A stretch of 47,047 bases of DNA, taken from Ilumatobacteraceae bacterium. GTDB lineage: Bacteria > Actinomycetota > Acidimicrobiia > Acidimicrobiales > Iamiaceae. The stretch lies in NCBI GenBank assembly GCA_025463265.1, contig JAOBWH010000035.1, positions 1 through 47,047 on the forward strand, in the 5' to 3' direction. A program made the position numbers and the translations under genes. Under the pieces are notes generated by a model. That model ran no database searches, was not told the DNA's origin, and saw nothing but the letters and a program-made list of their open reading frames with translations. Positions 1 to 47,047 of this stretch are shown here, piece after piece; within the stretch, counting starts at the first letter, position 1; the number at the start of each line of letters is the position of its first letter.

Positions 1-1643
1 CGGTCGACGCGAGCGCCGAGCGCATCGAGGCCGTGGTCGGCCACCGCCGGCCACCCCACCGGGCGGGAGGCGCGCCGCGCCCGGGCCCGGCGCACGAGCA
101 GGCGGACCGGGCCCACCAGCAGGATCACCGCGCCCACGGCCAGCAGGATCACGACGAGGTGGTCCTCGAGCCACTCGCCCACCGTCGGTTCGGACTTGTC
201 GTTCCCGGCGAGGGGCACGTCGGCTGTGGGGTCGAACGGGACCCAGCCGACCTCGGGGAACCACACCTCCGCCCAGGCGTGCGCGTCGCGCTGGCGGACG
301 GTGAACTGACCGGTCACCGGGTCCCGGTCGCCGGGCACGTACCCGGTGACCAGGCGGGCGGGGATGCCGTTCGCCCGGGCCAGCACCACCAGCGACGAGG
401 CGATCTGCTCGCACCAGCCCTGCTCCGCCTCGAACAGGAAGTGGTCCACCACGTCGACGCCCTCGGGAGCGAGCGGTGCGTCGAGCGAGTACTCGACCCG
501 GTCCCCCATCCAGTCCTCGATGGCCAGGACCTCGTCGTACTGCGTGGCCTCTCCAGCGGTGATCTCGAGGGCCGCCGCCCGCACCCGGTCGGTCATCACC
601 GGCTCCTGTGCGTACTGGTCCCGCACCGCAGCCGGGACGTCGCCGCTCACCGATTGCAGCCGTTCGGCGGTGAGCGCCGTCCGTCGGCTGGTGACCGAGT
701 AGGTGGCGCCGCGGCCCATGGGCGCCGACACCAGGGTGCCGTCGGGGCGCCCGCGCAGGGGCCGGTCGATCTGGACGTCGACCGCGGTGGGCACGGCGTA
801 GACCACGTCGGCGTACGGCGCCTCGATCCGGAACCGCTGCTCGACCACGTCGGAGCCTCGGGCGCCGATGTCGTCGTCGCCGAGCCGCGGGGTGTCGGGG
901 CCGGCCAGCGGGATGAACCGCTCATCGCTGCGGCTCCAGCGGCGGCCGTCCCACACGTCGTAGGTCTGGCCGCGCCAGAAGGTGGCCCGGTCGGTGTCGA
1001 CGGTCATCACGACCTCGTCGGTGAGCTCGGGGCGGCTGGTCATGTCGAGCGAGTCGCTCGACCGCAGGATCGACGAGTCCGTGACCCGCGAGCTCAGCGT
1101 GGCGCCGCGCCCGGGCTGGACCGGGTCGCCGACGTGGGGGAGCAGCACGGGCGCCAGGACGATGGCCGCCAGCACCACCATCGCCGCGACGAGCGCCCCG
1201 GACCGCATGGTGGTCGACGGGCGGGGCGACCCGCCTGGGGCCGGGGCCGCCTCGCCGGGCGCCCCGAGCGGTGTGCTCGCCTCGGTGCCCACCCGGTCGG
1301 ACAGCACGAGGACGAACGCCGCGGCGACCAGCCAGAGCAGGAGCCCCTGGCCACCGGTGGCGACGGAGCCCACGACCAGGGCGAACCGCACGAGGCCCAG
1401 CGCCGACACGAACAACAAGATCCGCGCCACGAGGCGCAGCGAGATCGAGGGCAGCCCGACCATGGCGAGCGTGCCCATGCCGAAGCCCAGCGCGTAACCG
1501 GCCCCCGGCGCGAGCTGCACGGCGAACGCGGCCTGGAAGGCCACGGCGGTGGCCACCGACACCGCCGCGGTGAGCGACCACAGCAACCAGGTCGGGCAGG
1601 ACACCCGGTCGGCGTGGGTGGTGGACGCGGTGCGCCGGCTCAT
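1..1643 (-). CDS. TgpA-type membrane transglutaminase (DUF3488 plus transglutaminase-like domain), 3' end outside window
   Basis: The frame opens at ATG 1643 and stays open to the window edge, giving 547 residues with the C-terminus missing. The first ~190 residues are rich in hydrophobic segments, as in the DUF3488 membrane domain. An extracytoplasmic region follows, then a transglutaminase core with Cys411 (GWCEQIAS), His455 (DAHAWAEVW) and Asp471 (PFDPT) in the usual triad order, then another membrane segment (VILLAVGAVILLVGPV) and an Arg-rich tail. The start overlaps the DUF58 stop as ATGA. Together with the MoxR gene this is the classic MoxR-DUF58-transglutaminase operon, thought to act on envelope proteins. 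The substrate is unknown. Family assignment is confident. Confidence 0.93.
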   Translation of the reverse strand, partial: MSRRTASTTHADRVSCPTWLLWSLTAAVSVATAVAFQAAFAVQLAPGAGYALGFGMGTLAMVGLPSISLRLVARILLFVSALGLVRFALVVGSVATGGQGLLLWLVAAAFVLVLSDRVGTEASTPLGAPGEAAPAPGGSPRPSTTMRSGALVAAMVVLAAIVLAPVLLPHVGDPVQPGRGATLSSRVTDSSILRSSDSLDMTSRPELTDEVVMTVDTDRATFWRGQTYDVWDGRRWSRSDERFIPLAGPDTPRLGDDDIGARGSDVVEQRFRIEAPYADVVYAVPTAVDVQIDRPLRGRPDGTLVSAPMGRGATYSVTSRRTALTAERLQSVSGDVPAAVRDQYAQEPVMTDRVRAAALEITAGEATQYDEVLAIEDWMGDRVEYSLDAPLAPEGVDVVDHFLFEAEQGWCEQIASSLVVLARANGIPARLVTGYVPGDRDPVTGQFTVRQRDAHAWAEVWFPEVGWVPFDPTADVPLAGNDKSEPTVGEWLEDHLVVILLAVGAVILLVGPVRLLVRRARARRASRPVGWPAVADHGLDALGARVD

Positions 1644-2596
1644 CGCCCGATCTCCACGACCGGCCAGCCGTCGGGTGGGGTCCCTGGCTGTGCTGCCACC
1701 GCCCGCGCCAGCCGGCGGCCGGCCTCGAGCGGCGTGCGGACCCGGCCCGTGACCGGTCCGGCCACCTCGGACGTGCACAAGACGAGCTCGCCACCTGCGG
1801 CCAGCACCGCCCGGGCGGCGCCGAGGGCGTACGAGGCGGCCCGCTCCTTGTCCGCGCCGAGGTCGCGCAGGTCGACCACCACGGCCTGGCCGACCGGCGC
1901 CGGCGGCTCCAGCTCCCGGACGACCAGCGTCCCGGTGCGCGCCGTCGACGGCCAGTGCACCAGGTGCGCCGGATCGCCTGGCGCGTAGGGCCGGACGGCC
2001 CGGACGAGGTCACCGCCGAGCGCGGACAGGGCCACGTGGTCCGCCCCGGTCTCCAGCGGCGCCGCCGCCGGCTGCCAGTCCACGGCGAGCGGCCGGGGCG
2101 CGATCTCCACCGGCTGGGCCAGCGGCGCCTCGATCACCCGATGCGCGGCGAGCACCCCCAGCGGTGCGGTCACCCGCACCTCGATGCGAACCAGGCGGAA
2201 CACGCCCCGGCGATCAGCCAGGTGGCCGATCGTGCCGGCGGCCGAGCCGGTGGTGCGGTGCCAGGCGCTCGACGGATCGAGGGCCCGCACCTCGCACGGT
2301 CCGACCCGCCCGCTGATGGTGACGGTGAGCGGCACCTGCTCCCCCACCGTCGCATCCCGGGGGGACACCACGGACACGCCGACCCGGCGGATGGCGACGA
2401 GCGGCCACACGATGCCGATGACCAGCACGGCCACCATCCCCGTCCACACGAGCACGAGGATCTGCCGGTCGGTGGCCGGGGGCGGGTTGGCCCCGCCGAC
2501 GATGACGACCAGGAGCAGCGCTGCGCCCAGACCCGTCAGACGGGTGCCGCCGACCCGGTCGAGGCCCGAGCGACGAGACCGCCCGATGGCGGTCAC
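1640..2596 (-). CDS. DUF58 domain protein
   Basis: 318 residues. Two hydrophobic segments near residues 20-65 are followed by a beta-rich region and the DUF58 signature around residues 205-235 (RPYAPGDPAHLVHW, then TLVVRELE). DUF58 proteins accompany MoxR AAA+ ATPases and are thought to be their partners or substrates, with a VWA-like fold in the C-terminal part. The GTG start at 2596 overlaps the MoxR stop (GTGA) and the stop overlaps the transglutaminase start (ATGA), so the three genes should be translationally coupled. The biochemical function is not established. Confidence 0.92.
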   Translation of the reverse strand: MTAIGRSRRSGLDRVGGTRLTGLGAALLLVVIVGGANPPPATDRQILVLVWTGMVAVLVIGIVWPLVAIRRVGVSVVSPRDATVGEQVPLTVTISGRVGPCEVRALDPSSAWHRTTGSAAGTIGHLADRRGVFRLVRIEVRVTAPLGVLAAHRVIEAPLAQPVEIAPRPLAVDWQPAAAPLETGADHVALSALGGDLVRAVRPYAPGDPAHLVHWPSTARTGTLVVRELEPPAPVGQAVVVDLRDLGADKERAASYALGAARAVLAAGGELVLCTSEVAGPVTGRVRTPLEAGRRLARAVAAQPGTPPDGWPVVEIGR

Positions 2597-3573
2597 GGGC
2601 GCGGGACAGGCGTCCGAGCGACGATGTCGGCCACGACGGCCGACCCGGCCCGGGTGTCGACACCGCCCCCGAGGCTGATCCGGTGGGCGAACGCCGGGCC
2701 GACGACGGCCTGCACGTCATCGGGGGTGACGTGGGCGCGGCCGGCGACGATGGCGTGGGCCCGGGCCGCCTGCAGCAGCCCGACCGAGGCCCGGGGCGAC
2801 GCGCCCACGCCGAGGTCCGGGTGGACGCGGGTCGCCTGGGCGAGGTCGAGGACGTACTCCACGAGCGGAGGCGCGCAGTACACGTGGTGCACGGTGGCGA
2901 TGGCTGCGGCGACGCGTGCCGGGTCCACCACCGGCGACAGCTCGGCGTAGACGTCGTTGCCGCCTCGGCCCGTGAGGATCTCGCGCTCGGCAGATCGGTC
3001 GGGCAGGCCCATCGACACCACGAGGGCGAACCGGTCGAGCTGGCTCTCCGGGAGCGGGAAGGTGCCGATCTGCCCGTGCGGGTTCTGGGTGGCCACGCAG
3101 AAGAAGGGGTCCGGGAGCGGGTGGGTCAGCCCGTCGACCGTGACCTGGTGCTCCTCCATCGGTTCCAGCAGCGCCGCCTGGGTCCGCGGCGACGCCCGGT
3201 TGATCTCGTCGACCAGCAAGACGTTGGCGAACAGCGGACCGGGTCGGAACGTCCAGGACCCGTCGGCCGGCGAGAACACCGAGGTGCCGGTGATGTCGGT
3301 GGGCAGCAGGTCGGGCGTGCACTGCACGCGTCCGAAGCGGCCGCCGAGGGCGGCCGCCAGGCTCTTGGCGAGGAGGGTCTTGCCCGTGCCCGGGAGGTCC
3401 TCGACGAGCAGGTGGCCGCCGGCGAGCAAAGCGACGATGCCCAGCCGCACGACGTCGTCCTTGCCCCGCACGGCCGAGGAGACCGCAGCGAACAGCCGGC
3501 CGGACGCCTCGATGGCGTCCTCGGTCTCGGCGGGGGCCGGGCCGCCGTCGGTGGGGGTGCTCACCTGGGTCAT
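2593..3573 (-). CDS. MoxR-family AAA+ ATPase
   Basis: 326 residues from ATG 3573. Walker A is GTGKT at residues 62-66 (context EDLPGTGKTLLAK) and Walker B is VLLVDEINRA. TPDLLPTDITG and ATQNPHGQIGTFPLPESQLDRF are diagnostic of MoxR ATPases. MoxR proteins are chaperone-like remodelers that work with DUF58/VWA partners. A GTG at 3663 would add 30 residues of low-complexity sequence unlike the family, so the internal ATG is preferred; an AAGG lies about 9 nt upstream of it. It is the first gene of the three-gene minus-strand operon. Confidence 0.94.
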   Translation of the reverse strand: MTQVSTPTDGGPAPAETEDAIEASGRLFAAVSSAVRGKDDVVRLGIVALLAGGHLLVEDLPGTGKTLLAKSLAAALGGRFGRVQCTPDLLPTDITGTSVFSPADGSWTFRPGPLFANVLLVDEINRASPRTQAALLEPMEEHQVTVDGLTHPLPDPFFCVATQNPHGQIGTFPLPESQLDRFALVVSMGLPDRSAEREILTGRGGNDVYAELSPVVDPARVAAAIATVHHVYCAPPLVEYVLDLAQATRVHPDLGVGASPRASVGLLQAARAHAIVAGRAHVTPDDVQAVVGPAFAHRISLGGGVDTRAGSAVVADIVARTPVPRP

Positions 3574-3669
3574 GTGGGCGAAGCCTTGCAGCTTCTGCCT
3601 GGAGACGGGAGCCGGGCATCGCCGAGGCAGTCCGACGCCCCCGAGTCGAACTCGCCGAAGCACCTCGGC

Positions 3670-4701
3670 TCAACCCGGTTGCTGCGGTCCCCAGTCGAAC
3701 CCGACCTCGAGCGGCTCGAAGGTGCTCAGCGGGTCGCCGTCCGCACCGACGAAGCGATCCCCCCGGAGCGTGTGGGACGTCGCGGCGAGCTCGACGTCGT
3801 CGCCGGACCGGTACGCCACCCGGTCGACCAGCTCGTCGTCGCAGGCGCCGGCGCGGCAGGCGTCGGTGAGCCCGGCGGACTCGAGGAACGCCTCCCAGAT
3901 CCGGCCGTCCTGGCCGCCGCCGCTGGCCGGGGCGGTGTCGTCGAGGACGAGGTTCGTGTGGCCGGCGACGATCACGGCGCGGCCCGCTGCGTGCTCGGCG
4001 ATGTGGGTCGCGAGCTGCTCGAAGTCCACCGCCTGCAGCTGCTGGTCCCGGTGGTTGGTCCCCGACTCGGCGTTGATGTTGTAGATCGCCACCTCGGCGC
4101 CGTTCGGCAGGGTCAGCTCGGTGACCTGGAAGCCCTTCATGGCCAGGCAGTCGGCCTTGCCCCCATCGTCTTGGCTGAACCCGCCGAAGCAACCGGTCCA
4201 CGGGACCCGCTCATCGCCATCGACCGGCAGGTCGGCCAGGATGCCGAGGCCGTCGCCGAGCTCCAGGTCCGGCCGCTCGGCGAGGTCGACCCCCACCTCC
4301 GCGGGGCCGGGGTGCTGCGGCGACTGGTACTCGTGGTTGGCCTGGGCCCGCAGCCGTCCGTGGTAGTTCACGAAGTCGAACCCGGAGGCCAGGCCCTCGG
4401 GCTTCCACCAGTCGTAGTCCTCCTGGGTGAGGACCAGCTCGAAGTCGTTGAGGAGGGGGCTGATCTGGGGCAGGTCGACATCGGGGTGGCCCTCGTTGAT
4501 CTCCACCGGCAGGCCACCGACGTTGTAGGTGAGCAGGCGGAACGAGCCCCCGTCGGGGTTCTCGGCGATGTCGATGGTGGTGGGCACACCATCGGCGGCG
4601 AGGTGCGACTCCGAGCCGCTGCACGCCGTCAGGGCCGCGAGCAGGCCGGCGGCGAGGACGGCGACCGCCCGGGCGGGTGAGCGTGGGGATGAGCGGAGCA
4701 T
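3670..4701 (-). CDS. Lipoprotein of the endonuclease/exonuclease/phosphatase (EEP) fold
   Basis: 343 residues with a signal peptide and lipobox (LTAC, Cys27), so it is probably membrane-anchored outside the cell. EEP-like motifs are LTYNVGGLP near residue 57, VLTQEDYDWW and IYNINAESG. The position of the usual GDxN motif reads AGHTNL, which replaces the metal-site Asp with His. The C-terminal SDH motif is not visible; the protein ends GFDWGPQQPG. It may be a divergent phosphodiesterase or sphingomyelinase-like enzyme, or have lost activity. AGGAGG lies just upstream; GTG 4704 is an alternative start. It lies upstream of the MoxR gene on the same strand, separated by about 100 bp. Confidence 0.75.
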   Translation of the reverse strand: MLRSSPRSPARAVAVLAAGLLAALTACSGSESHLAADGVPTTIDIAENPDGGSFRLLTYNVGGLPVEINEGHPDVDLPQISPLLNDFELVLTQEDYDWWKPEGLASGFDFVNYHGRLRAQANHEYQSPQHPGPAEVGVDLAERPDLELGDGLGILADLPVDGDERVPWTGCFGGFSQDDGGKADCLAMKGFQVTELTLPNGAEVAIYNINAESGTNHRDQQLQAVDFEQLATHIAEHAAGRAVIVAGHTNLVLDDTAPASGGGQDGRIWEAFLESAGLTDACRAGACDDELVDRVAYRSGDDVELAATSHTLRGDRFVGADGDPLSTFEPLEVGFDWGPQQPG

Positions 4702-4796
4702 CACCCTCCTATCGGCGGGTGCGACCCTCTGGTTGAGCTGCGCGTCCCGCCGTCGCCGACGCCTGCGTCAGTGGCGGACCCGTCCGTCGATGTCGC

Positions 4797-4958
4797 TCAG
4801 TCCGAGCTGCGTCGGTCCCTCGGCCCGGATGATGGGAGGTCGCCCGAGCGTCGGAGCTCTTCGGCCGCCTGGAGGCGCGACCCGCGCCGGCGGATCTGCA
4901 CCACCGCGATCACCGCCACCACGACGAGCACCAGCACGATGTCCACCCGGCCCAGCAT
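4797..4958 (-). CDS. Small single-span membrane protein, unknown function
   Basis: 53 residues from ATG 4958. One hydrophobic helix (IVLVLVVVAVIAVVQI, residues 7-22) is followed by a basic cluster (RRRGSR) and a charged tail rich in Arg, Ser and Asp. The layout predicts an N-out, cytoplasmic-tail bitopic peptide. A weak AGGG lies about 4 nt upstream. It sits alone between the EEP lipoprotein gene and the divergent FGGY kinase. The hydrophobic-basic-charged pattern supports a real gene, but no family was recognised. Confidence 0.45.
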   Translation of the reverse strand: MLGRVDIVLVLVVVAVIAVVQIRRRGSRLQAAEELRRSGDLPSSGPRDRRSSD

Positions 4959-5019
4959 CGCGCCCTGGCCGGGCTGATCACTAACGTGCCGACGCACGCT
5001 CTGGGAGGATGAGGACCAC

Positions 5020-6558
5020 ATGGGAACCGAGCACGTCCTGGCCATCGATCTGGGAACCGGCGGGCCGAAGGCGGCGCTGGTGACGCCCGAGGGACGCATC
5101 ACCGCCCACGAGTTCGAACCCACCCCCCTGGAGCTGCTGGGCGACGGTGGCGCCGAGCAGGACCCCGACGGCTGGTGGGAGGCCATCACCATCGCGGTCC
5201 GCCGCCTCCTCGACGGCGGTCACGTCGCCCCCGAGGACGTGGTCGCCGTCGCCGTCACCAGCCAGTGGTCGGGCACGGTCGCCGTCGACGCCGGAGGCAG
5301 GCACCTCCACCCCGCGGTGATCTGGATGGACTCCCGCGGCGCCCCCTACGTCGAGGAGCTCGTGACCGGCCGGGTCAACGTCGCCGGCTACGACGCCTTC
5401 CGCCTGAAGGCCTGGATCCAGAAGACCGGGGGCATCCCGAGTCACTCGGGCAAGGACCCGATCGGCCACATCCTCTGGCTGCGCCACCACGAGCCCGAGG
5501 TGTACCGGGCGACGGCCACGTTCCTCGAGCCCTGCGACTACCTCAACGCCCGCCTCACCGGTCGCATCTGCGCGTCGTTCGATTCGATCACCGCTCACTG
5601 GATGACCGACAACCGCGACCTCACCGACGTCCGCTACGACCCGCAGCTCCTCGCCTGGTGCGGGCTCACCGAGTCGCAGCTCCCCGAGCTGGTCCCGTCG
5701 GCCTCCGTGGTGGGCACGGTGCTGCCCGCCGTCGCCGAGGAGTGGGGCCTGACCCCCGCCACCAAGGTGGTCACCGCGACCGGCGACGTGCACTCCGCGG
5801 TGGTCGGCTCCGGCGCGCTCGGCGACTACGAGGGCCACCTCTACATGGGCACCAGCTCGTGGCTGTCGTGCCACCTGCCCACCAAGCGAACCGATCTGCT
5901 GAACAACCAGGCCGCGCTGCCCTCCGCCGTGCCCGGCCGCTACTTCCTCGCCAACGAGCACGAGGTCGGCGGCGGCGCGCTGCTGTGGCTGCGCGACCAG
6001 GCCGAGATGATCCGCGACGTCGACGAGGCCAACGAGCTGGCCGAGGCGGTGCCGCCCGGTTCCGGTCGGGTCATCTTCACGCCGTGGCTCAACGGCGAGC
6101 GCACGCCCGTGGACGACCACACGATCCGCGGCGGCTGGAACAACGTGTCGCTGACCACCACCCGGTCCGAGCTGGTCCGGTCGGTGTTCGAGGGCGTGGC
6201 GTACAACAGCCGCTGGCTGCTCGACACCGTGGAGCGCTTCATCAAGCGCCCGCTCGACGGGCTGAACTTCATCGGCGGCGGCGCCCGCTCGGACCTGTGG
6301 TGCCAGATGCACGCCGATGTCTGCGACCGCGTGATCCGCCGCGTCACCGAGCCCCAGCACGCCAACACCCGCGGCGCCGCCTTCGTGGCCTGGCTCGCCC
6401 TCGGTCGCCAGTCGCTCGAGGAGCTGAACCGGGCCGTGACGATCGAGCGGGAGTTCCACCCGAGCGCCGAGGGGCGTGCGGCCTACGCGCCGCTGTACAA
6501 GGAGTTCACCAAGCTCTACAAGGCTCACAAGCTGATCCACGCTCGCCTCAACGGCTGA
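5020..6558 (+). CDS. FGGY-family carbohydrate kinase (xylulokinase-like)
   Basis: 512 residues, normal for the family. The N-terminal phosphate-binding motif is LAIDLGTGGPKAAL (residues 7-20). AEQDPDGWWEA is the usual FGGY segment, and WMDSRGAP follows. The C-terminal half has LNGERTPVDD with the likely catalytic Asp and the GGGARSDLWCQ/ADVCDRVI adenosine-binding block. The enzyme would phosphorylate a pentulose or related polyol with ATP in the cytoplasm. The sugar cannot be decided and there is no neighbouring isomerase or transporter. GGGAGG about 12 nt upstream supports ATG 5020; the ATG 11 nt earlier is out of frame. Confidence 0.9.
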   Translation: MGTEHVLAIDLGTGGPKAALVTPEGRITAHEFEPTPLELLGDGGAEQDPDGWWEAITIAVRRLLDGGHVAPEDVVAVAVTSQWSGTVAVDAGGRHLHPAVIWMDSRGAPYVEELVTGRVNVAGYDAFRLKAWIQKTGGIPSHSGKDPIGHILWLRHHEPEVYRATATFLEPCDYLNARLTGRICASFDSITAHWMTDNRDLTDVRYDPQLLAWCGLTESQLPELVPSASVVGTVLPAVAEEWGLTPATKVVTATGDVHSAVVGSGALGDYEGHLYMGTSSWLSCHLPTKRTDLLNNQAALPSAVPGRYFLANEHEVGGGALLWLRDQAEMIRDVDEANELAEAVPPGSGRVIFTPWLNGERTPVDDHTIRGGWNNVSLTTTRSELVRSVFEGVAYNSRWLLDTVERFIKRPLDGLNFIGGGARSDLWCQMHADVCDRVIRRVTEPQHANTRGAAFVAWLALGRQSLEELNRAVTIEREFHPSAEGRAAYAPLYKEFTKLYKAHKLIHARLNG

Positions 6559-6570
6559 GCGGACGCGCCG

Positions 6571-6576
6571 TAACCT
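6571..6576 (+). promoter_or_regulatory. -10 hexamer of a leaderless promoter for the DinB-like gene
   Basis: TAACCT ends 6 nt before ATG 6583 and there is no Shine-Dalgarno site, so transcription probably begins at the start codon. Confidence 0.5.
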
Positions 6577-6582
6577 GGGCCG

Positions 6583-7317
6583 ATGGCTCGATCCGTGACC
6601 GGTGACGAACTGCGCGAGGCGACCATCGAGCGTGCCGACGCATCGGGTGCCACGTTTCGCGACGTCGACCTCTCCGGCATCCGGATGCGCGGCGTGTACC
6701 TGGTGGACGCCGACATCGACGGCGACATCGAGGGCCTCACGATCAACGGCGTCGACGTCGAACCGCTGATCCAGGCCGAGCTCGACCGCCGCCACCCGGA
6801 GCGGGCCGCCCGGACCGCCGCCGATCCCGAGGAGCTGCGAGCGGGGTGGGCCGCCCTCGAGGCGATGTGGGCGCCGACCATGGCTCGGGCCGCCGCCCTC
6901 CCGCCGGGCGCGGTGGACCGGTCGGTGGACGGCGAGTGGTCCTTCGCCCAGACCCTGCGCCACCTCGTGATGGCCACCGACAGCTGGTTCGGCGTGGGGA
7001 TCCAGGGGCGAGCCGACGCCTGGCATCCGCTCGGCATGCCGTTCTGGGAGTGGACCGACCAGGCACGGGCCGCCGGACTGCTGGTCGACACCACCCCGCC
7101 CTACGGCGAGGTCGTCGCCGCCCGGGAGGGTCGTGTGGCCATGGTCCGGGACTACCTCGCCACCGCCACCGCCGAGGACCTGGCCATCCCCAACGACGGC
7201 CCGCCGTGGGCCGACTCCTCGGTGACCGCCCTCGACTGCATCCACGTGATCGCCAACGAGGAGTGGCTGCACCACCGCTACGCCACCCGCGACCTCGACC
7301 TCCTCGCCCTGGACTGA
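6583..7317 (+). CDS. DinB-superfamily protein with N-terminal pentapeptide-like segment
   Basis: 244 residues. Residues 8-50 show a short pentapeptide-repeat-like run (LREATIERADASGATF, then DLSGIRMRGVYL). A linker INGVDVEPLIQAELDRRHPER follows, then a DinB four-helix domain. Likely metal ligands are the His in LRHLVMATDSW and the His pair in EEWLHHRYATRDL. DinB proteins are metal-dependent thiol-transferase-like enzymes, several using mycothiol in actinobacteria. The substrate is not known. No ribosome site is present, in keeping with the leaderless -10 just upstream. It appears to be a single-gene unit. Confidence 0.8.
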   Translation: MARSVTGDELREATIERADASGATFRDVDLSGIRMRGVYLVDADIDGDIEGLTINGVDVEPLIQAELDRRHPERAARTAADPEELRAGWAALEAMWAPTMARAAALPPGAVDRSVDGEWSFAQTLRHLVMATDSWFGVGIQGRADAWHPLGMPFWEWTDQARAAGLLVDTTPPYGEVVAAREGRVAMVRDYLATATAEDLAIPNDGPPWADSSVTALDCIHVIANEEWLHHRYATRDLDLLALD

Positions 7318-7374
7318 CCGGTCCACGACCGAGCCCGGGCTCAGCGTTGCTGCCACCGGCCTCCGTAATCAGTG

Positions 7375-7409
7375 GTAGCATACTGATACGATCTGTAGCG
7401 GATCAATAC
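7375..7409 (+). promoter_or_regulatory. Tandem operator-like sites before the toxin-antitoxin pair
   Basis: Two 15-bp elements with GTA and TAC ends (7375-7389 and 7395-7409) sit exactly 20 bp apart. The first is a dyad GTA-N-CA-N3-TG-N-TAC; the second keeps only the outer GTA/TAC. The region is locally AT-rich and ends just before an AGGAGG ribosome site. Spacing of about two helical turns suits cooperative binding of an antitoxin. A separate GAGCCC-GGGCTC palindrome at 7331-7342 may end upstream transcription. Confidence 0.5.
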
Positions 7410-7420
7410 CAGGAGGAACC

Positions 7421-7795
7421 GTGGCTGCTGACACCCCCACCCGCGTGGCGATCGACCTGATGGAGGCCGCCGCGCTCGAGGGTTCGCTCGAGCAGCGTTC
7501 GGCCAAGGGGCAGATCGACTACTGGGCCCGCATCGGACAGAAGGTGACCCGACGCGACACGGCGTCGCGACGCCGCATCGAACGCTGCCTCGGGGGCGAT
7601 CTGCCCTGGTCCGCTCTGCGCCCGGCCGAGCGGCGCGTCGCCAACGCCGAGCTCGATCTCGCGATCGAGGAGGCGGCCGATCAGGTGTCGCTCGGCGGGG
7701 TGGCGGCGGTCGCGGGCATCGTGACCGTGGCGCTCGACGACCAAGGGCGTCTCTGCGAGTTCCACCCCGATGGCAGCGTCACGCTGCTTCCGTGA
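7421..7795 (+). CDS. ParD-like antitoxin (PF11903-like)
   Basis: 124 residues from GTG 7421, preceded by a strong AGGAGG. The first 60 residues (PTRVAIDLMEAAALEGSLEQRSA, then KGQIDYWARIGQKV) match what I recall of the ParD-like antitoxin family, in which a ribbon-helix-helix-type head precedes a conserved WARIG segment. The C-terminal third includes VALDDQGRLCEFHPDGSV, a short beta segment. The stop overlaps the next start as GTGA, so it is co-translated with the zeta-type kinase. It is expected to neutralise the kinase and repress the promoter through the tandem sites upstream. Confidence 0.78.
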   Translation: MAADTPTRVAIDLMEAAALEGSLEQRSAKGQIDYWARIGQKVTRRDTASRRRIERCLGGDLPWSALRPAERRVANAELDLAIEEAADQVSLGGVAAVAGIVTVALDDQGRLCEFHPDGSVTLLP

Positions 7796-8376
7796 CCCGT
7801 CTCGATCTGGTCGTCGGCCCGAACGGCGCCGGCAAGACGTCGTTCGTCACCAGCGTGCTCCGGCCCGTCCACCCCGGCGCCCCGTTCGTCAACGCCGACG
7901 AGATCGCCAAGGCCCGCTGGCCCGGCGACGAGGAGGCCCACGCCTACGACGCATCCCGGGCCGCGAGCGATGCGCGCGCTGCGCTCATCGGCCAGCGCCG
8001 AGCCTTTATCGCCGAGACGGTCTGCTCCCACCCCTCGAAGCTGGACCTGATCGACGACGCCCAAGCGTCTGGATACGACGTCGCCCTCCACGTGGTGCTC
8101 GTCCCCCTGGAACTCGCGAAGGCACGCGTCATCCACCGGGTGGCCGCCGGCGGGCACTCCGTCCCGGTCGAGAAGATCACCGCTCGATTCGACCGGCTGT
8201 GGGTCATCGTCGCGGAGGCGATCGACCGATGCGACACCGCGTCGTGCTGGGACAACTCCCGCTTCGACGGCCCCTCCAACGTCGCCGCCTTCACCAGTGG
8301 CGAGGTCGACCGGGCGCCGAAGTGGCCAAGCTGGGCGTCCAAGGCCCTCACCCAACGGTGGCCCGCCGAGCCCTGA
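7792..8376 (+). CDS. Zeta-toxin-family P-loop kinase
   Basis: 194 residues from a GTG inside the antitoxin stop. Walker A is GPNGAGKTSF (residues 9-18). FVNADEIAKARWPGDEEAHAYDASRAA is the zeta-toxin substrate-side segment, and FIAETVCSHPSKLDLIDDA is the typical middle motif. Arg-rich RVIHRVAAGGHSVP and KITARFDRLW follow, as in zeta and related kinases that phosphorylate UDP-N-acetylglucosamine. Pairing with a ParD-like rather than an epsilon antitoxin is the notable point. It could also act on another small molecule. Length and motifs look intact. Confidence 0.85.
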   Translation: MTRLDLVVGPNGAGKTSFVTSVLRPVHPGAPFVNADEIAKARWPGDEEAHAYDASRAASDARAALIGQRRAFIAETVCSHPSKLDLIDDAQASGYDVALHVVLVPLELAKARVIHRVAAGGHSVPVEKITARFDRLWVIVAEAIDRCDTASCWDNSRFDGPSNVAAFTSGEVDRAPKWPSWASKALTQRWPAEP

Positions 8377-8419
8377 CCTGCCACCTCAAGAGCCCGTGGG
8401 GCCCTGCCGATGAGAGGGG

Positions 8420-8782
8420 ATGGGGTTCGGCTGGAAGGTGCTCACGGTCGGCGCGGCCGGCGTGCTGGTCGTGGTGATCGGCGCCGTCGGTCTGTTCGCC
8501 TGGAGCAGCCGCGCCCAGGAGTCCCACTTCTGCCAGGCGTCGCTCGCCATCGTCGAGATCGACGGCCGCTCCGTCGCCCCGCAGGACCAGACCGGTCCGA
8601 CCGAGGATCCGTGGTGCGACTTCGACCAGACCGAGGACGCGTACCCGGTCCTCGGGTTCGACTGCCGGATCCGTCAGCCCGACGGCGAGGTGATCGCCAA
8701 GCTGGTCCCCAACCGCCATGACGGCACGTGCGGCCTTCCCGACCCAGGCGAGGACCTCCCCGACCCCTGGCCCAAGGCCTGA
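8420..8782 (+). CDS. Membrane-anchored hypothetical protein
   Basis: 120 residues. One N-terminal membrane segment (residues 8-28, VLTVGAAGVLVVVIGAVGLF) precedes an extracytoplasmic acidic domain with four cysteines (FCQAS, PWCDF, FDCRI, GTCGL) that could form two disulfides. An in-frame GTG upstream is cut off by a stop, so ATG 8420 is the earliest usable start. A GAGGGG stretch abuts it, closer than usual. No family was recognised. It lies 43 bp after the zeta kinase but its cysteine-bearing exported domain suggests no link to the toxin pair. Confidence 0.62.
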   Translation: MGFGWKVLTVGAAGVLVVVIGAVGLFAWSSRAQESHFCQASLAIVEIDGRSVAPQDQTGPTEDPWCDFDQTEDAYPVLGFDCRIRQPDGEVIAKLVPNRHDGTCGLPDPGEDLPDPWPKA

Positions 8783-8813
8783 GGCAGCGGCGCAGGCGCC
8801 GTGGGCGCCGTGG

Positions 8814-8819
8814 CAACCT
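8814..8819 (+). promoter_or_regulatory. -10 hexamer of a leaderless promoter for the coiled-coil gene
   Basis: CAACCT ends 6 nt before ATG 8826; there is no ribosome site. Same geometry as at 6571 and 11509. Confidence 0.4.
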
Positions 8820-8825
8820 GGGTTG

Positions 8826-9776
8826 ATGGTTGAGGTCGACGTGTCGGGGCTCGACGAGGTGCACGATCTCTACCGGATCGACCCAGCGGAGTTCGTCGAG
8901 GCCCGAGCCGCGCTGGTGAAGCAGCTGCGGGCGGACAAGCGGGCCGACGAGGCCCGGGCGGTGGTCAAGCTGCGCAAGCCGACCGGGCCGTCGTGGGCGC
9001 TCGACCAGGTGGCGCACGAGGAGCCGGCGCTGATCGAAGCGGCCCTGGCCGCAGGCGAGGCGCTCGAGGCGGCCACGACGGAGACCCTCGAGGGCGATGC
9101 GTCCAACCTCCGGGCGGCGACCGAGGCCGAGCGCACGGCGTCGAACGCCGTGATCGACGCAGCGGGAGCCCACCTCGCGCTGACCGCTGACGTCCGGGAC
9201 CGGATGGCGTCGACGCTGCGCGCCGCCATCAGCGACGACGACGTGCGCACGCTGCTCACAGCCGGCCTGCTCGCCGCTGACCACGAGCCGCCGGCGATGG
9301 GCTTCGCCGCCACCGCTGCAGCAGGACCCGAGCCGACCGCCCCCGAGGAGAAGGCGCGAGCGGAGAAGGCGCCAGCGAAGAAGGGGGCGGCGAAAGCCCA
9401 GCTGGCCGAGGCACCGAAGGAGGAGGAGCCCCCGGCGAGGGCGAGGCGAAAGGTCCGCCGGGTCGGGACGCCGAGCTCCGCGAAGCGGGCACCGGTCGAC
9501 GAGGTCGAGGCCAGGCGCAAGACCAGGGAGGTGGTGCGGCTCCAGGCCGAGGAGGCGGAGCGGAAGCGGGCCGAGGAGGAGCGGGCCCGGGAGCGCAGGC
9601 GTCAGCAGGCGGCGCTCGATTCGGCTGCCGCCAAGGCCCGGTCCCGGGCCGACAAGCTCGATGACAAGGCCCGGCGAGCCGAGGAGGCTGCGGCGGCGGC
9701 CCGCCAGGAGGCGGATGCGGCCATCGCCGAGGCCGTCGACGCCGAAGCGGCCGCCGAGGCGGGTCCGCCCGATTGA
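8826..9776 (+). CDS. Ala/Glu/Arg-rich coiled-coil protein, actinobacterial hypothetical
   Basis: 316 residues. A conserved N-terminal domain (residues 8-60: DLYRIDPAEFVEARAALVKQ, then RKPTGPSWALDQVA) is of a type I recall from actinobacterial hypothetical proteins. Residues ~150-210 are an Ala/Lys/Pro-rich linker and residues ~225-310 form a long charged coiled coil (EARRKTREVVRLQAEEAERK onward). ATG 8826 is chosen because the domain begins there and a leaderless -10 lies 6 nt before it; an earlier ATG at 8718 lies inside the preceding gene. No enzyme motif is visible. Function unknown. Confidence 0.75.
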   Translation: MVEVDVSGLDEVHDLYRIDPAEFVEARAALVKQLRADKRADEARAVVKLRKPTGPSWALDQVAHEEPALIEAALAAGEALEAATTETLEGDASNLRAATEAERTASNAVIDAAGAHLALTADVRDRMASTLRAAISDDDVRTLLTAGLLAADHEPPAMGFAATAAAGPEPTAPEEKARAEKAPAKKGAAKAQLAEAPKEEEPPARARRKVRRVGTPSSAKRAPVDEVEARRKTREVVRLQAEEAERKRAEEERARERRRQQAALDSAAAKARSRADKLDDKARRAEEAAAAARQEADAAIAEAVDAEAAAEAGPPD

Positions 9777-9804
9777 CCTGGCCACGGGTGGGGTAGCGGC
9801 AGCC

Positions 9805-10158
9805 ATGAGCGATGGACAGGACCGGGCCGAAGCACTCGATGACGACAAGATCGGCGGCGAGTACCCACCGGACCACCTGCTGGGGGCCGCGGCCTACGGC
9901 GAGGCCGGCACCGACCCCGGGGCTCCCGAGAGCGTGGCGCGACGGGCGGCTCGGGAGGAGCCCGAGGAGCTTCCCGAGCCCACCGGCGAGCCGGGCGAGG
10001 ACGAGATCGACGACACCGTCCAGGAACACGAGGCCCCCATTCCTGCGGAGGAGGCCGCCGTGCACCCCATCGACGAGACGCTCGGCGGCTTCGACTCCGA
10101 GGTCGATGACCCCGACCTCGAAGCTGCCTGGGAGCTCGATCCCGAGGTCGACCGCTAG
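9805..10158 (+). CDS. Acidic hypothetical protein, possibly DUF5709-like
   Basis: 117 residues, highly acidic (many Asp/Glu, few basic residues outside RRAAREE) and predicted to be disordered. YPPDHLLGAAAYGEAGTDPG followed by ESVARRAAREEPE resembles the layout of actinobacterial DUF5709 proteins, but this is from memory of the pattern only. ATG 9805 has no good ribosome site; TAGCGG 5 nt upstream is a poor match to the leaderless -10s seen elsewhere. It has no obvious operon partner. Confidence 0.6.
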   Translation: MSDGQDRAEALDDDKIGGEYPPDHLLGAAAYGEAGTDPGAPESVARRAAREEPEELPEPTGEPGEDEIDDTVQEHEAPIPAEEAAVHPIDETLGGFDSEVDDPDLEAAWELDPEVDR

Positions 10159-10257
10159 TCCGGTCCGTCGGCGAGCCGTGCCCGGTGCGCGGGTGGGACC
10201 GATGGGTAGGGTCTGAGGGTTGCTCGTCCTCGGGACGCAGTGCGGAAGGGGAACCTG

Positions 10258-11463
10258 ATGAACGCTCGGACGCGCCGTCCCGCGATCGCCGCCCTCGTGG
10301 CGGCCGCCGGTCTGCTCGGCTCCCTCGCGGTGGCCGTGCCTGCCGGCGCAGAGGAGCCGGACGTCCCCTACTTCGCCGAGACCCGTGGCGCTGCGGTCGA
10401 CGCGCCGGACGGCGCGCAACCGGTGGTCGGCCACTTCACGGACCAGGTCCTCGACGACGTCCTCTGGTACCAGCAGGGCACGGGGAAGGAATCCCTGTGG
10501 ACGCCGTGCCCGGGCTGCGAGTCCGGGCCGTTCACGAAGAAGCAGCTTCCGGCTGCGCTGCAGGTCACCGGCTACTACCACGCCTTCGTGGGCGACTTCG
10601 CCGGCAACGGGCTCGACGACATCTACTGGGTCAACCAGGACGGCGGCGACTACCTCTGGACGAGCACCGGCGTCGGCGGGTTCACGTCGAAGCGCTTCGA
10701 CGGCCCGACCGGCGAGTGGTGGCCGACCCTGCTGCCCGACTCCCGTTCCGGCGACGGCAAGGACGACCTCTTGTGGGTCGGCGGTTGGAACGAGCCTGGC
10801 CGCCTCTGGGTGTTCCCCGACGACGGCGGCGGCGTGGCCCGCACCCGGTCCCGCCCGAAGATCCCCGTCGGTCAGGCCGTCGTCGGCGACTTCGACGGGA
10901 ACGGTGCGGCCGACATCCTCTTCTACCCGCACATCACCCCGTGCCGCTGCCCCACGCCCTCCGCGGCCTCCACCATCGACACGCTGTGGCGGCGCGCCGG
11001 CAGCGAGGCCGCCGGGTTCACCGCCACCACCATGAACATCAAGGGCGAGTACGCCCCGGTCGTGGGCCGGTTCTCCGCGGAGGGCGACCCGCGTGACGAC
11101 ATCTTGTGGGTCGGCCAGTACTTCATCTGCTGCCAGGCACCCGAGGACCGTCCCGACTCGCTGTGGGAGGGTCGGGCGAATGGGGGCTTCACCGCGTCGA
11201 CCCAGTCGTTCCCCTCGGCCTCCGGGGGCGTGGTTGCCGGCCACGATGGTGCCGACACCGCCATCATCTTCGCCGGGAACGGCGTCTCGAACGCCTGGTT
11301 CGACACGACGAGCGGTCCGGTGGTCCGCCCCATCGGCAGCCAGCTGCCGGGATGGTCGTGGGAGGCCGGTTTCGTCGGGCGGTTCATCAGCGCCGACCGG
11401 GCCGACCTGTTCATCGAGGAGTACGACAGCGAGCCCGACACGCTCTACCACCCGATCTTCTGA
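10258..11463 (+). CDS. Secreted FG-GAP/VCBS-repeat protein
   Basis: 401 residues. An N-terminal signal peptide (IAALVAAAGLLGSLAVAV, cleavage near AGA-EE) exports it. The mature part is built from repeats of the FG-GAP/VCBS type with Ca-binding-like loops: VGDFAGNGLDDIYWVNQDG, SGDGKDDLLWVG, VGDFDGNGAADILFY and EGDPRDDILWVG. This predicts a beta-propeller surface or secreted protein with binding rather than enzymatic function. AAGGGG about 6 nt upstream supports ATG 10258 over GTG 10240. TAGGGT at 10205-10210 is a plausible -10 for a leadered transcript. No partner gene. Confidence 0.82.
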   Translation: MNARTRRPAIAALVAAAGLLGSLAVAVPAGAEEPDVPYFAETRGAAVDAPDGAQPVVGHFTDQVLDDVLWYQQGTGKESLWTPCPGCESGPFTKKQLPAALQVTGYYHAFVGDFAGNGLDDIYWVNQDGGDYLWTSTGVGGFTSKRFDGPTGEWWPTLLPDSRSGDGKDDLLWVGGWNEPGRLWVFPDDGGGVARTRSRPKIPVGQAVVGDFDGNGAADILFYPHITPCRCPTPSAASTIDTLWRRAGSEAAGFTATTMNIKGEYAPVVGRFSAEGDPRDDILWVGQYFICCQAPEDRPDSLWEGRANGGFTASTQSFPSASGGVVAGHDGADTAIIFAGNGVSNAWFDTTSGPVVRPIGSQLPGWSWEAGFVGRFISADRADLFIEEYDSEPDTLYHPIF

Positions 11464-11488
11464 GCCGGTCCGCCCCGGCGGGTCAGCC

Positions 11489-11508
11489 GCACGGCGCCGG
11501 CGCCGTGC
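11489..11508. repeat. Perfect 20-bp GC palindrome
   Basis: GCACGGCGCC followed directly by its reverse complement GGCGCCGTGC. It lies between the FG-GAP gene stop (11463) and the -10 of the DHPS-like gene (11509). It could act as a terminator without a U-tract or as an operator. Confidence 0.55.
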
Positions 11509-11514
11509 CAACCT
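11509..11514 (+). promoter_or_regulatory. -10 hexamer of a leaderless promoter for folP-like gene
   Basis: CAACCT ends 6 nt before GTG 11521, with no ribosome site between. Confidence 0.4.
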
Positions 11515-11520
11515 GACCTG

Positions 11521-12450
11521 GTGACTCCCCCGCAGTTCCGCCCGACCCTGCGCCTGGCCGACCGCACGCTCGACCTGGCGCGCCCGGCGCTCATGGGGGT
11601 GGTCAACGCCAACCCGGACTCGTTCTCGGACCCCGGCCACCGTCCGATAGAGGCGATCCTCGACCAGGTGCGGGCGATGGTCGCCGAGGGCGCGACGGTG
11701 ATCGACGTCGGCGGGCAGTCCGGGATCACGAACGTCCCCGAGGTGGATCCGTCCGAGGAGATCGACCGGGTCGGACCGATCGTGTCGGCCATCGCGTCCG
11801 AACTGCCCGGTGTCGTCATCTCGGTCGACACCTACAAGCCGATGGTGGCGGCGGCCGTCCTGGCCGCCGGCGCCCACATCATCAACGACGTGTCCGGGCT
11901 GCGCGCCCCGGAGCTGGCGCCACTCGTGGCCGAGCACCGTGCCGCCCTCGTCGTGATGCACACGGCGGCGCCGCCGAAGACCCGGCTCCAGGAGTCCGAC
12001 CTGTACGGCAACGTGGTCGACGAGGTGCGCCGCTTCCTCGCCGCCAAGGTCACCGAGGCGACGGGTGCCGGGGTGCACCCGGACTCGATCCTGGTGGACC
12101 CCGGTCCCGACTTCACCAAGACCCCTGCCCAGACGGTGGAGGTGCTGCGCCACCTCGACGAGCTCAACCCCGACGGCCTGCCGGCGCTGCTGGCGATCTC
12201 CCGCAAGGACTTCATCGGCGCCCTCACCCGCACCCGTCCGAAGGAGCGCCTGGCGGGCACCCTCGCCGCCGTGGCTGCGGTCGGCAGCGGCACCGGTGTG
12301 GTCCTGCGGGTCCACGACGTCGGTGAGGTCCGGAACTTCCTGACCGTGCTCGACGTGCTCCGCAGCGCCGACCCGGTGGCCCCCGACCTCCGCCTCGCGG
12401 ACGAACTGCGCTGGGCCGCCGGTCGCCCCGACGGGACCGTCGAGACCTGA
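11521..12450 (+). CDS. folP: Dihydropteroate synthase-like protein, divergent FolP2-type
   Basis: 309 residues. DHPS would join p-aminobenzoate to dihydropterin pyrophosphate in folate synthesis. The motif order is conserved but changed: MGVVNANPDSFSD (usual MGIVNVTPDSFSDGG), IDVGGQSG (usual DIGGESTRPG), HIINDVSGL, VMHTAA (usual MHxxG), DPGPDFTKT (usual DPGIGFGKT), ISRKDFIG and a terminal RVHDV. The pterin-site Asn, SRK and RVHDV elements remain, while the pABA-loop STRPG is replaced. This resembles the second DHPS-like proteins of actinobacteria, some of which are not active in folate synthesis. GTG start with a leaderless -10 upstream. Confidence 0.82.
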   Translation: MTPPQFRPTLRLADRTLDLARPALMGVVNANPDSFSDPGHRPIEAILDQVRAMVAEGATVIDVGGQSGITNVPEVDPSEEIDRVGPIVSAIASELPGVVISVDTYKPMVAAAVLAAGAHIINDVSGLRAPELAPLVAEHRAALVVMHTAAPPKTRLQESDLYGNVVDEVRRFLAAKVTEATGAGVHPDSILVDPGPDFTKTPAQTVEVLRHLDELNPDGLPALLAISRKDFIGALTRTRPKERLAGTLAAVAAVGSGTGVVLRVHDVGEVRNFLTVLDVLRSADPVAPDLRLADELRWAAGRPDGTVET

Positions 12451-12454
12451 CCGG

Positions 12455-12460
12455 TACCAT
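12455..12460 (+). promoter_or_regulatory. -10 hexamer of a leaderless promoter
   Basis: TACCAT ends 6 nt before GTG 12467. It falls immediately after the DHPS stop, so the next two genes may have their own transcript. Confidence 0.5.
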
Positions 12461-12466
12461 CGCCCC

Positions 12467-12736
12467 GTGACCGCGCCCGCCACCGATCCCGTGCTGGTGC
12501 GCCGGGCCCGCATCGCCCGGGCCGTCACCATCGGCCAGCGGGTCGGTTACGCCCTCTTCGCGCTGGCGACGGTGGCCTTTTTCTTCGGCCTGGCCACCGA
12601 GTACACCCCCGGCCTGGTCCGGGTCATCGTGGGCTGCCTGCTGGGCGGCTCGGCCGTGCTCGCCCCCGCCATCGTGTTCGGGTACGCCGTGAAGGCGGCC
12701 GAGCGCGAGGACCAGGGCCTCTCGTCGGGCCACTGA
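12467..12736 (+). CDS. Small two-span membrane protein
   Basis: 89 residues from GTG 12467. A conserved N-terminal head (DPVLVRRARIARAV) is followed by two transmembrane helices (about residues 28-46 and 52-70) and a cytoplasmic tail ending VKAAEREDQG. I recall this pattern as a widespread actinobacterial hypothetical family, with the two short charged motifs as its hallmark. It is followed after 1 nt by the ABHD14-like lipoprotein gene, suggesting co-transcription. Function unknown. Confidence 0.72.
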   Translation: MTAPATDPVLVRRARIARAVTIGQRVGYALFALATVAFFFGLATEYTPGLVRVIVGCLLGGSAVLAPAIVFGYAVKAAEREDQGLSSGH

Positions 12737-12737
12737 T

Positions 12738-13487
12738 GTGAAGCGCCGCCGGACCGCCCTCGCCCTCGCCGCCGCCCTGGCGGTGTGCGTCGCCGGATGC
12801 GGCAGCAGCGACGGTCGGCCGCCGGCGAAGAACACCACCACCATCGAGACCGGCGGGGTCGAGGTCAACGCCATCGTGCGACCGCCCACCGTCCCGGGCC
12901 CGGGTGAGCCCAGCGGCAAGGTGGTCACCGTGCTGTTCCTGCACGGCCAGTCCTACGACTCCCACGTCTGGGACGACACCGGGATCCTCGACGCCGTGAC
13001 CCAGGCCGGGTGGCGAGGCGTGGCGGTGGACCTCCCCGGCCACGGCGAGACCGACGACCGCGACGGCGGCGACGACGCCACGAGCGATGGCGCTTGGCTC
13101 CGGGGGCTCATCGACGACATCGGCGGGCCCGGCACCGTGGTCGTGGTGTCACCTTCGATGTCGGGCGCCTACAGCCTCTCGTACCTCGAGGAGTTCCCGG
13201 ACGAGCAGCTGCTCGGCTTCGTGCCGGTGGCCCCCGTCGGCATCGACGGGTTCGAGCGCTCGAGCGATGCCGCGGGCATCACCACCGCCGCCATCTGGGG
13301 GTCGGAGGACCCGAGCTACACCGAGGCCCGGGCGAAGCGCCTGACCACGGAGATGCGTGCGTCGGCCGGGCTGGCGCAGACCGAGGTGATCGAGGGCGCG
13401 GGCCACGCCTGCTACGAGGATGACCCCGACGAGTTCACCTCGATCCTCCTGCGCTTCCTCGGCACCCTCGACCCCCAGGCTCCCTGA
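12738..13487 (+). CDS. ABHD14-like alpha/beta hydrolase lipoprotein
   Basis: 249 residues from GTG 12738. Signal peptide with lipobox VAGC (Cys21). The mature part closely follows animal ABHD14 proteins: LFLHGQSYDSHVW, WRGVAVDLPGHG, the unusual nucleophile elbow SPSMSGAYSL (Ser140), FVPVAPVGID, Asp191 in GSEDPS, and His223 in GAGHACYEDDP. Human ABHD14B carries SPSLSGMYSL and GAGHPCY at the same places and has been described as a deacylase/deacetylase. The bacterial substrate is unknown, and here the enzyme faces outside the membrane. It follows the small membrane protein by 1 nt. Confidence 0.85.
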   Translation: MKRRRTALALAAALAVCVAGCGSSDGRPPAKNTTTIETGGVEVNAIVRPPTVPGPGEPSGKVVTVLFLHGQSYDSHVWDDTGILDAVTQAGWRGVAVDLPGHGETDDRDGGDDATSDGAWLRGLIDDIGGPGTVVVVSPSMSGAYSLSYLEEFPDEQLLGFVPVAPVGIDGFERSSDAAGITTAAIWGSEDPSYTEARAKRLTTEMRASAGLAQTEVIEGAGHACYEDDPDEFTSILLRFLGTLDPQAP

Positions 13488-13506
13488 CCGGTCGGTCCGA
13501 GGAGAC

Positions 13507-13522
13507 TTGACCGGGCGGTCAA
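13507..13522. promoter_or_regulatory. TetR-type operator before the alcohol dehydrogenase gene
   Basis: Perfect inverted repeat TTGACC-N4-GGTCAA, 44 bp before the ADH start. The TetR gene at 14669 overlaps the ADH stop, so it is the obvious binder and would autoregulate the operon. Confidence 0.65.
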
Positions 13523-13528
13523 TGTATG

Positions 13529-13547
13529 GTCGGCGGCGACCGCCGAC
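13529..13547 (+). promoter_or_regulatory. Stem-loop in the ADH leader
   Basis: GTCGGCGG, a 3-nt loop, then CCGCCGAC: a perfect 8-bp stem ending just before the AAAGGGGA ribosome site at 13553-13560. It may stabilise the transcript or modulate initiation. Confidence 0.5.
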
Positions 13548-13565
13548 ATCCCAAAGGGGACCCCC

Positions 13566-14672
13566 ATGAAGGCACCCGTGCTCACCGCGTACGACACCCC
13601 GCTCGAGACGCGCGACGACATCGAGATCGCCCCGCCCGGGCCGGGCGAGGTGAAGATCAAGGTCGTCGCCTCCGGGGTCTGCCACTCGGACCTGTCGGTG
13701 CTGAACGGCACCATCCCGCTCCCCACCCCCATCCTCCTTGGCCACGAGGGCGCCGGGATCGTCGAAGAGGTCGGCGAGGGCGTCACCACGGTCGCGGTCG
13801 GCGACCACGTGGTGCTCTCGTTCGTGCCCGCCTGCGGCGAGTGCTACCAGTGCCGTCACCAGCAGGCGTACCTCTGCGAGAAGTCCGCCGCCCAAGCTGC
13901 GGCCGGCCTCCTCGACGGCACCACCCGCCTCACCAGCGGCGGTGCCCCGCTGCACCAGATGGCCTGCCTCGGCACCTTCGGGCCCTACGCCATCGTGCCG
14001 GAGATCTCCACGGTGAAGATCCCCGACGACGTGCCGCTCGACGTCGCCGCCCTCATCGGCTGCGGCGTGCTCACCGGCGTCGGTGCCGCCCTGAACACGG
14101 CCAGCATCGTCCCCGGCGACACGGTCGCGGTCATCGGCTGCGGCGGCGTCGGGCTCAACGTCATCCAGGGCGCCAGGATCGCCGGTGCCACCACCATCAT
14201 CGCCATCGACATGCTCGACTCGAAGCTGGAGATGGCCAAGGAGTTCGGCGCCACCCACACGGTCAACGCGTCGGAGGGCGACCCGGTCGCCGCCGCCACC
14301 GCCATCAACGGGCGCGGCGCCGACGTGGCGTTCGAGGTCATCGGACTGGGCGCCACCATGGAGCAGGCCATCAACACCGCTCGGCCCGGCGGTGAGGTGA
14401 TCCTCGTCGGCGTGCCCCGCATGGACGTGTTCCTCAACCTGAACGCTGCGTTCACGTGGCTCTACCTCGCCAAGACCATCAAGGGCTGCTGGTACGGATC
14501 GTCGAACGTGTACCAGGACGTGCCGAAGCTGCTCGAGCTCTGGCGCAGCGGCGACCTCAAGCTCAAGGAGCTGATCTCCAAGGAGATCGACAACGACCAC
14601 GTCAACGAGGCGTTCGAGGACATGAAGGCCGGCACGGTCGCCCGATCGGTGATCGTGCACGAGCACGGATGA
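13566..14672 (+). CDS. Zinc-dependent medium-chain alcohol dehydrogenase
   Basis: 368 residues. Catalytic zinc ligands Cys39 (GVCHSD) and His60-Glu61 (GHEGAGIVEEVG); structural zinc Cys90, Cys93, Cys96 and Cys104 (CGECYQCRHQQAYLC). The nucleotide-binding motif is VIGCGGVGLNVIQGA, followed by IAIDMLDSKLEMA; the Asp at the end of beta-2 favours NAD. The overall pattern matches actinobacterial Zn-ADHs related to class III, which oxidise alcohols or reduce aldehydes with broad range. AAAGGGGA supports ATG 13566. The last bases overlap the TetR start (ATGA), making a two-gene autoregulated unit. Confidence 0.92.
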   Translation: MKAPVLTAYDTPLETRDDIEIAPPGPGEVKIKVVASGVCHSDLSVLNGTIPLPTPILLGHEGAGIVEEVGEGVTTVAVGDHVVLSFVPACGECYQCRHQQAYLCEKSAAQAAAGLLDGTTRLTSGGAPLHQMACLGTFGPYAIVPEISTVKIPDDVPLDVAALIGCGVLTGVGAALNTASIVPGDTVAVIGCGGVGLNVIQGARIAGATTIIAIDMLDSKLEMAKEFGATHTVNASEGDPVAAATAINGRGADVAFEVIGLGATMEQAINTARPGGEVILVGVPRMDVFLNLNAAFTWLYLAKTIKGCWYGSSNVYQDVPKLLELWRSGDLKLKELISKEIDNDHVNEAFEDMKAGTVARSVIVHEHG

Positions 14673-15286
14673 CCAACGCGGGGACAGCCACCTCGGGGAC
14701 CCAGCGGCTCCCGGCGGCCGAACGCCGGGAGCAGCTGCTCCAGGTGGCCCTCGAGATGTTCGCGGCGAAGGGCTACCACGACACGTCGATGAACGATGTG
14801 GCCGAGGCCGCCGGCGTCACCAAGCCCGTGCTGTACCAGCACTTCGCCTCGAAGAAGGCGCTCTACAACGAGCTCGTCGACGAGATCGGCGCCCGGCTCG
14901 AGCGCATCATCTTCGAGGCGGCGGCCTCCGCCGAGGGTCCCCGCCAGCAGGTGGAGGCCGGCTTCCGCGCCTACTTCGGGTGGGCGGTCGCGCAGGGCGC
15001 CGCCTTCCGGGTGCTCTTCAGCGACCGCAACCGGACCGACCGGGAGCTGGCGCAGGCCGTGGTGCGGGTGGAGTCCGTCGTGGCCGACCGGGTGGCGACG
15101 CTCATCGACATCCCCGGGCTCAGCGACGACGAGCGCCACGTCCTCGCCTTCGGGGTGGTGGGCATCGCGGAGTCCACCAGCCGCCACTGGCTCGAGCTCG
15201 GGCTGGGCCAGGGCACCGACGCCGATGCGTTCGCCGACCGCGTCGCCCGGCTCGCCTGGTCCGGCCTCCGCGGGATCACGCCCTAG
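14669..15286 (+). CDS. TetR-family transcriptional regulator
   Basis: 205 residues. The N-terminal TetR helix-turn-helix is clear (residues ~17-63: REQLLQVALEMFAAKGYHDT, then MNDVAEAAGVTKPVLYQHFASKKALY). The C-terminal ligand domain is all-helical, typical of regulators that sense fatty or aromatic acyl compounds, but the ligand cannot be read. The start overlaps the ADH stop as ATGA. The palindrome at 13507-13522 is the likely operator. It probably represses ADH and itself. Confidence 0.9.
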   Translation: MTNAGTATSGTQRLPAAERREQLLQVALEMFAAKGYHDTSMNDVAEAAGVTKPVLYQHFASKKALYNELVDEIGARLERIIFEAAASAEGPRQQVEAGFRAYFGWAVAQGAAFRVLFSDRNRTDRELAQAVVRVESVVADRVATLIDIPGLSDDERHVLAFGVVGIAESTSRHWLELGLGQGTDADAFADRVARLAWSGLRGITP

Positions 15287-15341
15287 CTGGCGAGGGCGCG
15301 ATCCACGAGCGGCGCTGGAACGCGGGCTCCCGTGGGCCAGC

Positions 15342-17048
15342 ATGGAGCCCATGAGCTCCATCGAAGCGACGCCGTCCGACGAGCTGCGCGCCCTTGCGGA
15401 CCGGTACTGGGAAGCTCGGCTCGAGGCCAGCCCGCTGTTCGCCACCTTCCTCGGCGATCACCGCTACGACGACCGGGTCGATGACCTGTCCGCCCAGGGC
15501 GAAGCGACCCAGCGGGTCACCTGGCTCGGGTTCCTCGCCGAGGCCGAGGCCATCGACCCCGCCTCCCTGGACGAGACCGACCGGGTCACCCGCCAGCTCC
15601 TCGTCGAGGAGATCGGCGATGCCGTGGCGGGGATCGACGCCCGGCTCCTCGAGCTGGCCTCGGACCAGATGCAGGGGATCCACGCCGAGCTGCTGACCAT
15701 GGCGGGCCAGCTCCGCGCCGCCGAGCCGGACCACGCGGCCATGGCGGTCCGACGGCTCCGGGCCATGGGCACCATGCTCGACCAGGCGGCCGACCGCTAC
15801 CGGGCGGGGCTCGCGGCGGGTCGCACGCCGGCACGCACCTGCATCGACCGGTCGATCAACCAGATCGGCGGCTACCTGGACTCGCCCCTCGAGCAGGATC
15901 CCTTCGCCAACCTCGCCGGTCCCGACGGTTGGGAGGGTGAGGCGGCCTGGCGGGCCGAGCTGGCCCAGACGGTCACCGACGAGCTGCGCCCGTCGTTCGC
16001 CCGCTACTGCGCCGTGCTCGCCGATGAGCTGGCGCCCGTGGCCCGATCCGACGAGCAACCCGGTCTGTGCTGGCTGGCCGAGGGCGACGACCTGTACCGC
16101 CAGCTCATCCGCCTCCACACCGGGCTCGACCTGACGCCCGAAGCGCTCCACCAGATCGGCGTGCAGGAGGTCACCGAGGAGCTGCCCGCCCAGTACCGGG
16201 TCCTTGGAAACCGGGCGTTCGGGACCGACGACCTCACCGAGATCTTCGACCGCCTCCTCAACGACCAGGACCTCCGCTACCGGTCCGGCGACGAGATCAT
16301 CGCCGACGCCCGACGCTGCCTCGATGCGGCCTCGGCCGCCATGGGTGACTGGTTCGGCATCGTGCCCCAGGCCCCCTGCGTGCTGACCCCGATCCCCGAC
16401 TACCTCGCCGCCGACGCACCCGCGGCGTACTACACGCCGCCGGCACCCGACGGCAGCCGCCCGGGCGAGTACCACGTGAACCTCCACCAGCCCACGGAGC
16501 GGGGCCGGGCCGAGACGGCGTCGATCGCCTTCCACGAGGCCATCCCGGGCCACCACCTCCAGCTCGCCATCGCCAGCGAGCAGACCGGGCTGCCAGCGTT
16601 CCGCCGGCTGTCGTGGGGCCACACCGCGTTCGTCGAGGGGTGGGCCCTCTACACCGAGCGCCTGGCCGAGGAGATGGGCCTCTACCGGAGCGACATCGAC
16701 CGCCTCGGCATGTTGGCCAGCGATTCGTGGCGGGCCTGCCGGCTCGTCGTCGACACCGGGCTGCACGCCATGGGCTGGAGCCGGCAGCGCGCCATCGACT
16801 TCATGGTGGCCAACGCCCCGGTGAGCCGGGACGAGATCGAGACCGAGGTCGACCGCTACATCGGCATGCCCGGCCAGGCCCTCGCCTACAAGGTGGGCCA
16901 GCGCGAGATCCTCCGGCTGCGGGCGGAGGCCGAGGAGCGGCTGGGCGCCGCGTTCTCCCTGCCCGGCTTCCACGATGTGGTCCTGTCGGCGGCCACGGTG
17001 AGCCTGGCCGTGCTGGCCGAACGGGTCGAAGCCTGGAACGGGGCGTGA
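15342..17048 (+). CDS. DUF885 family metallopeptidase-like protein
   Basis: 568 residues, usual for DUF885. The zinc-binding motif FHEAIPGHHLQ holds HE and GHH in the layout conserved in the family, followed by FVEGWALYTERLAEEMG, where the Glu is the likely third ligand. RSINQIGGYLDSPLEQDPF and AYKVGQREILRLR are other conserved blocks. No signal peptide, so cytoplasmic; a peptidase role is inferred. ATG 15342 and ATG 15351 are both possible and neither has a good ribosome site. The stop overlaps the next GTG start. Confidence 0.88.
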   Translation: MEPMSSIEATPSDELRALADRYWEARLEASPLFATFLGDHRYDDRVDDLSAQGEATQRVTWLGFLAEAEAIDPASLDETDRVTRQLLVEEIGDAVAGIDARLLELASDQMQGIHAELLTMAGQLRAAEPDHAAMAVRRLRAMGTMLDQAADRYRAGLAAGRTPARTCIDRSINQIGGYLDSPLEQDPFANLAGPDGWEGEAAWRAELAQTVTDELRPSFARYCAVLADELAPVARSDEQPGLCWLAEGDDLYRQLIRLHTGLDLTPEALHQIGVQEVTEELPAQYRVLGNRAFGTDDLTEIFDRLLNDQDLRYRSGDEIIADARRCLDAASAAMGDWFGIVPQAPCVLTPIPDYLAADAPAAYYTPPAPDGSRPGEYHVNLHQPTERGRAETASIAFHEAIPGHHLQLAIASEQTGLPAFRRLSWGHTAFVEGWALYTERLAEEMGLYRSDIDRLGMLASDSWRACRLVVDTGLHAMGWSRQRAIDFMVANAPVSRDEIETEVDRYIGMPGQALAYKVGQREILRLRAEAEERLGAAFSLPGFHDVVLSAATVSLAVLAERVEAWNGA

Positions 17049-18010
17049 CGCGGCCGATGGTCCTCTCCGTGATCTCTGCGAAGCGACTCCTCGCGCTCGT
17101 CGCCCCCCTCGTGCTGGCCGCCGGCCTGGCGGGGACCGGCTCCGCTCCTGCGGCCGCCAGCTCGACGGCCCCGGAGTTCCCGCCGGAGCGCCCCACCCGG
17201 GTCCTGGTCCTCGGCGACTCGGTGATCAAGGGGGCCGAGGCCGCAGTCATCTCCGCCCTGCCCGGACGCGAGGTCGTGTTCGACGCCGAAGTCAACCGCA
17301 GCACCGGGACCGGCGCGGACATCGTGGCCGAGCGCGGCGCCGACTGGGATGTGGCCATCGTCCTGCTCGGCCACAACGACGGCGGCTCGCCCGGCGCCTT
17401 CCAACCGGCCGCCCGCAGCATCGTGGACCAGCTCAAGGACGTGCCCTACGTGTCGTGGCTCACGATCCACGAGGTCCGGCCGTACTACCCCGACGTCAAC
17501 CACTACATCGCCAGCCTCCGGGGCGAGTACCCCAACCTCCACCAGGGCGATTGGAACGCCATCGCCGCCGCCAACCCGGGCGGGCTGTCGGGCGACGGCC
17601 TGCACCTCAACGGGGGCGGGGCCAGCCTCATGGCCGGTCTGGTGGCCCAGGAGGTCGGAGCCGGCGAGCAGCAGTGGAACGAAGGCCTCGTGCGCCTGGC
17701 AGCAGCCCTGGCCGCCACCACCACAACGGCGCCGCCCACCACGACCACCACCGCTCCCCCCACCACCACGTCGACGTCGACCTCCACCTCGACGACCACC
17801 AGCACCACCGAGCCCGCCACGACCACCGAGGCGACCACCCCGGCCGGGGAGGCCGATCGGGTCGAGCCCACCGCCGACGACGGCGACCAGATCCTGCTCC
17901 CGGCGCTGGGCGCAGCGACCGCCATCGCCGTCGCGTTCGGCGTGATCCTGGCGCGCCGGCGGCGACGGGGGCGGCGCGACGACCAGCACACGGCCGACAC
18001 CGCCGGCTGA
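17045..18010 (+). CDS. Surface SGNH-fold hydrolase with Thr-rich linker and sorting-like tail
   Basis: 321 residues from a GTG overlapping the DUF885 stop (GTGA); ATG 17057 is an alternative. A signal peptide leads to an SGNH-like domain: VLGDSVIKGAE (Ser59), LLGHNDGG and a late DGLHLNGGG. Residues ~220-265 are a Thr/Pro/Ser wall-spanning linker. The C-terminus reads LPALG, a hydrophobic stretch and RRRRRGRR, the layout of a sortase signal although LPxTG is not exact. It may deacylate or acylate a surface glycan, like the C-terminal SGNH domains of acyltransferases. Substrate unknown. Confidence 0.75.
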   Translation: MTRPMVLSVISAKRLLALVAPLVLAAGLAGTGSAPAAASSTAPEFPPERPTRVLVLGDSVIKGAEAAVISALPGREVVFDAEVNRSTGTGADIVAERGADWDVAIVLLGHNDGGSPGAFQPAARSIVDQLKDVPYVSWLTIHEVRPYYPDVNHYIASLRGEYPNLHQGDWNAIAAANPGGLSGDGLHLNGGGASLMAGLVAQEVGAGEQQWNEGLVRLAAALAATTTTAPPTTTTTAPPTTTSTSTSTSTTTSTTEPATTTEATTPAGEADRVEPTADDGDQILLPALGAATAIAVAFGVILARRRRRGRRDDQHTADTAG

Positions 18011-18019
18011 GCTGGCCGG

Positions 18020-18736
18020 TCAGTCCTCCAGGGGGTGACCCAGCTGGAACGTGGCGGTGAGGCCGGTGCCCCAGGTGCCGAAGTCCGGCGCCTTCGGCAG
18101 GCCGAGCGTCTTGAGCTCGGTGGCGACGATGCCGGTGCCGAGCACGATCTCGACCGAGGTCACGTCGATCACCCCCGAGCCCATGTCCATCGACAGCGGT
18201 GTCTCATGAGGCTCGCCGTCGAGGTAGGAGTAGCTGCCCGTCTCGACGCGCGACGGCGGCCCGTCCTGCACCGGTGCGGCGAAGCTGACCTCCAGCTCGG
18301 TGGCACCGTCGACCGCCATCGCGAAGACGACCCGGTTGCCCTCGTGGCGCACCGAGAGATCCTCGACCGTCTTGGGGAAGCCCATGACCTCGTTGCCGGC
18401 CTTGCAGGTGAAGGCCTGGTCGACGGGCATGCGGTACACGAACGAGCCGAGGACCTCGTCGCCAGCTCCGGCGGGCCGGGCCAGGAACCCCAGGTTGATC
18501 TCGAGGTAGTCGCCCCAGGGATTGTCGTGGTAGTCGCAGAGGGCCAGCACGAACTGGGCCACGCCGTCGACCATCTCGATCACCGAGAAGTCGGTGCCGG
18601 GGAGGAGCCGCTGGGCGGCGGCGGCCGGTACGGAGAAGATCAGGGTCGCGGCGTCGAAGTCGCGGACCTCCATCGGGAAGGAGATCTCGTGCCCGTCGAT
18701 CTCGCCCCACACCCGGGTGCCGGTGGTCTCGCTCAT
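18020..18736 (-). CDS. Acetoacetate decarboxylase-family protein
   Basis: 238 residues from ATG 18736. GFPKTVEDLSV contains the Lys region matching the Schiff-base segment of the family, with FVYRMPVDQAFTCKAGNEVMGFPK upstream and GDYLEINLGFLAR as a second block. Members include true decarboxylases and relatives that act on other beta-keto or aldol substrates, often next to oxidative catabolism genes. An in-frame ATG-like start at 18760 lies inside the hairpin, so 18736 is preferred; AGGAG is about 6 nt upstream. It is divergent from the P450 operon. Confidence 0.8.
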   Translation of the reverse strand: MSETTGTRVWGEIDGHEISFPMEVRDFDAATLIFSVPAAAAQRLLPGTDFSVIEMVDGVAQFVLALCDYHDNPWGDYLEINLGFLARPAGAGDEVLGSFVYRMPVDQAFTCKAGNEVMGFPKTVEDLSVRHEGNRVVFAMAVDGATELEVSFAAPVQDGPPSRVETGSYSYLDGEPHETPLSMDMGSGVIDVTSVEIVLGTGIVATELKTLGLPKAPDFGTWGTGLTATFQLGHPLED

Positions 18737-18737
18737 C

Positions 18738-18761
18738 GGTGCTCCTCGCGTTCGGAGCACC
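18738..18761 (-). promoter_or_regulatory. Inverted repeat covering the ribosome site of the decarboxylase-like gene
   Basis: GGTGCTCC, an 8-nt loop and GGAGCACC form a perfect 8-bp stem. On the minus strand the 3' arm holds the AGGAG ribosome site directly before ATG 18736, so folding would hide it. Confidence 0.5.
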
Positions 18762-18809
18762 AGTGAAGCACCCGGCCGTGGTCGTCGGTCACACGAGCCG
18801 CCCCAACCC

Positions 18810-18831
18810 CTCGATAACGCCTATTATCGAG
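18810..18831. promoter_or_regulatory. Palindromic operator in the divergent P450/decarboxylase promoter region
   Basis: CTCGATAA-N6-TTATCGAG, perfect 8-bp arms. The inner part supplies TATTAT (18822-18827) as a -10 for the plus strand and GATAAT as a -10 for the minus strand, so one bound protein could control both directions. Confidence 0.6.
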
Positions 18832-18897
18832 CGGTGTTCGCATTGCGTCGAGCCGACCGAGCGGGCGAGCCCTCGCCTCCGCCGCCAGGGGAACCAC

Positions 18898-20127
18898 ATG
18901 ACTGATCTGCAGCAGCCGACCCGCGACTGGGCCGTCGACTTCGACCACACCTCCGAGGACTACGCCCAGTCCGCCACCGAGATCTGGGACGACCTCCGCG
19001 GCCGGTGCCCGGTCGCCCACGGCGAGGCGCACGGGGGCGTGTGGATGCCCACCCGCCACGAGGACATCACCGCCATCGCCAACGACACCGAGCACTTCAG
19101 CTCCGAGGGCGTGATCGTCAGCATCTTCAAGCCCGAGGGCCTCGCCCCCATGGGCTACGCCCCGCCCATCACCGCCGACCCGCCCTTCCACATGGACTCC
19201 CGGCGCATCCTGCTCCCCGCCTTCGCGCCCAAGGCCATCGACAAGCTCGAAGCGGCCACCCGCGCCACCTGCCAGGAGCTCCTCGACGAGCTGCTCGCCG
19301 CCGGCACCCCGGTGGTCGACGCTGCGGTCCAGTACTCGCAGAACATCCCGGTGCGGGTCATCGCCCACATGCTCGGCGTGCCCCAGGAGGACGGCGACCG
19401 GTTCCGCCTCTTCATCCACCGGATCATCGAGAAGCCCGGCACCTACAGCGGCACGATCCAGCCCGAGGACACGCTCGTCTACTACATCGAGCAGACGCTG
19501 ATCCGCCGCCGCCAGGAGCCGCCGAAGGACGATCTCATCGGCTACCTGCTCGGGCTCGAGGTCGACGGCGAACCGCTGCCCGACGCTCAGATCTTCGGCA
19601 CCATCGGCCTGCTCATCATCGCCGGCATCGACACCACGTGGTCGGCCATCGGCGCCAGCCTCTGGCACCTGGCCAAGCACCCCGAGGACCGGAAGCGCCT
19701 CGCCGAGGACCCCGCCGTGCTGCCCTTCGCCGTCGAGGAGTTCCTCCGCTTCTACGCCCCGGTGACCATGGCCCGCATCGCAGCCACCGACACCGAGATC
19801 GGCGGCTGTCCCGTGGCCGAGCGGGACTGGGTCCTGCTCCCCTTCCCCGCCGCCAACCGCGACCCCGAGGCGTTCGAGCGGGCCGACGAGTTCATCATCG
19901 ACCGGGAGCGCAACCGCCACGTGGCCTTCGGCCTGGGCGTCCACCGCTGCGCCGGTTCCAACCTGGCCCGCATGGAGCTGACCGTCGCCATCGACGAGTG
20001 GATGAAGCGCATCCCGGACTTCGAGCTGGCGGTCGAGGACCCCGATGCGGTCCGCTGGTCCACCGGCCAGGTGCGCGGCCCCCGCGAGCTGCCGATCCGC
20101 ATCCTGCGCACCACCGAGGCAGGCTGA
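18898..20127 (+). CDS. Cytochrome P450
   Basis: 409 residues. I-helix AGIDTT (residues 242-247), K-helix ExxR in EEFLRFYAP, and the heme loop FGLGVHRCAGSNLAR with Cys351 as thiolate ligand. All key residues are present. This is a class I bacterial P450, fed electrons by the ferredoxin encoded next. The substrate is unknown; divergence from an acetoacetate-decarboxylase relative suggests a catabolic or tailoring pathway. AGGGG about 7 nt upstream supports ATG 18898 over the earlier in-frame ATG at 18739, which lies beyond the promoter palindrome. Confidence 0.95.
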   Translation: MTDLQQPTRDWAVDFDHTSEDYAQSATEIWDDLRGRCPVAHGEAHGGVWMPTRHEDITAIANDTEHFSSEGVIVSIFKPEGLAPMGYAPPITADPPFHMDSRRILLPAFAPKAIDKLEAATRATCQELLDELLAAGTPVVDAAVQYSQNIPVRVIAHMLGVPQEDGDRFRLFIHRIIEKPGTYSGTIQPEDTLVYYIEQTLIRRRQEPPKDDLIGYLLGLEVDGEPLPDAQIFGTIGLLIIAGIDTTWSAIGASLWHLAKHPEDRKRLAEDPAVLPFAVEEFLRFYAPVTMARIAATDTEIGGCPVAERDWVLLPFPAANRDPEAFERADEFIIDRERNRHVAFGLGVHRCAGSNLARMELTVAIDEWMKRIPDFELAVEDPDAVRWSTGQVRGPRELPIRILRTTEAG

Positions 20128-20321
20128 TGCGCATCGTGTTCGACCGCGACAAGTGCCAGGGCCACGGCCGCTGCTACGCCCTGGCCGGCGATCTCTTCGA
20201 CGCCGATGACGAGGGCTACGCCGTCGTCCTGGTGACCGGGGACCTCACCGACGCCCAGACCGCCGCCGCCCAGCTCGCCGCCGACAACTGCCCCGAGTAC
20301 GCCATCTCCCTCGAGGCCTGA
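20127..20321 (+). CDS. Single-cluster ferredoxin, P450 redox partner
   Basis: 64 residues. Cys10, His13, Cys16 and Cys55-Pro56 form the CxxHxxC...CP pattern of actinobacterial [3Fe-4S] ferredoxins that pair with P450s. The start overlaps the P450 stop (TGATG), so the two are coupled. No ferredoxin reductase is encoded nearby and it must come from elsewhere in the genome. Confidence 0.93.
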   Translation: MRIVFDRDKCQGHGRCYALAGDLFDADDEGYAVVLVTGDLTDAQTAAAQLAADNCPEYAISLEA

Positions 20322-20345
20322 CCCGGTCCGGGGCCGCTGCCCTCA

Positions 20346-20371
20346 TCATCCGGCCTCGTCATCCGGCTTCG
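20346..20371. repeat. Tandem 13-bp repeat at the ssuE stop codon
   Basis: TCATCCGGCCTCG is followed directly by TCATCCGGCTTCG, differing at one base. Each copy begins with TCA, which is the TGA stop on the minus strand, so the ssuE stop is backed up by a duplicated one in the 3' end. Confidence 0.5.
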
Positions 20372-20874
20372 AGGGCCTGGGCGAGGGCCCGAGCCTCGGC
20401 CACCGCCGCGTCTGCGGCAGCGCAGACGGCGTCGGAGATCGAACCGTCGTCACCGAGGTCGGCCCTGGTGGCGTAGATGCCCGTGGGTGTGGTCCACCCG
20501 TCGAGGGAGGCGACGAGCGGCCGGAGCCCGTGGTCGATGGCCAGCCGGTGCTCCGCCGAGTAGCCGGTGGCGATCGGGATCACCACGGTGCCCGCCAGCG
20601 CGCCCTGCGGCTGGAGGTCGAAGATGGTCTTGGTGAGCGCGGTGTAGGTCGCCCGGTAGACGGGTGTGGCCACGACGAGGATCGGCGCCGCCGCGACCAG
20701 GACGACGGCGGCGTCGACCGCCGGGTCGGAGCGCAGCGCGAGCAGGGCTGCGGGGTCCAGGTCGGCGAGGTCGAGGACATCGCCGCCCCCCAGCAGCTCC
20801 AGCACGTGGACCGCGAGGGTCCGGCTGCGCGACGGGTGCGACGGGCTGCCGTTGACGGCGAGCGGGAGCGCCAT
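20359..20874 (-). CDS. ssuE: NADPH-dependent FMN reductase (SsuE/MsuE-like)
   Basis: 171 residues from ATG 20874. Flavodoxin-like fold with NGSPSHPSRS at the phosphate loop and ATPVYRATYTALTKTIFDLQP in the middle, followed by VIPIATGYS. These match SsuE/MsuE flavin reductases. It supplies FMNH2 to the sulfonate monooxygenase. The start overlaps the ssuD stop by one base (TGATG), so the two-component system is translationally coupled. Confidence 0.88.
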   Translation of the reverse strand: MALPLAVNGSPSHPSRSRTLAVHVLELLGGGDVLDLADLDPAALLALRSDPAVDAAVVLVAAAPILVVATPVYRATYTALTKTIFDLQPQGALAGTVVIPIATGYSAEHRLAIDHGLRPLVASLDGWTTPTGIYATRADLGDDGSISDAVCAAADAAVAEARALAQALEAG

Positions 20875-22016
20875 CAGTGCGCCGCCGTGAAGGTCGGTTC
20901 CCCCGCCGCAGCGTCGGCGGTGGGCACGGGCAGCCCGGGCTCGGCGGCGACCCCAGCAGCCTGCAGCTTCGGGATGACGCCCTCGCCGAACCAGTACGCC
21001 TCCTCGAGGTGGGGCTGGCCCGACAGGATGACGTGGTCGAAGCCGATCTCGTGGTACTCGGCCAGGCGCTCGGCCACCTCCTCGTGGCTCCCCACGAGCG
21101 CGGTGCCCGCCCCGCCGCGCACCAGGCCGAAGCCGGCCCACAGGTTCGGGGCGATGAGCAGCTTGTTGCGGTCGCCGCCGTGCAGCGCCGTCATGCGGGC
21201 CTGGCCGATGGAGTCGCTGTGGCCCGCGACCATCTCCTGCGAGCGCCGGATGACGTCATCGGGCATGTTCTCGAGCAGGCGCTCGGCCTCGGTCCACGCC
21301 GCCTTCGACGTGTCGCGGGTGATGGTGTGCAGGCGGATGCCGAACTTCACGTCGCGCCCCTCCGCCTCGGCCAGGGCGCGGACCCGGGCCAGCTCGGCCG
21401 CTGCGGCCGCGGGTGGCTCGCCCCACATCAGCCACACGTCGGCGTGGCGGGCGGCGACGCGCACCCCGGCGTCGGACGAGCCGCCGAAGAAGACCGCAGG
21501 CTGCGGGTCCGGAGCCTTGGACACCAGCGCGCCCTCCACCTGGTAGTGCTCGCCGGCGAAGTCGAACGGCTTGCCGGTCCACGCGCCCTTGAGCACGGTC
21601 AGGAACTCGTCGCAACGGTCGTAGCGGCGGTCGTGGTCGAGGTGGTCGCCGAAGCGCTTCTGCTCGACCGAGCTGCCGCCGGTGACCACGTTGAGGAGGA
21701 GTCGGCCGTTGCTCAGCCGCTGGAAGGTGGCGGCCTGCTGGGCGGCGAGCGTCGGGGTGATCAGGCCCGGCCGGAACGCGACGAGGAACCGCAGGCGGGT
21801 CGTCTCCCGGATGAGGGCGGCGGTGGTGAGCCAGGCGTCCTCGCAGAACGTGCCCGTGGGGGTCAACACCGCATCGAAGCCCACCTGCTCGGCGGTCTTG
21901 GCCACCTGCGACAGGTAGTCGAGATCGGGCTCGCGGCGCGAGACGGTCGGGCCGAAGCCGACGACGTCGCGACTGTCGCCGGCGGTGGGCAGGAACCAGT
22001 GGAGGTTGAGCGGCAT
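20874..22016 (-). CDS. ssuD: FMNH2-dependent alkanesulfonate monooxygenase
   Basis: 380 residues, the SsuD length. The enzyme cleaves the C-S bond of alkanesulfonates, releasing sulfite and an aldehyde. LHWFLPTAGDSR, Cys58 in TPTGTFCEDAW, LLNVVTGGSS, the Arg/His segment RLHTITRDTS and SGQPHLEEAYWFGEGV match SsuD. GGAG lies about 8 nt before ATG 22016. It is the first gene of ssuD-ssuE and is divergent from the tauCAB operon, with shared control from the 123-bp gap likely. Confidence 0.94.
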   Translation of the reverse strand: MPLNLHWFLPTAGDSRDVVGFGPTVSRREPDLDYLSQVAKTAEQVGFDAVLTPTGTFCEDAWLTTAALIRETTRLRFLVAFRPGLITPTLAAQQAATFQRLSNGRLLLNVVTGGSSVEQKRFGDHLDHDRRYDRCDEFLTVLKGAWTGKPFDFAGEHYQVEGALVSKAPDPQPAVFFGGSSDAGVRVAARHADVWLMWGEPPAAAAAELARVRALAEAEGRDVKFGIRLHTITRDTSKAAWTEAERLLENMPDDVIRRSQEMVAGHSDSIGQARMTALHGGDRNKLLIAPNLWAGFGLVRGGAGTALVGSHEEVAERLAEYHEIGFDHVILSGQPHLEEAYWFGEGVIPKLQAAGVAAEPGLPVPTADAAAGEPTFTAAH

Positions 22017-22139
22017 CGGGTTGCTCCGTGGTCGAGGTGCGTCAAAACCTAGTAGTTCGCTCGGATTTACACACTTTTGCGCTGAGCAGGTCCGACTCCG
22101 TATTGTCGACCATTCCCGTCATATTTAGCGATTACTCCC
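22017..22139. promoter_or_regulatory. Divergent promoter region ssuD/tauC
   Basis: A 123-bp gap that is distinctly AT-richer than its surroundings (for example 22060-22080 and 22120-22133). It must hold both promoters of the sulfonate genes. No clear -35/-10 pair or palindrome stands out, so no exact site is claimed. Confidence 0.5.
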
Positions 22140-23084
22140 ATGACCTCCCCTGCACCCCTCGCCGACCTCCCCCTCCCGCTCCCCGGCGACGACGATCGTC
22201 GCCGGGTCGCCGCGCGCCGGTCGAAGGCCCTGCAGATCACGGGCGACCAGAGCGGCGACGGCCGCCGGGGCCGGCGGATCGCCCTGCGCCTGCTGTCGCT
22301 GCTCGCGTTCTTCGCGCTGTGGTGGGGCCTCACGAGAGCCGGGATCTGGGACGAGCTGTTCATCCCCCGGCCCGGTGCCGTGTGGGAGCGGTTCCTGGAA
22401 TCGATCCGCACCAAGACCACCACGACCACCACCTCGGCCGGGATGGAGATCGTGATCGAGAAGCGGGGCCTTCGCGACGCGCTGCTCTGGGAGCACTGGT
22501 GGGCCACGGTGCAGCGGATCCTCTGGGGGCTGCTCTGGGCCGTCCTCGTCGGCGTCCCGCTGGGCCTGCTCCTCACCACGGTCAACTGGTTCCGGGTGGT
22601 GTTCGAGCCCTGGATCGACTTCCTCCGCAGCCTGCCGCCCCTCGCCTACTTCTCGCTCCTCATCATCTGGTTCGGCATCGGCGACACCTCCAAGATCTGG
22701 CTGCTGTTCCTGGCCGGCGTCGCCCCGATCACGCTCTCGATCGTGTCGGGAGCCCGGAGCATCCCGCGCGACCGGCTGCTCGCCGCCCAGGCGCTCGGTG
22801 CCTCGCGGCTCCAGACCATCCGCCACCTCGTGCTGCCTTCCGTCCTGCCCGACTTCTTCAACGGGTTCCGCCTCGCGGTCGGGTTCGCCTGGACCACCAT
22901 CGTCGCCGCCGAGACCACGGCCGGCCTCCCCGGCATCGGCGGCCTCGCCTGGGTCTCGAAGAAGACCGGCCAGTCCGACATCGTCATCCTCTGCATCATC
23001 GTCATCGGCGTCACCGCCGTGCTGTTCGACTACGGCATCAAGGTCCTCGAACGCCGGCTGCTCCCGTGGCGAGGACGCGGCTGA
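22140..23084 (+). CDS. tauC: Sulfonate/taurine ABC transporter permease
   Basis: 314 residues with about six membrane segments beginning at residue ~48. The binding-protein-dependent permease (EAA) loop reads AAQALGASRLQTIRHLVLPSVLP. An unusual Thr-rich segment (residues ~90-99) lies in the first external loop. It belongs to the SsuC/TauC family, and the TauA and TauB genes that follow argue for TauC. ATG 22140 has no strong ribosome site, unlike the next gene. Confidence 0.88.
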   Translation: MTSPAPLADLPLPLPGDDDRRRVAARRSKALQITGDQSGDGRRGRRIALRLLSLLAFFALWWGLTRAGIWDELFIPRPGAVWERFLESIRTKTTTTTTSAGMEIVIEKRGLRDALLWEHWWATVQRILWGLLWAVLVGVPLGLLLTTVNWFRVVFEPWIDFLRSLPPLAYFSLLIIWFGIGDTSKIWLLFLAGVAPITLSIVSGARSIPRDRLLAAQALGASRLQTIRHLVLPSVLPDFFNGFRLAVGFAWTTIVAAETTAGLPGIGGLAWVSKKTGQSDIVILCIIVIGVTAVLFDYGIKVLERRLLPWRGRG

Positions 23085-23095
23085 GCGCCCCGATC

Positions 23096-23138
23096 CCGGC
23101 CGCAGATCGCGGCCGGTCCACAACGACGCCACGGCGTC
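23096..23138 (+). promoter_or_regulatory. Two stem-loops between tauC and tauA
   Basis: CCGGCCGC-N5-GCGGCCGG (23096-23116) and GACGCC-N2-GGCGTC (23125-23138). They sit before a strong GGGAGGG ribosome site and may block 3' decay, so that the binding protein is made in excess over the permease. Confidence 0.5.
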
Positions 23139-23167
23139 ACCGAACCCGTTCCCTGGGAGGGAATCTG

Positions 23168-24253
23168 ATGAACCACCACCGAATCCGACGACCGGCGCTG
23201 GTCGCTGTTGTCCTGGCCGCCGCGATCTCCCTGGTGGCGGTCGGCTGCGGCTCCAGCGACAGCGGCTCGTCGCCCGATGGCGACCCGACGACCACGGCCG
23301 CCGGCTCCAAGGCCACGGGTGCCGGCGATTCCGCCGGCGCCCCGAAGAAGATCCGCATCGCCTACCAGGCCATCCCGAACGGCGACCTGATCGTCAAGCA
23401 GCAGGAGCTGCTCGAGAAGGCCCTGCCCGACACCGAGATCGACTGGCAGCTGTTCGACTCCGGCGGCTCCGTCAACGAGGCCATCGTGGCCGGTGACATC
23501 GACCTCGGCCTCGCCGGCTCGAGCCCGGTCTCGCGCGGCATCTCCAACGAGATCCCCTACCAGGTCGTCTGGATCCACGACGTCATCGGCGATGCCGAGG
23601 CGCTCGTGGTGAACGAGGACATCGGCGGCATCGAAGACCTCGAGGGCAAGACCATCGCCACGCCCTTCGCGTCGACCGCTCACTTCAGCCTGCTCGCCGC
23701 GCTGAACGATGCCGGCGTGGATCCGTCGACGGTGGACATCATCGACTCCGAGCCCGACGAGATCTTCGCCGCGTGGGGTCAGGGTGACATCGACGGCGCC
23801 TACGTGTGGAACCCGAACCTGGCCAAGATCATCGATGACGGGGGCAAGGTGCTCATCACCTCGGCCGATCTCGCCGAGAAGGGCAAGACCACCTACGACC
23901 TGGGTGTGGCGTCCAACGAGTTCGCCGAGAAGTACCCCGCCGCGCTCGCCGCGTGGGCCAAGGCCCAGGACCAGGCCATCTCCCTGATCGAGGAGGAGCC
24001 GGAGACGGCCGCCGAGATCGTCGCGGCTGAGCTCGAGATCACGCCGGAGGAGGCCGCCGCGCAGATCGGTGACCTCATCTTCGTGCGGGCCACCGACCAG
24101 GTCGGCGACGAGTACCTCGGAGGCGGTCTCGCCGAGAACCTCTTCGCCGCCGCCCAGTTCAACAAGGAGCAGGGCGAGATCGAGGACGTCCTCGACGAGT
24201 CGGCGTACCAGGACGCGGTGAACGCCGCTCCCGCCGAGTCGGCCGGGGGCTGA
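23168..24253 (+). CDS. tauA: Taurine-binding lipoprotein
   Basis: 361 residues, lipobox AVGC (Cys27) and a Ser/Gly/Thr linker. Residues ~60-340 follow E. coli TauA segment by segment: IAYQAIPNGD, WQLFDSGGSVNEAIVAGDID, GLAGSSPVSRG, EALVVNEDIGGIEDLEGKTI, AHFSLLAALNDAGV and WGQGDIDGAYVWNPNL. These line the taurine/sulfonate site. GGAGGG upstream is strong. It would deliver taurine to the TauC/TauB transporter. Confidence 0.92.
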   Translation: MNHHRIRRPALVAVVLAAAISLVAVGCGSSDSGSSPDGDPTTTAAGSKATGAGDSAGAPKKIRIAYQAIPNGDLIVKQQELLEKALPDTEIDWQLFDSGGSVNEAIVAGDIDLGLAGSSPVSRGISNEIPYQVVWIHDVIGDAEALVVNEDIGGIEDLEGKTIATPFASTAHFSLLAALNDAGVDPSTVDIIDSEPDEIFAAWGQGDIDGAYVWNPNLAKIIDDGGKVLITSADLAEKGKTTYDLGVASNEFAEKYPAALAAWAKAQDQAISLIEEEPETAAEIVAAELEITPEEAAAQIGDLIFVRATDQVGDEYLGGGLAENLFAAAQFNKEQGEIEDVLDESAYQDAVNAAPAESAGG

Positions 24254-24255
24254 CG

Positions 24256-25044
24256 ATGACCGTCGCAGGGTCACCCGGGTCCGCCCGGGTGACCCTGTCA
24301 CGGGTGGCGCACGAGTTCGCGTCGGCGCACGGGGCCGTGCGCGCCCTGGACCTGGTCGACACCACCATCGAGGCCGGTGAGTTCGTGACGCTCGCCGGGC
24401 CGTCGGGTTGCGGCAAGACCACCCTCCTGCAGATCCTCGCCGGCTTCGTGGCCCCCTCCGAGGGGACCGTCGATGTCGGTGGCCACGCGGTGGTGGGACC
24501 GGATCCCGAGCGCGGGGTCGTGTTCCAGCAGGCCACGTTGTTCCCGTGGCTGAGCGTCCGCGGCAACGTCGAGTTCGGCCCGAAGATGGCGGGCGTCGCC
24601 AAGGCCGAGCGCCGCGCCACCGCAGATCGGCTGCTGGACCTGGTCGGGCTGTCCGAGTTCGGCGACCACCACACCTACGAGCTGTCCGGCGGCATGCAGC
24701 AGCGCGCGCAGATCGCGCGCGTGCTCGCCACCGACCCCGCCCTCCTCTTGATGGACGAGCCGTTCGGCGCCCTCGACGCGCTGACCCGGCTGCGCCTCCA
24801 GGACGAGCTGCGTCGCCTCTGGCACGAGACGGGCAAGACCATCGTGTTCATCACCCACAGCGTCGATGAGGCCGCCTACCTGGGCTCGCGCGTCCTGGTG
24901 ATGAGCTCGCGCCCGGGGCGGGTCGTGTTCGACGAGCCGACCCCGTACGGCCGCGAAGCGGAGCTGCCCGAGCACCCCCGAAGCACCCCTGAGTTCATCG
25001 CCTTCCGCGACCGCGTCGCCGCTGCGATCCACGCGCCTGCCTGA
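24256..25044 (+). CDS. tauB: Taurine ABC transporter ATP-binding protein
   Basis: 262 residues. Walker A AGPSGCGKTTLL, Q-loop VVFQQATLFPWLSV, signature LSGGMQQRAQIARVL, Walker B LLLMDEPFGALDALT and H-loop VFITHSVDEA are all intact. It starts 2 nt after the tauA stop. The FPWLSV segment after the Q-loop is typical of nitrate/sulfonate/taurine ATPases. Confidence 0.92.
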   Translation: MTVAGSPGSARVTLSRVAHEFASAHGAVRALDLVDTTIEAGEFVTLAGPSGCGKTTLLQILAGFVAPSEGTVDVGGHAVVGPDPERGVVFQQATLFPWLSVRGNVEFGPKMAGVAKAERRATADRLLDLVGLSEFGDHHTYELSGGMQQRAQIARVLATDPALLLMDEPFGALDALTRLRLQDELRRLWHETGKTIVFITHSVDEAAYLGSRVLVMSSRPGRVVFDEPTPYGREAELPEHPRSTPEFIAFRDRVAAAIHAPA

Positions 25045-25072
25045 TCCGCCCCCACCCTGTGACGGCTGACCG

Positions 25073-25101
25073 TTGCGAACGCCTTCCGTCGCGGGTAGTA
25101 A
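25073..25101 (+). promoter_or_regulatory. Candidate promoter for ssuACB
   Basis: TTGCGA (25073-25078), a 17-bp spacer and TAGTAA (25096-25101), located in the 93-bp gap before ssuA. Match to consensus is moderate. Confidence 0.4.
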
Positions 25102-25137
25102 CCCGACCAATCCCATCGTGAATAGAGAGTTTGACCC

Positions 25138-26235
25138 GTGCACCCCCTCCGCTCCTCCCGGCTCACCCTTGCGCTCGTCCTCATCGGCGCCCTCACCCTC
25201 GGCTTCCTCAGCGCCTGCAGCAGCTCCGACGCCTCGACCCGGACATCCACCGCCGGCGACGGCGAGCCCACCACCACGGCCGCCCAGGTCACCGTGCCCG
25301 AGACGATTCCCGAGGGCACCACCCTGCGCATCGGCGACCAGCTCGACTACCTCAAGACCGTCCTCGCCGTCTCCGGCCAGGACGAGGACCTGCCCTACGA
25401 GGTGGAGTACGCCTCGTTCGTGGGCGGCCCGCCGATGCTGCAGGCCTTCCGGGGCGACAAGGTCGACGCCGGCTTCGTGGCCAGCACGCCGCTGATCTTC
25501 GCCCAGTCCGCCGACCAGGAGATCAGCGCCGTCGCCGGCTGGGCGCCCGAACGGGGCCTCGGCGGCCTCCTCAGCGCCGACGGCTCGATCGAGGACTGGA
25601 AGGACCTGAAGGGCAAGAAGGTCGCCTACCAGCGCGGCACGTCCGCCGAGGCCGCCGTGCTCGGCGGCCTCGACGAGGCCGGCCTGAGCATCGACGACAT
25701 CACCACCGTCGACGTGCCGATCACCCAGATCAACGCCACCCTCGCCGGCGGGTCGGCCGATGCCGGTCTCTCCACCGAACCGCTCATCAGCCTCTACCTC
25801 CAGGACCATCCCGAGGCCACGCTTGCCATCGACGCCAAGACCATCACCGACCGGGCCTCGTTCCTCATCGCCTCGAAGAAGACCCTCGACGACGGCGCCA
25901 AGACTGCGGCGCTGGCGGACTTCTCCACCCGCCTGGTGAAGGCGTTCGCCTACCTCAACGAGCACAAGGGCGAGCTGGCCGAGGCCGTGTTCGTCAAGCA
26001 GTACGGCCTCACCCCCGAGCGGGCCGCGCAGCTGGTCGAGAGCGGCAACGGCTCCACGGAGTTCTTCCCCCTCCCGGGCGACGTCCTCGAGCCCCAGCAG
26101 AAGGTCGCGGACCTGTTCACCGCCGCCGGCCAGATCCCCGGTGAGATCGACGTGACCCAGGAGTTCGACGGCCGCTTCAACGATCTGATCGAGGCGGCCC
26201 AGGACGAAGCCACAGGCAGGGAGGGCGGGTCGTGA
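25138..26235 (+). CDS. ssuA: Aliphatic sulfonate-binding lipoprotein
   Basis: 365 residues from GTG 25138. Signal peptide with lipobox LSAC (Cys27), then a Thr-rich linker. The binding domain has LRIGDQLDYLKTVLAVSG, GPPMLQAFRGDKVDAGFVAST, DLKGKKVAYQRGTSAEAAVL and VDVPITQINATLAGGSADAG, characteristic of SsuA proteins. It is clearly different from the TauA upstream, so it likely has a different sulfonate range. A GAGAG about 7 nt upstream is the only ribosome-site candidate. Its stop overlaps the permease start (GTGA). Confidence 0.88.
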   Translation: MHPLRSSRLTLALVLIGALTLGFLSACSSSDASTRTSTAGDGEPTTTAAQVTVPETIPEGTTLRIGDQLDYLKTVLAVSGQDEDLPYEVEYASFVGGPPMLQAFRGDKVDAGFVASTPLIFAQSADQEISAVAGWAPERGLGGLLSADGSIEDWKDLKGKKVAYQRGTSAEAAVLGGLDEAGLSIDDITTVDVPITQINATLAGGSADAGLSTEPLISLYLQDHPEATLAIDAKTITDRASFLIASKKTLDDGAKTAALADFSTRLVKAFAYLNEHKGELAEAVFVKQYGLTPERAAQLVESGNGSTEFFPLPGDVLEPQQKVADLFTAAGQIPGEIDVTQEFDGRFNDLIEAAQDEATGREGGS

Positions 26236-27128
26236 GCCAGACCGATGTCGCGGTCGGCACCCAGGCGGTGACCCTCCACGCCGCGGTCGTCGCCCAGGAG
26301 CAGCGCTTCGCTGAGCCGGTGGACCTGGTCACGCTGCCCACCGGCCAGGAGCCTGCGGGTGAGAAGCGCAAGCTCGGCATCCCGCACGGGATCGAGCGCC
26401 TGCTGGGCGTGGTCCTGATCCTCGTGGGTTGGGCCCTCGCCACGAACCTCGGGTGGATCAGCACCCGGACGCTCCCGAAGCCAGGGACCGTGCTCACGGT
26501 CGGCATCGACCTCTGGAACGACGGCACCCTGCAGTCAGCGCTGTGGGCATCGGTCCAGCGCGTGGGGTGGGGCCTGGCCATCGGCATCCCCATCGGCGCC
26601 GTGCTCGCACTGGTCGTGGGCCTCTCCCGGCTGGGCGACGACCTGATCGACACCAACATCTCGGCGTTCCGCTTCGTCCCGATCATCGCCCTGCAGCCGC
26701 TGCTCGTGGTGTGGCTCGGGGTCGGCGAGACGGTGAAGATCACGATGATCGTGCTCGGCGTCGCCTTCCCGATCTACATCAACACCACGACGGCCATCAA
26801 GAGCCTGAACCCCGGCTACCGGGAGCTCGCCGACGTCGTGGGGCTCTCGAAGGGGCAGCTGGTGCGCCGGATCGTGCTGCCCGGCGCTCTGCCGGGCTTC
26901 CTGGTCGGGCTGCGCATGTCCGTGGCGATCTCGTGGCTCCTCTTGGTCTTCGCCGAGACCATCAACGCCAGCAGCGGTCTCGGCAAGGTCATGTCCGACG
27001 CCTCGCTCTTCGGCCACACCGACGTGCTGGTCCTGGGCCTGATCATCTACGCGGTGCTCGGCCTGCTGACCGACTCCGGCGTCCGGCTCCTCGAACGGCG
27101 CCTCCTGGACTGGCAGCCCGGGCGATGA
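26232..27128 (+). CDS. ssuC: Aliphatic sulfonate ABC transporter permease
   Basis: 298 residues from GTG 26232. Six membrane segments starting near residue 55, with the EAA loop at ELADVVGLSKGQLVRRIVLPGALPG. TNLGWISTRTLPKPGTVL and DTNISAFRFVPIIALQPLLVVW are typical of SsuC. Overlaps on both sides (GTGA and ATGA) couple it to ssuA and ssuB. Confidence 0.9.
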   Translation: MSQTDVAVGTQAVTLHAAVVAQEQRFAEPVDLVTLPTGQEPAGEKRKLGIPHGIERLLGVVLILVGWALATNLGWISTRTLPKPGTVLTVGIDLWNDGTLQSALWASVQRVGWGLAIGIPIGAVLALVVGLSRLGDDLIDTNISAFRFVPIIALQPLLVVWLGVGETVKITMIVLGVAFPIYINTTTAIKSLNPGYRELADVVGLSKGQLVRRIVLPGALPGFLVGLRMSVAISWLLLVFAETINASSGLGKVMSDASLFGHTDVLVLGLIIYAVLGLLTDSGVRLLERRLLDWQPGR

Positions 27129-27871
27129 CCGCCGTGCCCTCCAGCCCGGTGGTGTCCATCCGTGACGTCCGCCGCACGTTCGGCGAGCGGGAGGTCCTCA
27201 GGGGCCTCGACCTCGAGCTGCAGCCCGGGGAGTTCGTGGCCCTGCTCGGCCGCAGCGGATCGGGCAAGAGCACCCTGCTGCGGGCCCTCGCCGGCCTCGA
27301 CCGCAGCGCCGAGGGGGAGATCGTGGTGCCCGCAGCCCGCTCCGTCGTGTTCCAGGACCCGCGGCTGCTGCCGTGGGCCACGGTGCTCGACAACGTGACC
27401 TTGGGGCTGGACGGAACCTCCTCCGATGTCACCAAGGCCGGCCGGGCGGCGCTCACCGAGGTCGGGCTCGGCGGGCACGAGGCCGACTGGCCCAAGACCC
27501 TGTCGGGTGGCGAGGCGCAGCGCGCCTCGCTGGCGAGGGCGCTCGTGCGCTCGCCCAAGCTGCTCCTCCTCGACGAGCCGTTCGGCGCCCTCGACGCCCT
27601 CACCCGGATCCGCATGCACGCCCTGGTGCAGCAGCTCCACGCCAAGCACGCGCCGGCGGTGCTGCTGGTGACCCATGACGTCGACGAGGCCGTGATCCTC
27701 GCCGACCGGGTGCTCGTCTTGACCGACGGCCGGTTCTCCCTGGACGTGATCGTCGACGCGCCCAGCCCCCGGTTGCGAAGCGACCGGCAGATCATCGAGC
27801 TGCGGTCGCGGCTCCTGGCCGAGCTCGGCGTCGACGAGACCGCCGAGGGCGCCCACCAGCCTGCGCCCTGA
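27125..27871 (+). CDS. ssuB: Aliphatic sulfonate ABC transporter ATP-binding protein
   Basis: 248 residues from ATG 27125, overlapping the ssuC stop. Walker A LLGRSGSGKSTLL, SVVFQDPRLLPWATV, LSGGEAQRASLARAL, LLLDEPFGALDALTRI and LLVTHDVDEAV form a complete ATPase core. The short 248-residue length and the RLLPW motif suit SsuB. It ends the operon, 34 bp before the tauD remnant. Confidence 0.92.
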   Translation: MTAVPSSPVVSIRDVRRTFGEREVLRGLDLELQPGEFVALLGRSGSGKSTLLRALAGLDRSAEGEIVVPAARSVVFQDPRLLPWATVLDNVTLGLDGTSSDVTKAGRAALTEVGLGGHEADWPKTLSGGEAQRASLARALVRSPKLLLLDEPFGALDALTRIRMHALVQQLHAKHAPAVLLVTHDVDEAVILADRVLVLTDGRFSLDVIVDAPSPRLRSDRQIIELRSRLLAELGVDETAEGAHQPAP

Positions 27872-27905
27872 CCAACCACCCCCAGCGAAGCCCGGAGCCC
27901 ACCCC

Positions 27906-28137
27906 ATGACCCTCATCTCAGACCCCACCACCGGCGTCGACCTCGACGTCACCTACCTGTCGGCCACCATCGGGGCCCCACTCGGTGAAGCCCGAGCACA
28001 CGGTCCGCTACCACTGGGGCGCCGGGGACCTCGGGTTCTGGGACAACCGGTCCACGCAGCACGCGGTCTCCGGCGATTTCGGCAGATCGCACCGGGTGAT
28101 CCAGCGCGTCACCCTGCGCGGCGACGAGCCCCGCTGA
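27906..28137 (+). pseudogene. tauD: tauD remnant: taurine dioxygenase with an internal deletion and frame change
   Basis: The 5' part, from ATG 27906, reads MTLISDPTTGVDLDVTYLSA and then TIGAPLGE, the start of a TauD-type dioxygenase. At about 27975-27990 the frame shifts by +1, and from there to the TGA at 28135-28137 the DNA encodes the TauD C-terminus: EHTVRYHWGAGDLGFWDNRS, then TQHAVSGDFGRSHRVIQRVT and LRGDEP. TauD is about 280 residues, so roughly 600 bp are missing, including the HxD iron ligands. Only the last His ligand (TQH) survives. It is a dead gene at the end of the sulfonate operon. Confidence 0.83.
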
Positions 28138-28213
28138 CCCGCTCCCAGGACGCCTTTCCCGGGTCGGCGCGGTAGCATCGCCCCTTCCACGGGTGCCTCG
28201 GAGGGATGACGCC

Positions 28214-30187
28214 ATGGGTCGGATGACGAAGCGGGTCGGGATCGCAGGCGCGGCGCTGGCCGTGTGCTCCACGTTGGTGCTGGCGCCGGCCACCGCCCAG
28301 GCCGAGCGCAGCCAGGCGTCGCCGCCCCCGGCCCTGCTCGACGTCGCGCCCGCCGCGACCACGTCGGGGACCACCTCGTCCGCCAGCTCCGTGCCCGCCC
28401 ACCGCGCCGAGGTCGACACCACGCTCCTGCGCGCCGGCGCCGCCCAGACCGTGTCCGTCGACGTCGTCAGCGACGACCTCGTCATCGACCTCGAGCCCGT
28501 CGACAGCGGCGCCGCCGGGTGGTCCGCCTGGGACGGCGAGGTCGCCGGAGACCCGGGGTCCACCGCGACCATCGTCCGGAAGGGCGAGGACGTCGCCGGC
28601 CTCATCACCTCCGAAGCTGGCACGTTCCGCATCCGCACCACCGCCCCGGGCGAGCAGGTCGTGCAGGAGGTCGCCCGCACGTTCCCCGAGTCCCGCGACG
28701 ACACCGCCGTGCCGCCCGCCACCGCGGATCTCGGGGTGTCACCCGATGACCTGGCGCCCGACGCCGCCGTCGACCCCGCTCCCGTCGCCGAGGGCGACGT
28801 GCCCACCGTCCCGACCATCGACGTGCTGATGGCCTACACGCCGGACGCCCTGTCCTACGCCGGCGGACTCAGCGCCATGAACAGCGAGATCGCCCTCGCC
28901 ATCTCCACCACCAACCAGGCGTACGCCGACAGCGGCGTCGTCGGGCGGGTCCGCCTCGCCGGCACCACGGCCCTCACCGAGAACCTCACCCTGTCGAACC
29001 AGAGCCTCGACTGGATCACCTACGACGACGACGGCCACTCCGACCAGGTCCACGCCCTGCGCGCCAGCACCGGTGCCGACCTCGTCTCCGTCCTCACGGA
29101 CGACGGCACCAGCTGCGGTCTCGCCTGGGTCCTCAACGGCCTCACCGACCCGGTGAACAAGAGCAAGTACGGGTTCTCCACCGTCGACTTCCCGTGCGCC
29201 GTCGACAACCTGAGCTTCCCGCACGAGCTCGGCCACAACATGGGTCTCAGCCACGACCGCTACGTCGATCCCACCCCCACGCTCTACGACTACGCCGTCG
29301 GCTACGTCTACCTGCCCGGCAAGTGGCGGACGATCATGGCGTACAACAACCAGTGCCTGGACCAGAACCCGTCGTTCAACTGCACCCGGCTCCCCCGCTT
29401 CTCCAACCCGGACCAGACCTACGGCGGCGCACCCCTCGGGCGGCCCTCCAACGGTCCCACCCCCGCCGACGAGCGCCGGGCGCTGAACAACACGCAGTCG
29501 TTCGTCTCGAGCTGGCGGGCCAAGCCGGCACCGTTCACGTCGTGGTCCAAGTTCGTCGCCCAGCAGTACAAGGACTTCCTCGGCCGCTCGCCGTCGGGCA
29601 GCGAGTCGTCGGCGGCGGTGTCGTCGCTCAACACCGGGGCCCAGACACCCCAGGGCTACATCGACAGCCTCCTCAACGGGCCGTTCGGCGCCAGCTACGC
29701 GCCGGTCACGCGGCTCTACTACGCCTACTTCGTCCGCACCCCAGACCCGGGCGGCCTCGACTACTGGGTGAACAAGTACAAGGGCGGCATGAAGCTCAGC
29801 GCCATCTCGAGCAACTTCGCCGCCTCCAGCGAGTTCAAGACCAAGTACGGCAACCTGACCAACCGGGCGTTCGTCAACAAGATCTACGTGAACCTCTTCG
29901 AACGCACCGGTGATGCCAGCGGCGTCAACTACTGGACCGGGAAGCTCGACCGCAAGGAGAGCACCCGCGGCCAGGTCATGATCGGGTTCTCCGAGTCGAG
30001 CGAGTTCAAGCGGGTCCGGGCCGAGGAGATCAGCGTGGTGCTGCTCTACCGCTCCCTGCTCCAGCGGGCGGCCTCGTCCTCGGAGTTCCCCAACCAGGTC
30101 GCCCGCCTCCAGGGCGGAACAACGGCGCAGCGGCTCATCCTGGAGATCGTCGATTCCGCCGAGTACAGCGGACGCGTCACCAAGTAG
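28214..30187 (+). CDS. Secreted metzincin metallopeptidase with DUF4214 C-terminus
   Basis: 657 residues. Signal peptide (GIAGAALAVCSTLVLAPATAQA). A prodomain-like region is followed by a reprolysin-like domain starting at IDVLMAYTPDAL. The zinc site is HELGHNMGLSHD (His337, Glu338, His341, His347, Asp348), with a Met-turn candidate at TIMAYNNQC. Residues ~435-650 are DUF4214-like repeats (FLGRSPSGSE, YFVRTPDPGGLDYWVNKYKGG, LFERTGDASGVNYWTGKLDR). It is exported and proteolytic, with the tail perhaps for surface or glycan attachment. GGAGGG supports ATG 28214; TAGCAT at 28173-28178 is a plausible -10. Confidence 0.88.
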   Translation: MGRMTKRVGIAGAALAVCSTLVLAPATAQAERSQASPPPALLDVAPAATTSGTTSSASSVPAHRAEVDTTLLRAGAAQTVSVDVVSDDLVIDLEPVDSGAAGWSAWDGEVAGDPGSTATIVRKGEDVAGLITSEAGTFRIRTTAPGEQVVQEVARTFPESRDDTAVPPATADLGVSPDDLAPDAAVDPAPVAEGDVPTVPTIDVLMAYTPDALSYAGGLSAMNSEIALAISTTNQAYADSGVVGRVRLAGTTALTENLTLSNQSLDWITYDDDGHSDQVHALRASTGADLVSVLTDDGTSCGLAWVLNGLTDPVNKSKYGFSTVDFPCAVDNLSFPHELGHNMGLSHDRYVDPTPTLYDYAVGYVYLPGKWRTIMAYNNQCLDQNPSFNCTRLPRFSNPDQTYGGAPLGRPSNGPTPADERRALNNTQSFVSSWRAKPAPFTSWSKFVAQQYKDFLGRSPSGSESSAAVSSLNTGAQTPQGYIDSLLNGPFGASYAPVTRLYYAYFVRTPDPGGLDYWVNKYKGGMKLSAISSNFAASSEFKTKYGNLTNRAFVNKIYVNLFERTGDASGVNYWTGKLDRKESTRGQVMIGFSESSEFKRVRAEEISVVLLYRSLLQRAASSSEFPNQVARLQGGTTAQRLILEIVDSAEYSGRVTK

Positions 30188-30205
30188 CAGCGCCGACGCC
30201 GGAGC

Positions 30206-30234
30206 GAGCCCGCCCCCTCCGAGGGGGCGGGCTC
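30206..30234 (+). terminator. Strong stem-loop terminator after the metzincin gene
   Basis: A perfect 12-bp stem (GAGCCCGCCCCC with GGGGGCGGGCTC) around a 5-nt loop, 18 bp after the stop. There is no T-run, as is common in high-GC actinobacteria. Confidence 0.75.
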
Positions 30235-30279
30235 GTCCGCGTCGCTCGACACGCGCACCTGCACCGTTCCTCCACCGCG

Positions 30280-30359
30280 CTCACAGCCGACGCCCAGCCT
30301 TTCGGGTCGATTCCCAGCGACCTCACAGCGTGCGCTTCGTGGCCCTTTCGGTTCGATCC
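30280..30359 (+). repeat. Imperfect tandem repeat before the second moxR gene
   Basis: CTCACAGC occurs at 30280 and 30322, and CCTTTCGGGTCGATTC (30298-30313) recurs as CCTTTCGGTTCGATCC (30344-30359), 14 of 16 matching. This is a degenerate ~42-46 bp duplication, perhaps a two-site operator. Confidence 0.45.
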
Positions 30360-30418
30360 GGAAGATGGGCAGAACGAAACCCGGCAGCAGCCGACCGACC
30401 CAGCAGGAGCAGATGCCG

Positions 30419-31441
30419 ATGTCCACCACCGCCTACGCCACCCCCGAGCAGGAGGCCCTCGAGGCCGCGCTCTTCGAGGCGAAGCGCATCCTCGTCGGCC
30501 AGGACCGCATGCTCGAGCGGCTGTTCGTGAGCTGGCTCGCACGGGGCCACGTGCTCTTGGAAGGGGCGCCCGGCCTGGCCAAGACGCTCGCCGCCGAGAC
30601 CATGGCCACGATCCTGGGCGGCTCGTTCAACCGCATCCAGTTCACCCCCGACCTGGTGCCCGCCGACCTCGTCGGCACCCGCGTGTACAAGCCCTCGCGG
30701 GAGGCGTTCGACGTCGAGCTCGGCCCGGTCTTCGCCAACGTCGTGCTCGCCGACGAGATCAACCGCGCCCCCGCCAAGGTCCAGTCCGCCCTCCTCGAGG
30801 TGATGGCCGAGCGCCAGGTGTCCATCGGCGGCACCACCCACAAGGTGCCGGACCCGTTCCTGGTCCTCGCCACGCAGAACCCCATCGAGAGCGACGGCGT
30901 CTACCCGCTGCCCGAAGCCCAGCGCGACCGGTTCCTCATGAAGGTCCTGGTCGACTACCCGAACCACCGCGAGGAGACCGAGATCGCCCGGCGCATGACC
31001 GCCCACCGTCCGGTGGCCTCGCAGGTGCTGACCGAGACCGACGTCCTCCACCTCCAGCGCAAGGCCGAGGACGTCTTCGTCCACGACGCCGTGCTCGACT
31101 ACGCGGTGCGGCTCGTCCTGGCCACCCGCCAGCCGGCCGAGCACGGGCTGCCCGAGCTGACCGATGTCATCGCCCACGGCGCCAGCCCCCGTGCGACCCT
31201 CGCCCTCCTGGCCGGCGGCCGGGCCCTCGCGCTGATGCGGGGCCGCACCTACGCCGTGCCGCGCGACATCTTCGACGTGGCCCGCGACGTGCTGCGGCAC
31301 CGGGTCCTGCTCTCGTTCGACGCCATCGCCGACGACGTCGACGTCGAGGCGGTCGTCGAGCGCGTCGTGTCCACGGTGCTCGCCCCTCGGGTCACCCCCA
31401 GCCAGGACACCGTCGACGAGCAGGGCGTCTGGGCCGCATGA
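30419..31441 (+). CDS. MoxR-family AAA+ ATPase (second)
   Basis: 340 residues. Walker A GAPGLAKTLAAETMA in the variant form common in MoxR, TPDLVPADLVGTR, Walker B VVLADEINRAPAKVQSALLEVMAE and ATQNPIESDGVYPLPEAQRDRF. It belongs to a different MoxR branch from the copy at 2593, whose Walker A is GTGKT. AGGAG about 9 nt before ATG 30419 decides the start over ATG 30413 and ATG 30365. It is first in the operon MoxR-DUF58-VWA-VWA, with stop-start overlap to DUF58. Confidence 0.94.
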   Translation: MSTTAYATPEQEALEAALFEAKRILVGQDRMLERLFVSWLARGHVLLEGAPGLAKTLAAETMATILGGSFNRIQFTPDLVPADLVGTRVYKPSREAFDVELGPVFANVVLADEINRAPAKVQSALLEVMAERQVSIGGTTHKVPDPFLVLATQNPIESDGVYPLPEAQRDRFLMKVLVDYPNHREETEIARRMTAHRPVASQVLTETDVLHLQRKAEDVFVHDAVLDYAVRLVLATRQPAEHGLPELTDVIAHGASPRATLALLAGGRALALMRGRTYAVPRDIFDVARDVLRHRVLLSFDAIADDVDVEAVVERVVSTVLAPRVTPSQDTVDEQGVWAA

Positions 31442-32352
31442 GCGCCTTGTCCCCCGAGGCCCCCGCCACCACGGAGCTGGCGTCCTCGGAGCGTTCGCTC
31501 CGGCTGCTCGAGCTCACGATCAACCGCAAGCTCGACGGCCTCATCCACGGCGACCACCAGTCCACGTCGGTGGGCCCCGGCACCGAAGGCGGCGAAGGCC
31601 GGCTGTACCAGCCGGGCGACGACGTCCGCCGCATCGACTGGAACCTGACCGCGCGCTCCGGCAACGTGCACGTGCGCAACACCATCGCCGAGCGCGAGCT
31701 GGAGACCTGGTTCGTCATCGACGGCAGCGCCAGCCTCGACTACGGCACCGCCCGCCACGAGAAGCGCGACCTGGCCGCCTCGGTCGTGGGGGCCTTCGGG
31801 TTCCTCGTCGTGCGAGCCGGCAACCGCATCGGGGCCGTCGTCTTCGACGGGTCCGGGACCCGGGTGGCACCGCCCCGCGCCGGCCGCTCCGCCGTCCTCG
31901 ACCTGGTCGTTCGCCTCCAGCGGCGCGGGCGCACCTCCGGTGGGAGCGCCACCTTGGCCAGCGCGCTGCGCAAGGTCCGGCTGCTGGCCCGCCGGCGCGG
32001 CCTGGTGGTCGTGGTGAGCGATCTGCTCGACGGCTCCGACTGGGCTGGCGAGCTGCGCCTGCTCGCCGCCCGCCACGACGTGATCGTCGCCCACCTCACC
32101 GACCCTCGCGAAGACGAGATCCCCAACGTCGGGGTCCTCGCCCTCATCGACCCCGAGACCGGCCAGCGCCGCGAGGTGCAGACCTCGAGCAGGAAGTTCC
32201 GCCAGCGCTACGCCGAGGCCGCCGCCGAGCGCCGCGGCAGCATCGACCAGCGCCTCCGCCGGTCCCGCGCCCAGCACCTCCAGGTCTCCACCGACCGGGA
32301 CTGGCTGCGCGACGTCGTCCACCACATCGCCGCCAGGAGTCGCCGCCGATGA
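31438..32352 (+). CDS. DUF58 domain protein (second)
   Basis: 304 residues. DUF58 signature YQPGDDVRRIDWNLTARSG near residues 57-75, with VRNTIAERELETWFVIDGSAS starting the VWA-like fold. Unlike the copy at 1640 it lacks N-terminal membrane helices, so it is cytoplasmic or peripheral. Overlaps the MoxR stop and the VWA start (both ATGA), so the operon is tightly coupled. Confidence 0.92.
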   Translation: MSALSPEAPATTELASSERSLRLLELTINRKLDGLIHGDHQSTSVGPGTEGGEGRLYQPGDDVRRIDWNLTARSGNVHVRNTIAERELETWFVIDGSASLDYGTARHEKRDLAASVVGAFGFLVVRAGNRIGAVVFDGSGTRVAPPRAGRSAVLDLVVRLQRRGRTSGGSATLASALRKVRLLARRRGLVVVVSDLLDGSDWAGELRLLAARHDVIVAHLTDPREDEIPNVGVLALIDPETGQRREVQTSSRKFRQRYAEAAAERRGSIDQRLRRSRAQHLQVSTDRDWLRDVVHHIAARSRRR

Positions 32353-33308
32353 GCTTCCTCCACCCCGAACGCCTGCTCCTGCTGCTCGGCGTCGTCGCCC
32401 TCACCGCCGGCTACGCGGTGGTATGGCGGCGCCGCTCGCACGCCGTCGCCCGCTACACGCAGCCCCACCTCCACGACCGCCTCGCCCCCGAGCGCACGAA
32501 GGGCCTGCGCCGCCATGTGGCTCCTGCCCTCGCGCTGGGCGCGCTGTCGCTGGTCCTCGTCTCGGCAGCCCAGCCCACCCGGCACGAGCGGGTCCCCCGC
32601 GAGAAGGGCGTCGTCGTCCTCGCCATCGACACCTCACTGTCCATGCAGGCGACCGACATCAGCCCGACCCGGCTGGAGGCCGCCATCGATGGCGCCACCG
32701 ACTTCGTCGAGAAGCTGCCCGACGGCATCGAGGTCGGTCTCGTCGCGTTCGACTCGGACGCCCGGCTCCTCGTCTCGCCCACCACCGACCACGACGCCGT
32801 CGTCTCGTCGATCGGCACCCTCACCACCAACGCCCGGACCGCCACCGGCGAGGCCGTCTACGCCTCGCTCGATGCCGTCCAGGCCTCGCTCGACGAGGAC
32901 GCCTCCGATGGCGATGACCCGGTGCCGGCTGCGATCGTCCTGCTGTCCGACGGCGTCGAGACCGTCGGCCGCTCGGTCGACAGCGCCACCCAGGCCGCCG
33001 TCGAGGCCAAGGTCCCGGTCAGCACCATCGCCTACGGCACTCCTTCCGGCACGGTGACGATCGAGGGCCAGACCATGGAGGTCCCTGCCGACACCGAGAC
33101 GATGGCGGCCGTCGCCGAAGCCACCGGCGGCACCTCCTTCCAGGCCACCTCGGCCGGCGAGCTGCACGACGTGTACGCCGACATCCAGACCACCATCGGC
33201 TACGAGGACGAGCCCCGCGAGGTGGGCCGACCCCTGCTCGGCGGCGCCTTCGTCATCCTCCTCGCCGCCAGCGGCATCGCCGTGCTGACCAGCGCCCGAC
33301 CGCTCTAG
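32349..33308 (+). CDS. VWA-domain membrane protein (BatA-like), first copy
   Basis: 319 residues. A two-helix N-terminal membrane part (MSFLHPERLLLLLGVVALTA and HVAPALALGALSLVLVSAA) precedes a VWA domain with MIDAS motif VLAIDTSLSM and LLSDGVET. The C-terminus has one more membrane helix (GGAFVILLAASGIAVL). BatA-like VWA proteins act with MoxR in envelope stress or assembly. It is the third gene of the operon. Confidence 0.9.
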   Translation: MSFLHPERLLLLLGVVALTAGYAVVWRRRSHAVARYTQPHLHDRLAPERTKGLRRHVAPALALGALSLVLVSAAQPTRHERVPREKGVVVLAIDTSLSMQATDISPTRLEAAIDGATDFVEKLPDGIEVGLVAFDSDARLLVSPTTDHDAVVSSIGTLTTNARTATGEAVYASLDAVQASLDEDASDGDDPVPAAIVLLSDGVETVGRSVDSATQAAVEAKVPVSTIAYGTPSGTVTIEGQTMEVPADTETMAAVAEATGGTSFQATSAGELHDVYADIQTTIGYEDEPREVGRPLLGGAFVILLAASGIAVLTSARPL

Positions 33309-33331
33309 CCCGAAAGGCCGAACGACCGATC

Positions 33332-34288
33332 ATGATCCTCATCTCCCCTGACCGACTGTGGCTGCTGCTCGGTGTGGCCGGCCTCGTGGTCGCCTACGTG
33401 GTGGCCCAGCGCCGCCACACCGCCCCGGCGGTCCGCCACCCCGACCTCGCCCTCATCGACCACCTCGGCCCCCGCCGGGCCGGCTGGCGCCGCCACGTGA
33501 CCGCGCTCGCCCTGGTCCTCGCCCTCACCGCCCTGGTCGTCGGCCTGGCCCGTCCGGCCCACGCCGTCACGGTCGAGCGCAAGGAGGCGGTGGTGATGCT
33601 CGCCCTCGACGTGTCGCGGTCGATGACCGCCACCGACGTGTCGCCCACCCGCCTCGCCGCCGCCCAGCAGGCCGCCAGGGACTTCGTCGACTCCGCACCG
33701 GAGGGGTACCGGATCGGTCTGGTCACCTTCGACGCCGAGACCCACACCCTCGCCTCGCCCACGACCGATCGCACCGAGCTGCTCGCCGCCATCGACGGCC
33801 TGCAGGCGGCCAACGGCACCGCGGCAGGCGACGGCCTCGCCACCGCGGTGGACGTGCTCGAGGCGGACGAGACGGCGAAGGCCGCCGGCGTCGACGACGA
33901 CACGTACCGGGCGGTCATCCTCCTCGCCGATGGCGACAGCTCCACCGGCCAGACGCTCGACGAAGCCGCCGACGGCGCTGTCGACGGCAAGATCCCCGTG
34001 TTCACCATTGCCTACGGCACCGACGACGCCACGATCGTGGTCGACGGCAAGACCATGGACGCCGGCGCAGACCAGGAGGCGATCGCCGCCGTGGCCACCA
34101 AGACCGGCGGCGCCGACTACACCGCCTCGTCCGGTGACGAGCTCTCGCAGGTCTACGACCAGATCGGCACCACCATCGGCACCGCCACCGAGAACCAGGA
34201 GCTCACCGTCCCGCTCGCCCTGCTGGCCGCCGCCCTCCTCGCCCTCGGCATCGTCGCCACCACCGCCTGGACCCCCCGCCTCACCTGA
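33332..34288 (+). CDS. VWA-domain membrane protein (BatA-like), second copy
   Basis: 318 residues, a paralog of the previous gene with the same plan: membrane part, MIDAS motif LALDVSRSM, LLADGDSST, and a C-terminal helix (LALLAAALLALGIVAT). The N-terminal ISPDRLWLLLGVAGL matches the HPERLLLLLGVVAL of its neighbour, so tandem duplication followed by divergence is likely. A 23-bp gap with GAAAGG separates the two, so this start may be less tightly coupled. Confidence 0.9.
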   Translation: MILISPDRLWLLLGVAGLVVAYVVAQRRHTAPAVRHPDLALIDHLGPRRAGWRRHVTALALVLALTALVVGLARPAHAVTVERKEAVVMLALDVSRSMTATDVSPTRLAAAQQAARDFVDSAPEGYRIGLVTFDAETHTLASPTTDRTELLAAIDGLQAANGTAAGDGLATAVDVLEADETAKAAGVDDDTYRAVILLADGDSSTGQTLDEAADGAVDGKIPVFTIAYGTDDATIVVDGKTMDAGADQEAIAAVATKTGGADYTASSGDELSQVYDQIGTTIGTATENQELTVPLALLAAALLALGIVATTAWTPRLT

Positions 34289-34341
34289 TCCCGGCCGGTC
34301 ATCGCAGGAACCGTCGCCGGAACCCTCGCGGGGCGGTGCGT

Positions 34342-35553
34342 TCAGCTGCGGCCGGCGAGGAGTTCCTCGATGACGGCCTGACGCATCGGCTTGGGCTGCA
34401 GCTCGGTGTCGTAGAGCAGGGGCTGGGTCCCCGGTCGGACGAAGTCATCGAGCCAGGTGTCGCCGTCGTCGAACCCCCAGAAGGTGATCGACCCGCAGGC
34501 GGGCTCGTCGAGGCAGGTGCGCACGAAGCGAGCGGCCCACGCCGCCTGGGTCTCGAGGTCGATGGCGGGTGCGCTCGCGTTCATGCCCTGGAGCGGGATG
34601 TCGATCTCGGTCAGGTCCACGATCACCCCGAGATCGCCCAGCGCCGTCACGGTCTGCTCGATCAGCGCCCAGTCGGGCTCGCCCAGCACCAGGTGACCTT
34701 GGAGCCCGACCCGGTCCAGCCGGACACCCCGGTCGAGCAGGTCCTCGGCGAGCGCCACGTAGGCGTCGGCCCGGGCCGCCAGGTACTCGGTGGAGTCCTG
34801 GTTGAGGACCAGCTGTGTCTCGGGCCAGACCTCCTCGGCCAGCTCGAAGGCCTCGGCCACGTAGTCCGGACCCAGCACGTCGGCGAAGTGGTTCGGGGCC
34901 AGGGTGCCGTCGAGGTCGAGGGGCTCGTTGACCACGTTCCAGCGGTCGATGTCCTGGGCGTAGCGATCGTGCAGAACCTGGAAGTGATCGCGGAGCACGG
35001 CCCAGAGTTCGTCGGGATCGTCGATCGCCCGGATCCAATCCGGCAGCACCGATGGGATCGAGGGCGGGTCCCACAGGAAGTGGGTCGCCGTCAGGTCGAG
35101 GTCGTGTTCCTCGGCGAACGCGACGAGCCGATCCGCCGCTTCGAAGTCCCACTCGTCCGGCCGGGGGTGGATGTTGGCGAACAGGAACGCATCCTCCGAG
35201 GTGACCGAGTCGAACTCCCGCAGCTCGATCGCCTCGCGCTCCGGGTCCCCGAGCTTCGCCGCCGTCCCGACCATCAGGTCCTCCGGCGCTGCGTCTCGCA
35301 GCGAGCACTCGTCGGCGTCGCACCCCGGACTCGGCGTCGGTACCCCGGGCGCACGCGGTCCGAGGTCGTCATCGTCCATGTGGTCCAGCGCGTCACTCAC
35401 CTCGTCGGCCCCGGACCCGGGCCCAGGCGTCGGCCGCGTGCGCTCGCCGTCGCTCCCCGTGCACCCGACGAGCGCGCCGACGCCGAGCACCACCACGACC
35501 GCCAGCCCCACCGAGCGCTCCCAGCCCTTCCGCCAACCGCTGACCCTGCCCAC
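34342..35553 (-). CDS. Glycoside hydrolase family 10 lipoprotein (xylanase-like)
   Basis: 403 residues from GTG 35553. Signal peptide with lipobox LVGC (Cys31), then a Pro/Gly/Asp linker with two close cysteines (GCDADECS). GH10 catalytic residues are acid/base Glu210 (DRWNVVNEP) and nucleophile Glu316 (VDLTEIDIP). FDSVTSEDAF replaces the usual FNSxTPENxMKW, and WGFDDGDTWL is the usual WG.D..SWL. It is predicted to cut beta-1,4-xylan or a related glycan at the cell surface. It has its own leaderless promoter and no partner hydrolases nearby. Confidence 0.9.
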   Translation of the reverse strand: MGRVSGWRKGWERSVGLAVVVVLGVGALVGCTGSDGERTRPTPGPGSGADEVSDALDHMDDDDLGPRAPGVPTPSPGCDADECSLRDAAPEDLMVGTAAKLGDPEREAIELREFDSVTSEDAFLFANIHPRPDEWDFEAADRLVAFAEEHDLDLTATHFLWDPPSIPSVLPDWIRAIDDPDELWAVLRDHFQVLHDRYAQDIDRWNVVNEPLDLDGTLAPNHFADVLGPDYVAEAFELAEEVWPETQLVLNQDSTEYLAARADAYVALAEDLLDRGVRLDRVGLQGHLVLGEPDWALIEQTVTALGDLGVIVDLTEIDIPLQGMNASAPAIDLETQAAWAARFVRTCLDEPACGSITFWGFDDGDTWLDDFVRPGTQPLLYDTELQPKPMRQAVIEELLAGRS

Positions 35554-35559
35554 GTCGCC

Positions 35560-35565
35560 ATCGTA
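35560..35565 (-). promoter_or_regulatory. -10 hexamer of a leaderless promoter for the xylanase gene
   Basis: On the minus strand TACGAT ends 6 nt before GTG 35553, with no ribosome site. Supports that GTG as the true start. Confidence 0.5.
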
Positions 35566-35628
35566 CGAGCAAGGACGCGCCTCGGCCCCCGCCTGGGGCC
35601 GGGGTCGTTCCGTGAGGCGGTGGTGGGG

Positions 35629-37098
35629 TCAGACCGGCGGAGGATCAGGCGGTCGACCGCGGTGTCGTTGGTCTCGTTGCCGATCGTGCTCGCGCTGGTG
35701 CCGTTCACGGCGGGTCTCGAACCGGGGGCGGGATGGCCGGGGCGGCGGCTTCTCCGGCGAGGTGGGAACCGAAGGGTCGATCAGCTGACCGTGCGGGACG
35801 AGGGCGACCGGGGTGCCGTCGGGTCGGGCGAGGTGGAGGTCGCCGTCGAGCAGCGAGCGCCAGAGGTGCCACCCGCCTTCGTGGATGAGGTGGTGGTGGT
35901 GGCGGCACAGCAGCACGAGGTTGGCCAGCAGCGTGGGACCGCCGTGCTCCCAGTGGATGAGGTGGTGGGCCTCGCACTGGTCGGGGGGTGCGTGGCAGCC
36001 GGTGAAGACGCAGCCGCCGTCGCGGAGCTTGAGCGCTCGGCGCTGCTTGCGGGTGGCGTCTCGGAGCAGGTCGGTGACCCCGACGGTCTCGATCGACCCG
36101 TTCTCCGAGATGCGCAGGAGCAGGGCGGCGACGCGAGCGGTGCACAGCAACCGCTCCGCTGCTGCGCGGGTGATGGGGGTTCCGTCGTCGAGCGAGCAGC
36201 AGCGGGACGCGAGGTCGTCGAGGTCGATGACCGGTTCCCCGGCGAGGGTCCGCGAGTCGATGTGGATCGACACCGACGGCCGAGGGTCGCCGTGCTTGGT
36301 CTGACCTGGCGTTGCTCCTCGGCGGGTGAGCTCGGCGAGTGCAGCGGCGACGCGCTGCGACAGAGCCAGGCCATCGTCCGAGCGGTACGTGCCCTGATCG
36401 AACTGCCGGTCGATCCACGCCTTCACCGCCGAGGCGATCTCGGCGCCCGTGACGGGGTCGTAGTCCGCATCGAGCCGCCAGCGACCGTCGAGCGTCGGGG
36501 AGAGGTGCGCTCGGTTCTCGGCAGCCGGATCCGGCTCGGGCACCGAGTCCGCGTCTTCGCCTGCGCGCTCGGCCTCATCTGCCGCTCGGGCCGCCTCGGC
36601 GAGGGCGGCCCACGTCGCGCACACGACGGCGGCATGGGCGACCGAGAGCGGCGCGATCCGATCCACGAGGTCGGCCTCGGCTTCGGAGAAGCGGTCCGGC
36701 CAGGCCTGGCGGGCGTCGAGCAGCATCCGGACCTTCGCCGTGCCCAGCACACCCGATCCGTAGGCAGCCTCCACCGCCGGGCAGGCGCGGAGATCTCGTG
36801 CCGACGCGCTGATGCCCCCGGCTCGCGACCGCGACAGCTCGGAGCGGGCGGCAAGCCATCCGCCGCACGACCGAGCCCCGCCCGCCCGCCAGATCGTCTT
36901 GGCATCGAACACCCCCACGGCCTGCGTGACCAGCGCATCGACCCGCCCCGACACGGCCACGGCGGCGAGCACCAGGTCGGTCGTTGCCGCGTCGGGGAGG
37001 TCGGCGAGCTCCCCGCCCTCGATGCGGTCCGCCAGGTCCCGCAGCGACGCCGGCAGCGTCACCACCCCAGGTGTCGAGTCATGGTACGGCGGAGCCAC
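35629..37098 (-). CDS. DUF222/HNH endonuclease-domain protein (13E12-like)
   Basis: 489 residues from GTG 37098. A DUF222 domain (LRDLADRIEGGELADL, VLAAVAVSGRVDALVTQA, ARSCGGWLAARSELSR) occupies about residues 15-330. The C-terminal HNH nuclease follows: CVFTGCHAPPDQCEAHHLIHW, GGPTLLANLVLLCRHHHHLIHEGGW. Histidines and cysteines for metal binding are present. These proteins are common and repeated in actinobacterial genomes, and their target is unclear. The start is taken from the -10/LexA-box promoter that ends exactly there; a longer frame upstream begins within the promoter. Confidence 0.88.
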   Translation of the reverse strand: MAPPYHDSTPGVVTLPASLRDLADRIEGGELADLPDAATTDLVLAAVAVSGRVDALVTQAVGVFDAKTIWRAGGARSCGGWLAARSELSRSRAGGISASARDLRACPAVEAAYGSGVLGTAKVRMLLDARQAWPDRFSEAEADLVDRIAPLSVAHAAVVCATWAALAEAARAADEAERAGEDADSVPEPDPAAENRAHLSPTLDGRWRLDADYDPVTGAEIASAVKAWIDRQFDQGTYRSDDGLALSQRVAAALAELTRRGATPGQTKHGDPRPSVSIHIDSRTLAGEPVIDLDDLASRCCSLDDGTPITRAAAERLLCTARVAALLLRISENGSIETVGVTDLLRDATRKQRRALKLRDGGCVFTGCHAPPDQCEAHHLIHWEHGGPTLLANLVLLCRHHHHLIHEGGWHLWRSLLDGDLHLARPDGTPVALVPHGQLIDPSVPTSPEKPPPRPSRPRFETRRERHQREHDRQRDQRHRGRPPDPPPV

Positions 37099-37104
37099 AC
37101 CCTC

Positions 37105-37132
37105 ATGATACCGAACACACGTTCGATGACAA
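37105..37132 (-). promoter_or_regulatory. LexA-regulated leaderless promoter of the HNH gene
   Basis: On the minus strand TTGTCA (37132-37127), a 16-bp spacer and TATCAT (37110-37105), each 5/6 to consensus. The spacer is filled by a LexA box, CGAAC-N4-GTTCG (37125-37112), extended by one further matching base to TCGAAC on one side. The -10 ends 6 nt before GTG 37098. A LexA repressor bound there would block RNA polymerase directly. Confidence 0.72.
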
Positions 37133-37292
37133 CCGAAATACCGAAACAACCTGAAATGTCCGATTCTGGAGCTGGTGGAGCCCACACGAAGGACTGCGAG
37201 AAGCGCTCCGCCACCCCCGCCTTCCTCCGGTTCCGCCTGCGTCCCGTGGCCTGACCTGGACATCGGTCCCAGAACGGGGGGCGGCGCTGCCG

Positions 37293-37298
37293 TACGGT
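37293..37298 (+). promoter_or_regulatory. -10 hexamer of a leaderless promoter for the propeller lipoprotein
   Basis: TACGGT ends 6 nt before ATG 37305, with no ribosome site. Confidence 0.45.
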
Positions 37299-37304
37299 TC
37301 CAGG

Positions 37305-38912
37305 ATGGTGCGGGAGGAATCGGGGGGCAGGACCTCCATCGCGTTCGCCGCACGTGCGGGCGTGGCGGCGCTGGCGGTGCTGGCGGTGCTGGCGGCCTGC
37401 TCGAGCGGCAGCACCGACGGGTCGGTGTCGGACACGAAACCGGCCGGCCGGTCCGGCACCGCGCCCAGCACCACCACCACGAGCGCACCTCCCACCAGCA
37501 CGACCACGGCGCCGCCGTACGAGGGGTGGGTCGACCCGGCCAGCTCGGGCCAGCCGTACGGGAAGATCGTCGACGGCCTGATCACGTTCCGGGGCAACCC
37601 CACCCGCAGCTACTACGGCAAGGGCCCGGTGCCGAAGGCGCCGAAGGTGCTGTGGACCCACCCCGACTCGGGCGGCATGTGCGGCGAGTCGTCCGTCGGC
37701 AACGAGACCAAGACCTGGTGCGGTTCGGGCTGGACCGGCGAGCCGGCGGTGTTCGTCCGGGACGGTCGGACGTGGGTGGCGTTCGGTGCCTACGACAAGG
37801 ACATCCACTTCCTCGACGCGGCGAACGGCGAAGAGATCCTGGGCGGGTTCGCGATGGGCGACATCATCAAGGGGTCGGTGACCCAGGATCCCGACGGCCT
37901 GCCCCTGCTGTACTCCGGCAGCCGGGCCGACTTCCACATCCTCGCCGAGGACCGGCCAGACGGGCAGCCCGCCGACCTGTGGAGCATGTCGTCGACCGAC
38001 GTCTCGCCCACCAAGTGGAACAGCGACTGGGACAGCTCGCCGCTCGTGCTCGATGACTACCTGTTCGAGGGGGGCGAGAACGGCCAGTGGTACGTGATCA
38101 AGCTCAACCGCCACAAGGGCCCCGACGGCCTCATCGCCGTCGATCCCCAGGTCCAGTTCCACGCCCCGGCGTGGGACGACCAGCTGCTCGCGGACCTCGC
38201 CGGGTCGGGGGTCCGCCAGAACGACGTGTCGGTGGAGAACTCGCTCGCCATCTCCGGCAACACGGTCTTCTTCGCCAACTCGGGCGGCCTGGTCCAGGGG
38301 TGGGACATCTCCGGGGTGAAGGAGGGCAGGGACCCGACCCGGGTCTTCCGCTTCTGGACCGGTGACGACACCGACGCCTCGATCGTGATCGACGACGAGG
38401 GGATGCTCTACGTGGCCTCCGAGCGGGAGCGGGCCTCGAGCCACGCTCGCAGCGACGAGGTCGGCCAACTCGTGAAGCTCGACCCGCACAAGCCCGACGA
38501 CCCCTTGGTGTGGTCCATCAAGGACCCGCCGTCGGACCCGCCGTCGGGCGGATGCGAGGAGGCCGCCTGCTACGGCATCTGGGGCACCCCGGCGATCTCG
38601 GACGGCGTCGTGTACGCCGCCACCAACCACGGCCGCTTCTTCGGGGCGTCGATGGCGACCGGCGAGATCCTGTGGGAGAAGGAGCTGCCCAGCCCCACCT
38701 GGCAGTCGCCGGTCGTGGTCGACGACACGTTGATCATGGGCGACTGCAACGGCGTGCTCCACGCCTACGACGTGTCCGACCCGGACGCCGATCCGCCCGA
38801 GCGGTGGACCGTGGCGCTGTCGGGGTGCATCGAGTCGACGCCCGCCGTGTTCGACGGGAAGATCTTCGTCGGCGCCCGGGGCGGCTCCTTCTACGCGATC
38901 GGCGACGCCTGA
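37305..38912 (+). CDS. PQQ-like beta-propeller lipoprotein
   Basis: 535 residues. Signal peptide with lipobox LAAC (Cys32), a Thr/Ser/Pro-rich linker (residues ~50-70), then a beta-propeller built from blades with repeated V-V-Y/F and D-G motifs (AVFVRDGRTWVAFGAYDKDI, FFANSGGLVQGWDISG, TPAISDGVVYAATNHGRFF, TPAVFDGKIFVGARGGSFYA). The pattern is like PQQ/BamB propellers but no cofactor ligands are clear. Several cysteines (for example MCGE, WCGS, GCEE, ACYG) suggest disulfides outside the membrane. Function likely binding or scaffold. Divergent from the HNH gene. Confidence 0.85.
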   Translation: MVREESGGRTSIAFAARAGVAALAVLAVLAACSSGSTDGSVSDTKPAGRSGTAPSTTTTSAPPTSTTTAPPYEGWVDPASSGQPYGKIVDGLITFRGNPTRSYYGKGPVPKAPKVLWTHPDSGGMCGESSVGNETKTWCGSGWTGEPAVFVRDGRTWVAFGAYDKDIHFLDAANGEEILGGFAMGDIIKGSVTQDPDGLPLLYSGSRADFHILAEDRPDGQPADLWSMSSTDVSPTKWNSDWDSSPLVLDDYLFEGGENGQWYVIKLNRHKGPDGLIAVDPQVQFHAPAWDDQLLADLAGSGVRQNDVSVENSLAISGNTVFFANSGGLVQGWDISGVKEGRDPTRVFRFWTGDDTDASIVIDDEGMLYVASERERASSHARSDEVGQLVKLDPHKPDDPLVWSIKDPPSDPPSGGCEEAACYGIWGTPAISDGVVYAATNHGRFFGASMATGEILWEKELPSPTWQSPVVVDDTLIMGDCNGVLHAYDVSDPDADPPERWTVALSGCIESTPAVFDGKIFVGARGGSFYAIGDA

Positions 38913-38919
38913 CCCGGGC

Positions 38920-38949
38920 TTGACAGATGCATGATGGTGCTAGCACCAT
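38920..38949 (+). promoter_or_regulatory. GntR promoter/operator
   Basis: A perfect TTGACA -35 (38920-38925) is followed by a perfect 16-bp palindrome (ATGGTGC, TA, GCACCAT at 38934-38949) and a further TAGCACCAT copy reaching the start codon. The palindrome covers the expected -10 area, so bound GntR should block its own promoter. Confidence 0.68.
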
Positions 38950-38956
38950 TAGCACC

Positions 38957-39304
38957 ATGCAGTGGACGATCGACCACGCCTCCCCGGAGCGGCTCCAAGA
39001 CCAGATCGCCGGGTGCGTGCGCCGGGGGATCGCCGGCGGCGACCTCGAGCTGCACGACCAGCTGCCGCCCGCCGCCGAGCTGAGCGATGCCCTGTCCGTC
39101 AACCGGAACACCGTCCTGGCCGCCTACCGGCACCTGCGCGACGAAGGCCTGCTCGAGTTCCGGCGCGGGCGCGGCGTCCGCATCGCCGCGGTGGAGCAGG
39201 CCACCCGGCCGGTGGTCGATGCCGCGGCTGACCTGCTCGCCCTCGCCCGGGACCACGGCCTCGACCGGCCCGACCTCATCCGCATCCTCAAGGAGCTGCC
39301 ATGA
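38957..39304 (+). CDS. GntR-family regulator (YtrA-like, short)
   Basis: 115 residues. An N-terminal GntR winged helix (residues ~10-75: ERLQDQIAGCVRRGIAGGDL, LPPAAELSDALSVNRNTVLA and LRDEGLLEFRRGRGVRI) and a short C-terminal helix of about 35 residues, so it is of the short YtrA-type that pairs with membrane or ABC genes. ATG 38957 lies inside the operator repeat; an earlier ATG at 38927 would start in the promoter itself. The stop overlaps the next gene (ATGA). Confidence 0.88.
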   Translation: MQWTIDHASPERLQDQIAGCVRRGIAGGDLELHDQLPPAAELSDALSVNRNTVLAAYRHLRDEGLLEFRRGRGVRIAAVEQATRPVVDAAADLLALARDHGLDRPDLIRILKELP

Positions 39305-39786
39305 CCACCGACGCACCCGCGACCGGCCGCCGGACGGTCTACACCGGCCGCACCACCAACTGGCCGGTGGTGGCCCTCACGGTCGCGCTCGCGCTCGCGC
39401 TCATCGTGATGGGCTGGTCGAGCGAGGGAAGCTGGAGCGGGCTCGCCTTGAACGGCTTCCTCATCTCGATCGGCATCATCCTCGAGATCCTCACCGGATC
39501 GAGCGTGCGGGTCGCGGCCGGGCCCAACGGGCTCGCCATCCGGTGGGGTCTCATCGGCTGGCCTCGCTGCACCTACCCCCTCGACCAGATCGCCGCCGCC
39601 GAGGTGGTGGACCTGCCCATGCACCGGGTCAGCTACGGCCTGTGGTGGACCCCCCGACGCACCCACTCCACGATCCGGCGGGGGCCGACGGTCCAGCTGA
39701 CGCTCACCAGCGGCCGCATCGTCCTGGCCACTGCGCCGGACCCGGCCCGGGCGGTCCAGGCGCTCACCGACGCTCGGACCGCCTGA
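39301..39786 (+). CDS. Two-span membrane protein with PH-like C-terminal domain
   Basis: 161 residues. Two membrane helices (PVVALTVALALALIVMGW and NGFLISIGIILEIL) are followed by a beta-rich domain with VAAGPNGLAIRWGLIGWP and TVQLTLTSGRIVLATAPDPARAV, resembling bacterial PH-like membrane domains. Overlap with the GntR start codes a two-gene unit, so the regulator probably controls this protein. Function unknown. Confidence 0.75.
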   Translation: MTTDAPATGRRTVYTGRTTNWPVVALTVALALALIVMGWSSEGSWSGLALNGFLISIGIILEILTGSSVRVAAGPNGLAIRWGLIGWPRCTYPLDQIAAAEVVDLPMHRVSYGLWWTPRRTHSTIRRGPTVQLTLTSGRIVLATAPDPARAVQALTDARTA

Positions 39787-39819
39787 CCCGCCGGCTCAGC
39801 CGTGGGGCCCGGTGCTCGG

Positions 39820-39825
39820 TAGGGT
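39820..39825 (+). promoter_or_regulatory. -10 hexamer of a leaderless promoter for the serine hydrolase
   Basis: TAGGGT ends 6 nt before GTG 39832, with no ribosome site. Confidence 0.5.
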
Positions 39826-39831
39826 CAGCGC

Positions 39832-41247
39832 GTGCGGCCCCTCCCCCAGCCCCTCGTCGAGCAGATCGAGCGGCGGCTCCGCCAGCGCCGGGTCCACGGC
39901 CTCGCCCTCGTCGCGTTCGACCGGGACGGGCCGCGGTTCGGAGGCGGGGTCGGGTTCGCGGACCTCGCCCGGGGGGAAAGGGCGACGACCGACACCGTGT
40001 TCCGGGTGGCCTCGGTGTCCAAGCAGCTGACGACCGCCGTGGTCCTCAAGGCCGTCGGGGCCGGGCTCCTCGACCTCGATGAGCTGGTGAACGACCGCCT
40101 GCCCGCCGGCCAGCGCATCGTCGACGCCGACGATCGTCCGGCCACCATCCCGCTGCGCACCCTGCTCTCGCACTCGTCGGGCCTCCCGTCGAGCATCCGC
40201 GGCGCCGACCTCGGGAACCCGGTCCTGACCCGGATCGCGAACGGCGTCACCCCGACCTCGCTGGCCGAGGCGGTGACCGGGCTGCGGGTCGAGCGCCGGG
40301 CCGGCGAGCGCATCATCTACGCCAACTCCGGGCTCAACGTGGCCGGCCACCTCGCTGCGCTGGCCTTCGACCGCTCGTTCGAGACCGCAGCCCGCGAACA
40401 GGTCCTCGCCCCGCTCGGGATGGAGCGGTCCGTGTTCTCCACCCGCCGGCAGGGTCCGGGGATCGCCACGCCGTACGGGTCGATCGCGCCGCCAGCGGTG
40501 AGCTCGAAGCCCGCCACGGCGATGCAGCTCATCGCCACCCCGATGGGCGGGTTGACCTCCACCGCACAGGAGCTGTCCCGGTTCGGACGGATGATCCTGG
40601 GCGGGGGCGTGCTCGAGGGCGAGCAGATCCTGCCCGAGGACCTGGTGCGGGCGGCCACCACGCTCGAGATCACGAACCACCCCGACCTCGAGCAGGGCTA
40701 CGGGCTCGGGTTCAAGGTGCGCCAGTGGCGCGGGCGGCGCCTCGTCGGCCACGACGGCAACATGCCGGGCGTCGCCGCCAAGGTCTGGCTCGCCCCCGAG
40801 GACGGCGTGGGCGTCGTGGTCCTGACGAACGGCTTCGCCCTCGGCATCCCCCACGAGGTCGCCCTGCTGGCGCTCGACGAGCTGCTCGGTCCTGCGCCCG
40901 CGGGAGATCCGGGCGCAGACCCGACCCCAGCCGAGGTCCGGGAGCACGAGGCGTTCGGCCGGCGGGTCGAGGGCCGCTACCAGGTGGACGGGACCGCCCC
41001 GCCCGGCATCGTCGGGACGCTGGCCCGGCTCACCACGAAGGTCCGGATCGTGCACGAGGCCCGGGGCCTGCTCCGGGTCGAGGACAACCCCGGTTCCGAC
41101 GGTCCGATGTGGCTGCGGCCCGACGGCGCGCCGGGTCGCTACCGCGTCGCCGCGGCCGTCGACCACGGCACGAACGCCATCTTCGACGAACGTCCGGACG
41201 GCCTCCACCTCTGGATCAGCCAGGGCACCCTCCTCCGTCCGGCCTGA
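39832..41247 (+). CDS. Serine hydrolase of the class C beta-lactamase/DD-peptidase fold
   Basis: 471 residues from GTG 39832. SxxK motif at Ser61-Val-Ser-Lys64, YxN motif in IIYANSGLN and the HDG variant of the KTG motif in VGHDGNMPG. TLLSHSSGLPS and MGGLTSTAQELSRFGRMILGG are typical of the family. There is no signal peptide, so it is probably cytoplasmic and may be an esterase or peptidase rather than a beta-lactamase. The last ~130 residues form an added C-terminal beta-rich domain. Confidence 0.86.
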   Translation: MRPLPQPLVEQIERRLRQRRVHGLALVAFDRDGPRFGGGVGFADLARGERATTDTVFRVASVSKQLTTAVVLKAVGAGLLDLDELVNDRLPAGQRIVDADDRPATIPLRTLLSHSSGLPSSIRGADLGNPVLTRIANGVTPTSLAEAVTGLRVERRAGERIIYANSGLNVAGHLAALAFDRSFETAAREQVLAPLGMERSVFSTRRQGPGIATPYGSIAPPAVSSKPATAMQLIATPMGGLTSTAQELSRFGRMILGGGVLEGEQILPEDLVRAATTLEITNHPDLEQGYGLGFKVRQWRGRRLVGHDGNMPGVAAKVWLAPEDGVGVVVLTNGFALGIPHEVALLALDELLGPAPAGDPGADPTPAEVREHEAFGRRVEGRYQVDGTAPPGIVGTLARLTTKVRIVHEARGLLRVEDNPGSDGPMWLRPDGAPGRYRVAAAVDHGTNAIFDERPDGLHLWISQGTLLRPA

Positions 41248-41259
41248 CCCAGTAGCGGC

Positions 41260-41294
41260 GGCCGTGATTTGAGTAGGCCCTACTCACGACGGCC
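41260..41294. promoter_or_regulatory. Nested palindrome before the paired MG-[LF]-FK genes
   Basis: TGAGTAGG, a single C and CCTACTCA (41270-41286) form a perfect 8-bp dyad. Outer GGCCGT (41260-41265) and ACGGCC (41289-41294) extend it with unequal spacers. It lies 13 bp after the serine hydrolase stop and about 70 bp before the next start, so it may be a terminator, an operator or both. Confidence 0.5.
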
Positions 41295-41366
41295 TGACCG
41301 TTCGGGCGGACACTGGGTCCAGCAGGCACGGGGACGTTCCCGGGCCACGAACCAGGAGGTGCCCCG

Positions 41367-41768
41367 ATGGGGCTGTTCAAGTCGGTCAAGGACATGAAGA
41401 ACATGGTCCACGAGGCACCCGGTCTCATCGACCAGTCGAACCAGCTGGCGGCCAGCGCCAAGGCGATGGCCGCAGCACAGCAGGCCGCCGGCCAGCAGGC
41501 CTGGGCGGCGGCCGCACCGGTCGCCGCGCCCGCCGCCCCTGCGGACGCCGTCGCCGAGCTGATCGCCGGCGTCAGCCTGGAGCTCTACGCCGAGATCGCC
41601 CGCTCGTTCGCCGAGGTCGGCTACGACCAGTCCCGGGGCCCCGAGCTGGCCGCTCGCCATGGCGTCTCGGCCGATGACTGGGCGGTGGCGATGGACGGCT
41701 GGAACGGCCGCATCGCCGCCGAGCCCGCCATCGCCTCCCGCTTCAACGCCCTGTACACGGGCCGCTGA
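41367..41768 (+). CDS. Small hypothetical protein with N-terminal amphipathic/coiled region
   Basis: 133 residues. AGGAGG about 7 nt upstream fixes ATG 41367. The N-terminus (MGLFKSVKDMKNMVHEAPGL) and an Ala/Gln-rich region (residues ~28-62) are followed by a helical C-terminal domain: SLELYAEIARSFAEVGYDQS, RGPELAARHGVSADDWAVAM and WNGRI...FNALYTGR. I recall this C-terminal pattern in other actinobacterial hypotheticals but cannot name it. Its stop is 3 nt before the next gene, whose N-terminus is similar. Confidence 0.72.
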   Translation: MGLFKSVKDMKNMVHEAPGLIDQSNQLAASAKAMAAAQQAAGQQAWAAAAPVAAPAAPADAVAELIAGVSLELYAEIARSFAEVGYDQSRGPELAARHGVSADDWAVAMDGWNGRIAAEPAIASRFNALYTGR

Positions 41769-41771
41769 CCG

Positions 41772-42185
41772 ATGGGCTTCTTCAAGGACCTCAACACGCT
41801 CAAGCACCAGGCGAAGGCGCTCGACGAGACCAGCGATCCGGGTGCCCGCCTGTCCGAGATGAGCGCCAAGCTCGGCGTGCTCAACGCGTCCATGGCCCAG
41901 CAGGCGTCGGTCATGACCGCTGCGCCCGGCGCCGCCGTGCGCGGCAGCGTGCAGATCGTGGCGGCCGCGCCCACCACCTCGTCGATCAACGGCGCTCCCG
42001 TCCTCGAGCTGTCGGTCCTGGTGCTCGCACCGGGCCGCCCCCCGATCCCGGTGACGTCCTCGGTGATGGTGCCCGTGACGTCGGTCCACCTCGCCCACGC
42101 CGGAGCCACGCTTCCGGCGCAGCTCAACATGGCCGACCCCACCGCTTTCGTCATCGACTGGTCGGCCGCGCCCGTCCCCGGCTGA
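41772..42185 (+). CDS. Small hypothetical protein paired with the preceding gene
   Basis: 137 residues. The N-terminus MGFFKDLNTLKHQAKAL resembles the MGLFKSVKDMKNMVHEA of the gene upstream. The C-terminal part (INGAPVLELSVLVLAPGRPP, IPVTSSVMVPVTSVHLAHAG, ATLPAQLNMADPTAFVIDW) follows a beta-domain common in actinobacterial proteins of unknown function: variable-PVLEL-V-PG, VP, G-T-LP and DP-IDW. Shared heads suggest the two proteins associate with each other or a common membrane/scaffold partner. Function unknown. Confidence 0.72.
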   Translation: MGFFKDLNTLKHQAKALDETSDPGARLSEMSAKLGVLNASMAQQASVMTAAPGAAVRGSVQIVAAAPTTSSINGAPVLELSVLVLAPGRPPIPVTSSVMVPVTSVHLAHAGATLPAQLNMADPTAFVIDWSAAPVPG

Positions 42186-42209
42186 CCGCCCGGGCGATCA
42201 GTGGGGACC

Positions 42210-42233
42210 GGGGCCGGGACCGACCCGGGCCCC
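42210..42233. terminator. Bulged GC stem-loop between convergent genes
   Basis: GGGGCC-GGG, a 5-nt loop, CCC-GGGCCCC with one bulged G. It sits between the plus-strand pair (ends 42185) and the minus-strand acyl-CoA dehydrogenase (ends 42260) and could stop transcription from both sides. Confidence 0.45.
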
Positions 42234-42259
42234 GCCCCGCCCCGTGCGGCGTCGCGCGG

Positions 42260-43492
42260 CTACTCGATGCGGAGACCGGAGATGGCCCGGCTGATGACGA
42301 GCTGCTGGATCTGCTCGGTGCCCTCGTAGATGTCGAAGATCTTGGCGTCGCGGTGCATGCGCTCGACGCCGTACTCCCGGGTGTAGCCGTAGCCGCCCAG
42401 GATCTGGATGGCCCGCTCGGTGGCCCACACGGCGACCCGGCCGGCCTTGAGCTTGGACATCGAGCCCTCGGCGTTGACGTAGGTGCCGTTGCGGCTCAGC
42501 CAGGCGGCCCGGTGGACCAGGAGGCGGGCGGCGTCGATCTCGGTCGCCATGTCGGCGAGCATGAAGGCGATGGCCTGGTTGTGGATGATGGCCTTGCCGA
42601 AGGCGTTGCGCTCCTGGGCGTACTGCAGGGCGATCTCGTAGGCGGCACGGGCGACGCCGATGGCCTGGGCGCCCACGGCCGGGCGGGTGGCCTCGAAGGT
42701 GGCCATGGCCGGCTGCTTGCCGGAGGACTCCTTCTTCGGCTTGGTCAGCGCCTCGCGGGCCCGGGCCAGCTTCTCGTCGAGCTTGTCCTTGCCGCCGAGA
42801 AGGCAGTTGCCCGGAACCCGGACGTCCTCGAGGACGACCTCGGCGGTGTGGCTGGCCTTGATGCCGTGCTTCTTGTACTTCTGGCCCTGCGAGAGGCCAG
42901 GGGTGTTCGGCGGGACGATGAAGCTGGCCTGGCCGCGCCCGCGCAGCTCGGGGTCGACCGCAGCGACCACGACGTGCACGTCGGCGATGCCGCCGTTGGT
43001 GATCCACGCCTTGGTGCCGTTGAGCACCCACTCGTCGTTGGCCTCGTCGTACACGGCCCGCGTGCGCAGCGAACTCACGTCGGAGCCGGCGTCGGGCTCG
43101 GACACGCAGAAGGCGCCCAGCTTCACGTCATCGGGGGTGCCGTAGCACTGGGGGACCCACTCCATGAGCTGCTCGGGCGTGCCGTTGCCGGCGATGCCCG
43201 CGGCGGCGAGGCCGGAGCCGAAGATCGACAGGCCGATGCCGGCGTCGCCCCAGAACACCTCTTCGATGGCGATGGGCATGGTGAGGCCGGTGGGGTCGCC
43301 GAGCATGGCGTTGGTGACGAACTCGACCGAGTAGAGCCCGATGTTGGCGGCCTCCTGCACGATCGGCCACGGGAACTCCTCCTTCTCGTCCCACTCCTCG
43401 GCGGCCGGACGGATCACGTCCTTGGAGAACTGGTGGAGCCAATCTCGGAGCTGGATCTGGTCCTCGTTGAGCGCGAGCGAGAAATCTCCCAT
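42260..43492 (-). CDS. Acyl-CoA dehydrogenase with a charged insertion
   Basis: 410 residues from ATG 43492. Flavin and substrate motifs GAFCVSEPDAGSDVSSLRT and WITNGGIADVHVVVA, the Arg/Phe segment QERNAFGKAI, and the C-terminal FDIYEGTEQIQQLVISR with catalytic Glu in IYEGT. A charged insertion (about residues 235-260: KLDEKLARAREALTKPKKES) stands between the beta domain and the final helical domain, where most relatives have a short GFK link. Beta-oxidation or branched-chain role likely. GGAAGG is about 11 nt upstream of ATG; GTG 43501 is an alternative. Confidence 0.92.
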   Translation of the reverse strand: MGDFSLALNEDQIQLRDWLHQFSKDVIRPAAEEWDEKEEFPWPIVQEAANIGLYSVEFVTNAMLGDPTGLTMPIAIEEVFWGDAGIGLSIFGSGLAAAGIAGNGTPEQLMEWVPQCYGTPDDVKLGAFCVSEPDAGSDVSSLRTRAVYDEANDEWVLNGTKAWITNGGIADVHVVVAAVDPELRGRGQASFIVPPNTPGLSQGQKYKKHGIKASHTAEVVLEDVRVPGNCLLGGKDKLDEKLARAREALTKPKKESSGKQPAMATFEATRPAVGAQAIGVARAAYEIALQYAQERNAFGKAIIHNQAIAFMLADMATEIDAARLLVHRAAWLSRNGTYVNAEGSMSKLKAGRVAVWATERAIQILGGYGYTREYGVERMHRDAKIFDIYEGTEQIQQLVISRAISGLRIE

Positions 43493-43563
43493 GACGGGCA
43501 CGACCTTCCGGGGCTGGTCCGAACCCTTGCCGACGGGCGGGCGAAGGACGGATCTCGACGGTT

Positions 43564-43579
43564 GTTACCGAGCGGTAAC
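43564..43579. promoter_or_regulatory. Palindromic operator upstream of the acyl-CoA dehydrogenase
   Basis: GTTACCG, AG, CGGTAAC: perfect 7-bp arms 72 bp before the gene start. The TTACCG/CGGTAA form is typical of TetR-family fatty-acid regulators; no such gene is adjacent. Confidence 0.55.
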
Positions 43580-43667
43580 CAGGGGAAGGCTAGACCGATC
43601 GCTCACGGCGATGCCAGCGAACGAACCCAACCGCTCCTTCCCACCACCCCCGGGGTTCACCTCGCCA

Positions 43668-43774
43668 CCAACTTGGAGAACGCGCGCCGGATATCGGCAT
43701 CGATCCTCCAAGTTGGGGACTGGCGGCGGAAGTTGGAAGGAAAAGGGCGCGGAGCGACCTGGATCCTCCAAGTT
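43668..43774. repeat. CTCCAAGTT repeat cluster downstream of cysS
   Basis: CCAACTTGGAG (43668-43678) pairs perfectly with CTCCAAGTTGG (43706-43716). A second forward CTCCAAGTT (43766-43774) lies exactly 60 bp after the first forward copy, both preceded by GATC or GGATC, and GGAAGTTGGAAGG sits between them (43728-43740). The cluster fills most of the non-coding gap between cysS and the acyl-CoA dehydrogenase. Confidence 0.55.
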
Positions 43775-43782
43775 CCCGACGG

Positions 43783-45213
43783 TCAGCGGCGTCGGGCCTG
43801 GGGACCGTCGGGGGTGTCGACGATCTCGAGGCCCTCGGCGGCGAGGAGGTCGCGGATGCGATCGGCCTCGGCCCAGTCCTTGTCCGCCCGGGCCGCGGTG
43901 CGGTCGGCGAGGAGGCCGGCGATGCGTGGGTCATCCGCAGAGTCGTCGGCCGCCTCGGGGTCGGTGGCGTCGGCCAGGCCGAAGCCGAGCACCTGGTCGA
44001 AGTCGGCGAGCAGGCTCCACCGGTCCGCGTCGCTCAGCTCCGGGTCCCGGGCGACCGAGGCCACGACGGCGAGCGCCCTCGGTCCGTTGAGGTCGTCGGC
44101 GAGCGCCTCCCAGAACGCGGCGCGCAGCGGCTCGGTCCGCGCCGCATCCGCGCCAGACGCATCGCCGCCGACGGCGTCGCGCGCCGCGACGGCGTGGTGG
44201 ACGATCCGGCGCAGCGCGGTGCCGGCCGACCGCACCAGGTCGATGGTGAAGTTCTGCTGCTGGCGGTAGTGGGCCTGGAGGAAGAAGTACCGGAACGCCA
44301 ACGGGTCGATGCCCTCGTCGACGAGCGTCTGCACCGTGAGGACGTGGCCCTTGCTCTTGGACATCTTCTCGGTGCCGACGTCGAGGAACTCGTTGTGCAT
44401 CCAGATGTTCACCCACGGGTGCTGCTCGAGGGCGCACTCGCTCTGCGCCACCTCGTTGGTGTGGTGGACGCGCACGTGGTCGATCCCGCCGGTGTGGATG
44501 TCGAAGTGCCGGCCGAGGTACTTGGTGGCCATGGCGGAGCACTCGATGTGCCAGCCGGGGAAGCCCCTCCCCCACGGCGAGTCCCACTCCTGGAGGCGGG
44601 CGGAGTCCGGCGGGCTCAGCTTCCAGAGGGCGAAGTCGGCGGGATGGCGCTTGTCGGACACGTTCTCGACCCGGCCGGTGGCCTCCAGGTCATCGAGGTT
44701 GAGGTGGGCGAAGTCGGCGTACTCGGGATAGGTCGACACGTCGAAGTAGACGCCGTCGTCGATCACGTACGTGCGGCCCTGGGCCTCGAGCGTCTGGATC
44801 ATGGCGATCTGCTCGGGGACGTGCTTCGACGCGTACGGCACCCGGTCGGGCTCGAGCATGCCGAGGCGGCGCCGGTCCCCCGCCCACTGCTCGGTCCAGT
44901 GGCCGGTGATCTCCTCGACGCTCTGGCCGGTCTCGGCTGCGGCCGCCTCCACCTTGTCGTCGCCCTCGTCGGCATCGCTCACCAGGTGGCCGACGTCGGT
45001 GACGTTGGTGACGAAGGTGACGTCGTACCCGCCCGCCCGCAGCACCCGGCGCAGCAGGTCCGGGAGGAGCTGGCTGCGCATGTTGCCGAGGTGCTGGGGC
45101 CCGTAGACCGTGGGGCCGCACGTGTAGATCGACGCCTTGCCGGGAACGACGGGCTCGAACGGCACCACGGCGCGGCGCCGGGTGTCGTACAGGTGGATCG
45201 GCGGGACGGTCAC
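43783..45213 (-). CDS. cysS: Cysteinyl-tRNA synthetase
   Basis: 476 residues from GTG 45213. Class I signature 1 reads [16 protein letters not shown] (HLGN in place of HIGH) and signature 2 is KMSKSKG. Zinc ligands: Cys in YTCGPT, Cys in GWHIECSAM, His and Glu in [39 protein letters not shown] is the usual CysRS segment. It charges tRNA-Cys. CACAAT 6 nt before GTG 45213 supports this start over ATG 45231 and ATG 45240. Divergent from valS by 71 bp. Confidence 0.94.
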
Positions 45214-45219
45214 CGCACG

Positions 45220-45225
45220 ATTGTG
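45220..45225 (-). promoter_or_regulatory. -10 hexamer of a leaderless promoter for cysS
   Basis: On the minus strand CACAAT ends 6 nt before GTG 45213, with no ribosome site. Confidence 0.45.
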
Positions 45226-45284
45226 GCGCATGGCGTCCAACCGGTTCGAAGGGCCGAAAGGCCGACCGGTACCTTTGGACCCCT

Positions 45285-47047
45285 ATGGCCGCGCCGAACG
45301 TTCCCGACAAGCCGTCCCTCGAAGGGCTCGAGGCCAAGTGGGGCGCGGTGTGGGACGAGCAGGGCACCTACACGTTCGACCGGACGAAGGAGCGGGCCGA
45401 GGTCTTCTCGATCGACACGCCGCCGCCCACGGTCTCGGGCTCGCTGCACGTCGGCCACGTCTTCAGCTACACCCACACCGACCTCATCGCCCGGTACCAG
45501 CGCATGGCCGGCAAGGAGGTCTTCTACCCGATGGGGTGGGACGACAACGGCCTGCCCACCGAGCGGCGCGTCGAGAACTTCTACGGCGTCCGCTGCGACC
45601 CCACGGTCCCGTTCGTCGAGGGCTACACGCCGCCGGAGAAGCCCGGCAAGAAGCGCCAGGACTTCGACGCGATCAGCCGCCGCAACTTCGTCGAGCTGTG
45701 CGAGCAGCTGACCGCGGAGGACGAGAAGGTCTTCGAGGGCCTGTACCGCCAGCTCGGCCTGTCCATCGACTGGTCCACCACCTACTCCACGGTCTCGCTC
45801 AAGAGCCAGCGGGTCAGCCAGCGGGCGTTCCTCCGGAACCTGAAGCGGGGCGAGGCCTACTCCTCGGAGGCGCCGAGCCTGTGGGACACCACCTTCCAGA
45901 CGGCGGTCGCCCAGGCCGAGCTCGAGGACCGGCCCCGTCCCGGCGCCTACCACGACATCGCCTTCCACCGACCCGACGGTGGCGAGCCCATCGTGATCTC
46001 CACCACCCGGCCCGAGCTGCTGGTCGCCTGCGTCGCCCTGGTCGCCCACCCCGACGACGAGCGCTACCAGGCGCTGTTCGGCACCACGGTCACCACGCCC
46101 GTCTTCGGCGTCGAGGTCCCGGTCAAGGCCCATCGCCTCGCCGAGCCCGACAAGGGCACCGGCATCGCCATGATCTGCACGTTCGGCGACCTCACCGACG
46201 TCATCTGGTGGCGGGAGCTCCAGCTGGAGACCCGCGCCGTCATGCGCAAGGACGGCCGCCTGTCGCTCGACACGCCCGCCTGGCTGACCACGCCGGAGGC
46301 CCGCGCCGCCTACGAGCGCTTCGCCGGCAAGGCGCCGGGCGGCGCCCAGATCGTCATGGTGGAGCTGCTCACCGAGAGCGGTGACCTGCTCGGCGAGCCC
46401 AAGAAGATCGAGCATCCGGTCAAGTTCTACGAGAAGGGCGACAAGCCGCTCGAGATCGTCACGACCCGCCAGTGGTACATCCCCAACGGCGGCCGCTCGG
46501 CGGACCTGCGAGCGGCGCTCATCGAGCGAGGCCGGGAGCTGGTCTGGCACCCCGAGTACATGCGCCACCGCTACGAGGACTGGGTCAACGGGCTCAACGG
46601 CGACTGGCTCATCTCCCGGCAGCGCTTCTTCGGTGTGCCGATCCCGCTCTGGTACCGCCTCGACGCCGACGGCGAGCCGCAGTACGACGACCCGATCCTC
46701 CCGGCCGAGGACACGCTGCCGGTCGACCCGCAGTCGCACATCCCGCCCGGGTTCACCGAAGACCAGCGCAACCAGCCGGGCGGCTTCGCCGCCGACCCCG
46801 ACATCATGGACACCTGGGCCACGTCGTCGCTGACCCCGCTCATCGCGGGCGGCTGGGAGACCGACGCCGACCTGTTCGGCCGGGTCTTCCCGATGGACCT
46901 GTGCACCCACGCCCACGACATCATCCGCACCTGGCTCTTCTCCCGGGTCGTGCGTGCCCACTTCGAGAACCACGCGGCCCCGTGGTCGCACGCCCTGATC
47001 TCGGGCTTCATCGTGGACCCGGACCGCAAGAAGATGAGCAAGTCCAA
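45285..47047 (+). CDS. valS: Valyl-tRNA synthetase, 3' end outside window
   Basis: 587 complete codons are visible from ATG 45285; the gene runs off the window just after the KMSKS motif (KKMSKS at about residue 582). Signature 1 is [21 protein letters not shown] (HVGH). The CP1 editing domain contains [19 protein letters not shown], with [20 protein letters not shown] and [21 protein letters not shown]-type segments follow. The insert [28 protein letters not shown] and [11 protein letters not shown] resembles the archaeal/rickettsial ValRS type rather than the E. coli one; this is from recall. No T-box or ribosome site is seen upstream. Confidence 0.93.

Follow-up and report, generated by a model that had tools for sequence, protein, structure and literature searches.

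What does it mean that a gene of the DUF222/HNH family lies behind a promoter whose spacer is filled by a palindrome of the LexA type? This question is raised by a stretch of 47,047 nucleotides from an Ilumatobacteraceae bacterium, which was analysed as a whole and is called the window here. An original prediction had placed TTGTCA, a 16-bp spacer holding CGAAC-N4-GTTCG, TATCAT and the start codon GTG 37098 on the minus strand, and all of these elements are present at exactly these positions. The box departs from TCGAAC-N4-GTTCGA at one of the two outer bases, again as predicted. The features of the locus are as follows:

37156..37166, minus strand: GAATCGGACAT motif, common, with variants, to other boxed copies of the window genome
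37127..37132, minus strand: -35 hexamer TTGTCA (sequence and promoter scan)
37111..37126, minus strand: LexA/SOS box TCGAACGTGTGTTCGG, occupying the whole 16-bp spacer (pattern and matrix match)
37105..37110, minus strand: -10 hexamer TATCAT (sequence and promoter scan)
37096..37098, minus strand: GTG start codon, predicted +1 and predicted leaderless (paralog layout and frame counts)
35629..37098, minus strand: DUF222/HNH gene, 489 aa plus stop (ORF and homology)
36592..36951, minus strand: predicted ParB/Noc-like helical DNA-binding region, residues 50-169 (model and profile)
35785..36063, minus strand: HNH nuclease domain, residues 346-438 (the motif's Cys, His and Asn are all there)

To take a closer look at the promoter, positions 35400-37400 were scanned on both strands with a sigma-70-type consensus, which gave a single match, TTGTCA/TCGAACGTGTGTTCGG/TATCAT, compared with a mean of 0.0 matches in 50 shuffles of the same region. 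Lying inside the spacer of this sole match, the box occupies a position suited to block RNA polymerase. The exact pattern CGAAC-N4-GTTCG occurs once in the window, at 37111-37126, and with one mismatch allowed there are 4 sites versus 1.99 expected, so that weak matches in the window carry no meaning. Using a matrix built from the boxes of nine SOS genes of the same genome, the window box scores 24.5 bits and the next best window site 15.7; the nine boxes themselves, each left out in turn, score 13.8-27.7 bits. GTG 37098 follows TATCAT at a distance of seven bases on the minus strand. That it is the start codon of a leaderless transcript is supported by the paralog on contig C153, which has the same layout with an ATG at equal distance, and by those genes of the class Acidimicrobiia that carry a box, TAnnnT and a start codon 5-8 nt further on, as 17 of these 18 window-like genes are in frame with the DUF222 domain; the same count supports leaderless starts for this layout.

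The assembly of the window genome comprises 4.05 Mb, with a listed contamination of 3.59%, and contains 21 exact copies of CGAAC-N4-GTTCG, while the reversed control pattern is found 0 times. Seven of the 21 lie directly 5' of DUF222/HNH genes (contigs C27, C37, C57, C72, C93, C97 and C153) and nine precede dinB, imuA', dnaE2, recA, ruvC (two), radA, uvrC and lexA. These SOS names were read from the ORF sequences and LexA alone was located by Pfam (C194:7226, E 9.4e-25), its own gene having a box upstream at C194:7064. The remaining five exact boxes (L015, L016, L022, L023 and L030) have no assigned downstream gene, and three of them score low (15.6-17.6 bits) and may be chance occurrences. 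The two ruvC boxes belong to two different ruvC-like genes on C191 and C192 (L026 and L027) of the one assembly, for which a paralog and contamination are candidate readings.

We found 11 DUF222/HNH genes in this genome, ten by the Pfam profile PF02720 plus the window's own gene, which the profile misses. An exact box precedes seven of the 11, the gene on C41 has a one-mismatch box of 22.3 bits, the gene on C145 has a TGTC-N12-TAnnnT element and no exact box, and the matrix and motif scans recognised neither a box nor TGTC-N12-TAnnnT before the genes on C59 and C17. One copy on C37 (L036) has a stop codon within its reading frame and is therefore probably decayed. The window observation is thus correct and not due to chance, and the finding is more general than originally thought.

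In all seven boxed copies (C37, C57, C72, C93, C97, C153 and the window) the LexA box is also preceded, at a distance of 20-61 bp, by GAATCGGACAT or a close variant. Counted by hand, this motif lies at about -64, -67, -74, -85 and -106 from the start codon, mostly in step with the DNA helix. The window genome has ten copies of it and none of the reversed control; among nine copies read, four precede boxed DUF222 genes and one precedes a promoter of the PafBC type whose gene is truncated where the contig ends. At 21 GAATCGGACAT loci of relatives no DUF222 gene was found. An activator site and the end of a duplicated unit (cassette) are candidate readings of this motif.

In order to see how far the arrangement extends, 60 genomes of the class were searched with PF02720, of which 36 had matches, up to 22 per genome. 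Upstream DNA was taken for 109 of 214 matches, mostly higher-scoring ones and excluding the window genome; the sampled genes come from 32 of 35 genomes. In 64 of the 109 genes an exact box lies no more than 450 bp upstream of the domain match, and it is absent from the remaining 176,074 bp of the sampled loci. When the half-site was permuted, each of 29 other palindromes was found before 0 or 1 gene (mean 0.07). A one-mismatch box was found for 16 of the other 45 genes, compared with about 1.9 expected. The 109 genes are not independent of each other, and the exact box is carried by 22 of the 32 genomes. Genome-wide counts of the exact box and of its reversed control are similar in several genomes (10 versus 12 in G054, 13 versus 10 in G052), so single boxes mean little there and the case rests on position. 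Outside the class the exact box precedes the best match in nine of the 27 genomes looked at (of 44) and does not occur in the other 85,651 bp of these loci. The enrichment that had been proposed as the test of the idea is therefore strong, with 7/11 in the window genome, 64/109 in the class and 9/27 beyond it.

A second damage-type promoter was found in the same upstream regions. The motif TGTC-N12-TAnnnT precedes 40 of the 109 class genes (22 out of the 64 with an exact box, 18 out of the 45 without), every other spacing from 8 to 19 gives 0-1, and the control stretch from -1200 to -450 has the motif in 3 of 105 cases. Its spacing equals that of the RecA-NDp/PafBC consensus, quoted as tTGTCRgtg-8-TannnT (PMC5656591); it differs in the bases after TGTC, which are ACAcc or ACAgg instead of Rgtg, and the PafBC site is a putative one. 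The promoter in the window belongs to a different type, its TGTC lying 17 bases before TATCAT. Genes with both a RecA-NDp (PafBC) promoter and an SOS box (LexA) are known in mycobacteria according to PMC8223512.

To ask whether the motif signals DNA damage in this class, we searched for TGTCACACC-N7-TAnnnT, which is present in 46 of the 60 genomes; the reversed control is present in none. Thirty loci were read, and the genes that follow the motif there include recA, DUF222 and RecB-like genes (three each) as well as radA, DNA ligase, a UvrD-like helicase and RmuC, and the rest are unrelated or unclear; DUF222 was assigned by its own profile and the other names by reading the sequences. Two WYL-domain genes separated by about 1 kb, the arrangement that PafBC would show, were found in eight of ten class genomes tested, and in one genome such a WYL protein matches the PafBC structure 6sj9 (E 2.4e-13).

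Composite promoters point in the same direction, as TGTC-N12-TAnnnT joined to a box precedes DUF222 genes at 21 of 30 loci and the window-like composite at ten of 30. From the 29 composite loci without DUF222 we read 23, of which 15 look like DNA-damage genes, with dnaE2 (eight times), imuA', alkB, a UvrD-like helicase and the ruv operon among them, and the other eight comprise three LysM proteins, one other HNH protein and four unclear cases. The gene at L188, 3' of a window-like promoter, codes for an HNH protein unlike DUF222 that also stands behind a LexA promoter of the spacer type. Counting one-mismatch boxes, 96 of the 109 sampled genes have at least one damage signal; neither a LexA-box nor a PafBC-type signal was seen in 13, including all five from G002. 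Most sampled family members across Acidimicrobiia would thus be wired to damage through a LexA box, a PafBC-type promoter or both, which we regard as probable jointly with the explanation given below as a whole.

The boxed promoters, 64 from the class and seven from the window genome, were classified by layout. Of these 71, 25 are window-like, the box being preceded by TTG and followed directly by TAnnnT; in 24 the -10 of a PafBC-like element (TG[TA][CG] allowed) abuts the box; and 22 fit neither layout fully. An ATG or GTG at box position 8 that reads in frame into the domain is present in 26 of the 64 boxed class genes and in 19 of the 31 with an abutting -10. The most extreme case is G003, a single-contig genome of 2.46 Mb from the same class with at least 27 near-uniform copies behind a damage promoter (L329-L355), which were picked mostly by their composite promoter. 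All 27 read ATGTTCGA inside the box, which means that Met-Phe-Asp is encoded by the operator itself; 25 copies have an intact frame and two are broken.

What kind of protein is placed under this control? The HNH domain of the window protein scores 22.4 bits. PF02720 gave no match to it up to an E value of 5, a miss that is not firm as the same scan also missed the gene L336, which had scored 54.3 bits in the genome search and was unlisted in two later Pfam scans. The window protein does align with the PF02720-positive protein L055 (81.3 bits, with a C-terminal HNH) over 374 columns at 36% identity (E 3e-40), and this homology over most of its length places it in the DUF222/HNH family. In Pfam, DUF222 still goes by the name of a domain of unknown function. 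An AlphaFold2 model of the window protein (pLDDT 83, pTM 0.68) was compared with known structures by VIA-align, and the best six rows were all Noc or ParB (Z 8.5-9.4 over 96-103 residues). For L336, a distant member with 24% identity to the window protein, the N-terminal 190 residues were modelled (pLDDT 90), and the first 12 rows were Noc, ParB and Spo0J (Z 7.8-9.2) with KorB below. For helical folds the safer level of this tool is a Z of about 13, and values below it can reflect a common arrangement. Foldseek with the predicted models gave no hit with E under 0.001.

A profile of 59 members had ParB as its best five PDB hits, three of them being one protein, at weak E values of 0.022-0.043, followed by an unrelated GTPase at 0.065; the ParB-matching segment reads alrrlPevaaalasGelsaaqvral. 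Each of these lines is weak alone; taken jointly, they leave a ParB-type DNA-binding domain as the likeliest reading of the DUF222 region. The predicted fold and the LP...G-x-L-S segment would be shared with ParB, Noc and KorB, from which the DUF222 region differs by its linkage to an HNH nuclease. The original prediction had overlooked this ParB-like part, as well as the PafBC-type promoters in front of many family members.

The relationship between copies was followed in G003 and two congeners, from which 20 copies were fetched. Sixteen of them share flanking DNA with a G003 copy, the two flanks of L367 pointing to different copies, and several of these sites hold a gene whose 5' half is unlike that of its counterpart at the same site. 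Measured in 60-column windows, where unrelated flanks score 51%, L368 and its site counterpart L350 are 75-93% identical from -240 to -25, 51% further out and 46% across the promoter start. Identity falls to 43-60% at nt 18-377 and reaches 80-95% at nt 798-1214 and 95-98% from the 3' end onwards. In the stretch nt 18-377 L368 is instead 78-93% identical to L332, a copy located elsewhere. The same is true for the first 105 residues in five of 11 site pairs with long frames, which show 46-72% identity to the site counterpart and 87-93% to another copy. We read this as gene conversion that would swap the DNA-binding half between copies within this one genus, suggesting that the targets change over time.

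Shuffling of specificity domains is a feature of restriction systems. There, too, copies trade their DNA-binding half but keep their catalytic half and their site; the DUF222 exchange differs in being known from genome comparison alone. For the window's own site, relatives of the flanking PQQ-type gene were inspected at 19 loci, several with incomplete flanks, and none has a DUF222 gene beside it. As the other flank (GH10) is not found beside these relatives, an empty site at the window is not readable, and a mobile element at this site was rejected as a candidate. A phage origin was also rejected: a search of 50,697 phage records gave one weak match, to residues 246-391 (E 9e-6).

Published work describes a related situation in Mycobacterium tuberculosis. 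A putative LexA regulon of 28 genes includes ten HNH genes of the 13E12 family, and the 12 genes added to the regulon in that paper were checked against published ChIP data (PMC4181829). The mycobacterial 13E12 link to SOS boxes, which the original prediction had mentioned, is therefore in print. Rv3074 and Rv3776 are HNH-like, have a LexA box and are induced by moxifloxacin (PMC7911356), and five putative HNH genes are named among the RecA-dependent genes under mitomycin C (PMC8151990). LexA control of 13E12/HNH genes is thus already established in M. tuberculosis, where HNH genes likewise stand under the TCGAAC-N4-GTTCGA box (PMC4181829). The genes described here differ in belonging to another class of the phylum, in their greater number and defined promoter layouts, in the PafBC-type promoter on many of them and, for one layout, in a start codon that lies within the box. 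A search of mostly open-access literature found no paper that connects DUF222/HNH genes with LexA in Acidimicrobiia or describes a ParB-like DUF222. The breadth, the double control, the start-in-operator layout, the ParB-like reading and the domain exchange appear to be new, and the protein reading and the domain exchange are more novel than the regulation.

Taken together, we favour the following mechanism. In the undamaged cell a LexA dimer would sit on the box between -35 and -10 and keep off the housekeeping RNA polymerase. Upon DNA damage RecA filaments would trigger the self-cleavage of LexA, and after its loss a leaderless mRNA would be made from GTG 37098, with an HNH endonuclease guided by the ParB/Noc-like helix-turn-helix of the DUF222 region as its product. 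Sequence elements, enrichment, spacing, frames and box-sharing genes were computed, and from these we infer that LexA would bind, that damage would induce a leaderless transcript and that the protein would bind and cut DNA. We are rather confident of this explanation as a whole, a LexA-repressed, damage-induced leaderless HNH endonuclease with a ParB/Noc-like guide and class-wide damage wiring. Its likely role, of which we are less sure, is that of a damage-time endonuclease cutting selected sites for recombination or repair.

Other explanations have to be weighed against this one. A chance palindrome in a GC-rich genome might be suspected from the surplus of one-mismatch sites in the window, but the exact sites in the genome without a single reversed counterpart, the position inside the sole promoter match and the class-wide enrichment leave it a negligible probability, and the reversed, shuffle and permutation controls together with the enrichment rule it out as origin of the box. 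It is very improbable, too, that the gene is a mere passenger of the SOS regulon, with a real box and expression that has no functional tie to damage: the 13 sampled genes with neither signal would fit, as would the fact that damage induction is deduced from promoter elements, yet two unrelated damage promoters converge on one family and 96 of 109 genes have at least one of them. We also think it unlikely that the nuclease serves as an effector of cell death or abortive infection by shredding the chromosome. SOS timing suits an end-stage response, and the M. smegmatis HNH nuclease MSMEG_1275, likened here as an HNH nuclease, cleaves DNA and kills when over-expressed (PMC9416677); however, it was the one lethal gene out of five HNH genes in that report, it would be odd for one genome to carry a killer in 27 copies that all have a damage promoter, and in PADLOC the HNH part matched a restriction enzyme only weakly (E 0.0023).

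A real if lesser possibility is that these are selfish, homing-like genes, whose SOS timing places cutting in a recombination-proficient cell and whose copies use gene conversion to spread or to overwrite one another. Close copies such as L336 and L338 are alike from the promoter to near the stop codon within unrelated flanks, mosaic copies occur at shared sites in three genomes of one genus, and broken copies exist. Against this, 16 of 20 fetched copies share their site with a congener, meaning that copies seldom jump, neither an empty site nor a terminal repeat or target duplication was seen, and the pattern would also arise if old duplicates underwent gene conversion without any action of the nuclease. 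Going beyond the favoured explanation of a damage-induced guided endonuclease, one may speculate, with considerable doubt, that DUF222/HNH proteins are damage-inducible sequence-directed cutters whose ParB/Noc-type half is exchanged by recombination between the shared promoter-LexA-box and HNH segments, providing a changing SOS-timed repertoire.

In summary, some genomes of the class carry several to many DUF222 copies, with up to 22 matches, and two independent damage promoters, a predicted DNA-binding fold and a defined promoter now make the function of DUF222 directly testable in strains that are not pathogens. A leaderless start inside or just behind the LexA operator would be a compact design for the tight repression of a possibly dangerous nuclease.
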